A stretch of 64,000 bases of DNA from Candidatus Saccharimonadota bacterium (GTDB lineage Bacteria > Patescibacteriota > Saccharimonadia > Saccharimonadales > Saccharimonadaceae), in the NCBI GenBank assembly GCA_017531585.1, contig JAFXKT010000001.1:372001-436000 (forward strand), in the 5' to 3' direction. Below are positions 1-64,000 of the stretch, in pieces. A model generated the notes under the pieces. The model did not search any database, was not told the DNA's origin, and worked only from the letters and a program-made list of their open reading frames with translations. Every line of letters starts with the position of its first letter. The stretch's first letter is position 1. Both the position numbers and the translations under genes were made by a program.

Positions 1-1686
1 GCTGCCAAGAAGGTTTATGCTGAAGTAATTAAAAGCGGTCAGCCAATTTTGGCTGCTTTGAAAGCTAAGGGTGTTGCAACCGATGACTGTATTCAGCATG
101 CTACGGCAATTGTTATTGATTCTCCTTATGTTGATCTTAGAAATCTTCGCTTTGATAAAGATTCGCTCTTAAGAATTCCTCAGAATATCGCTCAGCAATC
201 TCGTGTAGTACCGCTAAATGTTAAGGATGGACAGCTTTATGTTGCTGTTCTTGATCCTTCAAACATTCAGCGCATCGATTATATTACTACGCTTGTAAAG
301 ATGCCGGTTAAGGTTGTTATGACCTCTGATGCTGGTATCGATAATGCGTTATTGCAATATGTAGCCGACCTTAAGGATGTTAATCGTGCGGCTGCGAACG
401 AGGAAAAGGAAGCGAAGAGCCATAGTGGTGATGCTCAGACGATTACTCAGGACTCGCCAATTTCTAAGGCGCTTTCTTCGATTTTGGATTATGCTGCAAA
501 ATCTAAGGCTTCAGATATTCATATTGAGCCTCTAGAAAAATCTTTGGTTATTCGTTGTCGTATTGATGGTGTTCTTCGTAAGGTCATGGAGCTTCCGAAA
601 TCTATCGAGCCGGCTCTAGTTAGCCGTATTAAGATTATGGCTCGTCTAAAGATTGACGAACACCGTACGCCTCAGGACGGTCAGTTTACCGTTATTGTAA
701 ACGATAACGAAATCGACCTTCGTATTGCTATCTCTCCAGTTGTTTGGGGTGAGCAAGTTGTTATTCGTCTTTTGGATAAGACGGGTACGGCTATGGAAGT
801 AGAGAAGATGGGTATGACGGGCCGTGCGCTTCGTGATGTTCTTGAAGGCATTTCCAAGCCAAATGGTATGATTTTGACTTCTGGTCCTACAGGTTCTGGT
901 AAGTCTACGACGCTTTATGCTTTGGTTCAGAAGATTAAGAATGAATCAATTAATATTGTTACGCTCGAGGATCCAGTAGAGTACAAGATGGATGGCGTAA
1001 ATCAGATTCAGGTGAATCTTGATGCTGGTTTGACGTTTGCTTCTGGTCTTCGTTCTATCTTGCGCCAGGACCCTGACGTTGTTCTTGTAGGTGAGATTCG
1101 CGATGCCGAAACTGCTGGTCTTGCTGTTCAGGCGGCTTTGACTGGTCACTTGGTGTTCTCGACATTGCACACGAACTCTGCAGCAGGTATCTTGCCTCGT
1201 CTTCTCGATATGGGCATCGAGCCATTCCTTATTGCATCGACTTTGAATACGGTTATTGGTCAGCGTCTTGTCCGCCGTGTTGCGGAACGCCACGACAGCT
1301 ATCGCTCAAGTGAGATGCAGACTCAGGAAATTAACAGTGCTATTGGGCAGTTGCTTCCAAATTCGGCTGCGGCGGTCGGTCCGGTTAGCGATGATCTTGG
1401 TTATACAAATTTGCCAATTGCTAATAATCAGGGTTATACGCTCGTGAAGGGCGTAGATTCCGATGAGGCTCCTGGTGGTTTCAAGGGTCGTGCTGGTATT
1501 TATGAGACGATTACGGTTGATGAAGATATTCAGAAGTTAATCATTGCTCACGCTACATCTGCAGACATCATGAATGTTGCTAAGATGAAGGGCACCGTAA
1601 CGATGCGCCAAGATGGTTTCTTGAAAGCTTTGAGTGGTGTTACGACGCTAGACGAAGTTAACCGCGTGGCAAGTGACTTGGCATAA
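1..1686 (+). CDS. pilB: Type IV pilus assembly ATPase PilB (GspE family), 5' end outside window
   Basis: The frame is open from base 1, so the start lies upstream and about 561 codons are visible. The product is the hexameric ATPase that powers pilus extension on the cytoplasmic face of the inner membrane. An MshEN/GspE-N-like domain fills roughly the first 110 visible residues. The ATPase core follows: Walker A GPTGSGKST near residue 295, Asp box TLEDPVEYK, Walker B DPDVVLVGEIRD and His box GHLVFSTLHTNSA. After GQRLVRRV the family usually has a four-cysteine zinc motif; here there is no cysteine, only a Ser/Asn-rich insert of about 80 residues. The pilT, pilC, pilin and pilD genes are 30 kb downstream. 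Family is certain; PilB rather than GspE is inferred from those genes. Confidence 0.93.
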   Translation, partial: AAKKVYAEVIKSGQPILAALKAKGVATDDCIQHATAIVIDSPYVDLRNLRFDKDSLLRIPQNIAQQSRVVPLNVKDGQLYVAVLDPSNIQRIDYITTLVKMPVKVVMTSDAGIDNALLQYVADLKDVNRAAANEEKEAKSHSGDAQTITQDSPISKALSSILDYAAKSKASDIHIEPLEKSLVIRCRIDGVLRKVMELPKSIEPALVSRIKIMARLKIDEHRTPQDGQFTVIVNDNEIDLRIAISPVVWGEQVVIRLLDKTGTAMEVEKMGMTGRALRDVLEGISKPNGMILTSGPTGSGKSTTLYALVQKIKNESINIVTLEDPVEYKMDGVNQIQVNLDAGLTFASGLRSILRQDPDVVLVGEIRDAETAGLAVQAALTGHLVFSTLHTNSAAGILPRLLDMGIEPFLIASTLNTVIGQRLVRRVAERHDSYRSSEMQTQEINSAIGQLLPNSAAAVGPVSDDLGYTNLPIANNQGYTLVKGVDSDEAPGGFKGRAGIYETITVDEDIQKLIIAHATSADIMNVAKMKGTVTMRQDGFLKALSGVTTLDEVNRVASDLA

Positions 1687-1691
1687 AAAGG

Positions 1692-1729
1692 ATAAACCCT
1701 CGGAGATATTACCGAGGGTTTATTTTTTG
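1692..1729 (+). terminator. Terminator after pilB
   Basis: A 12-bp stem (ATAAACCCTCGG with its complement) closes an 8-base loop and is followed by a T run, six bases after the pilB stop codon. Confidence 0.9.
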
Positions 1730-1736
1730 CGGATGT

Positions 1737-2324
1737 TTAGTATATTACGTTTCTGTAATGGCCGGAATCTCTGAGACTAAGATCTGTGTCGGTGCGTCCC
1801 GAGTAGTCATGTTGGAGATTAAGATAAGCTTCGTTTGCTAGATTATCGTCGGTATCTCCGATGGCATACCAGTAATAATCTGCATAATCGTTACCGAGGT
1901 AGCGCTGAATGCAAATGGCGATATTTCTGGTCTGTGCAGGATGAACGAAACTCAGATAGAGTCCACGTCCGCAGCATTTTGTGCCTGCGGCTCGCATCGA
2001 AGCTTCGAAGGTTGAGATTCCGTAGCGAGATTCTGTTTCGAGAATGTCGATGCTAAAATCTGTTGGCGGTGCTTTGATGATTCTAAAACTATTGTTTGAG
2101 CATTTAGTGAGTTTTAGATCAGGGAAGAAGGCCATGGCTTTTGCTTCTTGGGCTGCTTTGACAAATGCAGGATCGGCAAGAATATAGTCGTCGCGGGGTA
2201 GCTCCGAATTGCCGGGGTTTCTCCACGAAATCACGGACGCATTGTCCGAGAAAGAATTGTTTGCATCTCGGTTGAGATGCGGACTAATGCTTCGGCCGAG
2301 GTTAGGTCCATACGCAAGTAACAT
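1737..2324 (-). CDS. Hypothetical protein, 195 aa
   Basis: I do not recognise the family. The frame opens at an ATG preceded by AGGAAG at normal spacing (GAAAGGAAGTGTTTTTATG), which supports both start and reality. The product is soluble-looking, with no signal peptide or membrane segment, and is rich in Asn, Asp and Tyr. It has a Cys-Cys pair (TKCCGRGLY) and single cysteines elsewhere. It converges on pilB and seems monocistronic. Confidence 0.6.
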   Translation of the reverse strand: MLLAYGPNLGRSISPHLNRDANNSFSDNASVISWRNPGNSELPRDDYILADPAFVKAAQEAKAMAFFPDLKLTKCSNNSFRIIKAPPTDFSIDILETESRYGISTFEASMRAAGTKCCGRGLYLSFVHPAQTRNIAICIQRYLGNDYADYYWYAIGDTDDNLANEAYLNLQHDYSGRTDTDLSLRDSGHYRNVIY

Positions 2325-2449
2325 AAAAACACTTCCTTTCTAAGACAAAGAACTAACAGCCTCTTGTGCAAAAGGATGTCGTTAGGCTGAATTATATAAG
2401 AAAATGGAGATTTGTCAAGAAGGAGGAGTGATTGAGAGAGGTTAAAAAA

Positions 2450-2589
2450 GTGCGGGTTGAGAGAGAGCGCATCGCTTCGCGATGCTTGCATTGATCGTCG
2501 CCTCGGAAAAGCCGAAATGCGTGGCATTTCTTCGTTTTCTCTCGGCTTCTCCAAAGCGCGAACTACGTTCGCATCTCTCTAACCCGTAA
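2450..2589. repeat. Palindromic element with arms copied from the 3' end of tRNA-Gly(TCC)
   Basis: The left end (2450-2465, GTGCGGGTTGAGAGAG) is identical to the 3' end of the neighbouring tRNA-Gly gene as read on this strand (2634-2649). The right end (about 2574-2588) carries a similar block inverted, CTCTCTAACCCGTA. Between them lie smaller hairpins such as GCATCGcttcgCGATGC. No protein is credible here. The element sits just downstream of the tRNA in transcription direction. Confidence 0.6.
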
Positions 2590-2593
2590 CAGA

Positions 2594-2630
2594 AGCATAA
2601 AAAAATATCCTTTCGGATATTTTTATGCTT
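2594..2630 (-). terminator. Terminator downstream of tRNA-Gly(TCC)
   Basis: The inverted repeat AAGCATAAAAA...TTTTTATGCTT contains the core hairpin AATATCC-GAAA-GGATATT with a T run on the minus strand. It follows the tRNA 3' CCA by two bases. Confidence 0.7.
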
Positions 2631-2631
2631 C

Positions 2632-2707
2632 TGGTGCGGGTTGAGAGAGTCGAACTCTCATGTTGAGTTTGGAAAACTCACATAATAACCGTTATATGAA
2701 ACCCGCA
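2632..2707 (-). tRNA. tRNA-Gly (anticodon TCC)
   Basis: The minus strand folds as a 76-base cloverleaf with acceptor TGCGGGT/ACCCGCA, anticodon arm TGAGT-TTTCCAA-ACTCA (anticodon TCC) and T arm GAGAGTTCGACTCTC. The CCA end is encoded. It shares acceptor and D-arm sequence with tRNA-Gly(CCC) at 41741. Confidence 0.95.
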
Positions 2708-2724
2708 CGGCTTCACTTTATATA

Positions 2725-2802
2725 TGGGGTGGGTAAAAGGGTTCGAACCTTCGACCTTCGGTGCCACAAACCGACGCTCTAACCAGCTGAGCTATACCCA
2801 CC
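2725..2802 (-). tRNA. tRNA-His (anticodon GTG)
   Basis: Anticodon arm TCGGT-TTGTGGC-ACCGA gives GTG. The acceptor GTGGGTA/TACCCAC has an extra 5' G (position -1) opposite C73, the histidine identity element, and the CCA is encoded. It lies 17 bases from tRNA-Gly on the same strand, so the two are probably co-transcribed. Confidence 0.95.
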
Positions 2803-2854
2803 ATATATATGGAAGTATTATATCAGATAGACAATGCTTTTTCAATCGTTATGA

Positions 2855-3742
2855 TTATAGGGCTGGAGATAGAATTAGATAGGCAAGATAGCCTAGACCA
2901 GCACCGGCTGCAAGAATAAGGACGATAATAATTGCCCAGAACCATCCTGGTTTTTCTTTGCTATCTTTGACGACCTTGGTTTTCTTGGCTTTCTTATCTT
3001 TTTTGGTAGCAACTTTAGTATATTCGTTTTCTTGAGGGATTTCGTCTTCTTGGACAAATTCTGAAGAATTAGGGCCTACGCCGAGTGGGCGTTTTGCGAC
3101 TTTTGCGCTTGCGTCTGGACGAAGGAATGGGGAACGAACGCCAAGGGAATAGTTATTGGCGTTTGGCGCGGATTTTTCGCTTGGACTCTTTGTAAGGGTC
3201 GCGACGGCATTCTTTGCTGCTGCTGCAGTTTCTTTGGCCTGTTCTGGGGCAACTTCTGGAGTTGGCTCTGGTTTTGCTGCGACTTTTACGGCTGCAGGCT
3301 GCGCAACTGGTTTGGCAGGTGCAGCTTTAGAAACGGTTGGGCGAACTGGAGCTACAGGTTTTGCAACGCGCTTTACTGGAGCTGCTTTTGGCGCGACAGG
3401 AGTAGCAATCTGCTTAACTGGAGCAGGGCGCAAAGTCTGGTGAGAAGCAGTGCGATAGGCTGGCATAGAAGGAGTAGCGGTTGCAAAATGTGCTACGCGC
3501 TTTGGTTTTTCTGGTTCTGCTTCGGCTTTTTTGGCAACTGCTGGGGCTTTGCGGCGAGAAACTCCGCCAACAAAATCCATGTATGTGCGGCGCCTTGGTT
3601 GCTGAACGGCAGCTTTTGGAGTAGTTTTTACTGGAACTGAATTAGAAGAAGTGGTCTTTGGAGCAGAGCTACTCTTAGATCTAGCGCGCGAAGCTTCCTT
3701 TACGGCTCTATCTAGTTCGTTGTAGTCTATATTATCGCTCAT
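2855..3742 (-). CDS. Ala/Pro/Lys-rich protein with a single C-terminal membrane segment
   Basis: No family recognised. The 295-residue chain has a long low-complexity region (about residues 15-200) of Ala, Pro, Lys and Val, then a Lys-rich stretch and one strongly hydrophobic segment at the very end (GWFWAIIIVLILAAGAGLGY). This looks like a tail-anchored protein with a disordered basic cytoplasmic part. There is no signal peptide. Its ATG overlaps the last 11 bases of tpiA, so translation is probably coupled to it. The function is unknown; a scaffold or nucleic-acid-contact role would be a guess from charge alone. Confidence 0.7.
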   Translation of the reverse strand: MSDNIDYNELDRAVKEASRARSKSSSAPKTTSSNSVPVKTTPKAAVQQPRRRTYMDFVGGVSRRKAPAVAKKAEAEPEKPKRVAHFATATPSMPAYRTASHQTLRPAPVKQIATPVAPKAAPVKRVAKPVAPVRPTVSKAAPAKPVAQPAAVKVAAKPEPTPEVAPEQAKETAAAAKNAVATLTKSPSEKSAPNANNYSLGVRSPFLRPDASAKVAKRPLGVGPNSSEFVQEDEIPQENEYTKVATKKDKKAKKTKVVKDSKEKPGWFWAIIIVLILAAGAGLGYLAYLILSPAL

Positions 3743-4520
3743 CGTATTTACCTTTTGCTGATTCTACGATAGCACAAAAAGAATCTGCTATCAAACTGGC
3801 GTTGCCGACAAGTAAGCCATCGATGCCAGGGATGTTCAAATATCCAGGTGCGGTGCTTGGATTGACTGAGCCGCCATAGAGAATTGGAAGATCCATTGCA
3901 GTTTCGTCGCCATAGAGCTTGCTGATGTGGCGACGGATTAGAAGCTGGGCTTCTTTGATGTCTTCTGGTTTTGCCGGGCGAGCGTTCTTATTACTAGAAA
4001 TTGCCCAAACTGGTTCGTAGGCGATAATAACCTTGTTGATATCTTCTTCGCTAACCTGAGACAAGCCACCGATAAGCTGATCATAAATGGCAGCGCTAGT
4101 TTCGCCATTTTTGCGCTCTTCGGCAGTTTCACCGATGCAGAGTACTGGGGTTAGGCCGTTGCGGATAGCAGCAGCGACCTTTTGTGCGATATCTTTGTCG
4201 CTTTCGTTGAATAGATAGCGGCGCTCGGAATGGCCAACGATGGCATAATCTACAAAGCTGCGAATTTGAGAAATAGATACTTCGCCAGTGAATGCGCCAT
4301 AATCTTGCCAGTAAAAATTCTGTGCAGCTAGCTTGAACTGGCGGCGATTAATCTGCAAAGATAATGGTTGCAAAGAAACAAGGGAAGGCGATAGAACAAC
4401 CTGAACGTTTCGCATGGCTGGAATGCGATTGCTGAGGCGATGCAAGTATAGGCTGGCCTCACCAGGGGTAAAATTCATTTTCCAGTTTGCAATAATATAG
4501 GTTTTTCTAGCGCTTATCAT
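3732..4520 (-). CDS. tpiA: Triosephosphate isomerase
   Basis: Interconverts dihydroxyacetone phosphate and glyceraldehyde 3-phosphate in glycolysis. The 262 residues match the usual length of about 250. Visible landmarks are NWKMN with the substrate-binding Lys near residue 13, GHSERR with the catalytic His, AYEPVWAI with the catalytic Glu and YGGSV near the phosphate-binding end. The promoter is leaderless-type: TAAAAT (4527-4532) ends six bases before ATG and there is no Shine-Dalgarno sequence. The downstream gene overlaps by 11 bases, making a two-gene operon. Confidence 0.97.
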   Translation of the reverse strand: MISARKTYIIANWKMNFTPGEASLYLHRLSNRIPAMRNVQVVLSPSLVSLQPLSLQINRRQFKLAAQNFYWQDYGAFTGEVSISQIRSFVDYAIVGHSERRYLFNESDKDIAQKVAAAIRNGLTPVLCIGETAEERKNGETSAAIYDQLIGGLSQVSEEDINKVIIAYEPVWAISSNKNARPAKPEDIKEAQLLIRRHISKLYGDETAMDLPILYGGSVNPSTAPGYLNIPGIDGLLVGNASLIADSFCAIVESAKGKYDER

Positions 4521-4560
4521 GTATCTATTTTAGCATAAGCGACAAGAATTCAGTAGGTAG

Positions 4561-4595
4561 CAAAAAGCTACGCCCCCAAGTGGAAGCGTAGCTTT
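4561..4595 (-). terminator. Terminator after the HAD/PMM-like gene
   Basis: Stem AAAGCTACGC/GCGTAGCTTT with a 12-base loop and a T run on the minus strand, just past the stop at 4603. Confidence 0.85.
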
Positions 4596-4602
4596 GAGTT
4601 GT

Positions 4603-5373
4603 TTATTCGCTTACTAGGCCAAGGATGCCACGAAGTGCATAAGCAGTGTCTTCGTGTGAGCGGACAGTAATAGTGTCGATGCCCATCTGAACGACTGGGT
4701 AATCGTTGCCGCCTGGCTGGGTCATATCGCCGAAGTATAGAATGTCTTTCTTTTCGACTTTTAGCTCTTCCATGAGGTGGGTCATACCAAAGACCTTGTT
4801 CATGCCAGGAATGAAGGCATTAATAGAGGTGGTGCCGCCAACTTCGTATTCAAAATCTGGGGCGAGTTCTTTGGCGCGTTTGACGATTGCATCGCGTTTC
4901 TTGTGATCTGGGTCCCAAGCATACTTAACGTCTGTGCCGGCTTTCTGGCCAAGAGCAGAGAAGGTAACCTGAGATAGGCGGTTTTCGATAATCTCGTCGC
5001 CTTCCTGAAGCTTATCTTCTTCCCAGTAACCAAGCTCTTCGGCTGCGGTCTGGATTGCCTTAGTAATTTCGGCGACCTGTTCATCGGTAAGTGGGTAGTT
5101 ATAGACCTGATCCCAATCCTTCTTCTCGATATTGTAGCGGTAGTACTGTGTGCCTTGTGCTACAAAGAGATGAAGATGGCTGAGCTGTTCTGGGGTAGCG
5201 TTGGTAAGGCGATTTACGATCTGAATAAGGAATTGATCGAACTTCTGGCCAGAGATTGGGCAGATTTCGAAATGATCGAGACACTTGGTAAGGAGGTCTG
5301 CAATCTCGTCAGGGATTGGAGTTTTTGCGATATTTAAAGTTTGGTCAATATCGAAAGATAAGACTTTTTTCAT
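4603..5373 (-). CDS. HAD-IIB hydrolase of the eukaryotic-type phosphomannomutase family
   Basis: The 256-residue protein has the HAD nucleophile motif as FDIDQTLN (residues 7-14; the usual Gly of DxDGT is Gln). It has the cap-domain signature GGTTSINAF and the PMM2-like C-terminal motif LYFGDMTQPGGNDYPV, followed by VRSHEDT. Eukaryotic PMM2 carries GDKTMPGGND and PEDT at the same places, so mannose 6-phosphate/mannose 1-phosphate interconversion or a related sugar-phosphate phosphatase activity is likely. The start ATG follows AAGGACAAAAT. It is monocistronic. PMM versus phosphatase cannot be settled by eye. Confidence 0.8.
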   Translation of the reverse strand: MKKVLSFDIDQTLNIAKTPIPDEIADLLTKCLDHFEICPISGQKFDQFLIQIVNRLTNATPEQLSHLHLFVAQGTQYYRYNIEKKDWDQVYNYPLTDEQVAEITKAIQTAAEELGYWEEDKLQEGDEIIENRLSQVTFSALGQKAGTDVKYAWDPDHKKRDAIVKRAKELAPDFEYEVGGTTSINAFIPGMNKVFGMTHLMEELKVEKKDILYFGDMTQPGGNDYPVVQMGIDTITVRSHEDTAYALRGILGLVSE

Positions 5374-5430
5374 ATTTTGTCCTTGTTTATGGTTGTATTT
5401 TATTGAAGAGTTTCATAATTTTCAAGGTAT

Positions 5431-5461
5431 GAAAATGCCCCCGCACTGGATGTGCAGGGGC
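5431..5461 (-). terminator. Terminator after the acidic 211-aa gene
   Basis: Stem GCCCCTGCAC/GTGCGGGGGC with one mismatch and a five-base loop, then ATTTTC on the minus strand. Confidence 0.7.
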
Positions 5462-5493
5462 GGGGTGCGGGGTTGGAGCGTCGACGATTACGA

Positions 5494-6129
5494 TTAGCCG
5501 TTGAGGCTTGCGTTGAAGACGGAGTAGAACTCGTCAAGGGCCTCTTCGGTGTCATCGTCGTCAGAGTGATAGCGGTCGCCGTCGTAAGTCATTCCGTTCT
5601 TAGACTTGAACGGCTTCTTAGGCTCGGGCTTCTTGGCGGGCTCGGACTTCTTGGGCTCGGATTTCTTGGGCTCGGGGGTCTTAGACTTTGTGGGTTCGCT
5701 CTTCTTGGGCTCACCCTTCTTGTCCTTGTCCTCGTCCTCATCCTCGTCGTCCGGAGTCTCGTCATCGTCGTCTGTGGACTCGTCATCGCCATCATCGCTG
5801 CCATCGCCGTCGACAGACTCTACCAGAATGTGATAGAGGTCATCCCAGAGTGCGGCGTAGTCGGTTGTGCTGGTTTCGTCGGGCACGATCTCGAAAACGA
5901 AAGTGCCGAGCTCGTTGCGATAGGTCATGGTGTAGAAGCCATGCACCTCGTCAGCAGTGAGGGCGTTGTACACAGGATCTCTGAGGAGATCTGCGAACTT
6001 GTCGTCGTCGAGGACGCCAGCCTGATCAGGGTTGTACTCGATCACGATGGATTCGAGCTCCTTAGTGCTGTCGTCACGGGTGATGGTTGCGCTGAGGCCG
6101 TTGGTCTTGTTGATTAACTTTTCGCTCAT
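5494..6129 (-). CDS. Acidic protein with a Lys-Pro-Ser-Glu repeat linker, unknown function
   Basis: No family recognised. The first 110 residues look globular. An Asp-rich stretch follows (about 112-140), then imperfect repeats of KKSEP and EPKK (about 145-185) and a short C-terminal tail. There is no signal peptide or membrane segment. Codon choice is strikingly C-ending (ATC, AAC, ACC, CTC, GGC), unlike its T-ending neighbours. It has a strong ribosome binding site, CGGAGGTAACTATTATG, and a 200-base leader with a long hairpin. It has its own promoter and terminator. Likely acquired or expressed under separate control. Confidence 0.7.
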   Translation of the reverse strand: MSEKLINKTNGLSATITRDDSTKELESIVIEYNPDQAGVLDDDKFADLLRDPVYNALTADEVHGFYTMTYRNELGTFVFEIVPDETSTTDYAALWDDLYHILVESVDGDGSDDGDDESTDDDDETPDDEDEDEDKDKKGEPKKSEPTKSKTPEPKKSEPKKSEPAKKPEPKKPFKSKNGMTYDGDRYHSDDDDTEEALDEFYSVFNASLNG

Positions 6130-6330
6130 AATAGTTACCTCCGTAGTAGGAAAGATTTTTCTTATTCGCGAGTGCGATATAAGGTCCTATTGGACGCTAG
6201 ACGTGTAAAATTTATACGCCTGGCGCCCAATAGGCAATCTTTCGGAGGTAAACCCCGTTAAGATGCTATGTCTAGAGTTCCTCCCTAAACATGACTTTAT
6301 TTTAGCATAAATGGTTAAATATGTCAATAC
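6130..6330 (-). promoter_or_regulatory. Structured 5' leader able to mask the ribosome binding site
   Basis: A TAAAAT -10 box near 6300 implies a leader of about 170-190 bases. It contains a stable hairpin (CCTATTGG...CCAATAGG, about 6186-6235). Upstream of that is TTACCTCCG (minus strand of 6243-6251), a perfect nine-base complement of the ribosome binding site CGGAGGTAA (minus strand of 6135-6143). A GGGAGGAA segment further upstream could compete for pairing. No known riboswitch class was recognised. Confidence 0.5.
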
Positions 6331-6367
6331 ATATGCCACATTTTATAGGTAAAATGGCTTAAAAACA

Positions 6368-6395
6368 GGAAAAAGGCTGCATTTCTGCAGCCTTT
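6368..6395 (-). terminator. Terminator after the 203-aa membrane protein gene
   Basis: Stem AAAGGCTGCA/TGCAGCCTTT with a GAAA loop, followed by a T-rich tract on the minus strand. Confidence 0.85.
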
Positions 6396-6401
6396 CAGAG
6401 G

Positions 6402-7013
6402 TTATTTTCGCCTTTTGTACTTTGACGGTCTCACCGGATTAGGAGTGATGCCTTGCTTGACGAGCATTTTGTTGATCTCGTTGCTTTTGGTTGGCCATCC
6501 AGGAGCATGCCAGAAAACAAACAGTTTTTTGACTGTCTTCCGAAGTTTCTTGGTAGATTCTTCAGAGAATTTTCTTGCACCAACTGGATAATTAACTATA
6601 ACGAACACTTTGCCATTGGGATTGGTATCGGTTCGGATAGTCAGAGAAGCGCCACCACTTTTAGCAGTAGGGATAATTTCGTCAAGTTTTTTAAGTAGGC
6701 TTTCTGCCTGAGCCGGAGTGATGGTTTGTCCTCTAGGGGTTTCGATCAAGATTTGGGATTTTGTCCGAATTTCTACGATTTTCCACCCTGTAAAGAACTC
6801 ATCTGCACTCAGATTGAATTCCTGTCCGTCCATGCGGTCGTTTCCGGGACATTCACGGATGACCATGATTTTGTCCTTCTTCTGTCTCTTTTTCTCTTTG
6901 GCGATTATACCTGCATAGGTGATGTGCCAAACTGTTTGAGAAAGAATGATAAACCAGTATACGATAAACGCGATGATGGCCAGAATAGCCAAAACGAATA
7001 CTACTTTCAGCAT
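6402..7013 (-). CDS. Membrane-anchored protein of unknown function, 203 aa
   Basis: Residues 1-35 form an N-terminal hydrophobic anchor (VFVLAILAIIAFIVYWFIIL). The rest is soluble and ends in a basic tail (SKYKRRK). No family recognised. A strong ribosome binding site (AGGAGGTGTTAGTATG) and a -10 TAAAAT some 40 bases upstream of it mark the start. Codon use (CTG, ATC, GGA) differs from the T-ending housekeeping genes. It is monocistronic with its own terminator. Confidence 0.7.
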   Translation of the reverse strand: MLKVVFVLAILAIIAFIVYWFIILSQTVWHITYAGIIAKEKKRQKKDKIMVIRECPGNDRMDGQEFNLSADEFFTGWKIVEIRTKSQILIETPRGQTITPAQAESLLKKLDEIIPTAKSGGASLTIRTDTNPNGKVFVIVNYPVGARKFSEESTKKLRKTVKKLFVFWHAPGWPTKSNEINKMLVKQGITPNPVRPSKYKRRK

Positions 7014-7104
7014 ACTAACACCTCCTAAAGTATCTCTGTGAAAGTCTTATATATTTTACCATAAAATGTCTAAAAAGTCAATTAGGGCTTATGGTTTTTC
7101 GGGA

Positions 7105-7133
7105 ACAAAAAAGACGAGCTTTTGGCTCGTCTT
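7105..7133 (-). terminator. Terminator after tyrS
   Basis: Stem AAGACGAG/CTCGTCTT with a TTTTTT run on the minus strand, six bases past the stop codon. Confidence 0.9.
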
Positions 7134-7138
7134 GAGGC

Positions 7139-8356
7139 TTATTTTACGTAAGCAAACTTGTTTTTGCCGCGCTTGATAAGGCTTAGCTCGGTAATATCGA
7201 TATCTTCTGTGACTTTTTGGCCGTTTACAGAGATAGCGTTGCTGCTCAGGAACTTGCGGGCTTCGCCTTTGCTGCTTGCGAGTTCGGTAGCGACGAGGAT
7301 TTCGGATAGCTTTTGACCCTTATCTGCGGTAGGGAAGCTTTCGGCTAGGAGCTTGTGGTCGTTGTCGTCTAGCTGATTGAAATCCTGATCTTTAGCAAAG
7401 AGGAATTCACTGAGCTTGGCGGCACTGTTTGCAGCTTCTTCGCCATGAACAACAGCGGTAATGCGGCGACCGAGTTCTTTTTGGCCAAAGCGAGCAGATG
7501 GATTTTCGTTGTGTTTGGCAAGGATTTGCTCGAGTTCTTCTGGGGTTACAAGAGTATACATCTTGAAGAAGCGGTCTAGATCATCGTCAGACTGGTTGAG
7601 CCAGAACTGATAGAAGTCGAAGACGCTGGTCTTGGTGCTATCTAGCCAGACAGCGTTGCCTTCGGACTTGCCGAACTTGCGACCAGTAACTTTATCAATA
7701 ACAAGAGGGCAAGAGTAGGCGTCTGCCTTGGCGTCTTCTAGGCGCTTGATTAGGTGGATACCAGAGGTGCAGTTGCCATACTGGTCAGCGCCACAGAGCT
7801 GAAGGTCTACGTTGTGTGTGCGGAATAGGTGTAGGAAATCGTAGCCCTGGATAAGGGTGTAGCTGAACTCGGCATAAGAGATACCAGAGCCACCTTCGCC
7901 GATACGGTTCTGAACGAACTGACGATCAAGAAGCTGAGTCATACTGAAAGCCTTGCCGATTTCGCGTAGGAATGGAAGGAATTTGACTTCGCTAAACCAG
8001 TCGTAGTTGTCCAAAATCTCGGTGTTTTCTGGGGAGTGGGTAACCTTGACGATCTGTTTTGCAAGGGCGACTTTGTTCTTTGCGATTTCGTCGAGACCTT
8101 TGAGATCGCGCTCGACGGTGTCCTTTGGGTCGCCAATCTGACCAGTTGCGCCGCCAACAAGATAATAAGGAGTATATCCGTGGCGAACAAAACAAGCGCA
8201 CATCATGAGGGCGGCAAGGTGGCCAATATGTAACGAATCGGCACTTGGATCGGTACCCCAATAGAAATTGCGCGGAGCTTTGTCTAGGTCAGTGATATCT
8301 TCCAGGGTGTTTTCTGCATAGAAGCCACGCCACTGGAGCTCTTCGGATAATTTCAT
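7139..8356 (-). CDS. tyrS: Tyrosyl-tRNA synthetase
   Basis: Charges tRNA-Tyr. This is a class I synthetase of 405 residues, the normal bacterial length. The HIGH motif is at residues 43-46 (SLHIGHLAAL) and the KMSKS loop reads KFGKSEG near residue 232. The tyrosine-pocket region includes QGYDFLHL and CGADQYGN, and the S4-like RNA-binding domain covers about the last 65 residues. The start ATG follows AAGGAGTACAA. A TATAAT box lies about 30 bases upstream, so this gene has a leader, unlike many neighbours. Confidence 0.97.
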   Translation of the reverse strand: MKLSEELQWRGFYAENTLEDITDLDKAPRNFYWGTDPSADSLHIGHLAALMMCACFVRHGYTPYYLVGGATGQIGDPKDTVERDLKGLDEIAKNKVALAKQIVKVTHSPENTEILDNYDWFSEVKFLPFLREIGKAFSMTQLLDRQFVQNRIGEGGSGISYAEFSYTLIQGYDFLHLFRTHNVDLQLCGADQYGNCTSGIHLIKRLEDAKADAYSCPLVIDKVTGRKFGKSEGNAVWLDSTKTSVFDFYQFWLNQSDDDLDRFFKMYTLVTPEELEQILAKHNENPSARFGQKELGRRITAVVHGEEAANSAAKLSEFLFAKDQDFNQLDDNDHKLLAESFPTADKGQKLSEILVATELASSKGEARKFLSSNAISVNGQKVTEDIDITELSLIKRGKNKFAYVK

Positions 8357-8478
8357 TTGTACTCCTTAAATTTTTATTAACTTTAATATTATATCATCTT
8401 TTTTAAGGGGTGGCGAATCGCGAATTAATAGCGCTTATGGTATAGTAGAGTAAAGATTAAACGCCCGGAGAACAAAAA

Positions 8479-10515
8479 GTGAATTACGATAAACTCAGTA
8501 ACAACGAAGAAAACTCTGATGCTGTAGAAAACGAGTGGACAAAAGCTTTTGAGACTCCAGAAGATGGCCCTATTGAGAAGACTGATGGCGGTATCGAGAC
8601 ACAAGCCGATAACGCCGTGGAGGCTCATGAACAGCAGGAACGCCATCCATTAGCGGACGTAGAACCGGGTTTAGCGGTGGATGTGTATAAGAATACACAT
8701 CCTGGTTATGCTTCTAACGAAAAATGGCGCGAAGATTTTTCTAGTTGGCAGAGCGAAGAGTGGGGTGTTGGGCTCGAGGGCTATGATACTTTGACGGATG
8801 AGGAAAAGGCCGATTTTGCGACCTTTGTCCATGATGAGATGGTGAAAGATTGGCGCGAAGAACAGGCGCAGGCGCAAGCTGAGGCTGACGAGATTAATTC
8901 AGCAGTCGGTCAGGGCGTTCAAGAGATTTGGCAGGCTCAAGCGAGAGCGGGTCTAACCGAAGATGATAGCCGTTCTGGTGCCGCGCAAAGAGCTATGATT
9001 AGTGATGCTTTGCGTGAGAATGGTGGCGATGCTCAGAGTATTAAAGATGAAACCGAGCGACAACTAGGCGAAATTCAGGGTGTCGTTGCTGAGGGTGAAC
9101 GTGCGGATAGAGCTTACGATGCGGTAGGAAGAGCACAAAGGGCGATCTTTGAGGCGCGTAGAAATGCTGGTCTGATCGAAGGAAATGGCAGAGCTTCGAA
9201 TGAAGTTGGGGCGGAAATTAGCGATTTTCTAGCAAATCAGCCAGAAGGCCTATCTGAAGAAGAGTTTAATTCTATGCTAGACAACTACGTTGCTCAGCAG
9301 GTTGGCGCAGCAGAAGCTTACAGGCAACAGCAAGAGGCTGATGCGGCGGCAAAACAAGAGATTGATTCTGCGGTCAATAAGGGTTCGTTAGATATCTGGA
9401 GAGCTCAGGCACAGAATGATTTGATTGCTCCTGATGGACGTTCGCAGGTTAATGCAAGGAGGAACATTGGCGAATCCTTGCGCGAAAATGGTGGTGATGT
9501 CCAGGGAATTAAAGAAGAAACTGAGCGCCAGCTTGGCGAGATTCAGGGCGTAGTTGCAGAGGGTGAGCGTGCGGATAGAGCATATGATGCTGTCAATAAA
9601 GCTCAAACTCAGATCTTTGAGGCTCGTAGAGATGCTGGTCTTATTGAAGAAAACGGTAGAACTTTGAATGAAATCGGTTCCGAGCTAGGAGATTTCTTGG
9701 CCAACCAGCCAGAAGGTTTATCTGAAGAAGAGTTTAATTCAATGCTAGATAATTATGTTGCTCAGAAAGTTGGTGAAGCAAATGCGTATAAGCAACAGAA
9801 AGAAGCGGCCGCAGCAGAGAAGCAGGCGATTGATTCTGCAGTTAGAGATGGCTCGTTAGATATCTGGAGAGCTCAGGCCCAAGGTGGCCTCGCAGGCGAT
9901 GATTCTCGCTCGAGAATTAGAGATATGAATAGGATTAGCGAGTCCTTGCGTGAGAACGGCGGTGATGCTCAGGGTATTAGGGATGAGGCTGAGCGCCAGC
10001 TTGGCGAAGTTCAAGGTGTTATTGCTGAAGGCGAGCAAGCAGATAGAGCTTACGATGCTGTAGATAAGGCTCAGGCAGAAATCTTCCAGGCTCAGAGAAG
10101 GGCTGGTATGGTCGAAGATAACGGTAGGGCTTTGAACGGAGTTGGATCGGAGCTCAAGGATTTCTTAGCAAACCAGCCAGAAGGTCTTTCCGAGGAAGAG
10201 TTTAACGCTATGTTAGACAACTATGTAGCTCAGAAAGTAAGCGAGGCAGAGGCGGTTAAGCGACAGAAACAGGATGATGAGTTGATTAAAGAAGCAATCA
10301 ATGCTGGAGTAGGTAGGATTGCTATGGCGGAGTCGCATGCAGGAGTTGGTTCAAGAAATGGTCGAGAATTCCAGCAACATTCTAGAGAGCTATCTGATGC
10401 CCTAAGGAATGTTGAACGACCTGAAGGCATGTCTGCCGAAGAGTATGCTAAGAAGATTAGCGAAGAGGCTACCCGTATGGCGAATAACTTGAGTAGTGGA
10501 CGACAGAGTGCATAA
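8479..10515 (+). CDS. Helical repeat protein with three exact-length 156-residue repeats
   Basis: The gene starts with GTG after GGAGA at eight bases. The 678-residue product has no signal peptide or membrane segment. Residues 1-137 are unique. Three 156-residue repeats and a partial fourth follow. Each repeat consists of two related helical halves of about 78 residues, with signatures RAGLTEDDSR / LRENGGDAQ and NAGLIEGNGR / LANQPEGLSEEEF. It is rich in Ala, Glu, Gln and Arg and likely forms a rod or solenoid in the cytoplasm. No family recognised. It might be a structural or scaffolding protein; that is inference. Confidence 0.8.
   Translation: MNYDKLSNNEENSDAVENEWTKAFETPEDGPIEKTDGGIETQADNAVEAHEQQERHPLADVEPGLAVDVYKNTHPGYASNEKWREDFSSWQSEEWGVGLEGYDTLTDEEKADFATFVHDEMVKDWREEQAQAQAEADEINSAVGQGVQEIWQAQARAGLTEDDSRSGAAQRAMISDALRENGGDAQSIKDETERQLGEIQGVVAEGERADRAYDAVGRAQRAIFEARRNAGLIEGNGRASNEVGAEISDFLANQPEGLSEEEFNSMLDNYVAQQVGAAEAYRQQQEADAAAKQEIDSAVNKGSLDIWRAQAQNDLIAPDGRSQVNARRNIGESLRENGGDVQGIKEETERQLGEIQGVVAEGERADRAYDAVNKAQTQIFEARRDAGLIEENGRTLNEIGSELGDFLANQPEGLSEEEFNSMLDNYVAQKVGEANAYKQQKEAAAAEKQAIDSAVRDGSLDIWRAQAQGGLAGDDSRSRIRDMNRISESLRENGGDAQGIRDEAERQLGEVQGVIAEGEQADRAYDAVDKAQAEIFQAQRRAGMVEDNGRALNGVGSELKDFLANQPEGLSEEEFNAMLDNYVAQKVSEAEAVKRQKQDDELIKEAINAGVGRIAMAESHAGVGSRNGREFQQHSRELSDALRNVERPEGMSAEEYAKKISEEATRMANNLSSGRQSA
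8890..10515 (+). repeat. 468-bp tandem repeats inside the helical repeat gene
   Basis: Units start at 8890, 9358, 9826 and (partial) 10294, an exact 468-base period. The second halves of units 1-3 are the most alike at DNA level (for example the codons for PEGLSEEEF). The equal length with no indels points to duplication or gene conversion in frame. Confidence 0.9.
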
Positions 10516-10516
10516 A

Positions 10517-10542
10517 GAAAAGAGCCATTAAGGCTCTTTTTT
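10517..10542. terminator. Shared terminator between convergent genes
   Basis: AAGAGCC-attaa-GGCTCTTTTTT has an A run before and a T run after the stem, so it can serve both the plus-strand repeat gene and the minus-strand gene that ends at 10541. Confidence 0.8.
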
Positions 10543-10888
10543 AGTTTTCGACTCCAGATATTGTGGCTCCTTGATGGATTTGGTCGCGAGTAACATTGGC
10601 AAGAAAGAGGCCGACATTTTGGCCAGCGACAGCAATGTCCATAGTTTTATGAAAGGCTTCGACGCCACTTATGGTAGTTTCGATCGTGCCGTTGCCAGTT
10701 TCGATTATGACGGTTTGTCCTACGCGGAAACTACCGCTCTCGATTTTGCCGGTTACGACCGTGCCGCGACCAGATATGGAGAAGGCGTCGTTAACTATCA
10801 TAAAACCAGGGCCTTCTGGTATCGTGACTGGTTCTTCTTGCTCTTGGATTAGATTGTTGTTACCGAATAGTTTGCCTAATAATCCCAT
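10541..10888 (-). CDS. Stand-alone EF-Tu domain-2-like beta-barrel protein
   Basis: The 115-residue product begins MGLLGKLFG at the ATG preceded by AAGGAAAAGCACAATATT. From about residue 20 it matches the translation-factor domain-2 fold: FSISGRGTVVTGKIESG, then VGQTVIIETG and VGLFLANVTRDQIHQGATI, very like EF-Tu domain 2. There is no GTPase domain and none is encoded nearby, so it is not a truncated EF-Tu but a small separate protein. It may bind RNA or a membrane partner; the role is unknown. Confidence 0.75.
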   Translation of the reverse strand: MGLLGKLFGNNNLIQEQEEPVTIPEGPGFMIVNDAFSISGRGTVVTGKIESGSFRVGQTVIIETGNGTIETTISGVEAFHKTMDIAVAGQNVGLFLANVTRDQIHQGATISGVEN

Positions 10889-10982
10889 AATATTGTGCTT
10901 TTCCTTATTTATTCTATTTTGCCACAGAATTTGAGACATGAAAAATCCCTGTCCTTATCGAATAGGGGTGATGGTGGGGATC

Positions 10983-11007
10983 AAAAAGCCCCGCATTGCG
11001 GAGCTTT
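10983..11007 (-). terminator. Terminator after the giant surface-protein gene
   Basis: AGCTCCGC-AAT-GCGGGGCT followed by TTTTT on the minus strand, about 30 bases past the stop. Confidence 0.85.
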
Positions 11008-11036
11008 TGGGCTGTCCTTTATGAACCTTGATTTAG

Positions 11037-14000
11037 CTATTGACCGCCATCTGTTGGTTGGCTTGGCTGCTCGCGCATCCAGGTTAGGATACAAACATCA
11101 TAGCCATTTTCATCAGTATGGAAAGTTGGCTCATAGAGATGCTCAACATCGGATGAAATCTTGTCGCGTGGGATGGCCGAGGTACTACCAGTAATAATAC
11201 CGTCGTAGTACTTGAAGCGGCCAAGATTCTTGTAAACACCAATACCAGAGTTCGTGCCGATTGCTGTAATACTTGGGGTTGTCGTGGAGACGTCAGCATC
11301 ACCCGTACCGTAGTTTGGCGAATCGACTGGTTCTGGTACGCCCATAGTTAGGTCGCCATTTTCGATATAGAGACCATAGGTAGTCTTGCCTCTAACATCG
11401 ATGGTAGTGTTGTTCATGTCTAGGGTGCCGCCATTAGTGTAAATACCGTAGCTCGTGGCGCGAGTTAAGGTAATGTTGGCATTATCTAGTGTCATAGTAC
11501 CAGTGTTGACGATGCCGTAGCTGGTGCGAGCGGAGCTGTTCGCGGCGCTGTCGTCGTTTGTGACGGTGAGGCCATCGATTGTAGCGGTACCAGAGCTGCC
11601 AATGTAGTTGTTAGCGCAGGTATTGTTGCCTTCGTACGAGTTCGACATTGTTACGTCCTTCATGATCAATTCGCCCTGGCTTTGCAAGATAGATTTTCCA
11701 CCGACAACATTAACGTTGTCGCTACTGCAATACCTACCACCGTTACTGCCAGTACGATGAATATTCGTGTTCGTGAGGCTGAGCTTGGAATTTGGATAGT
11801 TGATTATAATGGAGCCTTCGTATGGCGATTCTTGCGTAATTTCGGAATCCGTAACAGTTAGTTGGCCGTAGTTGTGTAGTTTGCCTTTGATGTGGGAATG
11901 GTTCTTAATCTCGCCAACACTAGACGCATTGATGACTCTGAGAGCATAGCTATATTCGCCGTCAATAGTAGAGTTATCGATACTGTAGTTGGTGTTTGTA
12001 AGCTGAACGGTGGTGTAAGTAGTGTCGGTTTGCTGTGCGATTAAGGAGTTTTTGAGAGTGAAGTTGGCGTTGCTGAGCTCGATGACAGTAGCGGCACTGT
12101 TGTATATTTGCGAATCTTCGATTATTATCGTACCCTCGCCATGGATAGTCTTATTGCTGTTACTTTCGTCGAAATCGCTATAAAGCTTACTGTTTTTGAC
12201 GGTAAGATTACAGGCATTGCCGTTATCAATGACGTATTTTGCATGTATTTCGACATTATCTAGAGTGAGGTCTGGCGTGACAGTGCTATTTTTGATAGGA
12301 GTGTTAACGAGGAAGTAATTTGACTCGTGATAGCTAATTTGTGTTTCGGTTTCGAGATTACCGTTCGTTAGGGTCAATTTGCCATTGTTCGTAATCTGGT
12401 TGCCAGTAATGATGGTGTGTCCGTCGAGGTCGATTGTGAGATTCTTGGTTTCGCCGATAACGATTTTGTCGAAGACATAGTTATCTTCGAGAAGGTAAAT
12501 CGTGTCGTTGTCTTGCGCGGCTTCGACAGCATTGAAGATTGAGGTGTATTCGGTGGAACCAATGCGTGCGACATTATGGGCTTGTTCGAGATATTTAACT
12601 TCGTATTCGGTGCCATCAATAGTTTCTGAATCGATGTGGATGGCGGTGCCGGTTGCGATTTGCTTGATATTGCGATCGAAGTAAGCGCCGCTATCTGTCC
12701 CTAGCTGACCCTTAAGAACACCATCGTAGAAGTTGATTGAGCCTTGATAAACGGCATAGGTGTCGCCGATGATTTCTGGGGTAGTAATACTGAGCGTGCT
12801 GTCGGTGTCGTCGCCAATCGTGGCATCCAGGGCATAGAGGCCATAAGTGCCGCCATGGATCTTTCCGCCGGTGATTTGGCCGTTTCCAGTATAGACAGCA
12901 TAGCCGATATTGTTGGCTGATTCAGCGTTAACGGTGCCACCGGTCATTGTGATGTCGCCCCTGTTTGATCCGCGGCTAGTATTGACACCATAGGCTTCTC
13001 TGTTAGTGCTGGTGGCTGAAACGGTACCGCCGGAGATAGTTGCGGTGCTGGTGCCGACTGCTACGGCGTAGCTTGGGCCGGAGATATTCGTGGCAGTGAT
13101 ATTGCCGCCTTCGATTATGGCTTTTCTATCTCGAGTATAGATTGCGTAGGAGGAATTGGTCTTTGCCGCGGCAGTGATATTGCCGCCAGTTACGGTGGTT
13201 GTGGCGCCATCGATTGTGTATACCGTAGATTCGCCTTCAGTGGAGATAGTGCCATTATTTACGAATACGGTGCCACCATAGATAGCTGTCGCCGAATATG
13301 AAGTAGTGGAGATTTTGGCTAGGATGGTTGGCGTTGTATTACCCGTAGGTGAGACGGTTAAGGTGCCAGTGTTATTGATTGCTGTAGCTCCGTTGTTGCT
13401 TTCACTGATGGCACTAATGGTGCCTGAAACAACTTCCATGGTGCCTTTGTTGTTTATTGTGCGTTGCGACGAAGTGATTGTGCCGCCCGTGATGATAAGG
13501 GTGGAATTTGCATTGTTGGTGATGGTGTCAGTTTTAGCCGGATTAACGTTTTCAAGGATGCCTCCGCCAACGCTATCTGTAATAGTCATAGAACCTTGGT
13601 TTTCGAGGGTTTGATAGTAGGAGAGGTGATGACCAGCAAGGTCGATGGTGATGGTTTTATCCTTCGGGTTGATTGGTAGGTCAGCCTGCGTGACATAGTC
13701 CGCAATTACTTCGATAGTGTCGCCGCTAGCGGCAGCATCGTAGGCACCAGAAAGGGAAGTGAACTCTTGACCGTTGACGCGTAGGTAAGGTTCACCGTAT
13801 TCGAGCCAGCAATTTGGTGTGCCATCGATGGTCTCGTTATGGAAAATGGCTCCATCCGGAATGGCTTTGATGGTTTCTGTGCTGTATGGCGTGGCGCTCT
13901 TGAGAACGCCGTCATAGAAGTTAACATAGCCGTTTAGGATGCCGTATTGTCCGCCGATAATTGTAGGGGTGGCATTTGGGCCATTACTAATCGTACCGTC

Positions 14001-17000
14001 ATCCTCGCCGAGGGTGATGATATTGCTGTTGGTGTTGCCATTGATGCCATAATTGTCGCCAGAGATGGTACCGCCGGTAATATTGGCGTGACCAAGGTCG
14101 GCGCCAGTAGCAGTGGCATTATCGGAGTGAGCGGTAATCGTGCCTCCGGTCATATTAAGGGTGCCAATACTAGAAGAGTGTCCGGTATAAACGCCGATCG
14201 CGTCTTTATTTACGCTATGTGCGGAAATGCTACCGCCGTTCATGTTAATTTTGTAGCCACTAGTAAAGTCTGCGCCAATAGCTCTAAGGTTTTGCGAATC
14301 GACAGTGATACTGCCTCCATTCATTGTAAGGGTGGTTACATAGGTACCATAAACAGTATTGGAGCCTGTGGTTGAGGTATTTGTGACGTTGATTGCTCCA
14401 GAGTTGATGGTTAGAGTGCCGTAACGTATTGTTTGGGTTGCGCTTGAGGAGGTTGAATTGACAGTGATGTTGCCGCCGTTCATTTCGGTCGTACAGCTCA
14501 CTATTCCGTATACGGTGCCTTTGGTTTGATTGATGAGGATTTGGTGGCCAAGATTGAGTTTGACCTGGCTTGTATTACAGGAGATGGCATACAACGAAGA
14601 GGAAGATTCATCGTCTTCTACTAGGATTTTACCGGCGTTTAGGATTACTTTTGTATCGTCGCGATAGGTTGAATAATTATGAGTGGATTGTATAGCAGTG
14701 GATGTGCTCTTGATAACACCGCCATTTTGCGTTAGGACGCCGTAGTTTAGGAAAGTCTTGGTTGGGGCGGCATTGATGTTTTTGATAGAGCCTTGGCCTT
14801 CGGTGCTGGTATCAGTAATCGTGAGTTTGCCGTTATTTTGCAGAGTTTGCGTGAACTGTAGGCTGTGATTGTTTAGGTCGAGAGTAATATCTTGGTCGGA
14901 TTCGATAACTGGAAGTAGGGCTGCAGTGGCATGATCGGCTATGACAGTGATAGTCTTTGGTGTATTTGGACTGCTTTTTGCGGCTTCGTAAGCCGTAGTG
15001 AAGGAATTAAACTCGACGCCATCTACACTGAGATAGTTTTCGTTATGTGCGAGCCATGAGCATTCTTTGCCATCGATCGTTTCGTAAATTTGTTCGGCGT
15101 CGTGAGGGATTTGTTTGACGGAGCCGTCGAGCTGGGCAGCTACGCCGCCTTTGAGATAGCCGTCATAGAAGCTGACATTGCCTTTATATACAGCGTACTG
15201 GCCACCTTCGATGATTGGGGCTTGCTTAAGGATACTGGTATTTTGATCGTCAAAATCGTTATCGCCTAGATAGCTTGGTTGGTTATTGTCGCTTTGTAGG
15301 CCATAGGTGTCTCCGAAGATGTTGCCTGCAGTAATGTAGTTTTGTCCATTGATGCCAGTGTAAATACCAGAGGCAATATTGTTTTGAGAATGTGCGGTTA
15401 TTTGTGCGTCACCAATAATGTATAGTTTGGCATTATTACTGATGCCATAAGATGCGTATTTGTTGCTATTTGACGTGATATCGCCGGCGGTGATTGTAAG
15501 CTTTCCGCTGCCGATTTCGATTGCCTTCGCTTGCGAGTTGGTTGAAGTAGCAGTGAAGGTGCCGCCGTTGATTTTGTTGTCGTTGCCGCTCGAATTATAA
15601 GCGATGGCTGTGGATTTGGCGGTGGCGGAAATAGTGCCGCCATTAATGACATCGTCTGAACTACTATTGCCGTGATAGATGCCGTAAGCGCTTGACGAGA
15701 CGGAAGAGGCTGTGATTTCGCCGCTGTTAATGGTGATACTCTTGGCACTAGTAGCATTGATGACATGTACGCTAGAAGTGGACTGCTCGCTTGCGATGGC
15801 GGAGATTGTGCCGCCGTTAATAATGAGACTGCCGGCGCCTGTAATCGTATCCATGTTCGGGCTATTTTTTACGGTTGTTGTGGTAGAAATATTGCCAGAT
15901 TCGATTGTGAGGGTGGCGTCTTTTTCGTTTTTGATGGCTGTGGTTTTGGCAGTGATATTACCTCCGTCAATCGTGAAGTCTGTAGATTTGTTGTTGATAA
16001 CAGTAATATTGTTTGTGTCGGTGCGAATGTAGGAGTTTTCGTCCATCGTGAGGCTGGTTTTTTCTGTGTTAACCTCAAGAACGTAGCCATGCTCTGACGA
16101 AAGAGTAGAGTTTTCGAGCGTGAGGTTCTTGCGGTTATCTATAAGAGTATTCGCTGACAATGTGGAGGCTTTTGCGTTGGTGAAGTTTAAGTCGCCATTG
16201 TTTACGATTGTGCGGGATGCACGAAGGTTGCCAGTTCCTTGATCGGCTTTGCTGTCTGTGATGTTCAAGGTACCATTGATGGCCCAGTCGTCACCAGCAG
16301 AAACCACATAGCCAACAAGGTCGAAATCGATTTCGGTATTTTCGGCTACAGTAATAGGATAAGAAGCATCAAAATCACGAATGGCATAAATGGTGTAGCC
16401 AGTCTTAGTAGAGGTATTGATGTTGTCTTGAAGATTGTAGTAGTAGATGTCGCCATGCTCAGTGGTCTTAGTGACGGCGCGGTCAGCATTTTCGAGTGCG
16501 ACATGCTGGCAGTCTTTAATATCGTTATGTGTTACAAGAGGGAAATAATAGATGACTGTATCGTCAAAAGTATTGCGATAGAACGGAGAGCCATCGTAGC
16601 CACCATCGAGACCGACAATACCTTCGATGAAACCGTCGTAGAAATAGAATTCATTGTTTTGAAGAAGACCGATGTCGGTGCCGATTAGGCGGATATTGTC
16701 GCTAGAAATATTAACGGTACCATCTGAAGTATAGTCGTTAATACCCATGGTGAGCTTACCATTGTTGATGACTGCGGCGCCATTAGGGTTGGCTTCGTCT
16801 CTGATTGTAGCAGTGCAAAGCTGGGAACCACCATCCGCGGCATTGCAGTTATTGATCTCTCCATTAATAAGAGTGAGATCGGCGTTTTCGGTATTCGTTA
16901 GGTAGCCAGTTACGGTATGGTAATTTAGATCGAGCGTAACTTGCTTTTCGTTGGTTACGATTTCGGTGGTATCTACAAGTAGAGTAATAACGTCGTGACG

Positions 17001-19430
17001 AATGTCGCCAGGGTTGGCGTCGGCATGGGCGGCCATGATGGAAGGGTAAAGCTGGCCAGTGCGCTCAATGCGAGCCACGGCGAGGAACCAGTTGGCGGTG
17101 AGGGTTTCATCTTTTTCGACGACAAATGGATTTTCGCTTAAGATTGAGCCGTCGGACTTGGTCCAGTTTTGGAGAGCATAGCGTTCACGGGTAGCTTCAT
17201 CGACGGTAAATGGTTCGCCTTTGCGAGCACTAAAATCTTGAACTTCGCTAGAATCGTGATAGGAGCCTTCGTTAGGATCGATTGTAATAGTATAGAAAAT
17301 GCTACTCCACCAGTTGATTGTGAGTTCTGTGTCTTCGGTAATAGTGATTTCGGAAATGTCCGAAGCTAGGGTTTCTGTGCCGCTCGTGGTTTGCTTAGTC
17401 CAGTCACGGATTTCGTGGTCGGCATATTCGGTATTTGTGAGGTTGATAGTATCGCCGTATTTGACGCGGTCAGTAAAGATTTCGGTGCTACCGTTAAATT
17501 TGCCACCGTTTGGATTAATTATGACATCAAATTCTTGGTCGTCGTATTGTGCGATGAGAGTGTAGTTTTTGATCATTTTGATGCTGTCTTGATCGTAATC
17601 CGTGTCTGGATCTGGGTTTTCCTCAGAGTTGTCTTTTAGGATCCAGTGTGCAAAAATACAGCCAGTTTTTGTAGGCTTTAATAAATCTGCAACTTCGTTC
17701 ATGCGGTAAGTATTGCTAAATGGCTCAGTGTGACCGTTGTAATCGCCGCCGTTCGGGTCGATAACGAGGGTGAATTTTATCTCTTTCCAGTTAGCAGTGA
17801 TGGTCGTGTCTTGATTTAAGGTGATTTTGTTGTCTTGAATTGGGTCGCCAGTAACTGTCCAGCCATCAAAACTATAAGTATCGCGAGTTGGGGTAGAAAT
17901 GTCGATGACGCTACCTTCTAAGCGAGTGTCAGTAATAATACTGCTTTGGCCATCATAAAAGCCGCCATTTGGATCGATAGTGAGGGTGTAGTTGATAGGC
18001 GTCCATTTTGCGGTGAGTGTAACGTTTTCTGTGACGGTGAACTTTTTATTCTCGTCAAGGCTGCCTACGCTCATGTCCCAGCCGTCAAAAGTATAGTGTT
18101 CGCGCGTTGCATCGCTCATGGTTACTTCATCATTGAACGGATGAGTTTCTGTGTATAAGCTCGAATGGCCGTTGTATGTGCCGCCGTTCGGGTCAATTGT
18201 CACTTCTGGGTCGGAATGCTTGTAATTTGCTACAAGCGTGACATTATCTAGCATTTCAATCGTGTCGCCAGTGAATGATGCGCCGGTTTGTTCGTTGGTC
18301 CAGCCAGTAAAATCGTGGTTGGTTTTGCTTGGAGTTTCGATTGTGGCGATTTCGTGTGGGCGGAAACTTTCTACATAATCTTCGCTTGAGCCTTTATACT
18401 CGCCGCCGTTTGGTTTGATAGTGAGAGTATAGGAGATTTCGTTCCACTTTGCCTTGATTAGAGTGTCGGCATGGATTTCGATATCGTTGTTTTCGTTGAG
18501 CTGGCCAGGATTGACTTCCCAATTATCGAACTCAAAATGTTCACGCGTGACATCGCCTACATGGTAGATTCCACCCTCGCGTAGGGTAGTGACAGTGTTT
18601 TTGCTAGTATTGTTATAGATACCGCCGTTCGGATTTACGGTAACCGTGTAAGTATTTACAAAGTGAACTTTGCCTAGGATTTGTAGATTCTTTTCGCCTT
18701 CGGCATTGGCACTGATGGACGAAAGTGTATAAATACCAAGGGAAGAGAAGGCTAAGGTTACAGCAAGAATGCGGATTCTTTTGTTTTTAGCCAATACAAA
18801 AACAAAAGCGCCTATACTTATTGCGGCAATAGTGCCGGTTTTTATGATAGCGCCTGTGTTTGTGTTTGGATTTTGATTTTCGTTGCTTGGTTCTTCCGGG
18901 GTTTCCGGTGTTGGTTCTGGGTCTGGAGTTGGATCCGGAGTCGGTTCTGGTGTTGGGGTAGGGTCTGGTTTTGGTTCTGGTCTTGGATCTGGATTGCTAA
19001 CGATATATTCGATGTTAAGATTGTAGTCTTCATCCACGGTTTGAGTTGTATTGTTGTTGGTTTTTACGAAAATAGAAAGATCTTTACTTTCGTTAGGTGC
19101 CAAAATGTCTCCTGTCGAGAGGCCTTCATAGGTATATTCGAGGAAATCGTATTCGGATTCATTGAGGGTAATGTTTGTAATCTCGAGCGGTCTGTTTTCG
19201 TCGTTAGTGACAGTGGTGCGGTATTCTAGACTTTGATTTTTGTCTAAGAAGGTAGCGTCAAAAACATAGCCTTCTTCTGGCGTATTTAGTTCGATAGAAC
19301 TTTGACTGTCGTAAATTGGCTCTAGCTCGCCGAGCTTAAGGGCTGAAGCGTCAATGTTTACAGCAAAAAGATTTGCCAAAAATGCAAAACAAAGACCAAA
19401 AAATATATTTTTTTTATTTCTCAAAAACAC
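11037..19430 (-). CDS. Giant surface protein: InlB B-repeats and beta-helix modules, 2797 aa
   Basis: Likely an exported adhesin or host-contact protein. Order: signal peptide (1-30); an ectodomain (31-146); a Pro/Thr/Asp/Glu-rich linker (147-190); NTG and a membrane helix ending in KNKR (about 191-218), resembling a C-terminal sorting signal; a second hydrophobic segment ending SISANAEG (about 219-245), resembling a signal peptide with an AxA cleavage site. Then come seven InlB-type repeats from residue 261 (for example YTLTIDPNGGFYDG, ending LTAKW), and about 1950 residues of repeated GGTISA-like strands typical of right-handed beta-helices, in about five modules. There is no C-terminal anchor. 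The start is GTG after AGAGAGAGATATT, the only reasonable choice. The frame is intact over 8.4 kb. Confidence 0.85.
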   Translation of the reverse strand: MFLRNKKNIFFGLCFAFLANLFAVNIDASALKLGELEPIYDSQSSIELNTPEEGYVFDATFLDKNQSLEYRTTVTNDENRPLEITNITLNESEYDFLEYTYEGLSTGDILAPNESKDLSIFVKTNNNTTQTVDEDYNLNIEYIVSNPDPRPEPKPDPTPTPEPTPDPTPDPEPTPETPEEPSNENQNPNTNTGAIIKTGTIAAISIGAFVFVLAKNKRIRILAVTLAFSSLGIYTLSSISANAEGEKNLQILGKVHFVNTYTVTVNPNGGIYNNTSKNTVTTLREGGIYHVGDVTREHFEFDNWEVNPGQLNENNDIEIHADTLIKAKWNEISYTLTIKPNGGEYKGSSEDYVESFRPHEIATIETPSKTNHDFTGWTNEQTGASFTGDTIEMLDNVTLVANYKHSDPEVTIDPNGGTYNGHSSLYTETHPFNDEVTMSDATREHYTFDGWDMSVGSLDENKKFTVTENVTLTAKWTPINYTLTIDPNGGFYDGQSSIITDTRLEGSVIDISTPTRDTYSFDGWTVTGDPIQDNKITLNQDTTITANWKEIKFTLVIDPNGGDYNGHTEPFSNTYRMNEVADLLKPTKTGCIFAHWILKDNSEENPDPDTDYDQDSIKMIKNYTLIAQYDDQEFDVIINPNGGKFNGSTEIFTDRVKYGDTINLTNTEYADHEIRDWTKQTTSGTETLASDISEITITEDTELTINWWSSIFYTITIDPNEGSYHDSSEVQDFSARKGEPFTVDEATRERYALQNWTKSDGSILSENPFVVEKDETLTANWFLAVARIERTGQLYPSIMAAHADANPGDIRHDVITLLVDTTEIVTNEKQVTLDLNYHTVTGYLTNTENADLTLINGEINNCNAADGGSQLCTATIRDEANPNGAAVINNGKLTMGINDYTSDGTVNISSDNIRLIGTDIGLLQNNEFYFYDGFIEGIVGLDGGYDGSPFYRNTFDDTVIYYFPLVTHNDIKDCQHVALENADRAVTKTTEHGDIYYYNLQDNINTSTKTGYTIYAIRDFDASYPITVAENTEIDFDLVGYVVSAGDDWAINGTLNITDSKADQGTGNLRASRTIVNNGDLNFTNAKASTLSANTLIDNRKNLTLENSTLSSEHGYVLEVNTEKTSLTMDENSYIRTDTNNITVINNKSTDFTIDGGNITAKTTAIKNEKDATLTIESGNISTTTTVKNSPNMDTITGAGSLIINGGTISAIASEQSTSSVHVINATSAKSITINSGEITASSVSSSAYGIYHGNSSSDDVINGGTISATAKSTAIAYNSSGNDNKINGGTFTATSTNSQAKAIEIGSGKLTITAGDITSNSNKYASYGISNNAKLYIIGDAQITAHSQNNIASGIYTGINGQNYITAGNIFGDTYGLQSDNNQPSYLGDNDFDDQNTSILKQAPIIEGGQYAVYKGNVSFYDGYLKGGVAAQLDGSVKQIPHDAEQIYETIDGKECSWLAHNENYLSVDGVEFNSFTTAYEAAKSSPNTPKTITVIADHATAALLPVIESDQDITLDLNNHSLQFTQTLQNNGKLTITDTSTEGQGSIKNINAAPTKTFLNYGVLTQNGGVIKSTSTAIQSTHNYSTYRDDTKVILNAGKILVEDDESSSSLYAISCNTSQVKLNLGHQILINQTKGTVYGIVSCTTEMNGGNITVNSTSSSATQTIRYGTLTINSGAINVTNTSTTGSNTVYGTYVTTLTMNGGSITVDSQNLRAIGADFTSGYKINMNGGSISAHSVNKDAIGVYTGHSSSIGTLNMTGGTITAHSDNATATGADLGHANITGGTISGDNYGINGNTNSNIITLGEDDGTISNGPNATPTIIGGQYGILNGYVNFYDGVLKSATPYSTETIKAIPDGAIFHNETIDGTPNCWLEYGEPYLRVNGQEFTSLSGAYDAAASGDTIEVIADYVTQADLPINPKDKTITIDLAGHHLSYYQTLENQGSMTITDSVGGGILENVNPAKTDTITNNANSTLIITGGTITSSQRTINNKGTMEVVSGTISAISESNNGATAINNTGTLTVSPTGNTTPTILAKISTTSYSATAIYGGTVFVNNGTISTEGESTVYTIDGATTTVTGGNITAAAKTNSSYAIYTRDRKAIIEGGNITATNISGPSYAVAVGTSTATISGGTVSATSTNREAYGVNTSRGSNRGDITMTGGTVNAESANNIGYAVYTGNGQITGGKIHGGTYGLYALDATIGDDTDSTLSITTPEIIGDTYAVYQGSINFYDGVLKGQLGTDSGAYFDRNIKQIATGTAIHIDSETIDGTEYEVKYLEQAHNVARIGSTEYTSIFNAVEAAQDNDTIYLLEDNYVFDKIVIGETKNLTIDLDGHTIITGNQITNNGKLTLTNGNLETETQISYHESNYFLVNTPIKNSTVTPDLTLDNVEIHAKYVIDNGNACNLTVKNSKLYSDFDESNSNKTIHGEGTIIIEDSQIYNSAATVIELSNANFTLKNSLIAQQTDTTYTTVQLTNTNYSIDNSTIDGEYSYALRVINASSVGEIKNHSHIKGKLHNYGQLTVTDSEITQESPYEGSIIINYPNSKLSLTNTNIHRTGSNGGRYCSSDNVNVVGGKSILQSQGELIMKDVTMSNSYEGNNTCANNYIGSSGTATIDGLTVTNDDSAANSSARTSYGIVNTGTMTLDNANITLTRATSYGIYTNGGTLDMNNTTIDVRGKTTYGLYIENGDLTMGVPEPVDSPNYGTGDADVSTTTPSITAIGTNSGIGVYKNLGRFKYYDGIITGSTSAIPRDKISSDVEHLYEPTFHTDENGYDVCILTWMREQPSQPTDGGQ

Positions 19431-19528
19431 AATATCTCTCTCTTACTTATCTATCATAGTTCAAAATGCTAATGCTTTTCAAGGCTTGATTTTTTGTGAA
19501 CATTTGAAAAATGAATTAAACAGAGAAG

Positions 19529-19551
19529 AAAAAACGAGCCACTAGTGCTCG
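19529..19551 (-). terminator. Terminator overlapping the end of the 247-aa membrane protein gene
   Basis: On the minus strand CGAGC-ACTAGTG-GCTCG is followed by TTTTTT. The upstream arm includes the last codons and the TAG stop of the gene. Confidence 0.75.
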
Positions 19552-20285
19552 ATTTTTTCTATGTAGAATTTGTTGTCTTTGGTTTTGTAGGTGACTTTTA
19601 GGCTTGATTTGGGTTCGGTGATTTTCTCGGCGCATTCTTTCGTGATGGCTTTTTGGGCAGACGCGATATTGCTTTTTGCATTTAGGTAGGCCATCAGGTC
19701 TGTGGTTTTGTCTGATTCTGATTCGGAGAGGCAGTTTAGCATATCGTAGGGCGATTCGATGATGTAGCGATCGTATTTTACGATGTATGAGCCGTGCTTC
19801 TTCTTAATCTCGCTTGGAGAGTAATAGTTTAGGGAGATTACTGCACGCTCTTTTTTGCTAGGGTCGCGGTAGCTGAGGTGGATTTTGTCGTCTTCGTAGC
19901 TCGCAGAAGTGCCTTTTTGACTCAGGAGTTCGTTTTGAAGATTAAACTCTAAATCGTTTAGATTAATCTCGTAGTTGAAGTTTTCCTGAATGAAAGTCTT
20001 TAGGTTTTCTGGCTCGATTTCGTCTTGCGATCTCTCGAAATGAAAGTAATCTACTGCGAGGGCAATGTACTGTTGCTCGGTAGTAGGCTGTTCTTCGCGG
20101 TCTTCTATAGTTTCAAAGTTATCTAGATAATTTATCAATGGCTTCGAGTGCTCTTCGATGGCGATTTTTTCGGCATCGGTGAGTTTGCGGCTATTTATAA
20201 AAAGAAGAATTAGCAAGCTAAGCAAAATAGAGAATGCAAAAATAATAATCAATGCAATTGGTTTACGCTTACGGATATTTTTCAT
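19542..20285 (-). CDS. Single-pass membrane protein of unknown function, 247 aa
   Basis: A basic N-terminus (KNIRKRK) is followed by one membrane helix (residues 10-31) and about 215 hydrophilic residues rich in Glu, Lys and Asn, probably outside the cell. No family recognised. Two distant cysteines (CLSES and KECAEK) could form a disulfide. The promoter is leaderless-type: TATAAT (20293-20298) ends seven bases before ATG. It lies just upstream of, and on the same strand as, the giant surface protein; a link is possible but unproven. Confidence 0.7.
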   Translation of the reverse strand: MKNIRKRKPIALIIIFAFSILLSLLILLFINSRKLTDAEKIAIEEHSKPLINYLDNFETIEDREEQPTTEQQYIALAVDYFHFERSQDEIEPENLKTFIQENFNYEINLNDLEFNLQNELLSQKGTSASYEDDKIHLSYRDPSKKERAVISLNYYSPSEIKKKHGSYIVKYDRYIIESPYDMLNCLSESESDKTTDLMAYLNAKSNIASAQKAITKECAEKITEPKSSLKVTYKTKDNKFYIEKIEH

Positions 20286-20363
20286 AAAGATTATTATACC
20301 ATTCGTTTATGACGGATTATCCATTGATGTAATAAGTGGTAGTTCGTGATAGAATAGTTGCAT

Positions 20364-20438
20364 GGGCCTGTCGTTTAACGGATAGGACATATCCCCTCTA
20401 AGGATACAATGCTGGTTCGATTCCAGCCGGGCCTACCA
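20364..20438 (+). tRNA. tRNA-Arg (anticodon TCT), with C at position 33
   Basis: A 75-base cloverleaf: acceptor GGGCCTG/CGGGCCT, anticodon arm TATCC-CCTCTAA-GGATA (anticodon TCT), T arm GCTGG-TTCGATT-CCAGC and an encoded CCA. In this register position 33 is C, where nearly all elongator tRNAs have U. The five anticodon-stem pairs are all Watson-Crick, so the register is secure. Confidence 0.9.
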
Positions 20439-20541
20439 TTCGAGTTAAAATCACGTATCTTGGCAGTTTTTCTCGTTCGCTCTGTCAATAACAGCGCTTC
20501 ACTCGAAGAAACTACCAATCTACGCGATTTTATCCTCGAAT
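20438..20541. repeat. tRNA-linked long palindrome, copy 1
   Basis: The element begins at the final A of the tRNA-Arg(TCT) CCA end. Arms run ATTCGAG-TTAAAATC...TTTTTCTCG on the left and the near-complement ending TATCCTCGAAT on the right, about 38 paired positions. The top is CGCTCTGTCAATAACAGCG with an apical CTGT/ACAG pair. Copy 2 follows tRNA-Arg(CCT) at 37953 with compensatory changes. Confidence 0.8.
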
Positions 20542-20549
20542 ATATAGTT

Positions 20550-20626
20550 GCACCCGTAGCTCAGTGGATTAGAGCACTTGTCTTCGGAACAAGGTGTCAC
20601 AGGTTCGAGTCCTGTCGGGTGTACCA
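20550..20626 (+). tRNA. tRNA-Arg (anticodon TCG)
   Basis: Cloverleaf with acceptor GCACCCG/CGGGTGT, anticodon arm CTTGT-CTTCGGA-ACAAG (TCG), T arm ACAGG-TTCGAGT-CCTGT and encoded CCA. It is separated from tRNA-Arg(TCT) only by the palindromic element. Confidence 0.95.
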
Positions 20627-20917
20627 GTAGTGTTTTAAATATAAAATACAGGAACCAGTCACGTTCCTGATTTTTATATTTAAAACACGGATGGGAACCC
20701 GAAGAGCGTAGCGAGATTTGCGTAGCAAATCCAGGATTTGAACCGTTAGGTTCGTCAATGCTCGGCGAAGCGACGGCGCATTGTTTATGTCCTGTCGGGT
20801 GTACCAGTTTTAGTTTTAGATACTAAAAAATAGGAACCAGTCACGTTCCTATTTTTTAGCATCTAAAACGTTCTTTGCCCAGCGAAGCGACGGCGCATTG
20901 TTTATTTTCTGTCGGGT
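20627..20917. repeat. Tandem hairpin units with relics of the tRNA-Arg(TCG) 3' end
   Basis: Two long hairpins (20630-20688 and 20813-20869) share the identical tip GGAACCAGTCACGTTCC but have different, self-complementary lower stems. Each is followed by GCGAAGCGACGGCGCATTG and then a copy of the tRNA 3' end: GTCCTGTCGGGTGTACCAG at 20789-20807 (19 of 19 identical to the tRNA) and a shortened CTGTCGGGT at 20909-20917. Near 20731-20742 GGATTTGAACCG resembles an inverted T arm. The first hairpin may also terminate the tRNA transcript. No coding potential seen. Confidence 0.75.
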
Positions 20918-21882
20918 TAGTTAGTTTTCTTTGGATTTATATACTGGTTTTTGATGTTTGGTTTGCGTTTGTAAATGATATTCTTCGTCATATCGATACG
21001 GGTTGTAAAGATAGGGAAGGCTTTGTTTAGGAATTTTACCGAGCTGTTATCGTGAATGGTCGTGACTGCGCCGCAGATAATATTCTTATCGTTGGCATTT
21101 TTGAGTGAGCTTCTGGCGCGTTTTGGGAAGAGGGCTTTGCCTGGTGCGACAAGACCTTTATCGCTGCGCCAAAAATCTTGAAGAACTGGTGGAACGGCGC
21201 CATTGTGCATGTGTCCAGAAATCGTAAGATCAAAATCTTTGAATGCTTCCAGAATGTCTTCGTCCTGCATATATACAGGGGAGTGAACAAGTGCGATTCT
21301 AGCTTTCTTGACGGGTAGTTTATGCAATTCTTCTTGAGTTAGGCTATTTATGTCGCGTAATAATACTGCTTTGCTTTCGTTTCCTGGGTGAAAAACACTA
21401 GTTTTCTTATCGTCTGTATCCATTTGATAATAGTCCGTGCTTGCGGTGAATCCGTAAATATATACTCTATCGTCCTCAAAAGCGGCATTGTTTAATATAT
21501 GAACATTCTCGATAGGATGGATTGTATTAATAAGCTGAGACGGAAATTGGGTTAGCCAACCTTTGTGATTCTTTGGTGGAAGGCGGTAGAAATCGTGATT
21601 GCCGAGACTAATAATCGTTGGAGCGACTCTTCCAAGCTGTTCAAGCCAGCCGCAAAGACGAGCCATATTTGCAGAATTGTCGATATCGTCCTGAAAATCT
21701 AATAAGTCGCCAGGAATAAGAATGTAATCTGGTTTTTGGCGTTTTGCTTCGGCCGCGCAAAGCTGCAAACGCTCTTCTGGCGTGGCAGCAGAATAGTGAA
21801 TATCGCTAAGAATAAAGAAGCTGAGCGGATTTTTAATGCGCTCATTGTAGAGGCGATAACTGGTTTGGTAAAAGAGTTTCAT
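20917..21882 (-). CDS. Calcineurin-like metallophosphoesterase
   Basis: Two-metal phosphoesterase of 321 residues. Metal-binding motifs appear in order: SDIHYS (about 26), GDLLDF (about 58), GNHDFY (about 93), a conserved His in VHSPVY and GHMHNG (about 228). The N-terminal position of the first motif after about 24 residues resembles YkuE/Cpda-type enzymes, but there is no clear signal peptide. Substrate unknown; lipid-linked or nucleotide phosphoesters are possible. The promoter is leaderless-type: TAAAAT (21890-21895) ends seven bases before ATG. The stop codon overlaps the last tRNA-end relic. Confidence 0.85.
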   Translation of the reverse strand: MKLFYQTSYRLYNERIKNPLSFFILSDIHYSAATPEERLQLCAAEAKRQKPDYILIPGDLLDFQDDIDNSANMARLCGWLEQLGRVAPTIISLGNHDFYRLPPKNHKGWLTQFPSQLINTIHPIENVHILNNAAFEDDRVYIYGFTASTDYYQMDTDDKKTSVFHPGNESKAVLLRDINSLTQEELHKLPVKKARIALVHSPVYMQDEDILEAFKDFDLTISGHMHNGAVPPVLQDFWRSDKGLVAPGKALFPKRARSSLKNANDKNIICGAVTTIHDNSSVKFLNKAFPIFTTRIDMTKNIIYKRKPNIKNQYINPKKTN

Positions 21883-22002
21883 TAAGTTAATTTTAGCATG
21901 ATAAAATCGTCTTTTTGATTTGCGCTTATAGATAAAATGCTTTATCCTTAAAGAGTATTATTGATTAAAATTTCAGTGCATCGAGGAGGAAAAGAAGGCG
22001 CC

Positions 22003-23595
22003 ATGAAAAACAAAACTAAGTATATCTTTGTAACTGGTGGAGTTATCTCAGGCGTCGGTAAAGGCATTATGGCCGCAAGTATCGGCGCTATTTTAAAGGC
22101 CAAGGGTCTTAAGGTGTCGATGCAGAAATGTGATCCTTATTTTAACGTCGATGCAGGTCTTCTAAATCCACGCGAGCATGGCGAATGTTACGTTACGCAG
22201 GATGGCGCCGAGACAGATTTGGATCTTGGTCACTATGAACGCTTCCTAGACGAAGAAATGACCGGTGATTCTATCTGGACCTCTGGTAAGCTTTACAAGA
22301 CTCTTATTGATGCTGAGCGCTCTGGTAAATTTGGCGGCAAAACCGTTCAGCTCGTTCCTCATGTCACTAGCTTGATTCAGAAGACTTTCATTGATAACAC
22401 TGAGCATTTTGATTCCGATGTTCATATCGTAGAGATCGGCGGCACCGTTGGCGATATTGAGGGTTTGCATTTTATCGAAGCAATCCGTGAATTCTCGACA
22501 AAGGTCGGCCGCGAGAATTGTCTCTATGTCCACGTTTGCTTCGTGCCTTGGCTTGCAACTTCTCAGGAGTTTAAGACAAAACCAGCTCAGAACTCGCTTC
22601 GCGATCTTCGCGAATTTGGTATTGTGCCGGATATGGTAGTTGCTCGTATGGATGTTAGCGAGACGCCTGATGCTCCGCATATCGCGGCAAAGCTAGCCAC
22701 TTTCTGCGGCGTTAGTGAAGATGCCGTAGTTCTAATGCCAGATGCAAAGAGCGTTTACGAAGTTCCTCTAAATGCTGTTCGTGGTGGCGTGCTTGCTCCA
22801 CTAGAACGCTTTATCGATCATGGTGAGCCAGATATGAGCAAGTGGGAAAAGCTCGTCGCGGCTATTGAATCCGATCCAAAAGAAGAGGTAAAGATTGGTC
22901 TTGTCGCAAAGTATGTAGACAATACCGATACTTATCTATCTGTTACTGAGGCTCTAAAGGCTGCTGCTTGGAAGGTTGGCGTAAAGCTAAAGACTGTTTG
23001 GATTAATGCTGAGGAAGCAAAAGAATCCGACTTTGAAGCTGTTGATGGTATTGTTGTTCCTGGTGGCTTCGGTGTCCGTGGTGTAGAGGGCAAGATTGCT
23101 GCAGCTACGTATTGTTTGAAGAATAATAAGCCATATCTTGGTTTGTGCCTTGGCATGCAGTGTGCTGTTATTGCGGCTGCTCGTATTGGTGGTATCAAGA
23201 AGGCAAATTCTGAAGAGTTCGGTGCTGAAGAAGGCGAAAATGTTGTCTATATCATGGAAGGTCAAGAGGGTAAGGAAAGTACTGGCGGCACAATGCGCCT
23301 AGGTAACTATCCTGCCAAGCTCGTTAAGGGCTCAAAGATGGCAGAGATTTATGGTGCAACTGATGTTGTAGAGCGTCATCGCCATCGTTATGAAGTGAAT
23401 CAGGCTTTCATTAAGGAGATTGAAAAAGGTGGTTTGAAGATTTCTGGTACAAGCCCAGACGGTTCTTTGGTAGAGTTTATTGAAGCTCCAAAATGCGACT
23501 ACTTTGTAGCAACTCAGGGTCATCCAGAATATAGAAGCAGGCCATATCGTGCTCATCCGCTATTCGAGGGTTTGATCAAGGCTGCAAAGAAATAA
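22003..23595 (+). CDS. pyrG: CTP synthase
   Basis: Makes CTP from UTP with glutamine and ATP. 530 residues with both domains: amidoligase (VTGGVISGVGKG at residue 8 as P-loop; FVPWLATSQEFKTKPAQ) and class I glutamine amidotransferase (PYLGLCLGMQ with the nucleophile Cys; GHPEYRSRP with the His-x-Glu pair). The ATG at 22003 is chosen over an upstream in-frame TTG because MKNKTKYIFVTGG is the usual N-terminus and GAGGAGG lies upstream. De novo pyrimidine genes are absent from the window, so UTP is probably salvaged. Confidence 0.97.
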   Translation: MKNKTKYIFVTGGVISGVGKGIMAASIGAILKAKGLKVSMQKCDPYFNVDAGLLNPREHGECYVTQDGAETDLDLGHYERFLDEEMTGDSIWTSGKLYKTLIDAERSGKFGGKTVQLVPHVTSLIQKTFIDNTEHFDSDVHIVEIGGTVGDIEGLHFIEAIREFSTKVGRENCLYVHVCFVPWLATSQEFKTKPAQNSLRDLREFGIVPDMVVARMDVSETPDAPHIAAKLATFCGVSEDAVVLMPDAKSVYEVPLNAVRGGVLAPLERFIDHGEPDMSKWEKLVAAIESDPKEEVKIGLVAKYVDNTDTYLSVTEALKAAAWKVGVKLKTVWINAEEAKESDFEAVDGIVVPGGFGVRGVEGKIAAATYCLKNNKPYLGLCLGMQCAVIAAARIGGIKKANSEEFGAEEGENVVYIMEGQEGKESTGGTMRLGNYPAKLVKGSKMAEIYGATDVVERHRHRYEVNQAFIKEIEKGGLKISGTSPDGSLVEFIEAPKCDYFVATQGHPEYRSRPYRAHPLFEGLIKAAKK

Positions 23596-23603
23596 GACTA
23601 ATA

Positions 23604-23629
23604 AATACCGCCTATCTGGGCGGTATTTT
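23604..23629 (+). terminator. Terminator after pyrG
   Basis: AATACCGCC-tatct-GGGCGGTATT followed by a short T run, eight bases past the stop. Confidence 0.85.
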
Positions 23630-23636
23630 GTTGGGT

Positions 23637-23817
23637 AAAAAAGTGGGCAGTCCGTTTGGGCTGCCCGATAGATGGTAGAACGTTGCCGCCTGAGGCGGAA
23701 GAGAGAAGTCGCCTCAGGCAACAATGATTGGAGAATGGCGGATGATCCGCCGTGTATGTTCCCAATGGCAAAGGAACAAATTCGTTTGCGTGGTAATGGG
23801 TAACCGTGCAAACGTTC
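23637..23817 (-). ncRNA. Candidate structured small RNA, about 181 nt
   Basis: On the minus strand a full promoter is followed by four successive hairpins: CGTTTGC/GCAAACG, GTTCC/GGGAAC, GGCGG-atcat-CCGCC, and a long one with TGAGGCG/CGCCTCA extended by TTGCC/GGCAA. It ends in a terminator, GGGCAG-cccaaacgga-CTGCCC, with a TTTTTT run. A reading frame starting at the ATG next to the -10 box has no ribosome binding site and would start upstream of the predicted RNA 5' end, so I favour RNA. It does not match 6S, SRP, tmRNA or RNase P signatures that I know. Confidence 0.6.
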
Positions 23818-23822
23818 GCCAT

Positions 23823-23851
23823 ATTATATCAGAAAAATGAGATTATTGCAA
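23823..23851 (-). promoter_or_regulatory. Promoter of the 181-nt candidate RNA
   Basis: TTGCAA (23846-23851), 17-base spacer, TATAAT (23823-23828) on the minus strand. Predicted start near 23817. Confidence 0.7.
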
Positions 23852-23867
23852 GACGAAAGCAGGAGAT

Positions 23868-23986
23868 AAAAAAATGGACGGCAGATTCGCCGTCCTCAAA
23901 ACAAAACAAAAGAACATGTCTAGAACAAAAGAAAGGAGACAACGTCGCCAAATGTCTAGAAATGTAGACACCCGTGAACAGGCGAC
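23868..23986 (-). ncRNA. Candidate trans-acting small RNA, about 119 nt
   Basis: The minus strand gives a 5' hairpin (GTCGCC...GGCGAC with inner TGTCTA/TAGACA), a CU-rich unpaired stretch containing GTCTCCTTTC, and a terminator GGACGGC-gaatct-GCCGTCC with a seven-T run. This is the standard layout of a trans-acting small RNA, and the CTCCTTTC core is complementary to ribosome binding sites. No open reading frame with a ribosome binding site is present. Confidence 0.55.
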
Positions 23987-23992
23987 AATAAA

Positions 23993-24021
23993 TTTATATC
24001 ATAAGTTTGATAATTTTGCAA
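23993..24021 (-). promoter_or_regulatory. Promoter of the 119-nt candidate RNA
   Basis: TTGCAA (24016-24021), 17-base spacer, TATAAA (23993-23998) on the minus strand. The same -35 hexamer and spacing occur at the 181-nt RNA promoter. It is divergent from argS. Confidence 0.6.
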
Positions 24022-24061
24022 ATGATGGTCTTATCTAGAACAGATATGATAAAATTATTTT

Positions 24062-25744
24062 ATGGATAAACTAAAGACGCAGATTACAGAAGCAATTAAA
24101 TCTCTGTATGATATCGACGAAACTGCCGTTGAGTTCTCAGAGGTTCCTGCGGATATTGCAGGTGATTATTCCACGAACGTAGCAATGCGTATTGCTAAGC
24201 GTGCTCAGAAAAATCCGCGTCAAATCGCCGAGGAAATTATTGCAAAGCTTGGTGACGACTATACTTTTACTGTTGCTGGTCCTGGCTTTATTAACGTAGA
24301 AATCTCTTCAAAGAAGCTACAAGAGAAACTTGCGAACGAATTTAATGAGAATTATGGTTGCAATGAAAGTGGTAAGGGAAAGACTGCAATTGTAGAATTC
24401 CCAAGCACGAACATGGCAAAACCTTATTCGGTCGGACACTTGCGCCCTGGTACTCAGGGCTGGGCAACAAAGAAGCTGCTCGAAGCTAATGGCTGGAAAG
24501 TCATAACGGACAACCATCTTGGTGATACTGGTACGCCTTTTGGTGTTTGGGTTGTTGGTTTCTTGAGAAGTGGTAAGAGCCTCGATGATGTTACGATTTA
24601 TGATCTTGGCCAGATTTATATTGATACCAAGAAGGCTTTGAAGGACGAAGCTGCTGAAGAGAAGCACGAGCTTGCTGATGAAGTTCAGGAATGGCTCAAG
24701 AAACTCGAGGCCAAAGATCCTGAAGCCGTTAAGTATTCCGAGCGTTTTAATACGATTTCTTTGAATCATATTCATAATGTCATGAAGCGCATGGCTATCA
24801 GTACCGATTTGGAGCTTGGTGAAAGTTTTTATGCAGAGCCAGGCAAAGCGCTTGTTCAAAAATATTTGGCAGAAGGCAAGTTCGAACAGAACGATGATGG
24901 TTCGGTGATTTGCCGCTTGGATGAGTTTGGCATTGATGTTCCGATGCTTGTTCTAAAGAGTAATGGTACGGCGCTTTATGCAACGACGGATCTTGCTTGT
25001 ATGTTCTATAGGGCAGAAAATTACAAGCCAGATTTGGTTGTCTATTGTGTTGGTGCAGAGCAGAAGTTTTACTTTGAACAATTATTTGCCATGGGTAAGA
25101 AGCTTGGCGTGCCACAGGAAAACTTTCATTTATGGTTCGGTACAATCGATCAGGTTACCGAGGAAGGCAAGCGCGAGAAGATGTCTAGCCGTAAGGGCGT
25201 AGTGTTGCTTGAGGCGATGCTTGACGACGCAGAAGCAAGAGTGCGCGAGAATTTCTCTGGTAGCGAGCTTAGCGACGAAGATATTAGAAAGATTGCTACT
25301 GGCGCGATTAAGTTTAGCGACTTTGTGGCCGATAGGAAGACTGGTATCCTTTATGACCCAAACAAGATTTTTGCGCTTACTGGTTTTTCTGGTCCATTCT
25401 GCCAGTACGCCGATGTGCGTCTAAGAAGGATTCTTGAAAAGAATAAAGATTTTGTACGAGTTGACTTTTCTGATTATGATTTCGAGGCAGAAAAGGAACT
25501 TTTGATTTGTCTAAATAAATTCCCAGAACTTGTTTCGAGTATTGTAGAGAAGCTAGAGCTTCACAAGATTGCTGGCTACTGCTTTGAGCTTGCTCAGATT
25601 CTTAATCGTTATTACGAAAAGACGCCAATTATCCAGGCGGACGATAAGGAACGTTCTGCACGTTTGTGGTTAGTTGAGAAAGCAGATTATGTACTTGCTA
25701 AGGCGCTCGATCTTCTAGGCGTAGAGATTCCAGAAAAGATGTAA
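24062..25744 (+). CDS. argS: Arginyl-tRNA synthetase
   Basis: Class I synthetase of 560 residues. The N-terminal additional domain is followed by the HIGH-type motif in AKPYSVGHLRPGTQG (residues about 119-133), the catalytic core and the KMSKS-type loop KMSSRKG (about residue 373). The C-terminal anticodon-binding helical domain ends the chain, with FCQYADVRLRRI as the family's conserved entry. Promoter is leaderless-type: TAAAAT (24050-24055) ends six bases before ATG, with no ribosome binding site. The window also holds three arginine tRNA genes. Confidence 0.97.
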   Translation: MDKLKTQITEAIKSLYDIDETAVEFSEVPADIAGDYSTNVAMRIAKRAQKNPRQIAEEIIAKLGDDYTFTVAGPGFINVEISSKKLQEKLANEFNENYGCNESGKGKTAIVEFPSTNMAKPYSVGHLRPGTQGWATKKLLEANGWKVITDNHLGDTGTPFGVWVVGFLRSGKSLDDVTIYDLGQIYIDTKKALKDEAAEEKHELADEVQEWLKKLEAKDPEAVKYSERFNTISLNHIHNVMKRMAISTDLELGESFYAEPGKALVQKYLAEGKFEQNDDGSVICRLDEFGIDVPMLVLKSNGTALYATTDLACMFYRAENYKPDLVVYCVGAEQKFYFEQLFAMGKKLGVPQENFHLWFGTIDQVTEEGKREKMSSRKGVVLLEAMLDDAEARVRENFSGSELSDEDIRKIATGAIKFSDFVADRKTGILYDPNKIFALTGFSGPFCQYADVRLRRILEKNKDFVRVDFSDYDFEAEKELLICLNKFPELVSSIVEKLELHKIAGYCFELAQILNRYYEKTPIIQADDKERSARLWLVEKADYVLAKALDLLGVEIPEKM

Positions 25745-25750
25745 AGGCAT

Positions 25751-25777
25751 AAGCGGGGCGAAAGCTCCGCTTTTTTG
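25751..25777 (+). terminator. Terminator after argS
   Basis: AAGCGGGGC-gaaa-GCTCCGCTT followed by TTTTT. Confidence 0.9.
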
Positions 25778-25793
25778 TTAAACTAAAAATAAG

Positions 25794-26435
25794 ATGAATG
25801 AGAACAATGAAGACTGGATTGCGATCAAGCGCAGTATGAACGAAAGCGGTCGCAAGGTAAACTTTTACGAGAACGAGAATCCGCGCTCGGAAACTATTAT
25901 CAAATGGGCAAAAATAGAGCGCAGTCAGAACGAAGATTTGTACGAAGTAATTATGAATTCGGACGGCATTATTGTTGATGACTGGATTCATATTCTAGGT
26001 CACGGTAGTGGCGACAATGGCTTGTCTGTATTTGTATTAGAGAACTTGCCAGAGGGCGATATTATGAAGGATGCTCTGGTTGTTGCTGTAGATGTACTTG
26101 GTGGTTTGTTCGCGATTTGTAGGGATAAAGACGCCGAAGAATATGGCGATATTATGTATTTCGAGCCAGAGTTTCTTGAGTGGACAAATGCCGAAATGGG
26201 ATATTCGGAATTTTTAATCTGGGCAACTCATGATGACATTGATGGCTTCTATGAGGATGTGCGCTGGGAAAAGTGGCGTGAGCTAAGCGGTCGCGTTGGT
26301 CTTGATGCGGCGATTTCCTTTGATCCGCCAATCTGGATGGAGGATTGCGATGTCAGTGCGTCGTCCAGGGAAATCGTTCCGTTTAAACAGCTGCTCGAAA
26401 TGGAGTTGCTTGAGTACGTAAAGAGTACGGAATAG
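25794..26435 (+). CDS. DUF2625-family protein
   Basis: 213 residues. The middle matches the DUF2625 pattern as I know it: DGIIVDDWIHILGHGS, then VAVDVLGGLFAI, GDIMYFEPEFLEW, YSEFLIWATHDD and FYEDVRWEKWREL. There is no signal peptide or membrane helix. The function of the family is unknown. It begins 17 bases after the argS terminator with no ribosome binding site; a degenerate -10 such as TAAACT lies about nine bases before ATG, so it may also be near-leaderless. Confidence 0.75.
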   Translation: MNENNEDWIAIKRSMNESGRKVNFYENENPRSETIIKWAKIERSQNEDLYEVIMNSDGIIVDDWIHILGHGSGDNGLSVFVLENLPEGDIMKDALVVAVDVLGGLFAICRDKDAEEYGDIMYFEPEFLEWTNAEMGYSEFLIWATHDDIDGFYEDVRWEKWRELSGRVGLDAAISFDPPIWMEDCDVSASSREIVPFKQLLEMELLEYVKSTE

Positions 26436-26509
26436 GGAACGCGTTTGTGCTTTGCGCAAAATATGGTATAATTACAGATATAAATAAATAGCTTTACGGG
26501 AGAGTAGTG

Positions 26510-27007
26510 ATGGCTAAGAAAAATGTCAAAAAAATTTCTGCAAAGGAAGAAGATAAGCGTCTAGATCGTATCGACGAACTCCAGGATGAGCTCCAGGAAG
26601 AGCTCGAGGCTGAAAGTCGCCGCGAAGATCGTGCAGATAAGGCACGTGAACGTTCGCTAGCTTTGGCTAAGGCTGGTGCAGACAAGTTAAAGGGCGGTGC
26701 AAGCGGTTTCATGAAGTTCATTCGTGAACAGAACGTCGTTGGCCTTGCGGTAGGTTTGGTACTTGGTACTGCCGCTAGCGGTCTTGTTAACTCTTTGATT
26801 AACAATGTTATTATGCCACCACTAGGCTTCTTGCTTGGTTCTGCAGATGGTCTTAAAGGCCTAGAACTAAACATGGGCACAACTCCAGCTGGTGAAGTTG
26901 CAGTTCTAAAATATGGTGAATTTGCAAACGATCTCATCAACTTTATCGTTCTTGCATTCTGTGTTTACTTTGTTATTAAACTTTTGAAGCTTGACATCAA
27001 GAAATAA
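26510..27007 (+). CDS. mscL: Large-conductance mechanosensitive channel MscL
   Basis: Osmotic emergency valve in the cytoplasmic membrane, a homopentamer. The channel body starts near residue 63: FMKFIREQNVVGLAVGLVLG (TM1), then NNVIMPPLGFLLG, a short periplasmic loop and TM2 FIVLAFCVYFVIKLLK. The N-terminal 60 residues are a highly charged coiled-coil-like extension not found in the classical 136-residue protein. ATG 26510 is preferred over the adjacent in-frame GTG because of its spacing to GGGAGAG. A TATAAT box lies about 40 bases upstream. First gene of an operon with orn, overlapping it by one base. Confidence 0.93.
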   Translation: MAKKNVKKISAKEEDKRLDRIDELQDELQEELEAESRREDRADKARERSLALAKAGADKLKGGASGFMKFIREQNVVGLAVGLVLGTAASGLVNSLINNVIMPPLGFLLGSADGLKGLELNMGTTPAGEVAVLKYGEFANDLINFIVLAFCVYFVIKLLKLDIKK

Positions 27008-27540
27008 TGTCCAAGAAAAAAGCTACATTACTCTGGGTCGATCTTGAAATGACCGGTTTGTCGCCGGTCAAAGATCGCATTATGGAAGTCGCGGCGATTG
27101 CTACTGACTGGAATTTTAATGAGTTTGAAACTTATACAGGTATTGTAAAAGTTAGCGACAAGCTAATTCAGGAGAGGATGGTTGGCGAGTTCTGGGAGAG
27201 AAATAAGGCATCTTATGATAGCTTGGTTTCTCAGAACAAAGATGGTAAGCCGGCAAAGGTCATCGAGCAGGAACTCTTGGAGTTTGTAGATAGAAACTTT
27301 GGCAAGACAGTTTATCTTGCTGGCAATTCGATTCATCAAGACCAGAAGTTTATTGAGCATGAATGGCCAGAGCTAAACGAAAAGCTTCATTATAGGATGC
27401 TTGATGTGAGTGCTTGGAAGATTTATTTCGAGAATGCACTGGATATGCATGTTACAAAGGCGGAGAATCATCGCGCGCTTGATGATATTCGCGGAAGTAT
27501 CGAGGAACTAAAAGCTTATCTAGAAAGGATTAAGAAATAA
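27007..27540 (+). CDS. orn: Oligoribonuclease (DEDDh 3'-5' exonuclease)
   Basis: Degrades short RNA fragments of two to five nucleotides. 177 residues with all DEDDh motifs: WVDLEMTGL (Exo I), LAGNSIHQDQKFIEHEWPEL (Exo II) and HRALDDIRGSIEEL (Exo III with the catalytic His). Start and stop are coupled to both neighbours through TAATG overlaps, so mscL-orn-27540 is one operon. Essential in organisms that lack NrnA-type enzymes. Confidence 0.95.
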   Translation: MSKKKATLLWVDLEMTGLSPVKDRIMEVAAIATDWNFNEFETYTGIVKVSDKLIQERMVGEFWERNKASYDSLVSQNKDGKPAKVIEQELLEFVDRNFGKTVYLAGNSIHQDQKFIEHEWPELNEKLHYRMLDVSAWKIYFENALDMHVTKAENHRALDDIRGSIEELKAYLERIKK

Positions 27541-27863
27541 TGATTTCCGAAAAAGACATTTTAGAATACCTGGAGCGTTTTGAAGATATTTCTAGCGAAG
27601 AGCGCATAGACGAGCGTAAGACATTTACGATTTTTAAAAAGAATGACAAGATTATGCTTGTCATTCACAATGATACAAAGCCGCTTCGCATTGAAACTCG
27701 TTGTGATTTGAAGCTTAGCAAGAATTTGCAAGAGAAGTACGAGAGCGTAATGGAAAGCAAGGCGCTCGGGCGCAATGGTATCGAAATCATTTGTAGCGGC
27801 CAGCTCGAATCGGATGAAATTCTAGATTTGATCCGTCACGCATACGAAAAAGTAAGTGAATAA
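27540..27863 (+). CDS. MmcQ/YjbR-like small protein
   Basis: 107 residues. The C-terminal half has the YjbR pattern (LVIHNDTKPLRIETRCDLKL, then a Gly-containing turn, then DLIRHAYEKV). YjbR proteins have a CyaY-like double-wing fold and no settled biochemical role. The start is coupled to orn by a one-base TAATG overlap. It is the last gene of the operon. Assignment is by pattern and moderate. Confidence 0.6.
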   Translation: MISEKDILEYLERFEDISSEERIDERKTFTIFKKNDKIMLVIHNDTKPLRIETRCDLKLSKNLQEKYESVMESKALGRNGIEIICSGQLESDEILDLIRHAYEKVSE

Positions 27864-27893
27864 AAAAATATCCCTTTCGGGGGATATTTTTTT
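27863..27893 (+). terminator. Terminator of the mscL-orn operon, possibly bidirectional
   Basis: AAAATATCCC-tttc-GGGGGATATTTTT with A and T runs on either side; also serves the convergent gene ending at 27902. Confidence 0.85.
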
Positions 27894-27901
27894 GTTTGCA
27901 A

Positions 27902-28519
27902 CTATTCGTTGTTATTGATGTATTCTTTGTAGATTGCTTGGTAGCTCTTGAGGTTCTCTAGATTTGCGCTGAGGAGATCCTTCAAGGTTGTGTTGTCTGT
28001 ATCGTTGTAAATGGTGGTCTCGAGCTGAATTAGGATTGCAACCTGGTAGTTTGTCTCGGATGCGAAGGTATGATCAAGGTGACCGTTCATGTATGCATTG
28101 TCGAGGCTGGTTGTATAAGAACCGATATCTGAGCTAACTGAACTCGAAATCTTGCTGTTTGGAACCGTACTAAAGCCAACTTGTGAAGCCATGCTGCTGT
28201 ATTTTTGTAGGAAGCTGTTCTCGATTGTCATGAAGTTGGCGGTGTTAGAGCGGAGTTTTGAAGATCGAAGTTTCTCTTGATTAGAATCAATAGGGCCATC
28301 TTCGGCGGTGAGCTGAGAAAGTCTCAAATATAGCTCAGAGTAACTGTCGTAACGGCCTTTGTTCGAAGAGTTGATGACGGCTGTTAATACAACGATCAAA
28401 ACGATAAGAATAACTGCGCCAAGAAGTAGCTTGATAATAGCTGGCGAGATAAAAGAAGAAATACTCTTCTGTTGTTGACCCTTAGTTGCGATTTGGTCAA
28501 GATAAGCTTTGTTGTCCAT
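27902..28519 (-). CDS. Single-pass membrane protein of unknown function, 205 aa
   Basis: Start is the ATG at 28519, not upstream frames, because TATAAT (28526-28531) ends six bases before it: a leaderless promoter. A 27-residue cytoplasmic head (MDNKAYLDQIATKGQ...) precedes one membrane helix (about 28-50, LLGAVILIVLIVVLTAVI). About 155 Ser/Asn/Leu-rich outer residues follow, predicted largely helical. No family recognised. A 162-base inverted repeat begins directly upstream of its -10 box. Confidence 0.75.
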   Translation of the reverse strand: MDNKAYLDQIATKGQQQKSISSFISPAIIKLLLGAVILIVLIVVLTAVINSSNKGRYDSYSELYLRLSQLTAEDGPIDSNQEKLRSSKLRSNTANFMTIENSFLQKYSSMASQVGFSTVPNSKISSSVSSDIGSYTTSLDNAYMNGHLDHTFASETNYQVAILIQLETTIYNDTDNTTLKDLLSANLENLKSYQAIYKEYINNNE

Positions 28520-28532
28520 AAAATAATTATAA

Positions 28533-28694
28533 CATAAGCAAGAATTGCTAAAACGAGTTCTCGTGCAGCCTATTTCGAAAGGCGACGTCAAGACAGCCCG
28601 TCGTCAAGGGTGTCTTGCGTCTCGTGCTCGGCCGTAGCCTGCGCAAGCTTTCTCAATAGTCTACACGAGACTCGATAGCAACTTCTTGCTTATG
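28533..28694. repeat. Long imperfect inverted repeat LP1 at the leaderless promoter of the 205-aa gene
   Basis: The outer arms CATAAGCAAGAA / TTCTTGCTTATG are perfect. Pairing continues inward with gaps (TTGCTA/TAGCAA, CGAGTTCTCGTG/CACGAGACTCG). Inside are sub-hairpins, including AAGACAGCCC/GGGTGTCTT and GTCTCGTG/CACGAGAC. The left foot is one base from the -10 box at 28526-28531. No coding sequence is seen. Confidence 0.75.
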
Positions 28695-28822
28695 AAATAA
28701 AAGGGTCGTAACCTCGTAATCTTCTAAAAAGATTCCATAAAACGCAAACAATCAACTGTATATCCTAAAAGTTCTCTTGATGAGGCTCTCTCGCTAGGCT
28801 TTCGAAGAAAGACGAAATAATG

Positions 28823-28966
28823 CTCTAAAAGATATGGATTTGAGTTGGTGGTTACTCTGAGAACGTACGGAGCTTACGAGCGAGTAGGAAGCGCTATTCA
28901 CCCGTAACGACGGGCTGAATAGTGCTGCTTCTCAGAGTAACCCCGACACAAACCAATCTTTTAGGG
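28823..28966. repeat. Long imperfect inverted repeat LP2 at the dnaG promoter
   Basis: Left arm CTCTAAAAGATATGG...GGTTACTCTGAGAA pairs with right arm TTCTCAGAGTAACC...CCAATCTTTTAGGG. The top carries a second hairpin with GCGCTATTCA and TGAATAGTGC closing CCGTaacgACGG. The right foot abuts the dnaG -10 box (28967-28972) with no gap. The stretch 28695-28822 between the two repeats is AT-rich and shows only short hairpins. Confidence 0.8.
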
Positions 28967-28978
28967 TATAATTAACTT

Positions 28979-30607
28979 ATGGAGGACGCCAAAGAAGAGA
29001 TTCGTGCACGTTTGCCCGTCGAGGATGTTATCGGGCAATATATTGAGTTGAAGCGTGCTGGGCGTAGTCTTAAGGGGCATTCGCCGTGGGGAACGGATAG
29101 AACGCCGAGTTTTATGGTGTCGCCAGAGAAGGGCATCTGGCATGATTTTTCGAGTAACAAGGGCGGTGATATTTTTGCCTTTATTATGGAGATGGAAGGA
29201 CTTACTTTTCGTGAAGCCCTTGAAAAGTTGGCAGAGCAGGCTGGCGTTGAGTTAAAGCGTTATTCTGGTGGGGATAAAGCTTTTGCGAAGCATAAAGAGA
29301 GGCTCTATGAGGCTTTGGAGCTTGCGACTAAGTATTACCAGTTTTGCTTAACGAAAAATAAAGCGGTTTGCGAATACGTTTTCTATAAGCGAAACATGAA
29401 CAAGAAGACCGTTGAGAACTTTCGTGTTGGTTATGCGCCAAGTTCTGGTAGGGCTCTCGTGGACTTTTTGACGAAGCGTGGCTTTACAAAGAAAGAGATG
29501 GAAGATGCTGGCCTCTTAAACCGCTTTGGCGGCGATCTTTTCAAAGGTAGGATGACAATTCCGTTGATGGATGTTGGCGGCAGGGTTATTGGTTTTACGG
29601 CCAGGATTTTGACGAACGATAAGAATTCTCCAAAATATTTGAATACTCCTGAGACCGTTTTGTATAACAAGGGTCGCCATATCTTTGGTCTTAGCCAGGC
29701 TAAAGATTCGATTCGTCGATCAGAATTCGTAGTAGTCGTAGAAGGCAATATGGATGTTATTTCTTCGCATCAGGCTGGAGTTTGCGAAGCGGTTGCAACC
29801 GCTGGTACAGCAATGACCGAGAATCATCTAAAGAGCTTCTCGCGCATGACGAACGATATTCGTCTCGCTTACGATGGCGACGAAGCTGGCGTTCGTGCGG
29901 CGGAAAGAGCGGTGCAGATGGCGTCGAAGTTCGGCATTTATCTATCTGTTGTTGATGATTACCATGGTTGCAAGGATGCAGACGAATTGATTCAGAAGAA
30001 TCCGGAATACTGGCATCAGGCAGTTAGAGATTGTAGGCCGGCGCTTGAATGGTTGCTCGAAAAATACCAGGCAAAGTATGATCTCAAGACGGAGAAGGGC
30101 TTTCAAGAATACTGCACAGAAGCAAAGCGTCTAATCTCTCAGCTCGACGAAAAAGATACTGTACTTAGAGAGAAATACGAAAGAATCGTTTCTGAAAGAC
30201 TTGGTATTTCGCTTGAAGCGTTCCGTGAACAGAAAATTGAGCTACCAAAGAAGAAGCTCAAGAAGCCTAGTGCGGATCTTAGCAAGAGTATGAATACCGG
30301 TCCAAGTAGGGCGCAAAAATATCTAGCAGCTTTGGCGAAGTTTGGCGGAGTTGAAGTTGACGAAGATTTGGTGATCGATGGTGTTTCGGATGACGAGTTA
30401 GAGTTAATCTTTGAACAAGAATTTGCTAAACATTCTTCCGAAGAACGCAAGAGCGATGCTGAAACTTTGTCTAAGAGGGTACAGCTAGAATTCATTTCCT
30501 CGGAGCGAAAACGCTTGTCTGCAGCGATTGAAAAAGCAGAAGCTGATGGTAATGATGAAGAGATGCGACGCCTCATGCTTGAAATGAATAAATTAATTAA
30601 GAAATAA
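28979..30607 (+). CDS. dnaG: DNA primase with a degenerate zinc-binding domain
   Basis: Synthesises RNA primers for replication. The N-terminal domain aligns with the CHC2 zinc domain, but the ligands are gone: CPFH is SPWG (35-38), and the Cys pair of CFGC is Asp56 and Ser59 in WHDFSSNKGGD. The surrounding fold motifs TPSFMVSPEK and KGGDIFAFIM are kept. The catalytic core and Toprim domain look intact (VVVVEGNMDVIS, LAYDGDEAG). The C-terminal helical region is present. 542 residues, slightly short. Leaderless promoter: TATAAT (28967-28972), six bases before ATG. rpoD follows. Confidence 0.94.
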   Translation: MEDAKEEIRARLPVEDVIGQYIELKRAGRSLKGHSPWGTDRTPSFMVSPEKGIWHDFSSNKGGDIFAFIMEMEGLTFREALEKLAEQAGVELKRYSGGDKAFAKHKERLYEALELATKYYQFCLTKNKAVCEYVFYKRNMNKKTVENFRVGYAPSSGRALVDFLTKRGFTKKEMEDAGLLNRFGGDLFKGRMTIPLMDVGGRVIGFTARILTNDKNSPKYLNTPETVLYNKGRHIFGLSQAKDSIRRSEFVVVVEGNMDVISSHQAGVCEAVATAGTAMTENHLKSFSRMTNDIRLAYDGDEAGVRAAERAVQMASKFGIYLSVVDDYHGCKDADELIQKNPEYWHQAVRDCRPALEWLLEKYQAKYDLKTEKGFQEYCTEAKRLISQLDEKDTVLREKYERIVSERLGISLEAFREQKIELPKKKLKKPSADLSKSMNTGPSRAQKYLAALAKFGGVEVDEDLVIDGVSDDELELIFEQEFAKHSSEERKSDAETLSKRVQLEFISSERKRLSAAIEKAEADGNDEEMRRLMLEMNKLIKK

Positions 30608-30767
30608 TTTAGAAAAAGCTTGTAATATCACTTTTTGTTGTGTTATATTTATCGAGAATGTACTGATTTTTGGGCTATTTTTTATATTTGTCAAAATCAG
30701 GTAGATACATAACGCGTTAAATAAACAAAAAATCTTGTAAAACAAAATAAAATTTAAGAGGGAAAAT
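30608..30767 (+). promoter_or_regulatory. dnaG-rpoD gap with hairpin and probable rpoD promoter
   Basis: An AT-rich 160-base gap. A stem CTGATTTT/AAAATCAG (30663-30670 with 30693-30700) spans a U-rich loop. TTATAT-like -10 candidates are present near 30643. It gives rpoD a leader of about 100 bases with AAGAGGGAAAAT as ribosome binding site. No terminator after dnaG was seen. Confidence 0.35.
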
Positions 30768-31733
30768 ATGGACGACGAAGAGCGTTATGATGATGGCTTT
30801 CTTGAAGAGCCTAGTATTGACGATATCGAAGAAGAGGATGATGAAAGTCTTGAAATAGACGCCAGCTCTGTAAACTATGACGATGTCGCAGACGATTCCG
30901 TAAAACTTTATTTGCGCGAGATTGGTAAAATCCCGCTACTTAGCCAGGAAGAGGAGCTTGAACTAGCTCACAAGGTTATCAACGGTAACGAAAAAGAAAA
31001 GAAGCGTGCCAAGGATAAAATGGCCGAGTCGAACATGCGTCTTGTTGTTTCGATCGCAAAGCGCTATTCTGGCCGTGGCTTGGACTTCTTGGATTTAATT
31101 CAGGAAGGTAATACTGGTCTATTGCGTGCAGTAGAGAAGTTTGATCCAGATAAAGGCTTCAAGTTTTCTACTTATGCAACATGGTGGATTCGCCAGGCGA
31201 TTACGCGTGCTATTGCTGACCAGGCTCGTACAATTCGTATTCCTGTTCACATGGTTGAAACGATCAACAAAGTTCTTCGTACTCAGCGTCGCCTAACTCA
31301 GGAACTTAATCGCGAACCAACCACCGAAGAAATCGGTAAGGCTATGGACATGGATCCAGAGAAGATTGAGTATGTTATGAAGATTAAGCAGGATATCGCT
31401 TCGCTTGATGCCTCCGTTGGCCGTGATGGCGAAGATGATGATTCCTCGCTAGGTGATTTTATCGAAGACGAAGATCGTGTTTCTCCAGAAGATTCTGCAG
31501 CAAACCAGCTCCTCAAAGAGCAAATCGCATCTATCTTGTCTACCTTGACCGACCGCGAACAAAAGATTATTAAGATGCGTTTCGGCATCGGTGGTGGCAA
31601 GAGTCATACTTTGGAAGAAGTCGGTGCAGAGTTCTCAGTTACTCGTGAACGTATTCGCCAGATCGAAGCAAAGGCACTTGCAAAACTTCGCAAGAACAAA
31701 GATACTAAAAAGCTCAAAGAGTATTTAAAGTAG
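30768..31733 (+). CDS. rpoD: Primary sigma factor RpoD
   Basis: Housekeeping sigma-70 factor of 321 residues. An acidic N-terminal stretch replaces region 1.1. Region 1.2 ([17 protein letters not shown]) is followed by region 2 ([20 protein letters not shown], then [17 protein letters not shown]), region 3 ([11 protein letters not shown]) and region 4 ([20 protein letters not shown]), the helix-turn-helix that reads the -35 element. The conserved region 2.4 agrees with the strong TATAAT-like -10 boxes seen across the window. It has a normal ribosome binding site, unlike dnaG just upstream. Confidence 0.97.
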
Positions 31734-31748
31734 AAAACGCAATAAAAG

Positions 31749-31779
31749 ATAGCTGCCTGTTCCTTGGCAGCTATTTTTA
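31749..31779 (+). terminator. Terminator after rpoD
   Basis: ATAGCTGCC-tgttcctt-GGCAGCTAT followed by TTTT. Confidence 0.9.
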
Positions 31780-31814
31780 TTGTGTTTTCGAAAAAACATA
31801 AGTATAATAGACTT

Positions 31815-32948
31815 ATGGAAAATAGTGGGCAGGTAAACGCTGCACCTAGTCCAGCGACTAGCGCAAGCAGCTCGGTCATTCCGAACGATCAGGTTCGCAT
31901 CGAGAGCCTTCTTGAGGAATGCGTAAGAACAAAGGCATCCGACCTTCATTTGCAGGTTGGCCTACCGCCAATTTTAAGGATTGATGGCGCTTTGCGCCCA
32001 ATTGGTGGTTACCAAAATCTCGATGAGCAAGCAGTTGAGCGTTTAGTATTTTCTACGCTTGAAGAAGAGCAGAAGCAGATTTTGCTAAAGGATAAGGAAT
32101 TCGACTATTCCTTCTCGTTTGGCGATATGGGCCGCTTCCGCGTAAACGCCTTCCATGAGAAGGGTAATCTTGCAGCAGCTTTCCGTTTGATTCCAAACGA
32201 AATTCAGTCTATTCAAGATTTAGGTATGCCAAATGTTGTAACGACATTTGCAGATTTTCCACGCGGTCTAGTTTTGGTTACTGGTCCTACAGGTTCTGGT
32301 AAGTCTACAACACTTGCTGGCCTTGTTGACAAGATTAACCGCGAGCGCTCGACGCATATTATTACGATCGAGGATCCAATCGAGTTTATCCATCATTCGA
32401 TTCGTAGCGTTGTTGTTCAGCGCGAAGTCCACTATGATACTTATTCTTTCGCAGCTGCACTCCGTAGCGCACTCCGCGAAGACCCTGATGTGGTCTTGAT
32501 CGGTGAGATGCGCGACCTTGAAACGATTCAGGCAGCTATTACAATCGCAGAAACAGGCCACTTGGTCTTTGCAACACTTCATACAAACTCTGCTTCTCAG
32601 AGTATCGACCGTATGATCGACGTCTTCCCACCGCATCAGCAGCCACAGGTTCGCTCACAGCTATCTAATATCTTGATGGCAATCTGTGCACAGCGCCTTG
32701 TTCCAGCAATTGGTGGCGGTCGTGTCGTAGCAGCAGAAATCATGGTTGCAAACCCAGCTGTTCGCTCAATTATTCGCGAGGGCAAGACTCATCAGCTTGA
32801 TACGGTTATCCAGACTGGTGCAGACGAAGGTATGCAGACGATGGATAGGACCTTGGTTAAGCTTATTCAGCAGGGTGTTATTACTTATGACAACGCTCGC
32901 GAATACGCAGTAGATTTGCAAGAATTTGAAAGGTTGGCGCGCGGATGA
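31815..32948 (+). CDS. pilT: Type IV pilus retraction ATPase PilT
   Basis: Powers pilus retraction and twitching. 377 residues from ATG 31815, chosen because TATAAT (31803-31808) ends six bases before it, so the longer upstream frame would lie outside the transcript. N-terminal domain with KASDLHLQVGLPP; Walker A GPTGSGKST; Asp box TIEDPIEFIH; Walker B DPDVVLIGEMRD; His box GHLVFATLHTN. The PilT hallmark AIRNLIRE appears as VRSIIREGK. pilC overlaps through ATGA, so the two proteins are translated together. Confidence 0.96.
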   Translation: MENSGQVNAAPSPATSASSSVIPNDQVRIESLLEECVRTKASDLHLQVGLPPILRIDGALRPIGGYQNLDEQAVERLVFSTLEEEQKQILLKDKEFDYSFSFGDMGRFRVNAFHEKGNLAAAFRLIPNEIQSIQDLGMPNVVTTFADFPRGLVLVTGPTGSGKSTTLAGLVDKINRERSTHIITIEDPIEFIHHSIRSVVVQREVHYDTYSFAAALRSALREDPDVVLIGEMRDLETIQAAITIAETGHLVFATLHTNSASQSIDRMIDVFPPHQQPQVRSQLSNILMAICAQRLVPAIGGGRVVAAEIMVANPAVRSIIREGKTHQLDTVIQTGADEGMQTMDRTLVKLIQQGVITYDNAREYAVDLQEFERLARG

Positions 32949-34153
32949 GCATGAAGCGTTTTAGCTACCGTGCTAAAGAGATTAGTACTGGTAAGGTAAT
33001 TAAAGGTAACATTCAAGCTGAAAGTGAACGCGTTGCCGGTAAACTTTTGGTTGATCGTGGCTATGTGCCAGAAACTCTCCATGAAGAGGGTACTGGTCTT
33101 CTATCTAAGCTCGATCGTGTTCGTGCAAATGACCGTATTACCTTTACTCGCCAGTTTTCTACTCTCGTAGGCGCGGGTTTGCCGATCGCTCAGGCTCTAC
33201 GTACAGTCGCAGAGCAGACAAGCAGCAAGCCAATGCGTGCTGTAATTGAATCAATTTTGTCTGATGTTGAGGCTGGTCGTAGTTTAAGTGTAGCTTTCGG
33301 CAAGCATACAGATGTATTTAATAATGTTTATCTTTCTTTGATTAGCGCTGGTGAAGTTTCTGGTACGCTTGATAAGAGTTTGAATCGTATCGCCGCGCAG
33401 GAAGAGAAGGACGCCAAGATGATGAGTAAGATTCGTGGTGCTTTGACTTATCCTATTATTTGTGTAGCAACGATTGCTCTAGTCTTTATTTATATGATGG
33501 TGCAGGTCGTTCCGCAGGTTGAAAAGCTTTATATCGATCTTAAGAAGGATTTGCCAGGCCTAACTAAGTTCATGGTAGGCATTAAGGACTTCATGTTTGG
33601 TTATTGGTGGCTAGTCTTGATTATTATTGGTGTTTTGGTTGCGTTCTTTATTCAGTTCAGAAAGACTATTCCTGGTCAAAGATTTAATGCTAACTTCAAG
33701 TTAAACGTGCCGATGTTCAAGCATCTGTTCCAGATTCTTTATATGTCTCGCTTCTCAAGGGTCTCGCAGATTCTTCTTGCAACTGGCGTATCTGTTCTTG
33801 ATACGATGCATATCGCAGGTGATTCTACGAACAACTTGATTGTCAAAGATTCGATTTACAAAGCTGCAGATGAAGTTAAAGGTGGTAGAGCAATGTCTAC
33901 GGCTCTCACCGATAAACCATATGTTTTGCCTTTGGTTCACCAGATGGCAGCAATTGGTGAGCAATCTGGTAAGATGGACGAAATGCTTGGCAAGGCTGCT
34001 CAGGTTTATGAAGATGAGCTTGATGAGCGCGTAACTGCTATTTCTAACATGATTGAGCCTGTGCTTATGATTGCGATGGCAGGTATGGCAGCACTCCTTG
34101 TCGGTGGTATCTTGTTCCCGATCTACGGTCTCGTTGGCGAATTGTCATCATAA
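32945..34153 (+). CDS. pilC: Type IV pilus inner-membrane platform protein PilC
   Basis: 402-residue GspF-family protein that links the motor ATPases to the pilin pool. It has two T2SSF repeats: ITFTRQFSTLVGAGLPIAQAL (about residue 60; 19 residues quoted from ITF to IAQ) and the second near MSRFSRVSQILLATGVSVL. Three membrane helices lie near residues 165-185, 215-237 and 372-393. Starts inside the pilT stop (ATGA overlap). The order pilT-pilC-pilin-pilD is a typical compact type IV pilus cluster; pilB is at the window start. Confidence 0.95.
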   Translation: MSMKRFSYRAKEISTGKVIKGNIQAESERVAGKLLVDRGYVPETLHEEGTGLLSKLDRVRANDRITFTRQFSTLVGAGLPIAQALRTVAEQTSSKPMRAVIESILSDVEAGRSLSVAFGKHTDVFNNVYLSLISAGEVSGTLDKSLNRIAAQEEKDAKMMSKIRGALTYPIICVATIALVFIYMMVQVVPQVEKLYIDLKKDLPGLTKFMVGIKDFMFGYWWLVLIIIGVLVAFFIQFRKTIPGQRFNANFKLNVPMFKHLFQILYMSRFSRVSQILLATGVSVLDTMHIAGDSTNNLIVKDSIYKAADEVKGGRAMSTALTDKPYVLPLVHQMAAIGEQSGKMDEMLGKAAQVYEDELDERVTAISNMIEPVLMIAMAGMAALLVGGILFPIYGLVGELSS

Positions 34154-34159
34154 AAGAGA

Positions 34160-34186
34160 AAAGGCTCAGCAATGGGCCTTTTTTTG
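34160..34186 (+). terminator. Terminator between pilC and the first pilin gene
   Basis: AAAGGCTC-agcaat-GGGCCTTT with a long T run. It ends only five bases before the pilin ATG, leaving no room for a promoter downstream of it. Confidence 0.75.
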
Positions 34187-34191
34187 GTGTT

Positions 34192-34737
34192 ATGAAAAAG
34201 AGAAATGCTTTTACAATTATTGAAGTTGTGTTGGTACTTGCGATTGCTGGTCTTATTTTCTTAATGGTATTTATTGCGTTACCGGCCTTGCAACGCAGTC
34301 AGAGGAATACGCAGAGAAGACAAGATTTATCTCGGATATCTTCTGCTATAATCGAGTATGCTTCAAATAATTCTGGCGATTTGCCTTTTGGAAGCGATGA
34401 AGTCGGGGAATATTTTGACGTAGATTTTGTATCGAAATATTTAGATTCGAGCTGCCACTCTGAAACGGAGTATCTAAGTAACGGCTTACCCGCATATTCA
34501 TTTTCTTGTTCCAATGATAGTTTTCGTGATCCGAACGGAAATGAATATGTGATTGTTGATATGGATATTTCTGAATCTGTTGTCTTTGACTTTATAGAGT
34601 CTAATTTTAACGAGATTTATGTTTCCGACGAAGCTAGGTGTAGTAGTAATGGATTTGAATATTTAGGCGGCAGTCGTTCAAAATATGCCATTGCAATGGT
34701 TCTAGAGGGCGGCGCTTGGTACTGTTTAGATAATTGA
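34192..34737 (+). CDS. Type IV prepilin 1
   Basis: 181 residues. The class III signal is MKKRNA followed by FTIIEVVLVLAIAGLIFLMV, with Glu at mature position 5. Cleavage would follow Ala rather than the usual Gly. The first 40 residues are nearly identical to those of the next gene, and the C-terminal globular part diverges, with cysteine pairs (SCHSE/FSCSN and RCSS/WYCLDN) likely forming disulfides. No ribosome binding site; the ATG follows the pilC terminator by five bases, so expression may depend on read-through or an internal promoter. Confidence 0.9.
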   Translation: MKKRNAFTIIEVVLVLAIAGLIFLMVFIALPALQRSQRNTQRRQDLSRISSAIIEYASNNSGDLPFGSDEVGEYFDVDFVSKYLDSSCHSETEYLSNGLPAYSFSCSNDSFRDPNGNEYVIVDMDISESVVFDFIESNFNEIYVSDEARCSSNGFEYLGGSRSKYAIAMVLEGGAWYCLDN

Positions 34738-34761
34738 TATAGCTTATGTTAAAATGAAGTT

Positions 34762-35328
34762 ATGAAAAAGAGAAATGCTTTTACAATTATCGAAGTTGTA
34801 CTTGTTCTAGCGATTGCAGGTCTTATTTTCTTGATGGTATTTATTGCATTGCCAGCCTTGCAACGCAGTCAGAGAAATACGCGCAGAAGGCAGGATGCTG
34901 CCCGTATCGCCTCGGCAATAACGGACTATTATTCTAATAATGGTAAGATGCCGTTTGGTCCTGTAACAAATACATGGAATGTGTATTTTGATTACAGTTT
35001 AATTACTAAATATATTGATAGTGAAGTGTCGATTCCGGCAGATCCAGTAGTAATGCAGGGTAGCGCGGTAGCTTTCGAGGCTGCTTCTTGCCCTGAAGGC
35101 AAGAGTTGTGAACAATTTAAAGATCCAAATGGCAATGTCTATAGGATTTCGTTAGCGTATAGTCATGAAGGAACTGCTCCAGGTTACGAGGCTAATACTA
35201 TTTTCTTGAGATATGCAGCAAAATGCGATTCCGATGGAAAGACGATTTTGCTTGAGGGACAAAACGCACAATTTACCTTGACGATGCCCCTTGAAGGCGG
35301 CTCATACTACTGCGCCGACAACAGTTAA
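34762..35328 (+). CDS. Type IV prepilin 2
   Basis: 188 residues with the same leader and N-terminal helix as prepilin 1 (MKKRNA then FTIIEVVLVL) and a different head domain with four cysteines (ASCPEGKSCEQF, AKCDSDG, YYCADN). It has its own leaderless promoter, TAAAAT (34750-34755), six bases before ATG, so it is probably the main or separately controlled pilin. The pair arose by duplication, with the first 130 bases kept alike by recent origin or conversion. Confidence 0.92.
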   Translation: MKKRNAFTIIEVVLVLAIAGLIFLMVFIALPALQRSQRNTRRRQDAARIASAITDYYSNNGKMPFGPVTNTWNVYFDYSLITKYIDSEVSIPADPVVMQGSAVAFEAASCPEGKSCEQFKDPNGNVYRISLAYSHEGTAPGYEANTIFLRYAAKCDSDGKTILLEGQNAQFTLTMPLEGGSYYCADNS

Positions 35329-35367
35329 TCATTTGATAGCTAATCTCTAGCGTGATAAGATAAGCTT

Positions 35368-36174
35368 ATGGGTATTTTCGTTGCAATTATTCTTTTTGTG
35401 CTTGGTGCAGGGCTAGGTTCTTTTGCTTGCTGCCAGGTATGGAGAATTCGCAAGGGAGATAAGTCTAAATGGTCGCATTGTATGCACTGCAATTATAGGT
35501 TGCAGTGGTATGATAATGCGCCGATTATTAGTTGGTTGGCGCTTGGTGGCCGCTGTAGGAAATGCCGAAAGAAGATTGGCCTTGCCGAGATTTTGGCAGA
35601 GATATCTATGGCGCTGGTTTTTGTGTTATCTTGGATGTTTTGGCCAGAGCAGGAAATGGTTCTTTCTGGCGGAATCCCGGAAATTATGCGCTTCGTGATA
35701 TTTTTGCTGATGCTGACTTGTTTCTGCGTTTGCTTTATTTATGATGCAAAGTGGCAAGAATTGCCGATGGTTCCAGTTTATATTTCTGGAGCATTGTCTA
35801 TTTTGTATCTAGGAACGATTTGGGTCCCGCAGCTCATGACGGGCATGTTCGAGCTATCTGAATTATGGTCTACGCTTGGCGGTCTTTTAATCTTGCCTGG
35901 CTTTTACTTCTTGATGTATAAGCTTAGTCGAGAGAAGTGGGTTGGTGGTGGGGATTACATTCTTTGTATTCCGATTGCGATTGTTTTAGCTAACTTCTGG
36001 CTATCGCTTTCGACTCTATTTATCTCGAATTTGATTGGCTGTCTAATTATGCTTCCTGTGCTATACACGAGAAAGAATAAGGATACAAAGATTGCGCTTG
36101 GGCCATTCTTAATTCTCGGTTTCTTGGTAGTGTTCTTTATAAAAGACTTTATTTTGGAATTTGTGAGGATTTAG
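35368..36174 (+). CDS. pilD: Prepilin peptidase PilD
   Basis: Membrane aspartic protease that cleaves prepilin leaders and methylates the new N-terminus. 268 residues, about eight membrane segments. The cytoplasmic zinc loop is intact with two CxxC motifs (CMHCNYR and CRKCRKK). Catalytic Asp candidates are in FIYDAKWQELP and VGGGDYIL (GxGD). Leaderless-type promoter: TAAGAT (35356-35361) six bases before ATG. The xer gene starts three bases after the stop, so the two are co-transcribed. Confidence 0.95.
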   Translation: MGIFVAIILFVLGAGLGSFACCQVWRIRKGDKSKWSHCMHCNYRLQWYDNAPIISWLALGGRCRKCRKKIGLAEILAEISMALVFVLSWMFWPEQEMVLSGGIPEIMRFVIFLLMLTCFCVCFIYDAKWQELPMVPVYISGALSILYLGTIWVPQLMTGMFELSELWSTLGGLLILPGFYFLMYKLSREKWVGGGDYILCIPIAIVLANFWLSLSTLFISNLIGCLIMLPVLYTRKNKDTKIALGPFLILGFLVVFFIKDFILEFVRI

Positions 36175-36177
36175 ACT

Positions 36178-37110
36178 ATGGCAGATATGTATGTTTCGGA
36201 TTTAATCAATGAATTCCTAGAATCTCTTGAGGTAGAATCTGGCCGCAGTCGTTTTACGACGAGGAATTACGAGCTTTATCTAGAGCGTTTGGTAGAATTT
36301 GGCGGAGAAGGGCTAAAGCCGGCAGATATTGATGAGGAATGGCTAAGGAAGTACAGGTTGTGGCTAAACCGTTATCAGACTGTCCAGAAGCGAGGTTTAG
36401 CTGTTGCGACGCAGTGTTACCATCTGATTGCTCTTCGTGGCTTCTTGAAATACCTTACAAAAAGACATATCAAGACTTTGGATCCGTCACTTGTAGATCT
36501 TCCAAGAACACACAGGGCGCAGGTAACATTCCTGCATGTCGATGAAATCGAGGCGATTCTCGAGCAGATTCCGATAGATACCGAGACTGGCCTAAGAGAT
36601 AGGGCAATCTTCGAGTTATTGTTTTCGACGGGTCTTCGTGTTTCGGAGTTGATTGGACTCAATAGAGATAGTGTAAACCTTGAGCGTCGCGAGTTTATGG
36701 TTCGTGGAAAGGGGCAGAAAGATAGACCAGTGTTCGTATCTAATGCAGCGGCTGATGCGGTGGCAGATTATCTATCTGAGCGTTCGGATTCGCTTCCAGC
36801 GTTGTTCTTGAACAATTCTAGGAATCAACCATTGGCTGGCACAAGTGGCGACTACAGGCGCCTTACGCCAAGAAGTATCGAGAGGATTATAAATAAGTAT
36901 GTCCGTGCTGCTGGAATTACAAAGCACGTTACACCGCATACTTTAAGGCATTCCTTCGCTACGGATCTTTTAATGAACGGAGCAGACCTTCGTTCAGTGC
37001 AGTCGCTTTTGGGTCATTCTAATATTTCTACAACCCAGATTTATACGCATATTACGGATCCTCATCTTAAGGAGGTCCACGAAAAATTCCATTCCGATCC
37101 AGGTAACTAA
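36178..37110 (+). CDS. xer: Tyrosine recombinase XerC/XerD-like
   Basis: 310 residues, chromosome-dimer resolution type. The N-terminal SAM-like domain (to about residue 105) is followed by the catalytic domain with R-K-H-R-H-Y: GLRVSELIGL, GKGQKDRP, HTLRHSFATDL, LLGHSNISTTQ and IYTHITD. It lies in an operon with pilD and no mobile-element genes surround it, so housekeeping Xer is preferred over a phage integrase. No second xer gene is in the window, consistent with a single-recombinase system. Confidence 0.92.
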   Translation: MADMYVSDLINEFLESLEVESGRSRFTTRNYELYLERLVEFGGEGLKPADIDEEWLRKYRLWLNRYQTVQKRGLAVATQCYHLIALRGFLKYLTKRHIKTLDPSLVDLPRTHRAQVTFLHVDEIEAILEQIPIDTETGLRDRAIFELLFSTGLRVSELIGLNRDSVNLERREFMVRGKGQKDRPVFVSNAAADAVADYLSERSDSLPALFLNNSRNQPLAGTSGDYRRLTPRSIERIINKYVRAAGITKHVTPHTLRHSFATDLLMNGADLRSVQSLLGHSNISTTQIYTHITDPHLKEVHEKFHSDPGN

Positions 37111-37167
37111 ACGCTTATTCTTGAAGAGCTTCTTTTTTGTGATATATTAACAGAAAAGGAGATTTAC

Positions 37168-37743
37168 ATGGCTGAGAAAGCTGAAAAGAAAAAAGATGTA
37201 AACGCTTACAACATTGGTTTTACCGAAGAGAATAATCCTGGCGGTATGATCCAACGAACTTTGATTATCTTTAAGCCTGATGCGGTCCAGCGTGGTATTG
37301 TCGGCGAAATCTTGAGCCGCTTTGAACGTGTTGGTTTGAAAATTGTTGCTACCAAGATGGTAAACCCAGATAAGGATAAGTACTACCATCATTATGAAGG
37401 CATTTCCAAGATGATTTCTCGCCGTGGTCAGAAAGCTTTTGACTGGACGGTTGATTTTATGACCTCTGGTCCAGTAATTGCAATGGTGCTTGAAGGCGTT
37501 GAGGCTATTCCTGTAGTTCGTAAGATTGTCGGTTCTACAGAGCCAATGGCGGCAGATATGGGTACAATCCGTGGTGACTATGCACATATTAGCTTTGGCT
37601 ATGCTTCCGCTCGCGGTGAGGCTACAGCAAACTTGATTCATGCTTCTGGTAACCCAGAAGAGGCAGAGCAGGAAGTTTCCTTCTGGTTCAAGCCTGAAGA
37701 AATCCAGATCTACCAGACTTTGTCCGAAAAATATACTCGCTAA
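37168..37743 (+). CDS. ndk: Nucleoside diphosphate kinase
   Basis: Transfers gamma-phosphate among nucleoside triphosphates through a phosphohistidine. Core motifs: LIIFKPDAVQRGIVGEILSR, then DYAHISFGYASARG where other family members have FRGD-like text, and the active-site His in NLIHASGNPEEAEQEVSFWF. At 191 residues it exceeds the usual 140-150, with a charged N-terminal extension of about 28 residues and a C-terminal tail. The start follows AAAAGGAGATTTAC, a good ribosome binding site. Confidence 0.93.
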   Translation: MAEKAEKKKDVNAYNIGFTEENNPGGMIQRTLIIFKPDAVQRGIVGEILSRFERVGLKIVATKMVNPDKDKYYHHYEGISKMISRRGQKAFDWTVDFMTSGPVIAMVLEGVEAIPVVRKIVGSTEPMAADMGTIRGDYAHISFGYASARGEATANLIHASGNPEEAEQEVSFWFKPEEIQIYQTLSEKYTR

Positions 37744-37759
37744 TAAGGGCGGTGAATGT

Positions 37760-37789
37760 AAAATACGCTCAGAGATGAGCGTATTTTTT
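37760..37789 (+). terminator. Terminator after ndk
   Basis: AAATACGCTC-agagat-GAGCGTATTT followed by TTT. Confidence 0.9.
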
Positions 37790-37877
37790 GCTGTTTAAAT
37801 TGCTCTAAGTTTTGGAATTTTATATGCCGTCCCTATCTTGGGGTGGTTTTTCTTGTTTTGTGTTATTATGGAGGCAT

Positions 37878-37953
37878 GGCTCGGTAGCTCAATGGATAGA
37901 GCAGCTCCGTCCTAAGGAGAAGGTTGTGCGTTCGACTCGCGCCCGGGCTACCA
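37878..37953 (+). tRNA. tRNA-Arg (anticodon CCT)
   Basis: Cloverleaf with acceptor GGCTCGG/CCGGGCT, anticodon arm GCTCC-GTCCTAA-GGAGA (CCT), T arm GTTCGACTCGC region and encoded CCA. The outermost anticodon-stem position is a G-A mismatch. Confidence 0.92.
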
Positions 37954-38058
37954 TTTGAAGTTAAAATTGCCTATCTGGGCATTTTTTCTTGCTCGCTCTA
38001 TCGATAATAGCGCTTCGCAAGAAGAAAATACCCATCTAGACAATTTTATTCTTCAAAT
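37953..38058. repeat. tRNA-linked long palindrome, copy 2
   Basis: Starts at the last A of the tRNA CCA end. Arms ATTTGAAG-TTAAAATTGCC... and ...ATTCTTCAAAT pair over about 40 positions. The top reads CGCTCTATCGATAATAGCGC. Relative to copy 1 (20438-20541) the outer stem changes from ATTCGAG/CTCGAAT to ATTTGAAG/CTTCAAAT and the apical pair from CTGT/ACAG to CTAT/ATAG: both sides changed together. Confidence 0.8.
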
Positions 38059-38205
38059 TAAAACACCCATCTGAACGATTTCTTCTTCGAATTAACCCTG
38101 GATATAGTAGTGCTTTATAAGAAGAAACTACCAATCTACACGATTCTAGCCTCGAATTTTTTTGTTTTTATCTAGCGCTTCATAAGAAGAAACCGCAAAT
38201 TTCAA
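38059..38205. repeat. Degenerate half-copies of the tRNA-linked palindrome
   Basis: At least two partial right arms follow copy 2. 38109-38157 reads GAAGAAACTACCAATCTAC within a longer match to the right arm of copy 1. 38171-38205 begins TCTAGCGCTTCATAAGAAG. A left-arm-like CCCATCTGAACGATTTCTTC precedes them (38066-38086). The element has therefore been duplicated locally and is decaying. Confidence 0.6.
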
Positions 38206-38218
38206 AAGACATGAGAAG

Positions 38219-38247
38219 AGCCCCCGACGTTTGTCGGGGGCTTTCTT
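38219..38247. terminator. Terminator-like hairpin after the 191-aa gene
   Basis: AGCCCCCGAC-gttt-GTCGGGGGCT, very stable; T-rich on both sides but without a pure T run. Confidence 0.7.
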
Positions 38248-38267
38248 GATGCTGGGGAAGCGCTTTG

Positions 38268-38843
38268 TTAAGCGCAGGAGTACTTAAGCTCAGTCTCTGC
38301 AATAGTATGGCTTTCGCCATCATTCTCGAGTCTGTTGCAGCGGGCTTTCCACTCGTCGTACAGGTCGCTGAACTTTATGTTGGTGTTCCAGCGGTCGAGT
38401 ATTTTCTGGATGAGTATGCTGGTTTCACTATCAACATCGTCGGGCCTGCAGAAGGTGGAGGATTTAACAGATACTGTGCCGTTTGTGATTGTCAGGTTTA
38501 TGGCACTTGGATGCATGACGTACTTGGCATTTTGTGTCAGGATTACGACAGTCATCCTTCTGTCAGGATTGGAATCGTGGATGTTGGTTACGAAATCTTC
38601 GATGTCCTTGTGGTCAAGGAGTTTGATTTTCTCGTTACCGAAGTTGTACTGCCCGGAATTCGGGCGAACCCAGAGCAGGTTTACTTCACGGTTCCAGTCT
38701 GTCGGATACATGAGGCGAGGGGACCAGCTCAGGCCATTGCTAGCCTTCGGGCCCTCCGCGCTGTAGTTATACTCGGGCTCGAGAGTTACCTCAGGAGTGA
38801 GATCAGTGTCCTTACCTGTAAACATTTTGAGAATCTTTTTCAT
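38268..38843 (-). CDS. Hypothetical soluble protein, 191 aa, atypical codon use
   Basis: No family recognised and no membrane segment or signal peptide. It begins with a basic amphipathic stretch (MKKILKMFTGK). Two cysteines (FCRPDD, ARCNRL) are spaced about 35 residues apart. The start is certain: GAAAGGAGGATCTTTT precedes the ATG. A TATAAT box about 100 bases upstream gives it a leader with a small hairpin (CTTAG/CTAAG). Codons favour CTC, CTG, ATC and GGC, unlike neighbours. Monocistronic. Confidence 0.7.
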   Translation of the reverse strand: MKKILKMFTGKDTDLTPEVTLEPEYNYSAEGPKASNGLSWSPRLMYPTDWNREVNLLWVRPNSGQYNFGNEKIKLLDHKDIEDFVTNIHDSNPDRRMTVVILTQNAKYVMHPSAINLTITNGTVSVKSSTFCRPDDVDSETSILIQKILDRWNTNIKFSDLYDEWKARCNRLENDGESHTIAETELKYSCA

Positions 38844-39020
38844 AAAAGATCCTCCTTTCTATAGGGATATTTCCTCAGCTTTAAAGTGCTTCTTAGTTGT
38901 GATAGCTAAGGATGCTTTAATTATAACACAAAAAGGCATAAAAGTCAATAATGATTATGCTTATCTACCTCTGTTAGCGGGGCGATTTTGGCTCGTTTCT
39001 GACTATGGTATAATAAGGTT

Positions 39021-39503
39021 ATGGATTTTGAAGGACAACGCAGTGGCGAAGAAGTCATTTGTGTCTTTCGTCGACATATTGTAACTGCCTTTAAGGGTGT
39101 GTTTTTCTTTATTTTTATGACGGCGGTGGGTGTTTTGCCTTCAATTTTGTGGAAAGATAATTCCAAGATGTTTGCGGTTTGGATTGCATTCTGCCTTGTC
39201 GGTTTACTTGGTATGGCTTATAGCTTCATGCTGTGGCATTTTAGCTTTTATCTACTAACTACTGAAAGACTGCGTCAGGTTCGCCAAAAGGGTATATTCA
39301 ATCGCTCAATGGTGGATTTGGAACTAGAGAATATCGAGAGCGTGGCGTTTGGTGTTTCTGGTCTGTTTGGTACAATGCTAAACTACGGAACGATACTAGT
39401 TCAGACGGCGGCGGGGGATCTGAGGCTTAGTATGGTAAGCCATCCGGAAACGGTTTACAACGAATTGCAAAATGCAACGCACGATATAGATAGGGAAAGA
39501 TAA
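39021..39503 (+). CDS. Membrane protein with bacterial PH domain
   Basis: 160 residues. Two membrane helices (about 25-45 and 52-76) precede a bacterial PH-like (YdbS/DUF304-type) domain: FYLLTTERLRQVRQKGIFNR, then DLELENIESVAF and NYGTILVQTAAGD. Such domains sit on the inner face of the membrane; the exact role is unknown. Leaderless promoter: TATAAT (39009-39014) six bases before ATG. The next gene overlaps by one base (TAATG), so they form an operon. Confidence 0.82.
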   Translation: MDFEGQRSGEEVICVFRRHIVTAFKGVFFFIFMTAVGVLPSILWKDNSKMFAVWIAFCLVGLLGMAYSFMLWHFSFYLLTTERLRQVRQKGIFNRSMVDLELENIESVAFGVSGLFGTMLNYGTILVQTAAGDLRLSMVSHPETVYNELQNATHDIDRER

Positions 39504-40561
39504 TGTTAAAGAAAATAAAGAGAATTAAGAAAGAAGAAGAAAAAACCACTTCGGCAAATAGCCTTGACGAGAGCCGCGAGAAGGTACTTGCGAAGGGTAG
39601 GAAATTCAAATATCCTTTCCAGTACTCGAAGCACAAAATGATTATTAATACGATCCTGATCGCTATTGCTGCGCTTGGTCTTCTTTTGGTTTTTGGTTGG
39701 TTTGAGCTTTATAAAGTTCAGGATACTAGTAGCGTTGCATTTCGTTTTACAAAGGTTTTGAATTTGCCGGTTGCTTCTGTTGATGGTGTTAATATTCGCT
39801 ATAGCGATTATTTAATGATTTATAGAAGTAGTATTAATACCTTGGAGTACCAGCAAGGTAAGCTTGATGATTCTGAGGACTCTCAGATGCTTCGCCAGCA
39901 TTACAAGAGGCAGGCTCTAAACTCGGCTGAGGAATATGGCTGGGCACTAGCTAAGCTAAATGAAGCTGGCGAATCTGTTACAGAGGAAGAACTAAACGAT
40001 CTTGTTAGTTATCATATGCAAATAAACGGTCAATCTCGTAGCCCTGAAGCTTTTGAGGCGATTATTAACAAGAGTTTTGGTCTTAGCATGACTGAGTATC
40101 GTAGGCTTTTGAAGCTTCGTTTGGCGCGCAAAAAGTATTCTGAGCTTTATGATTCTAGAGCGAACAAGCTTGCTCAGAAAGCAAAAGATGCTTTGAAGAG
40201 CGGTTCAGATTTGAAGGCAATTGCAGCTTCGCTTGGTGACACTGAGGTTGTAAGCTATGAAAAGACAGATGATTTCATGAGCGACGCAACGCTTGATGGC
40301 GGACGCGCGATTAAGGCAAAGGGCCTAAAAGCCGGTGAAGTCTCTGAGATGTTTACTTCCAGAAAGGGTGATTGCTACTACTTTGTGAAGTTAATTGAAG
40401 AAAAAGACGGCAAGGTAAAATACGAGAGTCTAGAGATTCGTTTTACCGAGTTTGATAAGACCTTTGTTGAGATTAAAAATAGCGACAAAATTAAAGAATA
40501 TATTGAAGTCTCTGACGGCACTAGTGGCGAAGAGATTGATTTGAATCCAGAGATTAAATAA
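39503..40561 (+). CDS. SurA/PrsA-like membrane-anchored foldase
   Basis: 352 residues: a basic cytoplasmic head (about 50), one membrane helix (IINTILIAIAALGLLLVFGW), then an exported SurA-N-like helical domain (SVTEEELNDLV, SMTEYRRLLKLRLARKKY). A parvulin-like region follows (DLKAIAASLGDT, AKGLKAGEVSEMFTSRKGDC, YYFVKLIEEKDGKV). It probably assists folding of exported proteins such as the surface proteins here. The parvulin part is divergent, so isomerase activity is uncertain. Translation is coupled to the PH-domain gene. Confidence 0.75.
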   Translation: MLKKIKRIKKEEEKTTSANSLDESREKVLAKGRKFKYPFQYSKHKMIINTILIAIAALGLLLVFGWFELYKVQDTSSVAFRFTKVLNLPVASVDGVNIRYSDYLMIYRSSINTLEYQQGKLDDSEDSQMLRQHYKRQALNSAEEYGWALAKLNEAGESVTEEELNDLVSYHMQINGQSRSPEAFEAIINKSFGLSMTEYRRLLKLRLARKKYSELYDSRANKLAQKAKDALKSGSDLKAIAASLGDTEVVSYEKTDDFMSDATLDGGRAIKAKGLKAGEVSEMFTSRKGDCYYFVKLIEEKDGKVKYESLEIRFTEFDKTFVEIKNSDKIKEYIEVSDGTSGEEIDLNPEIK

Positions 40562-41278
40562 TTATCTTGTAAAAGCGTATAGAGCTAGAGCGGTGGCGAT
40601 GGATAGATTTAAGCTATCCACTTCGTCGCTCTGCGGAATAAAGATTGTTTCGCAATCGTCAGAATAAGAGGCTGGCAAGCCGGCCGCTTCGTTGCCCATA
40701 ACTAATGTGAATGGGCTTTCTTTTGATGTTTTGGCTTCGTCTAGAGTCTTTGCATCTTTGTTTAGCATGAAGGCGTAGCGATGATGGTTAGGGAAGCGAG
40801 ATTTGTATGTTTCGAAATCTGGAATAATCTCGAGGTTTAGATGGAAGATAGCGCCCATGCTAGCACGAATAACTTTTGGATCATATGGATCGACGGCTGG
40901 CGGGATAATGGCTAGATTTTTGACGCCAAAAGCTACGGCGGTGCGCATGATAGTGCCGAGATTGCCAGCATCGGATGGATTGACGAGAAGGAGATGATTA
41001 TTGTCGTCTAGTTTTGTTGAAGATTTCTTGAATTCTGCAATGAGTAGGCAAGCGTCTTTGGCGTTTAGGACGTTGAAAGGTTTAGCGGATTCTATAATTG
41101 GGATTTGTTTTTCTTTGGCAGATTGCAGGATTTTTGTGATATCCTCGCCTTGTTTCTCGGTAGGGCGGAGGAAGATTTTTGTAATTAGCTCTGGTTTGTT
41201 TTTGAGGAGTTCAAAAACGAGGGTTGCGCCAAGAGCGTAACTGGTCTCTGAATCATGTTTGTATCGAGATATTTTCAT
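40562..41278 (-). CDS. SpoU/TrmH-family RNA 2'-O-methyltransferase
   Basis: 238 residues with a deep trefoil knot fold. Motif 1 is VNPSDAGNLGTIMRTAVAFG, motif 2 LVMGNEAAGLP, motif 3 VDSLNLSIATALALY. An N-terminal substrate-binding region precedes it (TYALG/ELLKNKPELITKIF region), so it may be RlmB-like. Target rRNA or tRNA position unknown. Leaderless-type promoter: TATACT (41286-41291), seven bases before ATG. Its stop codon is directly adjacent to the stop of the convergent foldase gene, with no terminator between. Confidence 0.88.
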   Translation of the reverse strand: MKISRYKHDSETSYALGATLVFELLKNKPELITKIFLRPTEKQGEDITKILQSAKEKQIPIIESAKPFNVLNAKDACLLIAEFKKSSTKLDDNNHLLLVNPSDAGNLGTIMRTAVAFGVKNLAIIPPAVDPYDPKVIRASMGAIFHLNLEIIPDFETYKSRFPNHHRYAFMLNKDAKTLDEAKTSKESPFTLVMGNEAAGLPASYSDDCETIFIPQSDEVDSLNLSIATALALYAFTR

Positions 41279-41357
41279 TAGGGCTAGTATAGCATATCTT
41301 ATCTTTGGCTAAGATGTTATAATTTGCTTGTCCAAGGACTGCACAAGGAGGGATATT

Positions 41358-41672
41358 ATGCTGTTATTGGAACAAGTTGCGCAACTGTACGAGAAATTTG
41401 GCGCAAGCACCTCAATCGAGGATAAAGAAACTGTTGCCAAACAGATTTGCTTCGAATGCTCGATGGCGATTTGGAAACTGTGTAGTATCGACATTCCCTC
41501 AGTATATATCGATAGCGACACGGTTATGCAATACTACGAGCTTGCGAGGCAGGCGACCAAGAAGAGCAGAATCTGCAATGACGATTCTGAGCGTATGATC
41601 ATTGAATTTTACGCCGGAACATTGAAAGAGAAATGCATTTGGCTTACTAAGCTGTATGGCACCAAGAACTAA
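41358..41672 (+). CDS. Hypothetical protein, 104 aa, cysteine-containing, all-helical
   Basis: No family recognised. Predicted helical, with four cysteines (ICFECS, LCSID, ICNDD, KCIW). The ATG at 41358 is chosen because AAGGAGGGATATT precedes it. A TATAAT box (about 41319-41324) gives a leader of about 28 bases that can form GTCC-aa-GGAC. Codon use (CTG, ATC, GAA/GAG mix) resembles the other strong-ribosome-binding-site genes in the window. Monocistronic. Confidence 0.65.
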   Translation: MLLLEQVAQLYEKFGASTSIEDKETVAKQICFECSMAIWKLCSIDIPSVYIDSDTVMQYYELARQATKKSRICNDDSERMIIEFYAGTLKEKCIWLTKLYGTKN

Positions 41673-41683
41673 TCCTCGAGATT

Positions 41684-41716
41684 GAGCCTCGATTTGTTCG
41701 GGGTTCTTTTTCTTTC
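41684..41716 (+). terminator. Probable terminator after the 104-aa gene
   Basis: CCTCG...CGGGG stem followed by TTCTTTTTCTTTC. The stem contains a G-T pair and the loop is about seven bases. Confidence 0.5.
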
Positions 41717-41740
41717 GTATGCTATACTAGTTTTAGTTTA

Positions 41741-41816
41741 TGCGGGTGTCGTATAACGGCTATTATGTATCCTTCCCAAGGATGAGACTAGGGTTCGACT
41801 CCCTATACCCGCACCA
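41741..41816 (+). tRNA. tRNA-Gly (anticodon CCC)
   Basis: Acceptor TGCGGGT/ACCCGCA, anticodon arm TATCC-TTCCCAA-GGATG (CCC), T arm AGGGTTCGACTCCCT and encoded CCA. Paralogue of tRNA-Gly(TCC) at 2632. Confidence 0.93.
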
Positions 41817-41849
41817 AGAAAAGCCCCGAGCTCGTCTCGGGGTTTTTCT
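41817..41849 (+). terminator. Terminator after tRNA-Gly(CCC)
   Basis: GCCCCGAG-ctcgt-CTCGGGG followed by TTTTTC, directly after the CCA end. Confidence 0.85.
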
Positions 41850-42070
41850 TGGTGCGTATTAGGCGAGGAGAACCCGTGGGGTTCGAAAATGCAAGGAAGC
41901 GAGTAAAGAATAAAGCTTGCTTTGATTATTTTGAGCGACGCAGCATTTTATCGCAAAGCGAATTACGAGGAAGGAGCCGAGTGAGGTAAAAATGCTTGTA
42001 TTTTTATCTCCGAGGCGACGCCCCGAGTCAAGCAATTCGAAGAATTGCGCTCTCCCTATACCTGCACCAA
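41849..42070. repeat. Palindromic element with arms copied from the 3' end of tRNA-Gly(CCC)
   Basis: The left arm TTGGTGCGTATTAGGCGAG (from 41849) is an inverted, diverged copy of the tRNA 3' end. The right arm CTCTCCCTATACCTGCACCA (about 42050-42069) is a direct copy with one change in the last 17 tRNA bases. Between them are further hairpins: AAAATGC/GCATTTT (about 41886-41955) and TAAAAAT-gcttgt-ATTTTTA, and CAATTC-gaa-GAATTG. No protein frame is convincing. Confidence 0.65.
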
Positions 42071-42090
42071 ATTTGTGCTATAATTTAATC

Positions 42091-42152
42091 ATGTATACGC
42101 CTCTAGGAAGCGTATAAACTGTGTTTAGTCGCCCCGTATGGGCGACTTTTTG
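42091..42152 (+). ncRNA. Short transcript with a possible leaderless 8-codon frame and terminator
   Basis: TATAAT (42079-42084) ends exactly six bases before ATG 42091, as in the leaderless genes of this genome. The frame MYTPLGSV stops at 42117. An ATACGC/GCGTAT hairpin lies inside it, and a strong terminator (AGTCGCCC-cgtat-GGGCGACT, T run, 42127-42152) ends the unit. It may be a peptide, a decoy or just a short RNA. It converges with the small frame on the other strand. Confidence 0.4.
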
Positions 42153-42153
42153 G

Positions 42154-42216
42154 TTACTTTGCTAGTCGAAGCTCGAGCGTTACTTTCAAACGCCAAATTT
42201 TCAGCGAAATACTCAT
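42154..42216 (-). CDS. Possible 20-residue peptide with a hairpin over its ribosome binding site
   Basis: MSISLKIWRLKVTLELRLAK, short, basic and alternately hydrophobic. AAAGGAG lies five bases before the ATG. The leader contains TAGGCTCT (complement at 42246-42253) pairing with AGAGCCTA (42216-42223), a stem that covers part of the ribosome binding site. Size, charge and masked start resemble type I toxins or regulatory peptides, but I know no matching family. The 42254-42400 stretch upstream shows further pairing (GGTTCC/GGAACC-like) and no gene. Confidence 0.35.
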   Translation of the reverse strand: MSISLKIWRLKVTLELRLAK

Positions 42217-42444
42217 AGGCTCTCCTTTCTTCGGAAGCCCCTAACAGAGCCTAGAATGCCGTTCAGTGAAGCCCCCTGCGAGGTAGGTTCCACGGACAGA
42301 CTGTGACCAAACCTAATATTTAAGGAACACGTGTTTAGGCTAGCAGAAGCTTTGAAAAAGTAGCAAGCAGCAGCATAATGTAACAGATTGAAGAGTAGTG
42401 GTATTGCTTTTGGTAATGGTCCGATTGTGGCTTTTATTTACAAA

Positions 42445-42471
42445 CAAAAATACTTCCTTTCGGAAGTATTT
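42445..42471 (-). terminator. Terminator after tRNA-Asp
   Basis: AAATACTTCC-gaaa-GGAAGTATTT followed by TTG on the minus strand. Confidence 0.85.
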
Positions 42472-42484
42472 GAAATTCTTGTAA

Positions 42485-42561
42485 TGGCGCGCCCGACCAG
42501 AGTCGAACTGGCGATCTCCTCCGTGACAGGGAGGCGTACTAGACCACTATACCACGAGCGC
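42485..42561 (-). tRNA. tRNA-Asp (anticodon GTC)
   Basis: Acceptor GCGCTCG/CGGGCGC, anticodon arm CCTCC-CTGTCAC-GGAGG (GTC), T arm CCAGTTCGACTCTGG and encoded CCA. Confidence 0.95.
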
Positions 42562-42609
42562 TTATGTGTGTAGTATATATGAAAAATAGATTATTTGCAA
42601 GGGGTAAAT

Positions 42610-45000
42610 CTATTTTTCTAGTTGGTCTATGATATCTTGCTTTGAAATCTGGATTTCTGCGCCAGAGGAAACGTCTCCAGCTAGGACACGTTTGGCGATA
42701 ATATTCTCGACGGTTTTCTGGACAATGCGCCTCATTGGGCGAGCACCAAGCTTTGGGTCGTAGCCTTTTTCCACGAGTAGAGCCTTAGCATCGTTGTCGA
42801 CGTTGATAGTGATTTTTTGAGAGGAAAGGTTGTCGTTTACGCTAGCTATGATTAGGTCGATAATCTTCATGAGGTCGTCTTTTTCTAGTGGCTCAAAGAC
42901 ACAGATTTCGTCAAAGCGGTTCAAAAATTCTGGCTTGAATTCGCCGTCATGAATTAGTTGCTCGACTAGAATGTCTTTAACTTCGTCTAGCTTCTTGCCA
43001 GATGATAGATAATTTCGGATTTGGTTGGCGCCAGCGTTACTAGTAGCAATAATGATTGTGTCGCGGAAACTTACTTCGTGGTTTTTAGTATCGCGAAGAA
43101 TGCCTTCGTCGAGGAGCTGAAGAAGGGCGGTTAATACTTTTGGATGAGCTTTTTCGATTTCGTCTAGCAATACAACGGCGAAAGGCTGCTTCGAGATTTG
43201 GGCAGTTAGGCTCATATCGTATTCGGAAGCGTCGGCAATTAATCTTGAAACGTCTTCTTCTTTGACGTATTCGTTAAGGTCGATACGGATGACGTTTTGC
43301 TCGCCATTAAAATACGTTTCGCTGAGGGCTTTTGCTAGCTCGGTTTTTCCTACGCCAGTAGGGCCGAGGAAGATAAAAGTACCGATTGGGCGATTCTGAT
43401 TCCTAACGCCAGCAGCAGAGCGTCTGAGAGAGTCGCTGACGGCTTTAACGGCGCTATCCTGGCCGATTAGACGTTTGTGAAGCTCGTTTTCAAGATCGAG
43501 GAGCTTCTTTTTGTCTGTGGCGCTTTGAGTAGATTGCATCTTGATGCCAAAGTTCTTTTCGACTGCTTGCTGGACTGATTTATCTGTAACGAAGCCTTCT
43601 TCGGCGTAGTTAGCTGCCATTTCGAGTAGAGTAAGAGCTTGACCTGGCATAACAAGATCTTTGATATATTTTGAACCTAGGCGATAAGCTTCTTCGAGAG
43701 CCCAATAGGTTATGATAGCGTGTTGGCTTTTGTATTCAAAATATGGACTTTGATCCTGAAGGACGGCAATAGTTTCGTCGTGGTTTGCGGCTTGAACCAT
43801 GATACGGTTAACACTATTGGTGAATCTTGGATTTTTTGATGATGCTTCGAGGAAGTGTTGCTCGTCGATAGTTAGAATGATGCGAATTGCGCCGTTTTCA
43901 AGGATTGGGATTAATAGGTTAGAAATATCTATTGCTCCCGTTTGGTCTTCGAAGAAGACTTCTGCGTTATCTAGCCACAAAATAATATTTTTGGCAGCAT
44001 AAACTTCGTTAAAGATTTCATTCATGAGGCCTTCGATTTGACCACGACCGCTTGCGCTAGCTACAAGAGCAGCGGCATCTAGCCTAAAGATTTGGCGAAA
44101 ACGAAGTTTTTCAGAGGTTTTAGAGTTAAGGATTTCGCTTGCAAAGTTCTCGACAATATTACTTCTGCCGCTACCGTTTGCGCCGATAAGAGCAACGTTC
44201 TGGCGACCTTTGCCAGAGAAGATGTCTATCATCTGCTCAACGTTATCTTTGTGAGATGCGATATTAAGAGACGGAGAATAATTACCGACATATTTCTGGG
44301 AAATATTTTCGGCGAAGCGGCTAAGAAGATTGGCGTAGCCGAAGCTAAGGTCGCGGGCGATACCGCCAGTGTTCTTGTATTTACGGTAATTTTTTGTGAG
44401 ATTTACGAGGTAATAATACCAGCTAATACCGCCATAAAGAGCAGGAAGGTCTAGCTTTAGGCTTTTTAGAATCTTTTCGTAATTTGGAGTTAGTTCAATC
44501 GAGGCAACGATAACGGTTCCTCCGTCGACTTCTGGAAGATTTAGAGAAGTGGCAATTTCGCTTGCTTTCGCGAACAAAACTTCTGGCTTGATTTCGCTTG
44601 CTGGAACGAGGATATCGATAAGCGGAGCGACGATACCATAGCGATTTTCTAGGAAGATTGCGCTTTGGCATTCTAAAGATTCGGTCAAGATGGCTTTTGT
44701 ATCTGGATTTTTGGGAAGCCTAACAAGAAGCTCGCGAGACAAACGGTTTTCTAGGCTATCTGTTTTGTCCTTTGGCAGTTCTACTAAATCGTGACGGATC
44801 CAATATGGTGGCAGTGCGAGAAAGATAGCAAAACCAAAGCAGAGCCATGCGAGCGGAGATTTCTGGATTAATAGATAGATACCAGTAGCCAAAAAGAGCA
44901 GTGCGAAGATGTAGAAGAATGCGTAAACTGCTTTATGGCCGAGAACTTTGCCGAGCCTGGCGCGGCGTGCGCGTGATGCGTGATAGTTATATGAATTCAT
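42610..45000 (-). CDS. Membrane-anchored Clp-type AAA+ ATPase with degenerate first ATPase domain
   Basis: 796 residues from ATG 45000, chosen because it overlaps the stop of the upstream gene as ATGA. Two membrane helices (about 24-46 and 49-66) tether it. The first AAA+ domain has an altered Walker A, GANGSGRS (273-280), with Arg for the catalytic Lys, and a Walker B-like IILWLDNAE. The second is canonical ClpB/ClpC D2: FLGPTGVGKTEL, VVLLDEIEKAH, ATSNAGA sensor and PEFLNRFDE, then the C-terminal D2-small domain (KLGARPMRRIVQ). No Clp N-domain and no ClpP gene nearby. Likely unfolds membrane or exported substrates. Confidence 0.88.
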   Translation of the reverse strand: MNSYNYHASRARRARLGKVLGHKAVYAFFYIFALLFLATGIYLLIQKSPLAWLCFGFAIFLALPPYWIRHDLVELPKDKTDSLENRLSRELLVRLPKNPDTKAILTESLECQSAIFLENRYGIVAPLIDILVPASEIKPEVLFAKASEIATSLNLPEVDGGTVIVASIELTPNYEKILKSLKLDLPALYGGISWYYYLVNLTKNYRKYKNTGGIARDLSFGYANLLSRFAENISQKYVGNYSPSLNIASHKDNVEQMIDIFSGKGRQNVALIGANGSGRSNIVENFASEILNSKTSEKLRFRQIFRLDAAALVASASGRGQIEGLMNEIFNEVYAAKNIILWLDNAEVFFEDQTGAIDISNLLIPILENGAIRIILTIDEQHFLEASSKNPRFTNSVNRIMVQAANHDETIAVLQDQSPYFEYKSQHAIITYWALEEAYRLGSKYIKDLVMPGQALTLLEMAANYAEEGFVTDKSVQQAVEKNFGIKMQSTQSATDKKKLLDLENELHKRLIGQDSAVKAVSDSLRRSAAGVRNQNRPIGTFIFLGPTGVGKTELAKALSETYFNGEQNVIRIDLNEYVKEEDVSRLIADASEYDMSLTAQISKQPFAVVLLDEIEKAHPKVLTALLQLLDEGILRDTKNHEVSFRDTIIIATSNAGANQIRNYLSSGKKLDEVKDILVEQLIHDGEFKPEFLNRFDEICVFEPLEKDDLMKIIDLIIASVNDNLSSQKITINVDNDAKALLVEKGYDPKLGARPMRRIVQKTVENIIAKRVLAGDVSSGAEIQISKQDIIDQLEK

Positions 45001-45371
45001 AGCGTAAATCCTGAAATTGTTAGAATGATGCCTGCGACTAACGCAAGTGGCAAGAATGGCCACAAGATGCAGAGAATTAGAAAGAATACGGCTGCAATAA
45101 CTATACAAATAATGCCGGCAATAATTAGAAAGAATCTGGCAAAGAAGCCGACAAGACGAGAAACGAGCTTATCAAAGAAAACGTAGATTTTTGCATCTAT
45201 AGTCCTGCCGCGTTCGTTTGCAGAGATTTGACGGAAGGGATGAAAGAGAGTTTTGAGTAAATTTGGGATCGAGAAAGCGTCCAGAATATGCTGTAATTTT
45301 TCGGTCATTTGTTTTAGGAAGAAACCCCAGCCGCGTGTATACCACCACGAGAAAAAGTAGATTAATGCCAT
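44997..45371 (-). CDS. Small membrane protein, partner of the membrane Clp ATPase
   Basis: 124 residues from ATG 45371; TATAAT (45378-45383) ends six bases before it, so a longer GTG start would be outside the transcript. It has an N-terminal hydrophobic segment, an amphipathic middle (LLKTLFHPFRQISANERGR) and two C-terminal membrane helices. No family recognised. The ATGA overlap with the Clp gene means strict co-expression, suggesting a membrane partner or adaptor. Confidence 0.75.
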   Translation of the reverse strand: MALIYFFSWWYTRGWGFFLKQMTEKLQHILDAFSIPNLLKTLFHPFRQISANERGRTIDAKIYVFFDKLVSRLVGFFARFFLIIAGIICIVIAAVFFLILCILWPFLPLALVAGIILTISGFTL

Positions 45372-45442
45372 AAGAATATTATATATCACTTTCTCGATAG
45401 TTTATTTACACACGAGAAACTATGCTATAATTTAGCAAGGAT

Positions 45443-45518
45443 GCCGTTGTAGCTCAGTTGGCAGAGCAGCTCATTCGTAACGAGCAGGTCGCTGGTTCGA
45501 CCCCAGTCAACGGCTCCA
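45443..45518 (+). tRNA. tRNA-Thr (anticodon CGT)
   Basis: Acceptor GCCGTTG/CAACGGC, anticodon arm GCTCA-TTCGTAA-CGAGC (CGT, innermost pair A-C), T arm GCTGG-TTCGACC-CCAGT and encoded CCA. A TATAAT box lies about 18 bases upstream. Confidence 0.93.
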
Positions 45519-45530
45519 TTTATTGCAAAA

Positions 45531-45553
45531 GACGCTCATTTGGGCGGTTTTTT
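45531..45553 (+). terminator. Terminator after tRNA-Thr
   Basis: CGCTC-attt-GGGCG followed by a T run. Confidence 0.75.
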
Positions 45554-45593
45554 GTGCCTAATTTAAGTTTTTTGGCTTATGCTAAAATAGATA

Positions 45594-46100
45594 ATGAACA
45601 TAATGAAGACCGTCAGGATTATATTTAGGATATTGTCGATAACCTGCTATGTAGGTATTGCTTTGTATGGTCTTCTATACATACCGCTGCTATTTGGTTT
45701 TAAGTCGCTGACCATCGAGACTGGTTCGATGGCGCCAGAATTAAACTATGGTGATTTGATTTACTACCAGGCAATCCCAAGGGAAGACATAAAGGTTGGA
45801 ACTATCGTTTGTTTTAACAAGGGTGAAGAAGTTGTTTGTCGTCGCGTAGCTGAAATTTCTGAAGAGGGCGATTACTATACGAAGGCAGATACGAGCGAAG
45901 CTGTCGATGAAGGGCATCTTGATTATTATCAGATCGAAGGCAAGGTTGCTCCGAACAAGGTTCCGATTGCTGGTTGTGTCGTGAAGTTTATTAATAATAA
46001 CGCTTGGATTGTTGTTATTGTTGCGATGATTATTGTGGTTCAGATACTACTTAATCTGAAAAAGTCTGATGCAAAGGAAGAAAATGAAAAGAAAAAGTAA
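45594..46100 (+). CDS. Signal peptidase I, ER/SipW-like type
   Basis: 168 residues. A membrane helix (about 10-34) precedes the catalytic Ser in TGSMAPELNYGDLIYY, followed by VGTIVCFNKG and VVCRRVAEI, then a C-terminal membrane helix. ER-type enzymes have Ser and His, with the His in a T-H-R-V context; here the corresponding triplet reads C-R-R-V, so the usual general base is replaced by Arg. It would process exported proteins such as the giant protein. TAAAAT lies five bases before the ATG (leaderless type). Confidence 0.83.
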   Translation: MNIMKTVRIIFRILSITCYVGIALYGLLYIPLLFGFKSLTIETGSMAPELNYGDLIYYQAIPREDIKVGTIVCFNKGEEVVCRRVAEISEEGDYYTKADTSEAVDEGHLDYYQIEGKVAPNKVPIAGCVVKFINNNAWIVVIVAMIIVVQILLNLKKSDAKEENEKKK

Positions 46101-46434
46101 CAGGAAAGAGCTTTGCGTGGCGATTATCTTCGTCATTTTGGGTCTCTTGGTAATTGCAGCGGGAGCGATGTTGCTTTACTATGCTTACCAACAAATTGTT
46201 GGTATTAGCGATATTGATGTAAATTCCTTGTTCCGTTCGCCGGCAAACTATCTTACAGAAAAGAAAGCTGCGGCAAAAGAAGGTTTGCATTTGCTAGTTC
46301 CGGGACTAATTACGGTTTTGATTGGCGAATCCGTGGTTGCAATCTCTTGTGCTCGCTGCATTACGATAGAGTCTGAAGGCGAAAAAGTTTTGGCACTTGA
46401 AAAGAGAATTGAAAAACTCGAAAAGAAAAAATAA
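46084..46434 (+). CDS. Small two-helix membrane protein with C-terminal coiled coil
   Basis: 116 residues from ATG 46084, preceded by AAGGAAGAAA, overlapping the signal peptidase gene by 17 bases. A basic start (MKRKSNRKE), a membrane helix (about 9-33), a loop (RSPANYLTEKKAAAKEG), a second helix (LLVPGLITVLIGESVVAISC) and a final coiled coil with heptad-like Leu/Ile spacing (LALEKRIEKLEKKK). No family recognised; likely works with the signal peptidase by co-expression. Confidence 0.65.
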   Translation: MKRKSNRKELCVAIIFVILGLLVIAAGAMLLYYAYQQIVGISDIDVNSLFRSPANYLTEKKAAAKEGLHLLVPGLITVLIGESVVAISCARCITIESEGEKVLALEKRIEKLEKKK

Positions 46435-46437
46435 AGC

Positions 46438-46466
46438 TTGACATTGCACGAGATAAGTGTTAGCAT
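46438..46466 (+). promoter_or_regulatory. Consensus promoter of the 31-aa peptide gene
   Basis: TTGACA (46438-46443), 17-base spacer and TAGCAT (46461-46466). The -35 box is a perfect consensus match and begins just after the preceding stop codon. Confidence 0.65.
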
Positions 46467-46510
46467 TAAGGTGTATCAAGTCAAAAATAAAAACAAAAAA
46501 GGAACTAAGA

Positions 46511-46606
46511 GTGGGTTCGTATATTTTGTTAGCTACTGGCTTGGTGCTAAGTGTGGCGTCTGGAGTTGTAGCGCTTGCTTTGCACAGAGCAGAAGCGAAA
46601 AAATAA
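46511..46606 (+). CDS. 31-residue single-helix membrane peptide
   Basis: GTG start with AAAAGGAACTAAGA upstream. The product is MGSYILLATGLVLSVASG followed by VVALALHRAEAKK: one membrane helix with a short basic tail, too short for routine gene calling. It has its own consensus promoter and a terminator eight bases past the stop, so it is a complete transcription unit. Function unknown: it could be a small regulatory subunit of a neighbouring membrane protein or a toxin-like peptide. Confidence 0.55.
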   Translation: MGSYILLATGLVLSVASGVVALALHRAEAKK

Positions 46607-46614
46607 ACATTGCA

Positions 46615-46638
46615 AGTCCCCGTGAGAGCGGGGATTTT
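46615..46638 (+). terminator. Terminator after the 31-aa peptide gene
   Basis: AGTCCCC-gtgagagc-GGGGATT then TT. Confidence 0.7.
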
Positions 46639-46684
46639 GCTTGTGCTGTAGAATTTTTGTAGTTATGGTAAAATATTTAAAGAA

Positions 46685-47050
46685 ATGAAAGAGCTAGCAT
46701 CTGATTTTAAAACGATTTTTAAGAAAGATCGTGGCTTGCTGTTATGGATGATTGTTCAATTTGGTTTGAGCTTGGCTTTGTTTTTGATTCCAATTATGAG
46801 ACTTAATGCCGCTCAGCCAAAGGTTTGGGCTAGGTATTCTGATATCGATAATGGCTATTCTCAGGGTGCATGGTGGTATCTAACTTCTTTCTCAGTACTC
46901 GCAGTAACGCTTGGTATTGGACATATTTTGCTCAGTGCAAGATTGTTTGCTAAGCGCGGCAAGGATGTTGCAAGGCTATTCTTGGCGATTACGATGATTA
47001 TTACGATTATTGCGCTATATTTTGTAAATAGCTTGCTCGGAGAAGGATAG
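46685..47050 (+). CDS. Three-helix membrane protein, 121 aa
   Basis: Membrane helices near residues 18-38, 64-86 and 96-115; the first loop (RLNAAQPKVWARYSDIDNGY) is probably outside. No family recognised. A TAAAAT box lies ten bases before the ATG, without a clear ribosome binding site. The GT2 gene starts seven bases after its stop, so the pair is an operon and this may be an accessory subunit of the glycosyltransferase. Confidence 0.75.
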   Translation: MKELASDFKTIFKKDRGLLLWMIVQFGLSLALFLIPIMRLNAAQPKVWARYSDIDNGYSQGAWWYLTSFSVLAVTLGIGHILLSARLFAKRGKDVARLFLAITMIITIIALYFVNSLLGEG

Positions 47051-47056
47051 AAAAAG

Positions 47057-48682
47057 ATGGCTAAGTCAGTTGAGATCCCTCAGGGGAAGCGAACTTTAAA
47101 ATATCGCTTTTTTGAAATTTTGCCATTTGTTTTGAGCGTTTTGATGATAGTTTTGCTACCTGTTTTTTCTGCTATTTCTCCAGTTCTGGGTTCAGTCTAT
47201 CTTCTTCTTATCGTAATCATGAATCTTGTAAAAGCGGTTGGTATTTCTTATCGTATGATTCAGGGTCAGAAACTTGTAAAGCAATCTGTCAAAGTAGATT
47301 GGATTCGGCGTATTAAGGAACTTGGGGACCCAGAAAATAGCTTGAAAGCTCTTAAGAAATGGAATGTGAAGGAATATGGTTTTTCTGATCATCTTCATAA
47401 TCTTAATGCAATTGCGAAGAACCCAGAAAACTATCCAAAATATGAGGATATTTGGCACGCTGTTATCGTGACGCTTTATAACGAAAGTATCGATGTTCTT
47501 GGGCCAACTCTTGAGAGTGTCTTGGCAACTACTGCCGATAAGAAGCGCATGATTCTTTTGATTGCTTACGAAGAAAGAGGCGGAGAAGCAGCGCTTGCCA
47601 CTGCAAAGGCTCTAGAGAAGAAATATAAGAACAAATTTGGCCATTTTGAGCTTGTAATGCATCCTAAAGATATTAAGGGTGAGGTAGTTGGTAAGGGTGG
47701 AAATATTACTAATGCTGGTCGTAGGCTAAAAGATATTGTGGCAGAGATGAAGCTCGAGCCAAAGAATGTTATCGTGACGACGCTTGATAGCGATAACCGT
47801 CCGGATCCTTGCTATTTCGACCAGGTTACTTATGAGTTTATTGTTCATGAAGATAGGCAGAATCTTTCTTATCAGCCAGTTTCTTTGTTTACGAATAATA
47901 TTTGGGATGCGCCTGCAATTACGCGCGTAGTTGCAACGACAAACTCGTTCTGGAACCTTATCTGTACGATGAGGCCACATCTTCTTAGGAACTTTGCTTC
48001 ACATTCTCAGCCACTAGAGGCTTTGATAGGCATGGATTTCTGGAGTACAAGGACGATTGTAGAAGATGGCCATCAGTATTGGCGTAGCTTATTCTATTTT
48101 GAAGGGAAGTATGAAGTCTTGCCGATTCGTGCGCCAATCCGTCAGGATGCCGTGCTTAGCGATACCTTGTTTAAGACTTTGAAGGCGCAGTGGGTTCAGC
48201 TTCGCCGCTGGGATTATGGTGCAAGTGATGTTGCCTATGTCGGCGATTATCTATTCTCGAAGAAACGCAAGATATCCTTTATTTCGCTATTTCCAAAGTT
48301 CTATCGTCTACTAGAAGGTCATGTTACGCTTGCTGCGGTGGCACCAATCATTATGTTTGGTGGTTTTGTGCCGCTTCTATTCCATCTAGAGTCTAGAGAT
48401 TTGTTGTCTCGTCATCTTCCGATTGTTGTAAGCTACATTCAGACAGTTGCGGCGATTGGTATCTTGATTTCGATTATCTTGTCTCTAAAGATGCTCCCGC
48501 CAAAGCCAAAGAATTGTAAGAACAAGCCAAAGATTATTATGGTGATTCAGTGGATTCTTTCGCCAATTATCTCAGTCGTCTATTCTTCATTCTGCGCTTT
48601 CTATTCTCAGACGCGTTTGGCGTTTGGTCTATATATGGAAAAGTTTGACGTTACGGATAAGTCTGTAAAGAAGCATGACTAA
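47057..48682 (+). CDS. Membrane glycosyltransferase family 2, processive-type
   Basis: 541 residues: two N-terminal membrane helices, a cytoplasmic GT-A domain and four C-terminal helices. The GT2 motifs are present: VTLYNES near the start of the fold, VTTLDSDNRP with the metal-binding D-x-D, IVEDGHQYWR with the acceptor-base ED and QLRRWDYG for Q-x-x-R-W. These are the marks of cellulose- or hyaluronan-synthase-like enzymes that make and export a polysaccharide. Product unknown. The start follows GAGAAGGATAGAAAAAG. Confidence 0.9.
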   Translation: MAKSVEIPQGKRTLKYRFFEILPFVLSVLMIVLLPVFSAISPVLGSVYLLLIVIMNLVKAVGISYRMIQGQKLVKQSVKVDWIRRIKELGDPENSLKALKKWNVKEYGFSDHLHNLNAIAKNPENYPKYEDIWHAVIVTLYNESIDVLGPTLESVLATTADKKRMILLIAYEERGGEAALATAKALEKKYKNKFGHFELVMHPKDIKGEVVGKGGNITNAGRRLKDIVAEMKLEPKNVIVTTLDSDNRPDPCYFDQVTYEFIVHEDRQNLSYQPVSLFTNNIWDAPAITRVVATTNSFWNLICTMRPHLLRNFASHSQPLEALIGMDFWSTRTIVEDGHQYWRSLFYFEGKYEVLPIRAPIRQDAVLSDTLFKTLKAQWVQLRRWDYGASDVAYVGDYLFSKKRKISFISLFPKFYRLLEGHVTLAAVAPIIMFGGFVPLLFHLESRDLLSRHLPIVVSYIQTVAAIGILISIILSLKMLPPKPKNCKNKPKIIMVIQWILSPIISVVYSSFCAFYSQTRLAFGLYMEKFDVTDKSVKKHD

Positions 48683-48726
48683 TTTGTAAATGAATTAGGA
48701 TGTTGTAGGGAATACAACAATTTTAT

Positions 48727-48766
48727 ATAAGTATCGTTGCAGAAATGTGGCGATACTTATTTTTTA
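48727..48766 (+). terminator. Terminator after the GT2 gene
   Basis: ATAAGTATCG...CGATACTTAT stem with a 14-base loop and a T run. Confidence 0.85.
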
Positions 48767-48799
48767 ATATTTTTGTTCAAGCTATGGAATAATATTATT

Positions 48800-48995
48800 C
48801 TTCGGTTTTGTCAAAAACATTACGCTTTCGCTTTTTTATTTTTCGGCGGCGTATTAGTATGTCGCCATGCGATTAAGTTCGACGCCGAGAAAAGTGATAT
48901 GGGTCAGTTAATCGCCAAAATGGGTTAACGATAAATGGAGGTAATGCCGATGTGAGAGCAGTAGTTTTTGATCGTCTATAAAAAATAATGGAGGT
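48800..48995 (+). promoter_or_regulatory. Long leader of the pilin-like gene
   Basis: About 195 bases without a convincing gene. It contains TTTTGTCAAAAACATT followed by GCTTTCGCTTT, a block repeated in the rpsF leader near 61550. Then comes a hairpin GCGATTAA...TTAATCGC (about 48869-48915) and two ATGGAGGT ribosome-binding-site-like words. The first is followed by a start-stop pair (ATGTGA at 48950); the second serves the gene at 48996. No known riboswitch class recognised. Confidence 0.4.
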
Positions 48996-50150
48996 ATGAT
49001 GAAGAAGATTTCGAAGGTGGTAGCTGCTCTTGGTTTGGCAGTAATGGGGCTTGGTATTTTTGGCAATTTGTCTGCCAGTGCGGACTCTGGTTTACCTGCA
49101 AAACTAACGGATAATCCGGATAGCCCGGTTACGATTGCGGTGAAACATAAGGTAAAGAACGGTTTGGGCTACGTGAACAATAGTTTTACTCTGAACGTTA
49201 CGGAGCTTAATGAGGGCAGAGAACCGTCTGGCGGCGGTATGCCAACGTCGGTAACGCTAAATTTCAATAATGTCGATGTAGATGAGAATAACGAGGCGGT
49301 TGCGACGGGCGAGCTTAACTTTAGATACAAGACTTTTCCGAACGCTGGCACTTATAAGTTTGAGGTTTCTGAAGTAGCTTCTAGTAACGCAGATACATAT
49401 CCAGTAGATACAAATAAGTTTATCGTGTTTGTTGATGTGGCTAGCGAGGTTGACGAGAATGGTTATCCGACTGGAGAATATAAGGCTACGCTTTCGACTT
49501 CGGCCAAGAACGAAACGACGGGCGAGAAGGGCGAGATCGAGTTTGTTTCAGAGCCAAAGCTTACTTATTCTCAGCTAGATTTCCGTGTACGCGGTGCTAA
49601 GGCTCGTCGTGATGTTTACTTCCCGTACACGGTTCGTGTAGAGACTGATGACGAGAAGCTGAATGGTGTAAAGGTGGATATTTCCGGCCTAGACGCTACC
49701 TATACAACAATGTCTAGGGATTCTAGATCTCAGATGACTTATGTTGAGCTAAATACTGGTGCTACTACGATTTGGCTAAAGGATGGCCAAAGTGCAAAGA
49801 TCGGTTTCGATGGCGTGAATAATCGGTTACCTATTGGAGCTAGGGTACTTCTAACTTCCGTAAAGGATGGCGTAACAGACAACTATGATGCTTATCTTGA
49901 TGGAAATATAGATAATGATCAGCTAGTTCTAACGAAAACTTTGGCGGCTGTTCCTGGTCTAAATGCAAGCCAAGAAATCTTGGAGGCTTTTGGTCAGACG
50001 AACGTTACTAAGGCTGAACGCGCATTAACTGATGCTGCCGTTTCAACTGGCGTTGCAATGTATATTGTTCCGTTTGTTGTAATCGTGATGGCTTCTGGTG
50101 CAGCATATGTGGCCTACAAGAAATCCAAGGGCAAAGAGTCCGAAAGATAG
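48996..50150 (+). CDS. Sortase-substrate-like surface pilin
   Basis: 384 residues: signal peptide (to about SASADSG, residue 32), a FctA/pilin-isopeptide-like beta domain (YKTFPNAGTYKFEVSEV, then YPVDTNKFIVFVDV), a second beta domain (about 190-330), and a C-terminal sorting-like end. The last is a short motif VSTG instead of LPxTG, a membrane helix (YIVPFVVIVMASGAAYVAY) and a basic tail KKSKGKESER. The sortase B gene follows 47 bases later. Lys and Asn residues in the first domain could form an isopeptide bond. GGAGGT is adjacent to two consecutive ATGs. Confidence 0.82.
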   Translation: MMKKISKVVAALGLAVMGLGIFGNLSASADSGLPAKLTDNPDSPVTIAVKHKVKNGLGYVNNSFTLNVTELNEGREPSGGGMPTSVTLNFNNVDVDENNEAVATGELNFRYKTFPNAGTYKFEVSEVASSNADTYPVDTNKFIVFVDVASEVDENGYPTGEYKATLSTSAKNETTGEKGEIEFVSEPKLTYSQLDFRVRGAKARRDVYFPYTVRVETDDEKLNGVKVDISGLDATYTTMSRDSRSQMTYVELNTGATTIWLKDGQSAKIGFDGVNNRLPIGARVLLTSVKDGVTDNYDAYLDGNIDNDQLVLTKTLAAVPGLNASQEILEAFGQTNVTKAERALTDAAVSTGVAMYIVPFVVIVMASGAAYVAYKKSKGKESER

Positions 50151-50160
50151 ATAGAAAAGG

Positions 50161-50191
50161 AGTCGCCCTAATCTCTCAATAGGGCGACTTT
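50161..50191 (+). terminator. Hairpin terminator between the pilin-like gene and sortase
   Basis: AGTCGCCCTA-atctctcaa-TAGGGCGACT followed by only TT. Likely a partial terminator lowering sortase expression relative to its substrate. Confidence 0.65.
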
Positions 50192-50197
50192 AAGGAA

Positions 50198-50941
50198 ATG
50201 AAGATTCGAAGACATTCTAGACTCAATAAGATGTTGAGTTGTATAGACAGGCTATTTACTGAAGCTTTAAAACTTCTGTTCTTGCCAATTCTTTTGATTG
50301 CGGTATATGGGATCTATGATGCTTTTTCGATAGAGATGGAAGCGATAAGAGCTAAAGAAGTGGCAAAAGAATACTTTACGGACTCTGGCAACGCAGTAGA
50401 TTTTGAGAAGCTAAAAGAAAAGAATCCTGAAATTGTGGCATGGCTTAAAATTCCCGATACAAATATTAATTATCCGATAATGCAGAGCAGAGATAATAAA
50501 TTTTATTTGACGCATGACTTTGAAAAGAATTTTGCGACCGTTGGCGGGGTATTCTTGGATTACAGGAATGATGCTGGCTTTCAGGATGAATATGCGGTTA
50601 TTTACGGGCACAGAATGAGTAAAGGCAGGATGTTTTCGGATGTGGGGGAATATGCGAACAAGGAATATTTTGCGAATCATAGCGTGGGGATGCTATATAC
50701 GCCAAGTGGTAATTATGAGCTTCGCTTTATAGCTTTTGCTTCGGTATATGGGGATACAGGGGAGATATATAATATCGGTGCTTTCAGGAAGGAAGAGGCG
50801 GTGAGGAAGATTATGGAGAATGCGAAAGTAAAAACGGATTTTGATCCAGCTAATCTTGGTGATGTTGTGCTTCTTTCGACCTGTAGCACCGAGGAGTTAA
50901 TGCTTAGGGATGTGTTGTTGGCGGAGAAGATAAAGCTATAA
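50198..50941 (+). CDS. srtB: Class B sortase
   Basis: 247 residues. N-terminal membrane anchor (about 20-42), then the class B core: VAWLKIPDTNINYPIMQ, YLTHDFEKN, GGVFLDYRND, the catalytic His in VIYGHRM, the catalytic Cys in VLLSTCST and the Arg in LRDVLLAEKI. It would link the pilin-like protein upstream to the cell wall or to another pilin subunit. Ribosome binding site AAGGAAATG is very short-spaced. The partner's VSTG motif is unlike typical class B NPQTN-type signals, so specificity is open. Confidence 0.92.
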   Translation: MKIRRHSRLNKMLSCIDRLFTEALKLLFLPILLIAVYGIYDAFSIEMEAIRAKEVAKEYFTDSGNAVDFEKLKEKNPEIVAWLKIPDTNINYPIMQSRDNKFYLTHDFEKNFATVGGVFLDYRNDAGFQDEYAVIYGHRMSKGRMFSDVGEYANKEYFANHSVGMLYTPSGNYELRFIAFASVYGDTGEIYNIGAFRKEEAVRKIMENAKVKTDFDPANLGDVVLLSTCSTEELMLRDVLLAEKIKL

Positions 50942-50967
50942 AAAATAGACCTAAATGGTCTCTTTTC
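50940..50967. terminator. Shared terminator of sortase and tRNA-Ala
   Basis: AGACC-taaat-GGTCT with TTTTTT on the minus strand and CTTTTC on the plus strand. Confidence 0.7.
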
Positions 50968-50975
50968 TATAGCAA

Positions 50976-51051
50976 TGGTGGAGTGTAGGAGAGTCGAACT
51001 CCTGACCTACTGATTGCGAACCAGTCGCTCTACCAACTGAGCTAACACCCC
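50976..51051 (-). tRNA. tRNA-Ala (anticodon CGC)
   Basis: Acceptor GGGGTGT/ACACTCC contains the G3-T70 (G-U) pair that marks alanine tRNAs. Anticodon arm ACTGG-TTCGCAA-TCAGT gives CGC. CCA is encoded. Confidence 0.94.
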
Positions 51052-51181
51052 AGGTCTTAATAGATTATATCACGAAAGATTTGGTCGGCCATGAATTAGA
51101 AGTTCTGAATAAGAGGTGCTTATACTTGAATTATTTTAATTATCTGGTATAATTTGAAGCTTAAAGGGAGGTGCACTTTAA

Positions 51182-51814
51182 ATGATTACAAACTTGTTTT
51201 TCGATTTCTTTGAAATCATAGCCAATGGAATGTATGGCCTTGGTGCAATGGGCCGAATTGTCGAAACGAGGCTCGGTATTCCACTTGATGAATACTGTCA
51301 AAAGGATACCGGTGAAAGCTGGGAACTTTGGAAGAAACTGAACCGTGGTGAGCTTGATGAGAAAGCCTACTGGGAAATTATCATTAAGACTCACAATTGG
51401 AAAGCTAAGCCCGAAGATTTTATCCAGTGCGCTAGAGATTCGCTCAAAGTTCCAATTCCTGGAACTCGCGAAATTCTGGAGCAGCTTTATGATTGTGGCT
51501 ACAGAATGTATCTTGTATCTGACGTTTGGGAAGATATGCGAAAGGATATGTTCAGAGTATATCCGTGGATTGATGACATTTTTACCAAGTGTTACTTCTC
51601 CTACGAGATGCATAGCCTGAAATCCGACGAAGGTCACTTCGAGAGAATCTGTAAAGATTGCGGAGCCATTCCAAGCGAAAGTCTGTTTGTTGATGATTAC
51701 GATGTAAATGTGTCTCGTGCTAAGAGTATTGGGATGCAGGGCATTGTTTTTAAAAACGCAGACCAGCTGAGGCATGACATTATTGATTGTGTCATTTGCG
51801 ATTACGCCGACTAA
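51182..51814 (+). CDS. HAD-like hydrolase (subfamily IA type)
   Basis: 210 residues. Motif I is NLFFDFFEII with the nucleophile Asp8; the second Asp of DxD is Phe, as in FDLGNV-type members. Motif II is MYLVSDVWED, motif III Lys in HSLKSDEG and motif IV LFVDDYDVNV. Cap region about 20-85. Substrate unknown; YihX-like sugar-phosphate phosphatases share the altered motif I. Strong ribosome binding site (AAAGGGAGGTGCACTTTAA) and a TATAAT-like box upstream. Monocistronic, codon use intermediate. Confidence 0.8.
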   Translation: MITNLFFDFFEIIANGMYGLGAMGRIVETRLGIPLDEYCQKDTGESWELWKKLNRGELDEKAYWEIIIKTHNWKAKPEDFIQCARDSLKVPIPGTREILEQLYDCGYRMYLVSDVWEDMRKDMFRVYPWIDDIFTKCYFSYEMHSLKSDEGHFERICKDCGAIPSESLFVDDYDVNVSRAKSIGMQGIVFKNADQLRHDIIDCVICDYAD

Positions 51815-51864
51815 TGATTATGAGCGTGCCAAGCCATTATTGAGAGGGGATGGCGGAGGCGCGA

Positions 51865-51926
51865 GCATCGAAAACCAGTTTTATCCTAGAAAAGGCGGTC
51901 CGAAAGGGCCGCCTCGATGCGTTTTT
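51865..51926 (+). terminator. Terminator after the HAD gene
   Basis: AGGCGGTC-cgaaag-GGCCGCCT inside a wider GCATCG/CGATGC pair, then GTTTTTG. Confidence 0.7.
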
Positions 51927-51954
51927 GGGGTATTGAGTTTGTTATTATATAGAT

Positions 51955-52653
51955 ATGGAAAGACCAGTAACAACTCTATTTATGCTCGAGTCCCTAGATG
52001 GGAAAATTAACAGTGGCAATAGCGATGCACTTGATGTGGATCGTGACTGGAAAGTCATTCCAGGCTTAAAGGAAGGCTTGCAGCAGTATTATGATCTTGA
52101 ATCCGAAACTGATACATTTTCTTTGAATACTGGTCGTGTGATGGCGAAAATTGGCGTTAACGAACGTGAAGAAGAGCCAGAAAAAATGGATGCGGTTACA
52201 TTTGTGATTATCGATAATGCGCCTCATCTAAACGAGCGTGGCGTTGGTTATCTTTGTCGCTGGACGGGAAGACTTATTCTCGTAACGACAAATAAAGAAC
52301 ATCCTGCATATAAGATGCGCGAGAGTCATTCAAATTTGGATATTTTTGAATACGAAGACTTGGATTTAGCTCAGGTTTTAGCAGATGTTCATGATAAATA
52401 TGGAGCAGAACGCTTAACGATTCAATCTGGCGGTAATATGAATGGTCAGTTCCTTCGTGACGATTTGATTGATTATGTAAATATTGTAGTTGCGCCAGTT
52501 TTGGTAGGTGGTAGAGATACCTCGACTTTGATTGACGGCGAAGCGATTTCTTCGCCTGAGGAGCTAGATAAGATTCGTCCAATGAAGCTGATTGAATGCA
52601 AGGCCTTGAACGATTCCTATGTTCAGTTAAGATACGAAGTAATGCATAGATAG
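51955..52653 (+). CDS. RibD C-terminal / dihydrofolate-reductase-like oxidoreductase
   Basis: 232 residues of the RibD-C (DHFR-like) fold: MLESLDGKINSG at the start, SGGNMNGQFLRDDLIDY near residue 165 and APVLVGGRDTSTLIDG near 182. The deaminase half of RibD is absent and no riboflavin genes are near, so it may act as an NADPH-dependent reductase in folate or another pathway. Leaderless-type promoter: TATTAT (51943-51948) six bases before ATG. The GH30 gene follows after seven bases, in an operon. Confidence 0.85.
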   Translation: MERPVTTLFMLESLDGKINSGNSDALDVDRDWKVIPGLKEGLQQYYDLESETDTFSLNTGRVMAKIGVNEREEEPEKMDAVTFVIIDNAPHLNERGVGYLCRWTGRLILVTTNKEHPAYKMRESHSNLDIFEYEDLDLAQVLADVHDKYGAERLTIQSGGNMNGQFLRDDLIDYVNIVVAPVLVGGRDTSTLIDGEAISSPEELDKIRPMKLIECKALNDSYVQLRYEVMHR

Positions 52654-52660
52654 GTTCAAG

Positions 52661-53926
52661 ATGTCTATTTGTTTTGAGATTCGTGAAGACAAAGAGCTGG
52701 CGGTTTGGCAGGGGCTTGGTGGTGCTATAACTGAGGCTACGGCCTACAACTTTTCGAAGCTCAGTAAGGCTAAACAAAAGGAGCTTCTCGAGGCTTATTA
52801 TGGTAAAGATGGCCTGGCTTATAATTGGTGCCGCCTGAGTATTGGCAGTAATGATTTTTGCCTTAAATCTTTCGAATATACAAAGAAGAGAGATTTGAGT
52901 GATTTCTCGATCGAGCATGACAAGAAGTGGGTGCTTCCGATGGTGCAGGAAGCTCTGAAATGCAATAAAGATTTAATCTTTTTGGCTGCGCCTTGGTCAC
53001 CGCCAAGCTTCATGAAGTTTACTCATGCTTTGCGTTTTGGCGGACATTTGAAGTTTTGGCGCTATGCAAGATATGTTGAATATCTTTGTAAATGGATTAA
53101 AGCCTATGAGAAAGAAGGCGTTAATATTAAATATTTGTCGCCACAAAATGAGCCACGCGCACGTCAGATTTGGGAATCTTGTGTTTATGGATATAGAGCG
53201 CAGAGAAGGTTGGCTTACAAATATCTTGCTAAGTCGCTCGATAAATTCGATACAAAACTTTTGCTTTGGGATCATAACAAACAAGAGTTATCTAAGGTGG
53301 CGGATAGATTGTTGGATTTAAACGAGCCAAAGATTGCAGGTATTTGTTATCACTGGTATACGGGAACTTTTGAAGATGAAATGTGGCAGGCTTACAAAGA
53401 GCATCGAAATAAGATGTTTGTAAGTTCCGAGATGTGTTGTGGCTATTCGGTCTATGACAAGAAATCTTGGCAACAAGACGCTAATTTGTATATCGGTGAG
53501 CTATTCTCGGATATAAACTGCGGTGCTAGTGCATTTATAGATTGGAATATGCTCCTGGATTGGCAGGGTGGCCCAACTTATTGTAGGAATCATGTAAAGA
53601 GTCCAGTGATTCTAAATGAGGCGGAAGATGATTTTATTCTGACACCGATATATAAGGCACTTTTGGAATTTTCGAAACTGTTTCCTGTTGGCAGTCAGGC
53701 GGTTCGTTGCGAGAGAATGGGCGAGGAGAATGCGCATTACAAAGCATCGCTGCTTCATCCGCATAGGCCAGAAGATGTGGTTATGATTGCCAAGAAAGAT
53801 AAGAATAAAATTACAGCGATTGCGGCTAACGTTTCGGATAAAGAGCAGGTTGTAACAATTAGTTATGCAGGCAAGGTTTATAAAGAAGAACTAAAATCAA
53901 ATCAGATTAAAGAGATAAGTTTTTAA
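52661..53926 (+). CDS. Glycoside hydrolase family 30
   Basis: 421 residues, a (beta/alpha)8 barrel plus C-terminal beta domain. N-terminal GLGGAITEATAYN; substrate-binding CRLSIGSNDF and FLAAPWSPPSFMK; acid/base Glu in LSPQNEPRARQIWESC; nucleophile Glu in FVSSEMCCGY. These match beta-glucosylceramidase / beta-1,6-glucanase families. There is no signal peptide, so it acts in the cytoplasm unless exported otherwise. Substrate unknown. Second gene of the operon with RibD-C; mscS follows after eight bases. Confidence 0.9.
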   Translation: MSICFEIREDKELAVWQGLGGAITEATAYNFSKLSKAKQKELLEAYYGKDGLAYNWCRLSIGSNDFCLKSFEYTKKRDLSDFSIEHDKKWVLPMVQEALKCNKDLIFLAAPWSPPSFMKFTHALRFGGHLKFWRYARYVEYLCKWIKAYEKEGVNIKYLSPQNEPRARQIWESCVYGYRAQRRLAYKYLAKSLDKFDTKLLLWDHNKQELSKVADRLLDLNEPKIAGICYHWYTGTFEDEMWQAYKEHRNKMFVSSEMCCGYSVYDKKSWQQDANLYIGELFSDINCGASAFIDWNMLLDWQGGPTYCRNHVKSPVILNEAEDDFILTPIYKALLEFSKLFPVGSQAVRCERMGEENAHYKASLLHPHRPEDVVMIAKKDKNKITAIAANVSDKEQVVTISYAGKVYKEELKSNQIKEISF

Positions 53927-53934
53927 GGAGAGAT

Positions 53935-54720
53935 ATGAATAATTTGTGGGATAGTTTGTGGTTTAGGCGAATCATTTGGTCGGTAGCGGCAGTATTTGTG
54001 GCCTGGCTAATTTACGCGATTATTACAAAGATTTTCTCTCGATATATGAAGCATTTTGGCACTAGGAAGAGCCAGAAAGCGCAAACCTATCTTCGCTTGG
54101 TCAAAAGCGTTCTAAGATATGTGCTTCTAGTCTTGGTGTTCTTTGTAATTTTGCAGATTAACGGAATTAACATTACGTCAGTTGTTGCCGGCGTAGGTGT
54201 TTTGGGTGCTGTTTTTGGTCTTGCTTTGCAGGATTCTTTGAAGGATATTTTCCGTGGTTTTGATATCTTGTCCGACGATTATTATAAGGTTGGCGATGTA
54301 ATTCGCTTTGGCAATTACGAAGGTCAGGTTTTGGCGATTGGTCTTAAGACGACTAAGCTTCGCGATATCAATAGCCTTAACGAAGTTTCGATTGCAAACC
54401 GCGCAATCGAACATGTTGAAGTGTTGTCCAAGATGATCAATATTGACGTACCAATGCCATATGAACTAAGCAAAAAGAAGGCCGAAGAAGTGCTTGGCGA
54501 AATGGTAGAAAAAATATCCGCTATCGAAGCAGTAGAGAAGTGCGAGTATCGGGGCGTTAATAATTTCGGCGATTCTGCAATGAAATACCATATCAAAGTG
54601 TTTAGCGCTCCAGTTAACAGGGTGCAGACGCGTCGCGATGCTCTGAGCATGATTATGGAAGTGTTAGAAGAACGTAAAATTGCCGTGCCATATAACCAGT
54701 TGGATGTGCATCAGAAATAG
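53935..54720 (+). CDS. mscS: Small-conductance mechanosensitive channel MscS
   Basis: 261 residues. Membrane helices near 12-32, 58-78 and the pore helix TM3 (GVGVLGAVFGLALQDSLKDI) with the Gly/Ala pattern. The beta domain follows (YKVGDVIRFGNYEGQVLAIG, 20 residues, near 122-141) and the alpha/beta cytoplasmic cage to the end. Opens under membrane tension to release solutes, complementing mscL at 26510. Start follows AAGGAGAGAT. Third gene of the operon starting at 51955. Confidence 0.95.
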   Translation: MNNLWDSLWFRRIIWSVAAVFVAWLIYAIITKIFSRYMKHFGTRKSQKAQTYLRLVKSVLRYVLLVLVFFVILQINGINITSVVAGVGVLGAVFGLALQDSLKDIFRGFDILSDDYYKVGDVIRFGNYEGQVLAIGLKTTKLRDINSLNEVSIANRAIEHVEVLSKMINIDVPMPYELSKKKAEEVLGEMVEKISAIEAVEKCEYRGVNNFGDSAMKYHIKVFSAPVNRVQTRRDALSMIMEVLEERKIAVPYNQLDVHQK

Positions 54721-54722
54721 AA

Positions 54723-54750
54723 AAAGCGCCTCTTTATCGAGGCGTTTTTA
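54723..54750 (+). terminator. Terminator after mscS
   Basis: AAGCGCCTC-tttatc-GAGGCGTTTT, directly after the stop. Confidence 0.85.
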
Positions 54751-54849
54751 GTTTGAGCTTGGAATTCTTTTGCAAGTCTAGGGCGCTTATGCTTTTTACG
54801 GTTTTATAATAGCACGAGATGGGCTTTGCTTGTTTGAATCTTTTGTGGT

Positions 54850-54949
54850 ATAGTAGTCATCAGTTGGGTCGCTAGCTCAGTTGCTTTGTCTGAGGCGCGA
54901 ATGCGCCGAGAAAGATAGAAAACAAGCGCCAGCGCTCTAGCCAACTGAG
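54850..54949 (+). repeat. Relic of the tRNA-Val 5' half, present in direct and inverted copies
   Basis: A TATAGT box (54850-54855) is followed by GGGTCGCTAGCTCAGTTG (54866-54883), identical to tRNA-Val nucleotides 1-18. After a spacer with the hairpin GGCGC-gaat-GCGCC comes GCGCTCTAGCCAACTGAG (54932-54949), the exact reverse complement of tRNA nucleotides 11-28. The whole forms a palindrome closed by CTCAGTTG/CAACTGAG, in front of the intact tRNA gene. Confidence 0.8.
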
Positions 54950-54972
54950 ATGTTGGTATTAATAATTTAATT

Positions 54973-55049
54973 GGGTCGCTAGCTCAGTTGGCTAGAGCGC
55001 CTCGTTTACACCGAGGAGGTCGGGGGTTCGAGCCCCTCGCGACCCACCA
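54973..55049 (+). tRNA. tRNA-Val (anticodon TAC)
   Basis: Acceptor GGGTCGC/GCGACCC, anticodon arm CCTCG-TTTACAC-CGAGG (TAC), T arm GGGGG-TTCGAGC-CCCTC and encoded CCA. Confidence 0.96.
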
Positions 55050-55059
55050 TTTGTATTAG

Positions 55060-55083
55060 AATCGCCCATCTGGGCGTTTTTTT
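55060..55083 (+). terminator. Terminator after tRNA-Val
   Basis: CGCCC-atct-GGGCG followed by a seven-T run. Confidence 0.85.
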
Positions 55084-55090
55084 CATGCAA

Positions 55091-55126
55091 AAGAAAAACC
55101 TCCGATTTCGAAAAATCGGAGGTTTT
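55091..55126 (-). terminator. Terminator after the DUF1704 gene
   Basis: AAAACCTCCGATTT/AAATCGGAGGTTTT, a 14-bp stem, then TCTTTTG on the minus strand. Confidence 0.85.
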
Positions 55127-55132
55127 GTGGAG

Positions 55133-56404
55133 TTAGATTCTTGCGATAAGCTCTTCGGTAATATTGAGCTTCGGATACATCGGTTCGATGTCGTCGATGT
55201 CCTTGCCGATGAGCTTAGAGATGGTTTCGAAGTCGTCGACGTAAAGCTTACCGAAGTTTTTAGCACTCGGATGGACCTTGAGGAGCTCAGTTGCCTGAAG
55301 GAAGCCTTCGAGGTAACATTTGTCGCCGTACCAAGCGTAATTCTTGGGGTTGCGGCAGTTTGTGCAGCCTCTGTAGGTTCTGGAAACGTACTTCCAAGCA
55401 GATTGTGCGGCTTTTTCTGGTGCTTCGCCTTTCTTAAGGAAAGCAGTGTAGATTTCGTAGCCGGTCTCAGCGAAGGTCGCTCCGTTCGTGGCCATGTTTT
55501 CTGCGAAAACATACCACGGTTCCGGTGTAGGTGCAGTTTTTCTGCCACACTCCAATCCTACAGTGATATCGGAGACCTTTGCGAGGCCTTCGGTGAGGAT
55601 GGAATTGCGGCGAGAAGCCAGGAATCTTGCAAGCTCGATCGGTGCGCCAAGCTCTCTGCTGAAGAGATGAGCCGTGTTCATATTGTGACGAACATGACAT
55701 TCGATCTCGTGGCCGACGAGAGCGATTGCTTCACGGAGCTTTACGGGCTTTCTAGTGGTAGGCACATAAACCATTCCGCCTGTCATTTTGGTTTCAACAG
55801 TAATGTTCTGGTAATCTGTGCCAGTCTTTACAACCCAGCCGTCACTAGCGAAGCCATACTGCTGGAGTGCATCGGAGAAGAGGATTGCAAGTTCGCCTGG
55901 TCCGAGCATGGTTTCTTCGGCCTTCTTGATCTGGTCTTCGGAAAGCTTGCAATCGATATGGAATCCCTGAAGCAGGTCTTCGCCGTCGATGATTGCTTTT
56001 GCTTTTCTGACGAGACGGGTATCGAAGTGGCCAAGATGTGCACGGACGAGTCTCATGGATTCCTCGTCATCCTTTGCCTCAATGCTTTTGGCGAGATTGA
56101 CGAAGATAATGAGCTTGTCGACACCTTCGCTGATAGCCTGTTTGATGAATATGTCGCTGGCGTTCTCTTCGGGGAGCTCATCGATCTTAGATTTGAGGAG
56201 GCTAAGCTCGTCCCCGTATCCGATGATCTTGAGCGGGTTGTACTCGAATTTGGGATTGTAGGCCAGATTCTTTACGACACTGTCGCACCACTTCTGGCGT
56301 TCCTCTTCGAGGTTGGTTGCCTTGATCAGCGAAAGTACGCTGATCGCGTCGTTGAGCTTTCTGAGAAGCTCGAGAGTAGCGAAAAGGTCCTGAGACATTT
56401 TCAT
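55133..56404 (-). CDS. DUF1704-family gluzincin-like metallopeptidase
   Basis: 423 residues from ATG 56404, preceded by AGGAGTTGATTTA. The zinc site is ALVGHEIECHVRH (HExxxH), followed about 35 residues later by LTEGLAKVSD, the E-G-L-A motif of the DUF1704/MATCAP-like peptidases. The N-terminal half is helical. Cys pairs (GCTNCRN, YGDKCY) near the C-terminus might bind another metal. MATCAP enzymes remove C-terminal tyrosine from tubulin; the bacterial substrate is unknown. Codons are C-ending and unlike the neighbours. Monocistronic. Confidence 0.82.
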   Translation of the reverse strand: MKMSQDLFATLELLRKLNDAISVLSLIKATNLEEERQKWCDSVVKNLAYNPKFEYNPLKIIGYGDELSLLKSKIDELPEENASDIFIKQAISEGVDKLIIFVNLAKSIEAKDDEESMRLVRAHLGHFDTRLVRKAKAIIDGEDLLQGFHIDCKLSEDQIKKAEETMLGPGELAILFSDALQQYGFASDGWVVKTGTDYQNITVETKMTGGMVYVPTTRKPVKLREAIALVGHEIECHVRHNMNTAHLFSRELGAPIELARFLASRRNSILTEGLAKVSDITVGLECGRKTAPTPEPWYVFAENMATNGATFAETGYEIYTAFLKKGEAPEKAAQSAWKYVSRTYRGCTNCRNPKNYAWYGDKCYLEGFLQATELLKVHPSAKNFGKLYVDDFETISKLIGKDIDDIEPMYPKLNITEELIARI

Positions 56405-56572
56405 TAAATCAACTCCTAAAGTACAAAATTTCACACCCGTAGATGCGATTCGTTTATATTATACCATATTTTAATTAAAAATGCAAGCATTTTAAGGGGT
56501 GAGAGGGTTTGGCAAGAGTGTCTAAAAGTGGTAAAATAAATAGGTATTATTTAACTAAACGAAAGGGCAGCG

Positions 56573-58321
56573 ATGTCAGAAAACAATATAGAAACTATGC
56601 GTCATTCGCTCAGCCATGTAATGGCCGCGGCGATTAAGAATCTTTATGCTGCCACAACAACAGTCAAGTTTGGTATTGGACCTGCAATCGATAACGGTTT
56701 TTACTATGATATTGACTTTGGCGATCTTAAAGTGACTGATGCAGACCTTCCGAAAATTGAGAAGGAAATGCGCAAGATTATCAAGGCTAAGCTTCCAATT
56801 GTCCGTAGCGAGAAATCTCGTGATGAGGCTTTGGCTTGGGCGCGTGAAGGTAAGCAGAAATACAAAGTAGAAATTATCGAAGAGCTTCCAGCAGACGAGA
56901 CCATTTCTTTCTATACTCTTGGCGATTTCGAAGATCTTTGCCGTGGTTCTCATGTTGAAGATACGAGCAAGGTTGGTGCCTTCAAGCTAGACAAGATTGC
57001 TGGCGCTTACTGGCGTGGTGATGAGAAGCGCGAAATGCTAACTCGTATTTATGGTCTTGCTTTCGAAACTCAGGAAGAGCTAGAAGCTTACGAGAAGAAA
57101 CAGGAAGAAGCAAAGGCTCGCGATCATCGCAAACTTGGTAAGGAACTCGATTTGTTCTGCTTCTCGGATTTGGTTGGTTCTGGTCTTCCAATGTTTACGC
57201 CTCGCGGTACGATTCTTCGTGATATTTTGAACGATTTTGCTCAGAGCTATCGTATTAAGAATGGTTACCAGAAGGTTACGATTCCTCATATTGCCTTGGT
57301 TGATCTATATAAGACCTCTGGTCACTACGAGAAGTTCCCAGAAATGCTTCAGTTTGTAAGTCAGGAATCTGGTGATCATCTTGCAATGAAGCCAGTTAAC
57401 TGCCCTCATCATTCTCAGATTTTTGCTTCACGTCCACGCTCTTACAAAGAGATGCCAGTTAAGTTCCTTGAGACTACGATGGTTTATCGCGATGAGCGCA
57501 AGGGTGAGCTTGGCGGTTTGAGCCGTGTCCGTTCGATTACTCAGGACGACTCGCATGTCTTCTGTACAGAAGATCAGATTGGCCAGATCTTTGGCGAACT
57601 TATCGCTTCCGCTCAGGATCTCTACGAACGCATTGGTATGGATTTGAAGCTTCGTCTTAGCTTTCGCGATGATGGCGATGGTTACACTGGTACGACTGAG
57701 ATGTGGGAGAAGGCGCAGAATGCTATTCAGGCAATGGCCGACGAACACAAGATTGAATATTTCATTGGTATTGGTGAGGCTGCAATGTATGGTCCAAAGA
57801 TGGACTTCATGGCTACGGATGCCTTGGGACGCGAATGGCAGGTCGCAACAGTTCAGCTAGATTACGCAACGCCAGCTCGCTTTGGTCTTGAATATGTTGC
57901 TGAAGATGGTTCCAAGAAGACTCCAGTCATGGTTCACTGTGCCTTGGTTGGTTCGATTGAGCGCTTCATGTCCGTCCTAATTGAGCATACTGCAGGTTGG
58001 TTCCCATTCTGGATGGCTCCAGAACAGGTTCGCGTTCTAACTTTGAACGATACGGTTGCAGATTATGCAGAGAGAGTGAAGGCAATTCTTGAAGATACAG
58101 AATTGAACGAGCCATTAGAGCATCGTAAGATTCGCTATACCATCGACGATCGCAACGAGAGCCTTGGCAAGAAGATTCGCGAAGCTACAAAGATGAAGAT
58201 TCCTTGCGTCTTGATTGTAGGTCCAAAAGATGCTGAAGCCGAAGAAGTGTCTGTCCGCCTCCGCGATAAAGAAGAGAAGATCAAACTTAAAGACCTTAAA
58301 GAATATCTGATTAAGCTTTAA
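56573..58321 (+). CDS. thrS: Threonyl-tRNA synthetase lacking the TGS domain
   Basis: 582 residues. It begins directly with the editing domain (MRHSLSHVMAAAIKN, the HxxxH site, with C-x-x-x-H in CRGSHVED near residue 125), so the usual N-terminal TGS domain of about 60 residues is missing. The class II core follows with zinc ligands in MKPVNCPHHSQI, motif 2 YRDERKGELGG and motif 3 near SIERFMSVLIE. The C-terminal anticodon-binding domain is intact. Start after AAAGGGCAGCG. Confidence 0.97.
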   Translation: MSENNIETMRHSLSHVMAAAIKNLYAATTTVKFGIGPAIDNGFYYDIDFGDLKVTDADLPKIEKEMRKIIKAKLPIVRSEKSRDEALAWAREGKQKYKVEIIEELPADETISFYTLGDFEDLCRGSHVEDTSKVGAFKLDKIAGAYWRGDEKREMLTRIYGLAFETQEELEAYEKKQEEAKARDHRKLGKELDLFCFSDLVGSGLPMFTPRGTILRDILNDFAQSYRIKNGYQKVTIPHIALVDLYKTSGHYEKFPEMLQFVSQESGDHLAMKPVNCPHHSQIFASRPRSYKEMPVKFLETTMVYRDERKGELGGLSRVRSITQDDSHVFCTEDQIGQIFGELIASAQDLYERIGMDLKLRLSFRDDGDGYTGTTEMWEKAQNAIQAMADEHKIEYFIGIGEAAMYGPKMDFMATDALGREWQVATVQLDYATPARFGLEYVAEDGSKKTPVMVHCALVGSIERFMSVLIEHTAGWFPFWMAPEQVRVLTLNDTVADYAERVKAILEDTELNEPLEHRKIRYTIDDRNESLGKKIREATKMKIPCVLIVGPKDAEAEEVSVRLRDKEEKIKLKDLKEYLIKL

Positions 58322-58328
58322 GATGATT

Positions 58329-58354
58329 AGCCGCTCGAAAGGGCGGCTTTTTGT
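58329..58354 (+). terminator. Terminator after thrS
   Basis: AGCCGC-tcgaaagg-GCGGCT followed by TTTTGTTTTTTT. Confidence 0.85.
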
Positions 58355-58401
58355 TTTTTTGTTTAAAACGTTTATGCTAAAATCTATTCAGAAGGAGAGA
58401 A

Positions 58402-59406
58402 ATGGAAAATAATATATCAAATACTAGTGCTCCTGTTTCTAATTATCAGGGTGGCACAAAGAAGAAATCTTCAATTTTAACTATTGTATTTTTGCTTACG
58501 ACACTTGGTTTTGGCGGTGCGTTTGCTTGGGCCATGCTCAAAGACAGTGGTAATAAAGGCGGAGAGAAGAGTTCGGCGGATGTTGCTAATCAGCAAGTAA
58601 GTACTATTTCTCAAGAGCAACTAGAGAATCCAACTGAAGGCACGGTTGCAGAGGTGGTATCCGATTTTAATACGGATCAAGAAGTTCGTAGATTGGTGCG
58701 CGAAATCAAAGCGGCAGCTTCCGGGTATGTTTATACGATTGATTCTAGCTATGATGACGGCGTAAATGTTTTTGGTAACGACTACCTTTCAAAGACAAGT
58801 AAATCTTATGGTATTAGATCTTATAATCAAATTAGAGATATGGGCGTAGCGGCCGGTTCGTCTGCAATCGATTATCTAAGAAGTAGTATTATTAGTGTTT
58901 TGACAGATAATGGTTTTACGAAGAACGATAGTTATGCTACTGCTATGCAAAGGCCGCTAGAAGATGACGGTGGCACTACTGGCTATTATACGAAAGGCGA
59001 TTTAGTTTGTTACTTTACGACAGGCGATAATTGGTTCAATATTAACTGCGCAAGCACGAAGTGGTTTACGGCTGAAGATAAAGCTTTTGCTGATGCAGTA
59101 AATAAGGCAAGAGGCTACAACAAGGACTATTATATTAGTGCTAATACCAATGCGATTACGACTACAAAAGATGGAAAGTATGAGAAGGCTGAAGTTTCGG
59201 TATTCCCATCTGGTACGACTGTTGGTGGTTTTGTAGACTTATATTATCGTAAGGTTGATGGCGGCGAGTGGACTTATATCACAGGCACTCAAGGCGCGCC
59301 TAGTTGTGACGAATTTAGCGAAGAAGCCGCAGAAGCATATAAAGGAACGCTTTGCTCTTATCAGGACGAAAATGGTGAGTGGGGCAGTAAGTATTTAGGC
59401 AAATAA
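58402..59406 (+). CDS. Membrane-anchored extracytoplasmic protein of unknown function, 334 aa
   Basis: A 24-residue polar head and one membrane helix (ILTIVFLLTTLGFGGAFAWA) precede about 290 outer residues. Four cysteines (LVCYF, FNINCAS, PSCDEF, TLCSYQ) lie in the C-terminal half and could make two disulfides. No family recognised. Start after AGAAGGAGAGAA. A TAAAAT box about 20 bases upstream gives a short leader. Monocistronic. Confidence 0.75.
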   Translation: MENNISNTSAPVSNYQGGTKKKSSILTIVFLLTTLGFGGAFAWAMLKDSGNKGGEKSSADVANQQVSTISQEQLENPTEGTVAEVVSDFNTDQEVRRLVREIKAAASGYVYTIDSSYDDGVNVFGNDYLSKTSKSYGIRSYNQIRDMGVAAGSSAIDYLRSSIISVLTDNGFTKNDSYATAMQRPLEDDGGTTGYYTKGDLVCYFTTGDNWFNINCASTKWFTAEDKAFADAVNKARGYNKDYYISANTNAITTTKDGKYEKAEVSVFPSGTTVGGFVDLYYRKVDGGEWTYITGTQGAPSCDEFSEEAAEAYKGTLCSYQDENGEWGSKYLGK

Positions 59407-59419
59407 TAGATAAATTACA

Positions 59420-59450
59420 AGAAGCTCCCCTAGGTGGGGAGCTTCTTTTT
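59420..59450 (+). terminator. Terminator after the 334-aa gene
   Basis: AAGCTCCCC-taggt-GGGGAGCTT followed by CTTTTTG. Confidence 0.9.
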
Positions 59451-59466
59451 GTTGTAGAATGAAATA

Positions 59467-61473
59467 ATGGATATCTTGAAGGGACTGAATAAGGCACAGC
59501 AGGAGGCGGTCGAGACGATGTCTGGGCCAGTGCTTATTTTGGCTGGTGCTGGTAGTGGTAAGACTAAGACTTTGACACATCGCATTGCGAACCTGATTAC
59601 AAATGGCGTACATCCAAATGAGATCTTGGCTTTGACCTTTACGAACAAGGCAGCAAAGGAGATGCGCGAGCGTTTGGCAAAGCTTCTAGATATGCCAAAC
59701 AACTTCAGCTTTATGCCTTGGATGGGTACTTTTCACTCAATTTGTGTAAAGATTTTACGTATCGAGGCGGTAAATGTCGGTCTGGATAAGAACTTTGTTA
59801 TTTATGATTCGGATGACAGATTAACGCTTATTAAGCACTCAATGAAAGAGCTTAATATTAGCGACAAGAATCTAAAGCCTAAGGCAGTAGAGTCTGCGAT
59901 TTCGAATGCAAAGAACGAGGGTAAGGGTCCTGACGAGTATGCTTCCGAGGCTATCTATCCGCAACAAAAACAGATTGCCGAAATTTATGAGCGTTACGAA
60001 GACAAGCGTTTGAAATCCAATGCCGTAGATTTTGATGACCTGCTTCTAGACGTGGCGAAATTATTTAAACAGCGCAAAGATATCCGCGAGAAGTGGAGTA
60101 AAAAGTTTAAACATATCTTGATCGACGAGTATCAGGATACGAACCATATTCAGTATTCTCTAGTAAAAATGCTCGTAAACGAAGAGCGTAATATCTGTTG
60201 TGTCGGCGATGACTGGCAGTCAATTTATTCTTGGCGCGGTGCGGATTTTACAAATATTTTGAACTTTGAAAGGGATTTTCCTGGAGCCAAGGTGATAAAA
60301 CTTGAGCAGAACTATCGTTCGACGCAGAACATTCTTGATGCAGCGCAAAAGATTATTACAAAAAATACTCAGCGTTCAGATAAGGAGCTATTCACTGAAC
60401 TAGGGAAGGGTGCGCCAGTCGAGATTCATGGTGCGCGCGATGAACAAGACGAGGCTGGTTGGGTGGCGCGCCAAATTAAGGTTCAGAGCACGACCGGCGG
60501 TCGCTCGCTGTCTGATTTTGCCGTGCTTTACCGTACGAATGCTCAGTCGCAGGCTTTCGAAAAAGCTTTCATTGAAAACCGAATTCCATACAAATTGGTT
60601 GGCGGCGTTAGATTCTACGATCGTAAGGAAATCAAGGATATCTTGGCATACCTACACCTTATTGTTAATCCGACAGACGAAGTATCGTTCAGTCGCGTAA
60701 TTAATGTTCCGACGCGTGGAATTGGTGCCGTATCTTTGCAGAGAATCATGGATGGCGAGATTGATAACTTGTCTCCAAAAATTAAGCGCGCCTACGAGGG
60801 TTTTATGGCCTTATTACAAGATTTTAGATTGAAGGCTGCTTCTGGGCTTAATCCGGCGGATCTTATTGAGCAGTTACTACAAAAGATCGGCTATCGTGAT
60901 TATCTAAATGACGGTGATAAGCTCAAAGCAGAGGAGCGCAATGAGAACTTGACGGTCTTGGTTGGTGAAGCGGGCGCATATAATTCTCTTGATGAGTTTT
61001 TGGCCGATGCAGCGCTAATGTCTTCGGCAGACGAAGCAGCTGGCGACGAAGCTGTAACTCTTATGACTTTACATGCAGCTAAGGGATTGGAATTCCCAGT
61101 AGTATTCTTGGTTGGTATGGAAGAGGGCTTACTTCCTCATGTTCGCTCGATGGATGAATCGGCTGAAGATGTCGAGGAAGAGCGTCGCTTGACCTATGTA
61201 GGCATGACGCGTGCTATGCAGCAGCTATATATTACCTATGCACAATCTCGCTTTATGTATGGCGGTAGAAGCTATAACTTCCCATCAAGGTTCTTGAATG
61301 ACCTAGGATACAATCCATATGGCTCAAAGAGTGGATTCGGCGATTTTGACGATGACGATGACTTTGGCGAGGATGATTTTAAAGATACGGACGGCGATGG
61401 CTTTACGGATGACTCTTATTCTGATGGATGGGATTCGGATCCGTTTCCAGATGACGGACCAATATACGAATAA
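59467..61473 (+). CDS. pcrA: UvrD/PcrA-type DNA helicase with an acidic calcium-loop-like tail
   Basis: 668 residues, superfamily 1A 3'-5' helicase for repair and replication restart. Motif I LAGAGSGKTKTL, motif Ia ALTFTNKAAKEM, motif II IDEYQDTNHIQ, motif III CCVGDDWQSIYSWRGAD, motif IV NYRST, motif V TLHAAKGLEFPVVF and motif VI RRLTYVGMTRA. The usual C-terminal Tudor-like part is replaced by an acidic tail. It includes DTDGDGFTDD and DSDPFPDDGP, a pattern like thrombospondin type 3 calcium repeats. Leaderless: TAGAAT (59455-59460) six bases before ATG. Confidence 0.95.
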   Translation: MDILKGLNKAQQEAVETMSGPVLILAGAGSGKTKTLTHRIANLITNGVHPNEILALTFTNKAAKEMRERLAKLLDMPNNFSFMPWMGTFHSICVKILRIEAVNVGLDKNFVIYDSDDRLTLIKHSMKELNISDKNLKPKAVESAISNAKNEGKGPDEYASEAIYPQQKQIAEIYERYEDKRLKSNAVDFDDLLLDVAKLFKQRKDIREKWSKKFKHILIDEYQDTNHIQYSLVKMLVNEERNICCVGDDWQSIYSWRGADFTNILNFERDFPGAKVIKLEQNYRSTQNILDAAQKIITKNTQRSDKELFTELGKGAPVEIHGARDEQDEAGWVARQIKVQSTTGGRSLSDFAVLYRTNAQSQAFEKAFIENRIPYKLVGGVRFYDRKEIKDILAYLHLIVNPTDEVSFSRVINVPTRGIGAVSLQRIMDGEIDNLSPKIKRAYEGFMALLQDFRLKAASGLNPADLIEQLLQKIGYRDYLNDGDKLKAEERNENLTVLVGEAGAYNSLDEFLADAALMSSADEAAGDEAVTLMTLHAAKGLEFPVVFLVGMEEGLLPHVRSMDESAEDVEEERRLTYVGMTRAMQQLYITYAQSRFMYGGRSYNFPSRFLNDLGYNPYGSKSGFGDFDDDDDFGEDDFKDTDGDGFTDDSYSDGWDSDPFPDDGPIYE

Positions 61474-61514
61474 ACAGGGGTGAATCTCTTGATAAGCGTG
61501 GCTTTTTATGTTAG

Positions 61515-61592
61515 AATAGAAACATATATTAGCTCAGCGAAAGACAGTTTTGTCAAAAACATTGTGCTTTCGCTTTAACCAAAGGAGTGTTC
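61515..61592 (+). promoter_or_regulatory. rpsF leader with hairpin
   Basis: A TTAGAAT -10 box near 61511-61517 is followed by AGCGAAAG...CTTTCGCT, a stem enclosing TTTTGTCAAAAACATT, then the ribosome binding site AAAGGAG. In many bacteria S6:S18 binds its own leader; this hairpin could be such a site, though I do not see the published motif clearly. Confidence 0.5.
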
Positions 61593-61943
61593 ATGCGAGA
61601 ATACGAATTGACCGTTCTCGTGCATCCAGATTTGGAAATGCATCTCGAGACGGCTACCGACAAAGTAAAGGCTCTTATCGAAGCTAACGGCGGTAAGATT
61701 GTCAAAGAAGCCAACGAAGGTAAAAAGCGCCTTGCTTATACCATCAAAGGCCAAGACTTTGCGGTTTACTACTACTACGAATTGGAACTTCCAGCAGAAG
61801 CACCAGCAAAGATTAGCTCCGTCCTCAACATCACCGATGAGGCTATTCGCTATCTTCTAGTTGCCAAAGATCCACGTCGTGAGAAAATGGCTGCAAAACG
61901 CCAAGAACGCAAGGCGCAAGAAGAAACTAAAGAGGAGGAATAA
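61593..61943 (+). CDS. rpsF: 30S ribosomal protein S6
   Basis: 116 residues, alpha/beta fold. Starts at ATG 61593 (MREYELTVLVHPDL), the family's usual N-terminus, with AAAGGAGTGTTC upstream. KKRLAYTIKGQDFAVYYYYE is the central strand pair. A charged Glu/Lys C-terminal extension. First gene of rpsF-ssb-rpsR, the classic order. Confidence 0.97.
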   Translation: MREYELTVLVHPDLEMHLETATDKVKALIEANGGKIVKEANEGKKRLAYTIKGQDFAVYYYYELELPAEAPAKISSVLNITDEAIRYLLVAKDPRREKMAAKRQERKAQEETKEEE

Positions 61944-61949
61944 TCAATT

Positions 61950-62411
61950 ATGGCGCGGGGATTTAGTAAAGTAATCGTCATGGGAAATCTAACCAGAGAT
62001 CCAGAACTTCGTAGCACACCAAGTGGTACACAAGTTTGTAGCTTCTCGGTTGCAGTAAACCGTAGTTACAAAGGTTCAAATGGTGATATGGTTGACTCAG
62101 TTTCCTACTTTGATTGCTCGGCGTGGGGTCGCCCTGGTGAAACCATCGCGCAGTATTTGAAAAAAGGTAGTGGAATCTTGATTTCTGGCCGTCTAGAACA
62201 GCGCAGCTGGGAAGATAAAGATGGACAGAAACGCAGTCGCGTAGAAATCGTCGTTGAAGACTTTAACTTCGTCGGCGGAGGTGATGCTCCAGCTGAAGGT
62301 GGTTCAAGTCGTGGTGGCGCAAAGCGCTCCAGCAAGGCTTCTAAAGCTAGCGACGAGGCTCCAGATGATATCTCTGACGAGCCAATCGATCTAAGCGAGA
62401 TTCCATTCTAA
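61950..62411 (+). CDS. ssb: Single-stranded DNA-binding protein
   Basis: 153 residues. OB fold: VIVMGNLTRDPELRSTPSG, FSVAVNRSYKG, YFDCSAWGRPGETIAQYLKK, ISGRLEQRSWEDKDGQKR. A Gly/Ser/Ala-rich linker leads to the acidic tip IDLSEIPF, which recruits partner proteins. Located between the S6 and S18 genes, as usual. Confidence 0.97.
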   Translation: MARGFSKVIVMGNLTRDPELRSTPSGTQVCSFSVAVNRSYKGSNGDMVDSVSYFDCSAWGRPGETIAQYLKKGSGILISGRLEQRSWEDKDGQKRSRVEIVVEDFNFVGGGDAPAEGGSSRGGAKRSSKASKASDEAPDDISDEPIDLSEIPF

Positions 62412-62426
62412 TATTGAAAGGGAAAT

Positions 62427-62624
62427 ATGAAGAGATACAAGAACGATCCAAATACCTATTTCGATTATCGTGACGTAAAAACTTTGCAGCGCTATGTCGA
62501 CGCTTATGGTCGCATTGAGCCAATCTCTAAGACTGGTCTTTCTGCAAAGCAGCAGCGCCAGCTAGCAGTCGCTATCAAGCGCGCACGTCATCTTGCTCTA
62601 ATGCCATTTGTGGCTAACGCTTAA
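62427..62624 (+). CDS. rpsR: 30S ribosomal protein S18
   Basis: 65 residues: [20 protein letters not shown], then [20 protein letters not shown] and HLALMPFV. Slightly short for the family, with no N-terminal zinc cysteines. Start after GAAAGGGAAAT. Third gene of the S6 operon. Confidence 0.97.
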
Positions 62625-62635
62625 GGTGGTCGAAT

Positions 62636-63196
62636 ATGTACGGACCAACAGATTTAAAAAAGAATACGCTTATTACGCTTGATGGTCAGCCGTACAAGGT
62701 GGTTGAATATTCACAGAAAGTAATGGGCCGTGGCGGAAGCATCGTCAACGTTAAGGTAAAGAACCTTATCACGGGCGCACTTTTGCCAAAGACTTTCAAG
62801 GGTCAGGAAAAGATTGAGCCAGCAGAGGTCACGAACCGCACTGTGCAATATCTTTACAATGATGGCGAGAAATTCTATTTCATGGATCCAGCAACGTTTG
62901 AGCAATATGAGCTCAATGCTGATATGGTCGGCGATTCAAAGGACTTCATGAAAGAGGGCAACGAAGTTGATATTCAGTTCTTCAACGGTGCTCCAATCAA
63001 CCTAGTTCTTCCAAAGAACGTTTGGTTGGCAGTAGAATATACTGAAACCGCTGTTAAGGGCGATACTTCTTCTTCTATCGTCAAAGACGCAAAGCTTGAA
63101 ACTGGCGTAGTTGTTAAGGTTCCAGCCTTCATTAAGACTGGCGATGTCGTATCTATCGATACCGAGACCTACGCTTATCGTGAGCGTCAGAAATAA
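62636..63196 (+). CDS. efp: Elongation factor P
   Basis: 186 residues in three beta-barrel domains. Helps the ribosome through proline stretches. The tip of the domain-1 loop reads VMGRGGSIVN, with Arg at the position that is Lys34 in the E. coli protein and Arg32 in the rhamnosylated Pseudomonas type. The conserved KNLITGA and YLYNDGEKFYFMD follow. Start after TAAGGTGGTCGAAT, 11 bases after rpsR, so it is probably in the same operon. Confidence 0.95.
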   Translation: MYGPTDLKKNTLITLDGQPYKVVEYSQKVMGRGGSIVNVKVKNLITGALLPKTFKGQEKIEPAEVTNRTVQYLYNDGEKFYFMDPATFEQYELNADMVGDSKDFMKEGNEVDIQFFNGAPINLVLPKNVWLAVEYTETAVKGDTSSSIVKDAKLETGVVVKVPAFIKTGDVVSIDTETYAYRERQK

Positions 63197-63228
63197 ATCG
63201 ATTTATTCGAATTAATGAGAGTTTTGTT

Positions 63229-64000
63229 TTGAAAACAGAATTGAATCATTCTAGTAATGACCAGGAGAAGATCCTGGTCATTATTGGACCTACAGCATCA
63301 GGAAAAACTGGACTTGCAGTACGCGTAGCCCAGAAGCTTTCTGCGCTCAAGGGTCTACATATAGAAGCGGGCGAAACTGCCGCAGAGATTATCTCGGCGG
63401 ATTCGCGGGCTATCTATAAGGATATGGATATAGGTACAGCGAAGCCGGATATGGAAGAGAGGGGTGGTATTCCTCATTACGGCTTTGATTTGGTAGAACC
63501 TGGTGATAGGTTTACGGTTTTTGAGTTCCAAAAGTATGCGCATGAATGTATTGATAAAATTCGTGCACAGGGCAAATTACCGATTATTGCGGGTGGTACA
63601 GGTCTTTATGTCGATGCTTTAGTATTTGATTACGACTTTAGCGAAGGTTCAAAGAAGAATTATACTAACCGCCAAGAAATGAACTCGGACTACGTAGTAG
63701 TAGGTATAGACTGGCCACGCGAGGTGCTCCGTAAGAGGATAGAAGAGCGGGCGAACAAATTTTTTGAACAGAACATCGAGGAAGAAACGATCAAAATTGT
63801 AGAAAAATATGGTTGGGATTCTGGTGCGATGACCTCTAATATCTACCCAATCGTATGGGATATGATGCGAGGCAGACTCACTCGCGAGGAAGCAATCCGC
63901 CTATTCGCGATTGACGACTGGCATTTAGCTAAGCGTCAGCTTACCTGGTTTAAACGAAACAAAAATATTCACTGGTTGCCATTAGATAAGGCGGAGCAGT
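63229..64000 (+). CDS. miaA: tRNA dimethylallyltransferase MiaA, 3' end outside window
   Basis: Adds the dimethylallyl group to A37 of tRNAs that read U-starting codons. The frame runs from TTG 63229 to the window edge without a stop. P-loop IIGPTASGKTGLAVRVAQ near residue 19; IISADSRAIYKDMDIGTAKP near residue 54; IIAGGTGLYVDALVFDY near 115. The start is a TTG preceded by GAGAG; no in-frame ATG exists before the P-loop. Follows efp by 32 bases. Confidence 0.92.
   Translation, partial: MKTELNHSSNDQEKILVIIGPTASGKTGLAVRVAQKLSALKGLHIEAGETAAEIISADSRAIYKDMDIGTAKPDMEERGGIPHYGFDLVEPGDRFTVFEFQKYAHECIDKIRAQGKLPIIAGGTGLYVDALVFDYDFSEGSKKNYTNRQEMNSDYVVVGIDWPREVLRKRIEERANKFFEQNIEEETIKIVEKYGWDSGAMTSNIYPIVWDMMRGRLTREEAIRLFAIDDWHLAKRQLTWFKRNKNIHWLPLDKAEQ

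Follow-up and report, generated by a model that had tools for sequence, protein, structure and literature searches.

Small RNAs that pair with Shine-Dalgarno (SD) regions have been described in Gram-positive bacteria, such as the CU-rich/C-rich LhrC of Listeria (PMC4132741) and RoxS/RsaE of Bacillus and Staphylococcus, whose type of regulation has also been discussed for species in which no hub protein like Hfq is known (PMC8216469). In the part of the literature that we covered, no published description of Saccharibacteria small RNAs was found. The locus studied here is the minus strand of a 466-nt spacer between pyrG (plus strand, ending at 23595) and argS (plus strand, starting at 24062). 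It lies in a window, the whole analysed stretch of 64,000 nucleotides, which is part of the genome of a tiny, parasitic Saccharibacterium of animal guts, read as one 456-kb contig (G000, contig C4). The closest named relatives are the MAGs CAMNAK010000002.1 (L011) and JAUMYE010000064.1 (L012), and ruminant guts are the source of many related MAGs.

Two conserved units between pyrG and argS

Two tandem minus-strand units had been predicted in this spacer from the letters alone, and re-reading confirmed their coordinates and sequence, their promoters of TTGCAA, a 17-nt spacer and a TATAAA or TATAAT box, and the stem-loop with a T-run at both 3' ends. The promoter of unit 1 (23993..24021, minus strand) has TTGCAA at 24021-24016 and TATAAA at 23998-23993 and is kept in L011 and L012, and that of unit 2 (23823..23851, minus strand) has TTGCAA at 23851-23846 and TATAAT at 23828-23823. 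An extended TG (TGATATAAW) marks both -10 boxes as well, a feature absent from the original prediction. The terminator of unit 1 (23868..23895, minus strand) pairs GGACGGC with GCCGTCC (23895-23876) ahead of seven T, and that of unit 2 is a hairpin at 23666-23645 on the same strand followed by six T. When the spacer was dinucleotide-shuffled 4000 times, a promoter-terminator unit of such stringency appeared once and a pair of units never, although the strict terminator rule recovers only unit 1 because the terminator hairpin of unit 2 has an interior loop.

Unit 1 (23868..23990, minus strand) would give a noncoding RNA of about 120 nt and unit 2 (23637..23818, minus strand) one of about 180 nt, and both fold more stably than shuffles (z of -4.3 and -8.2, respectively). 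Folding places a 5' hairpin in unit 1 (GTCGCC...GGCGAC with inner TGTCTA/TAGACA; 23944..23986, minus strand), then the unpaired core TGTCTCCTTTCTTTTGTTCTA (23921..23941, minus strand) and the terminator; inside the core, by complementarity, lies the anti-SD stretch CTCCTTTC (23931-23938, minus strand), which in the predicted folds of all three species that carry the unit is about 80% unpaired. The simple fold with this 5' hairpin, as first proposed, is present, but a competing fold lies about 3 kcal/mol away because TTCTAGACAT occurs in two copies. The description of unit 2 as four hairpins is right for its junction of four, which is closed by GAAC/GUUC, while the terminator hairpin makes a fifth; unit 2 exposes UCUCC and CUUCUCUCUUC. 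In the gap between unit 2 and pyrG, an inverted repeat, AAATACCGCC/GGCGGTATTT (23603..23628, no strand assigned), is probably the pyrG-side terminator, and the palindrome is also present elsewhere in relatives. A promoter closely resembling that of unit 2 (TTGAATAATCTCTGCTTTTGTGATATAAT) was also seen in genome G004 (L007:1500-1590), ahead of a stretch with a AGAAGGAGGAAG ribosome site and an ATG.

Unit 1 differs from L011 and L012 at 4% and 2% of sites and unit 2 at 3% and 3%, whereas the flanking pyrG and argS differ at 17-19% of their fourfold-degenerate sites (Fisher p = 6e-10 and 4e-14). In L012, the part of the spacer near argS was less conserved (87%) than both units. Open frames of 74 and 83 aa over unit 2 and of about 40 aa over unit 1 could be taken for small proteins; however, the frames read through the terminators, the start codon of the 74-aa frame is gone in L011 (ATG to ATA), most substitutions sit in loops, and in L011 a hairpin of unit 2 has exchanged one closing A-U pair for G-C, so that translation of these frames is scarcely credible. 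The relatives display conservation of structure rather than of coding, one of the checks that the original prediction had named. On the sequence comparisons, both units are very probably noncoding RNA genes under purifying selection, transcribed away from argS.

The distribution of the two units is narrow. Covariance models and DNA searches found both in only 3 of the 45 genomes of the genus, all of them sister species, and no homologs elsewhere in the genus, the weak matches of the unit 1 model (R2) being chance-like. Among 393 genomes of the class, the core pattern with up to three mismatches returned the three sister species and one further genome (G085, three mismatches, chance-like), and no relatives of unit 2 were detected outside the three-species clade. 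In the next relative (L013) the gap between pyrG and argS is only 48 bp.

In many other relatives, a TATAAT-type promoter and something else occupy the strand divergent from argS. One such occupant is another noncoding RNA, about 270 nt long (L034:5556-5780, minus; L080:1255-1570, plus; L083:1358-1640, minus; L114-L116 are the same sites as L034, L083 and L080), in which the middle varies, a hairpin with covariation (GCCATGC/GCATGGC versus GCCGTGC/GCACGGC) precedes GGCAYCTCC, and the terminator is conserved; it had no Rfam match. A second, unrelated noncoding RNA family with two members fills the first 440 nt upstream of argS, again on the divergent strand, in L125 and L133, where TACTCCTTTC and AATCACCACACA are kept amid otherwise diverged sequence. 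Since GGCAYCTCC and TACTCCTTTC belong to different families, unrelated RNAs in one slot appear to repeat an anti-SD-like motif, a pattern that is suggestive. In further loci (L117-L119, L128-L132, L135, L136), a small protein is encoded in the slot, with a strong promoter, an AGGAGG-type site and a 5' UTR some 50-200 nt long; an RGLxP-like stretch is common to several of these proteins, and the two tested had no significant Pfam match.

A phage leader RNA with the core of unit 1

The core TGTCTCCTTTCTTTTGTTCTA was found exactly in 26 IMG/VR phage contigs and GTTGTCTCCTTTCTTTTGTTC exactly in ten, counts that include near-duplicates and are not independent, whereas a control 20-mer from unit 2 had no IMG/VR match and a 19-mer had two unrelated ones. 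In the phages a promoter comes first, in most cases then a 5' hairpin, and after these the core, the linker and a GC hairpin; unit 1 shows the same order in the same orientation. The covariance model of unit 1 matches the phage leaders across model positions 48-115 (about 68 nt), with E-values as low as 2e-6, so the similarity takes in the linker and the hairpin as well as the core. The terminator hairpin of unit 1 is the counterpart of the second phage-leader hairpin: unit 1 has GGaCGG/CCGuCC where the phages have GGuCGG/CCGaCC, a compensatory A-U/U-A exchange. Core probes with N inside brought back the same IMG/VR contigs and no genuine internal variant; a shorter core probe added three genuine loci, changed at the 5' edge only, and two more that seem unrelated. 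In collections of phage and plasmid records the core had no match beyond short ones that look like chance, and the unit 2 model (R1) had no match in the phage loci or in the spacers of relatives.

The core of unit 1 is thus identical to that of a leader RNA of tailed phages, to which unit 1 is by sequence homologous. Conservation of unit 1, which within the class is confined to three species, therefore reaches well outside the phylum, and a regulatory RNA common to viruses and an unrelated bacterium seems to be present. Clear phage homology together with a narrow distribution would also be expected of a leftover late-operon leader retained by chance, but in two sister species the divergence is 4-10 times under that of fourfold sites and both promoter and terminator are intact, which makes such a remnant very improbable.

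Downstream of the phage hairpin stands a tRNA in 19 of the 26 contigs (Met in 15/26, Leu in 2/26, Ser in 2/26), a tRNA-like element in five and a terminator in two. In three of the five contigs with tRNA-like elements (L140, L142, L148) we observed, in place of a tRNA, a helix of 12-13 bp with a TTCACGT or TTCATGT loop, that is, a minimal acceptor/T-arm, with CCA on the minihelix of L142 and L148; L149 and L153, read by eye, hold longer tRNA-like sequences. ARAGORN calls no tRNA at any of these five elements. The remaining two contigs (L155, L156) have a hairpin and six T after the core, just as unit 1 ends in a terminator with no tRNA behind it, so a downstream tRNA or tRNA-like element is not a strict requirement of the phage leader. 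Several hundred bases past the core, L155 and L156 also show a row of short promoter-terminator units resembling a small-RNA array.

The phages that carry the core differ in terminase sequence, and the genes downstream of the element, read by eye, are clearly different in L142, L146 and L153. In L146, the element lies between a phage transcription regulator and the terminase genes, and the terminase (TerL) is nearest to those of phages of Terrisporobacter, Clostridioides and Streptococcus, i.e., of Firmicutes type. This affiliation bears on a defensive role, in which unit 1 would imitate the phage leader and, as a decoy, draw off a phage factor or partner. Unit 1 is sense-identical, not complementary, to the phage leaders and is limited to one small clade, both of which would suit a decoy, but the L146 terminase indicates Firmicutes phages rather than phages known to infect Saccharibacteria, and we regard this role as quite improbable.

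The surroundings of the phage copies could also be read as a nut/boxA-like site for a NusB-S10-type complex, which in the phages would shield the untranslated tRNA and the late operon from termination and would leave unit 1 as a decoy or conditional attenuator before unit 2. The 3' half of the core, UGUUCUACACA, has a resemblance to lambda boxA that serves as a lead, and a hairpin comes after it; tRNAs lie 3' of many copies, and the L146 copy, downstream of the regulator, heads the terminase operon. However, in L155, L156 and unit 1 a terminator directly follows the element, the conserved part also has UCCUUUCUUU, which is not known from any boxA, and read-through would be needless for unit 2 because it has its own promoter. 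A boxA-like function is, on these grounds, unlikely.

Proposed action of the two RNAs

RNase P cuts tRNAs, and acceptor/T-arm minihelices as well, at their 5' side. Given this cleavage, and since a tRNA, a tRNA-like element or a terminator stands behind every intact phage copy, we infer that the RNA is likelier to act in trans than to be purely a signal in cis. Pairing in cis between the phage core and sites downstream of it reached 7-9 nt at most, which is uninformative. The RNA freed in the phages would be hairpin-core-hairpin, much like unit 1, and unit 1 itself is, on balance, probably a free trans-acting small RNA.

As to its mode of action, the CU-rich stretch had been proposed to pair with ribosome binding sites. 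The stretch is predicted to be unpaired and CTCCTTTC complements GAAAGGAG exactly, a signal enriched before starts in the genome of the window, but its predicted pairing does not exceed that of shuffles: a target search over the start regions of 404 genes, one of the kinds of check that the original prediction had called for, gave energies no stronger for unit 1 than for shuffled unit 1. The core also contains CUCCUUUC, which is complementary to the words with the strongest enrichment before starts (AAGGAG, AAAGGA, GAAAGG), a result that is partly circular, as start sites were picked partly by SD score. The anti-SD was inferred from these start-site words because the 16S 3' end, searched for in these assemblies, was not found. 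We prefer SD pairing as the mode because CUCCUUUC complements the start-enriched words, and hold it tentatively, as a reading that may well be wrong; a core that is identical in different phyla would fit a conserved protein or rRNA partner at least as well as many mRNA sites.

In the mechanism that we propose, the two hairpins of unit 1 would protect its ends and hold open the pyrimidine-rich element (core UGUCUCCUUUCUUUUGUUCUA), which would pair without Hfq with SD regions of the GAAAGGAG type and block ribosome loading, and leaderless mRNAs would be spared. In the phages, RNase P would cut the RNA free at the tRNA or tRNA-like element 3' of it, and in Saccharibacteria the intrinsic terminator would take over this release. 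Unit 2 would be a separate compact RNA that may act similarly through UCUCC and CUUCUCUCUUC, with less support. Taken as a whole, namely two RNA genes of which unit 1 acts in trans by SD pairing independently of Hfq, the explanation is plausible while falling a little short of probable. The wider proposal is more doubtful: a small-RNA family with an invariant element of about 20 nt would be common to Firmicutes-type phages and a Saccharibacterium, released in the phages from tRNA or tRNA-like precursors and in the bacterium from a terminated gene, and acting in both on the translation machinery through an anti-SD.

Comparison with described RNAs

A search of Rfam 15 at gathering and relaxed thresholds, covering the window, six phage loci and the spacers of relatives, returned tRNAs only and nothing credible, and in the literature we found no description of the core string or of boxA/late-operon leaders matching the phage element. 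Membership of an Hfq-dependent class was rejected, as no match to Hfq (PF17209) was found in the window's genome (99.6% complete), where positive controls were recovered. Unit 2 is similar in length to 6S RNA, but is a junction of separate hairpins instead of one long bulged hairpin, and with no RF00013 match in the genome, 6S identity was likewise discarded. In kind, unit 1 appears to be a CU-rich regulatory RNA, and in family it appears to be new and shared with phages. Two small RNAs of Saccharibacteria are, in our view, defensible from substitution rates and structure.

Among known phage signals, the nut/boxA sites of the lambda family likewise consist of a short unpaired element with a hairpin behind it, close to the start of a phage operon, but the core in unit 1 and the phages is much longer, and a terminator comes directly after it in unit 1 and L155. 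The position of the phage element, immediately before tRNAs or acceptor/T-arm minihelices, is that of the 5' leader fragments that RNase P releases from tRNA precursors; ordinary fragments of this sort do not keep an exact sequence, however, and in unit 1 no tRNA comes next. This position beside tRNAs and tRNA-like elements suggests a way in which phages could produce a stable small RNA with no need of a terminator. With LhrC and RoxS/RsaE, unit 1 shares a promoter and terminator of its own and hairpins exposing a CU-rich stretch that could pair with SD regions, but it has no sequence or Rfam relation to them and its core is longer (about 20 nt). In essence, the core of unit 1 is exact across phyla and phages whereas the UCCC-type seed of the LhrC/RsaE kind is not, and an element of about 20 nt that is identical in phages with differing terminases and in another phylum points to a partner common to both.
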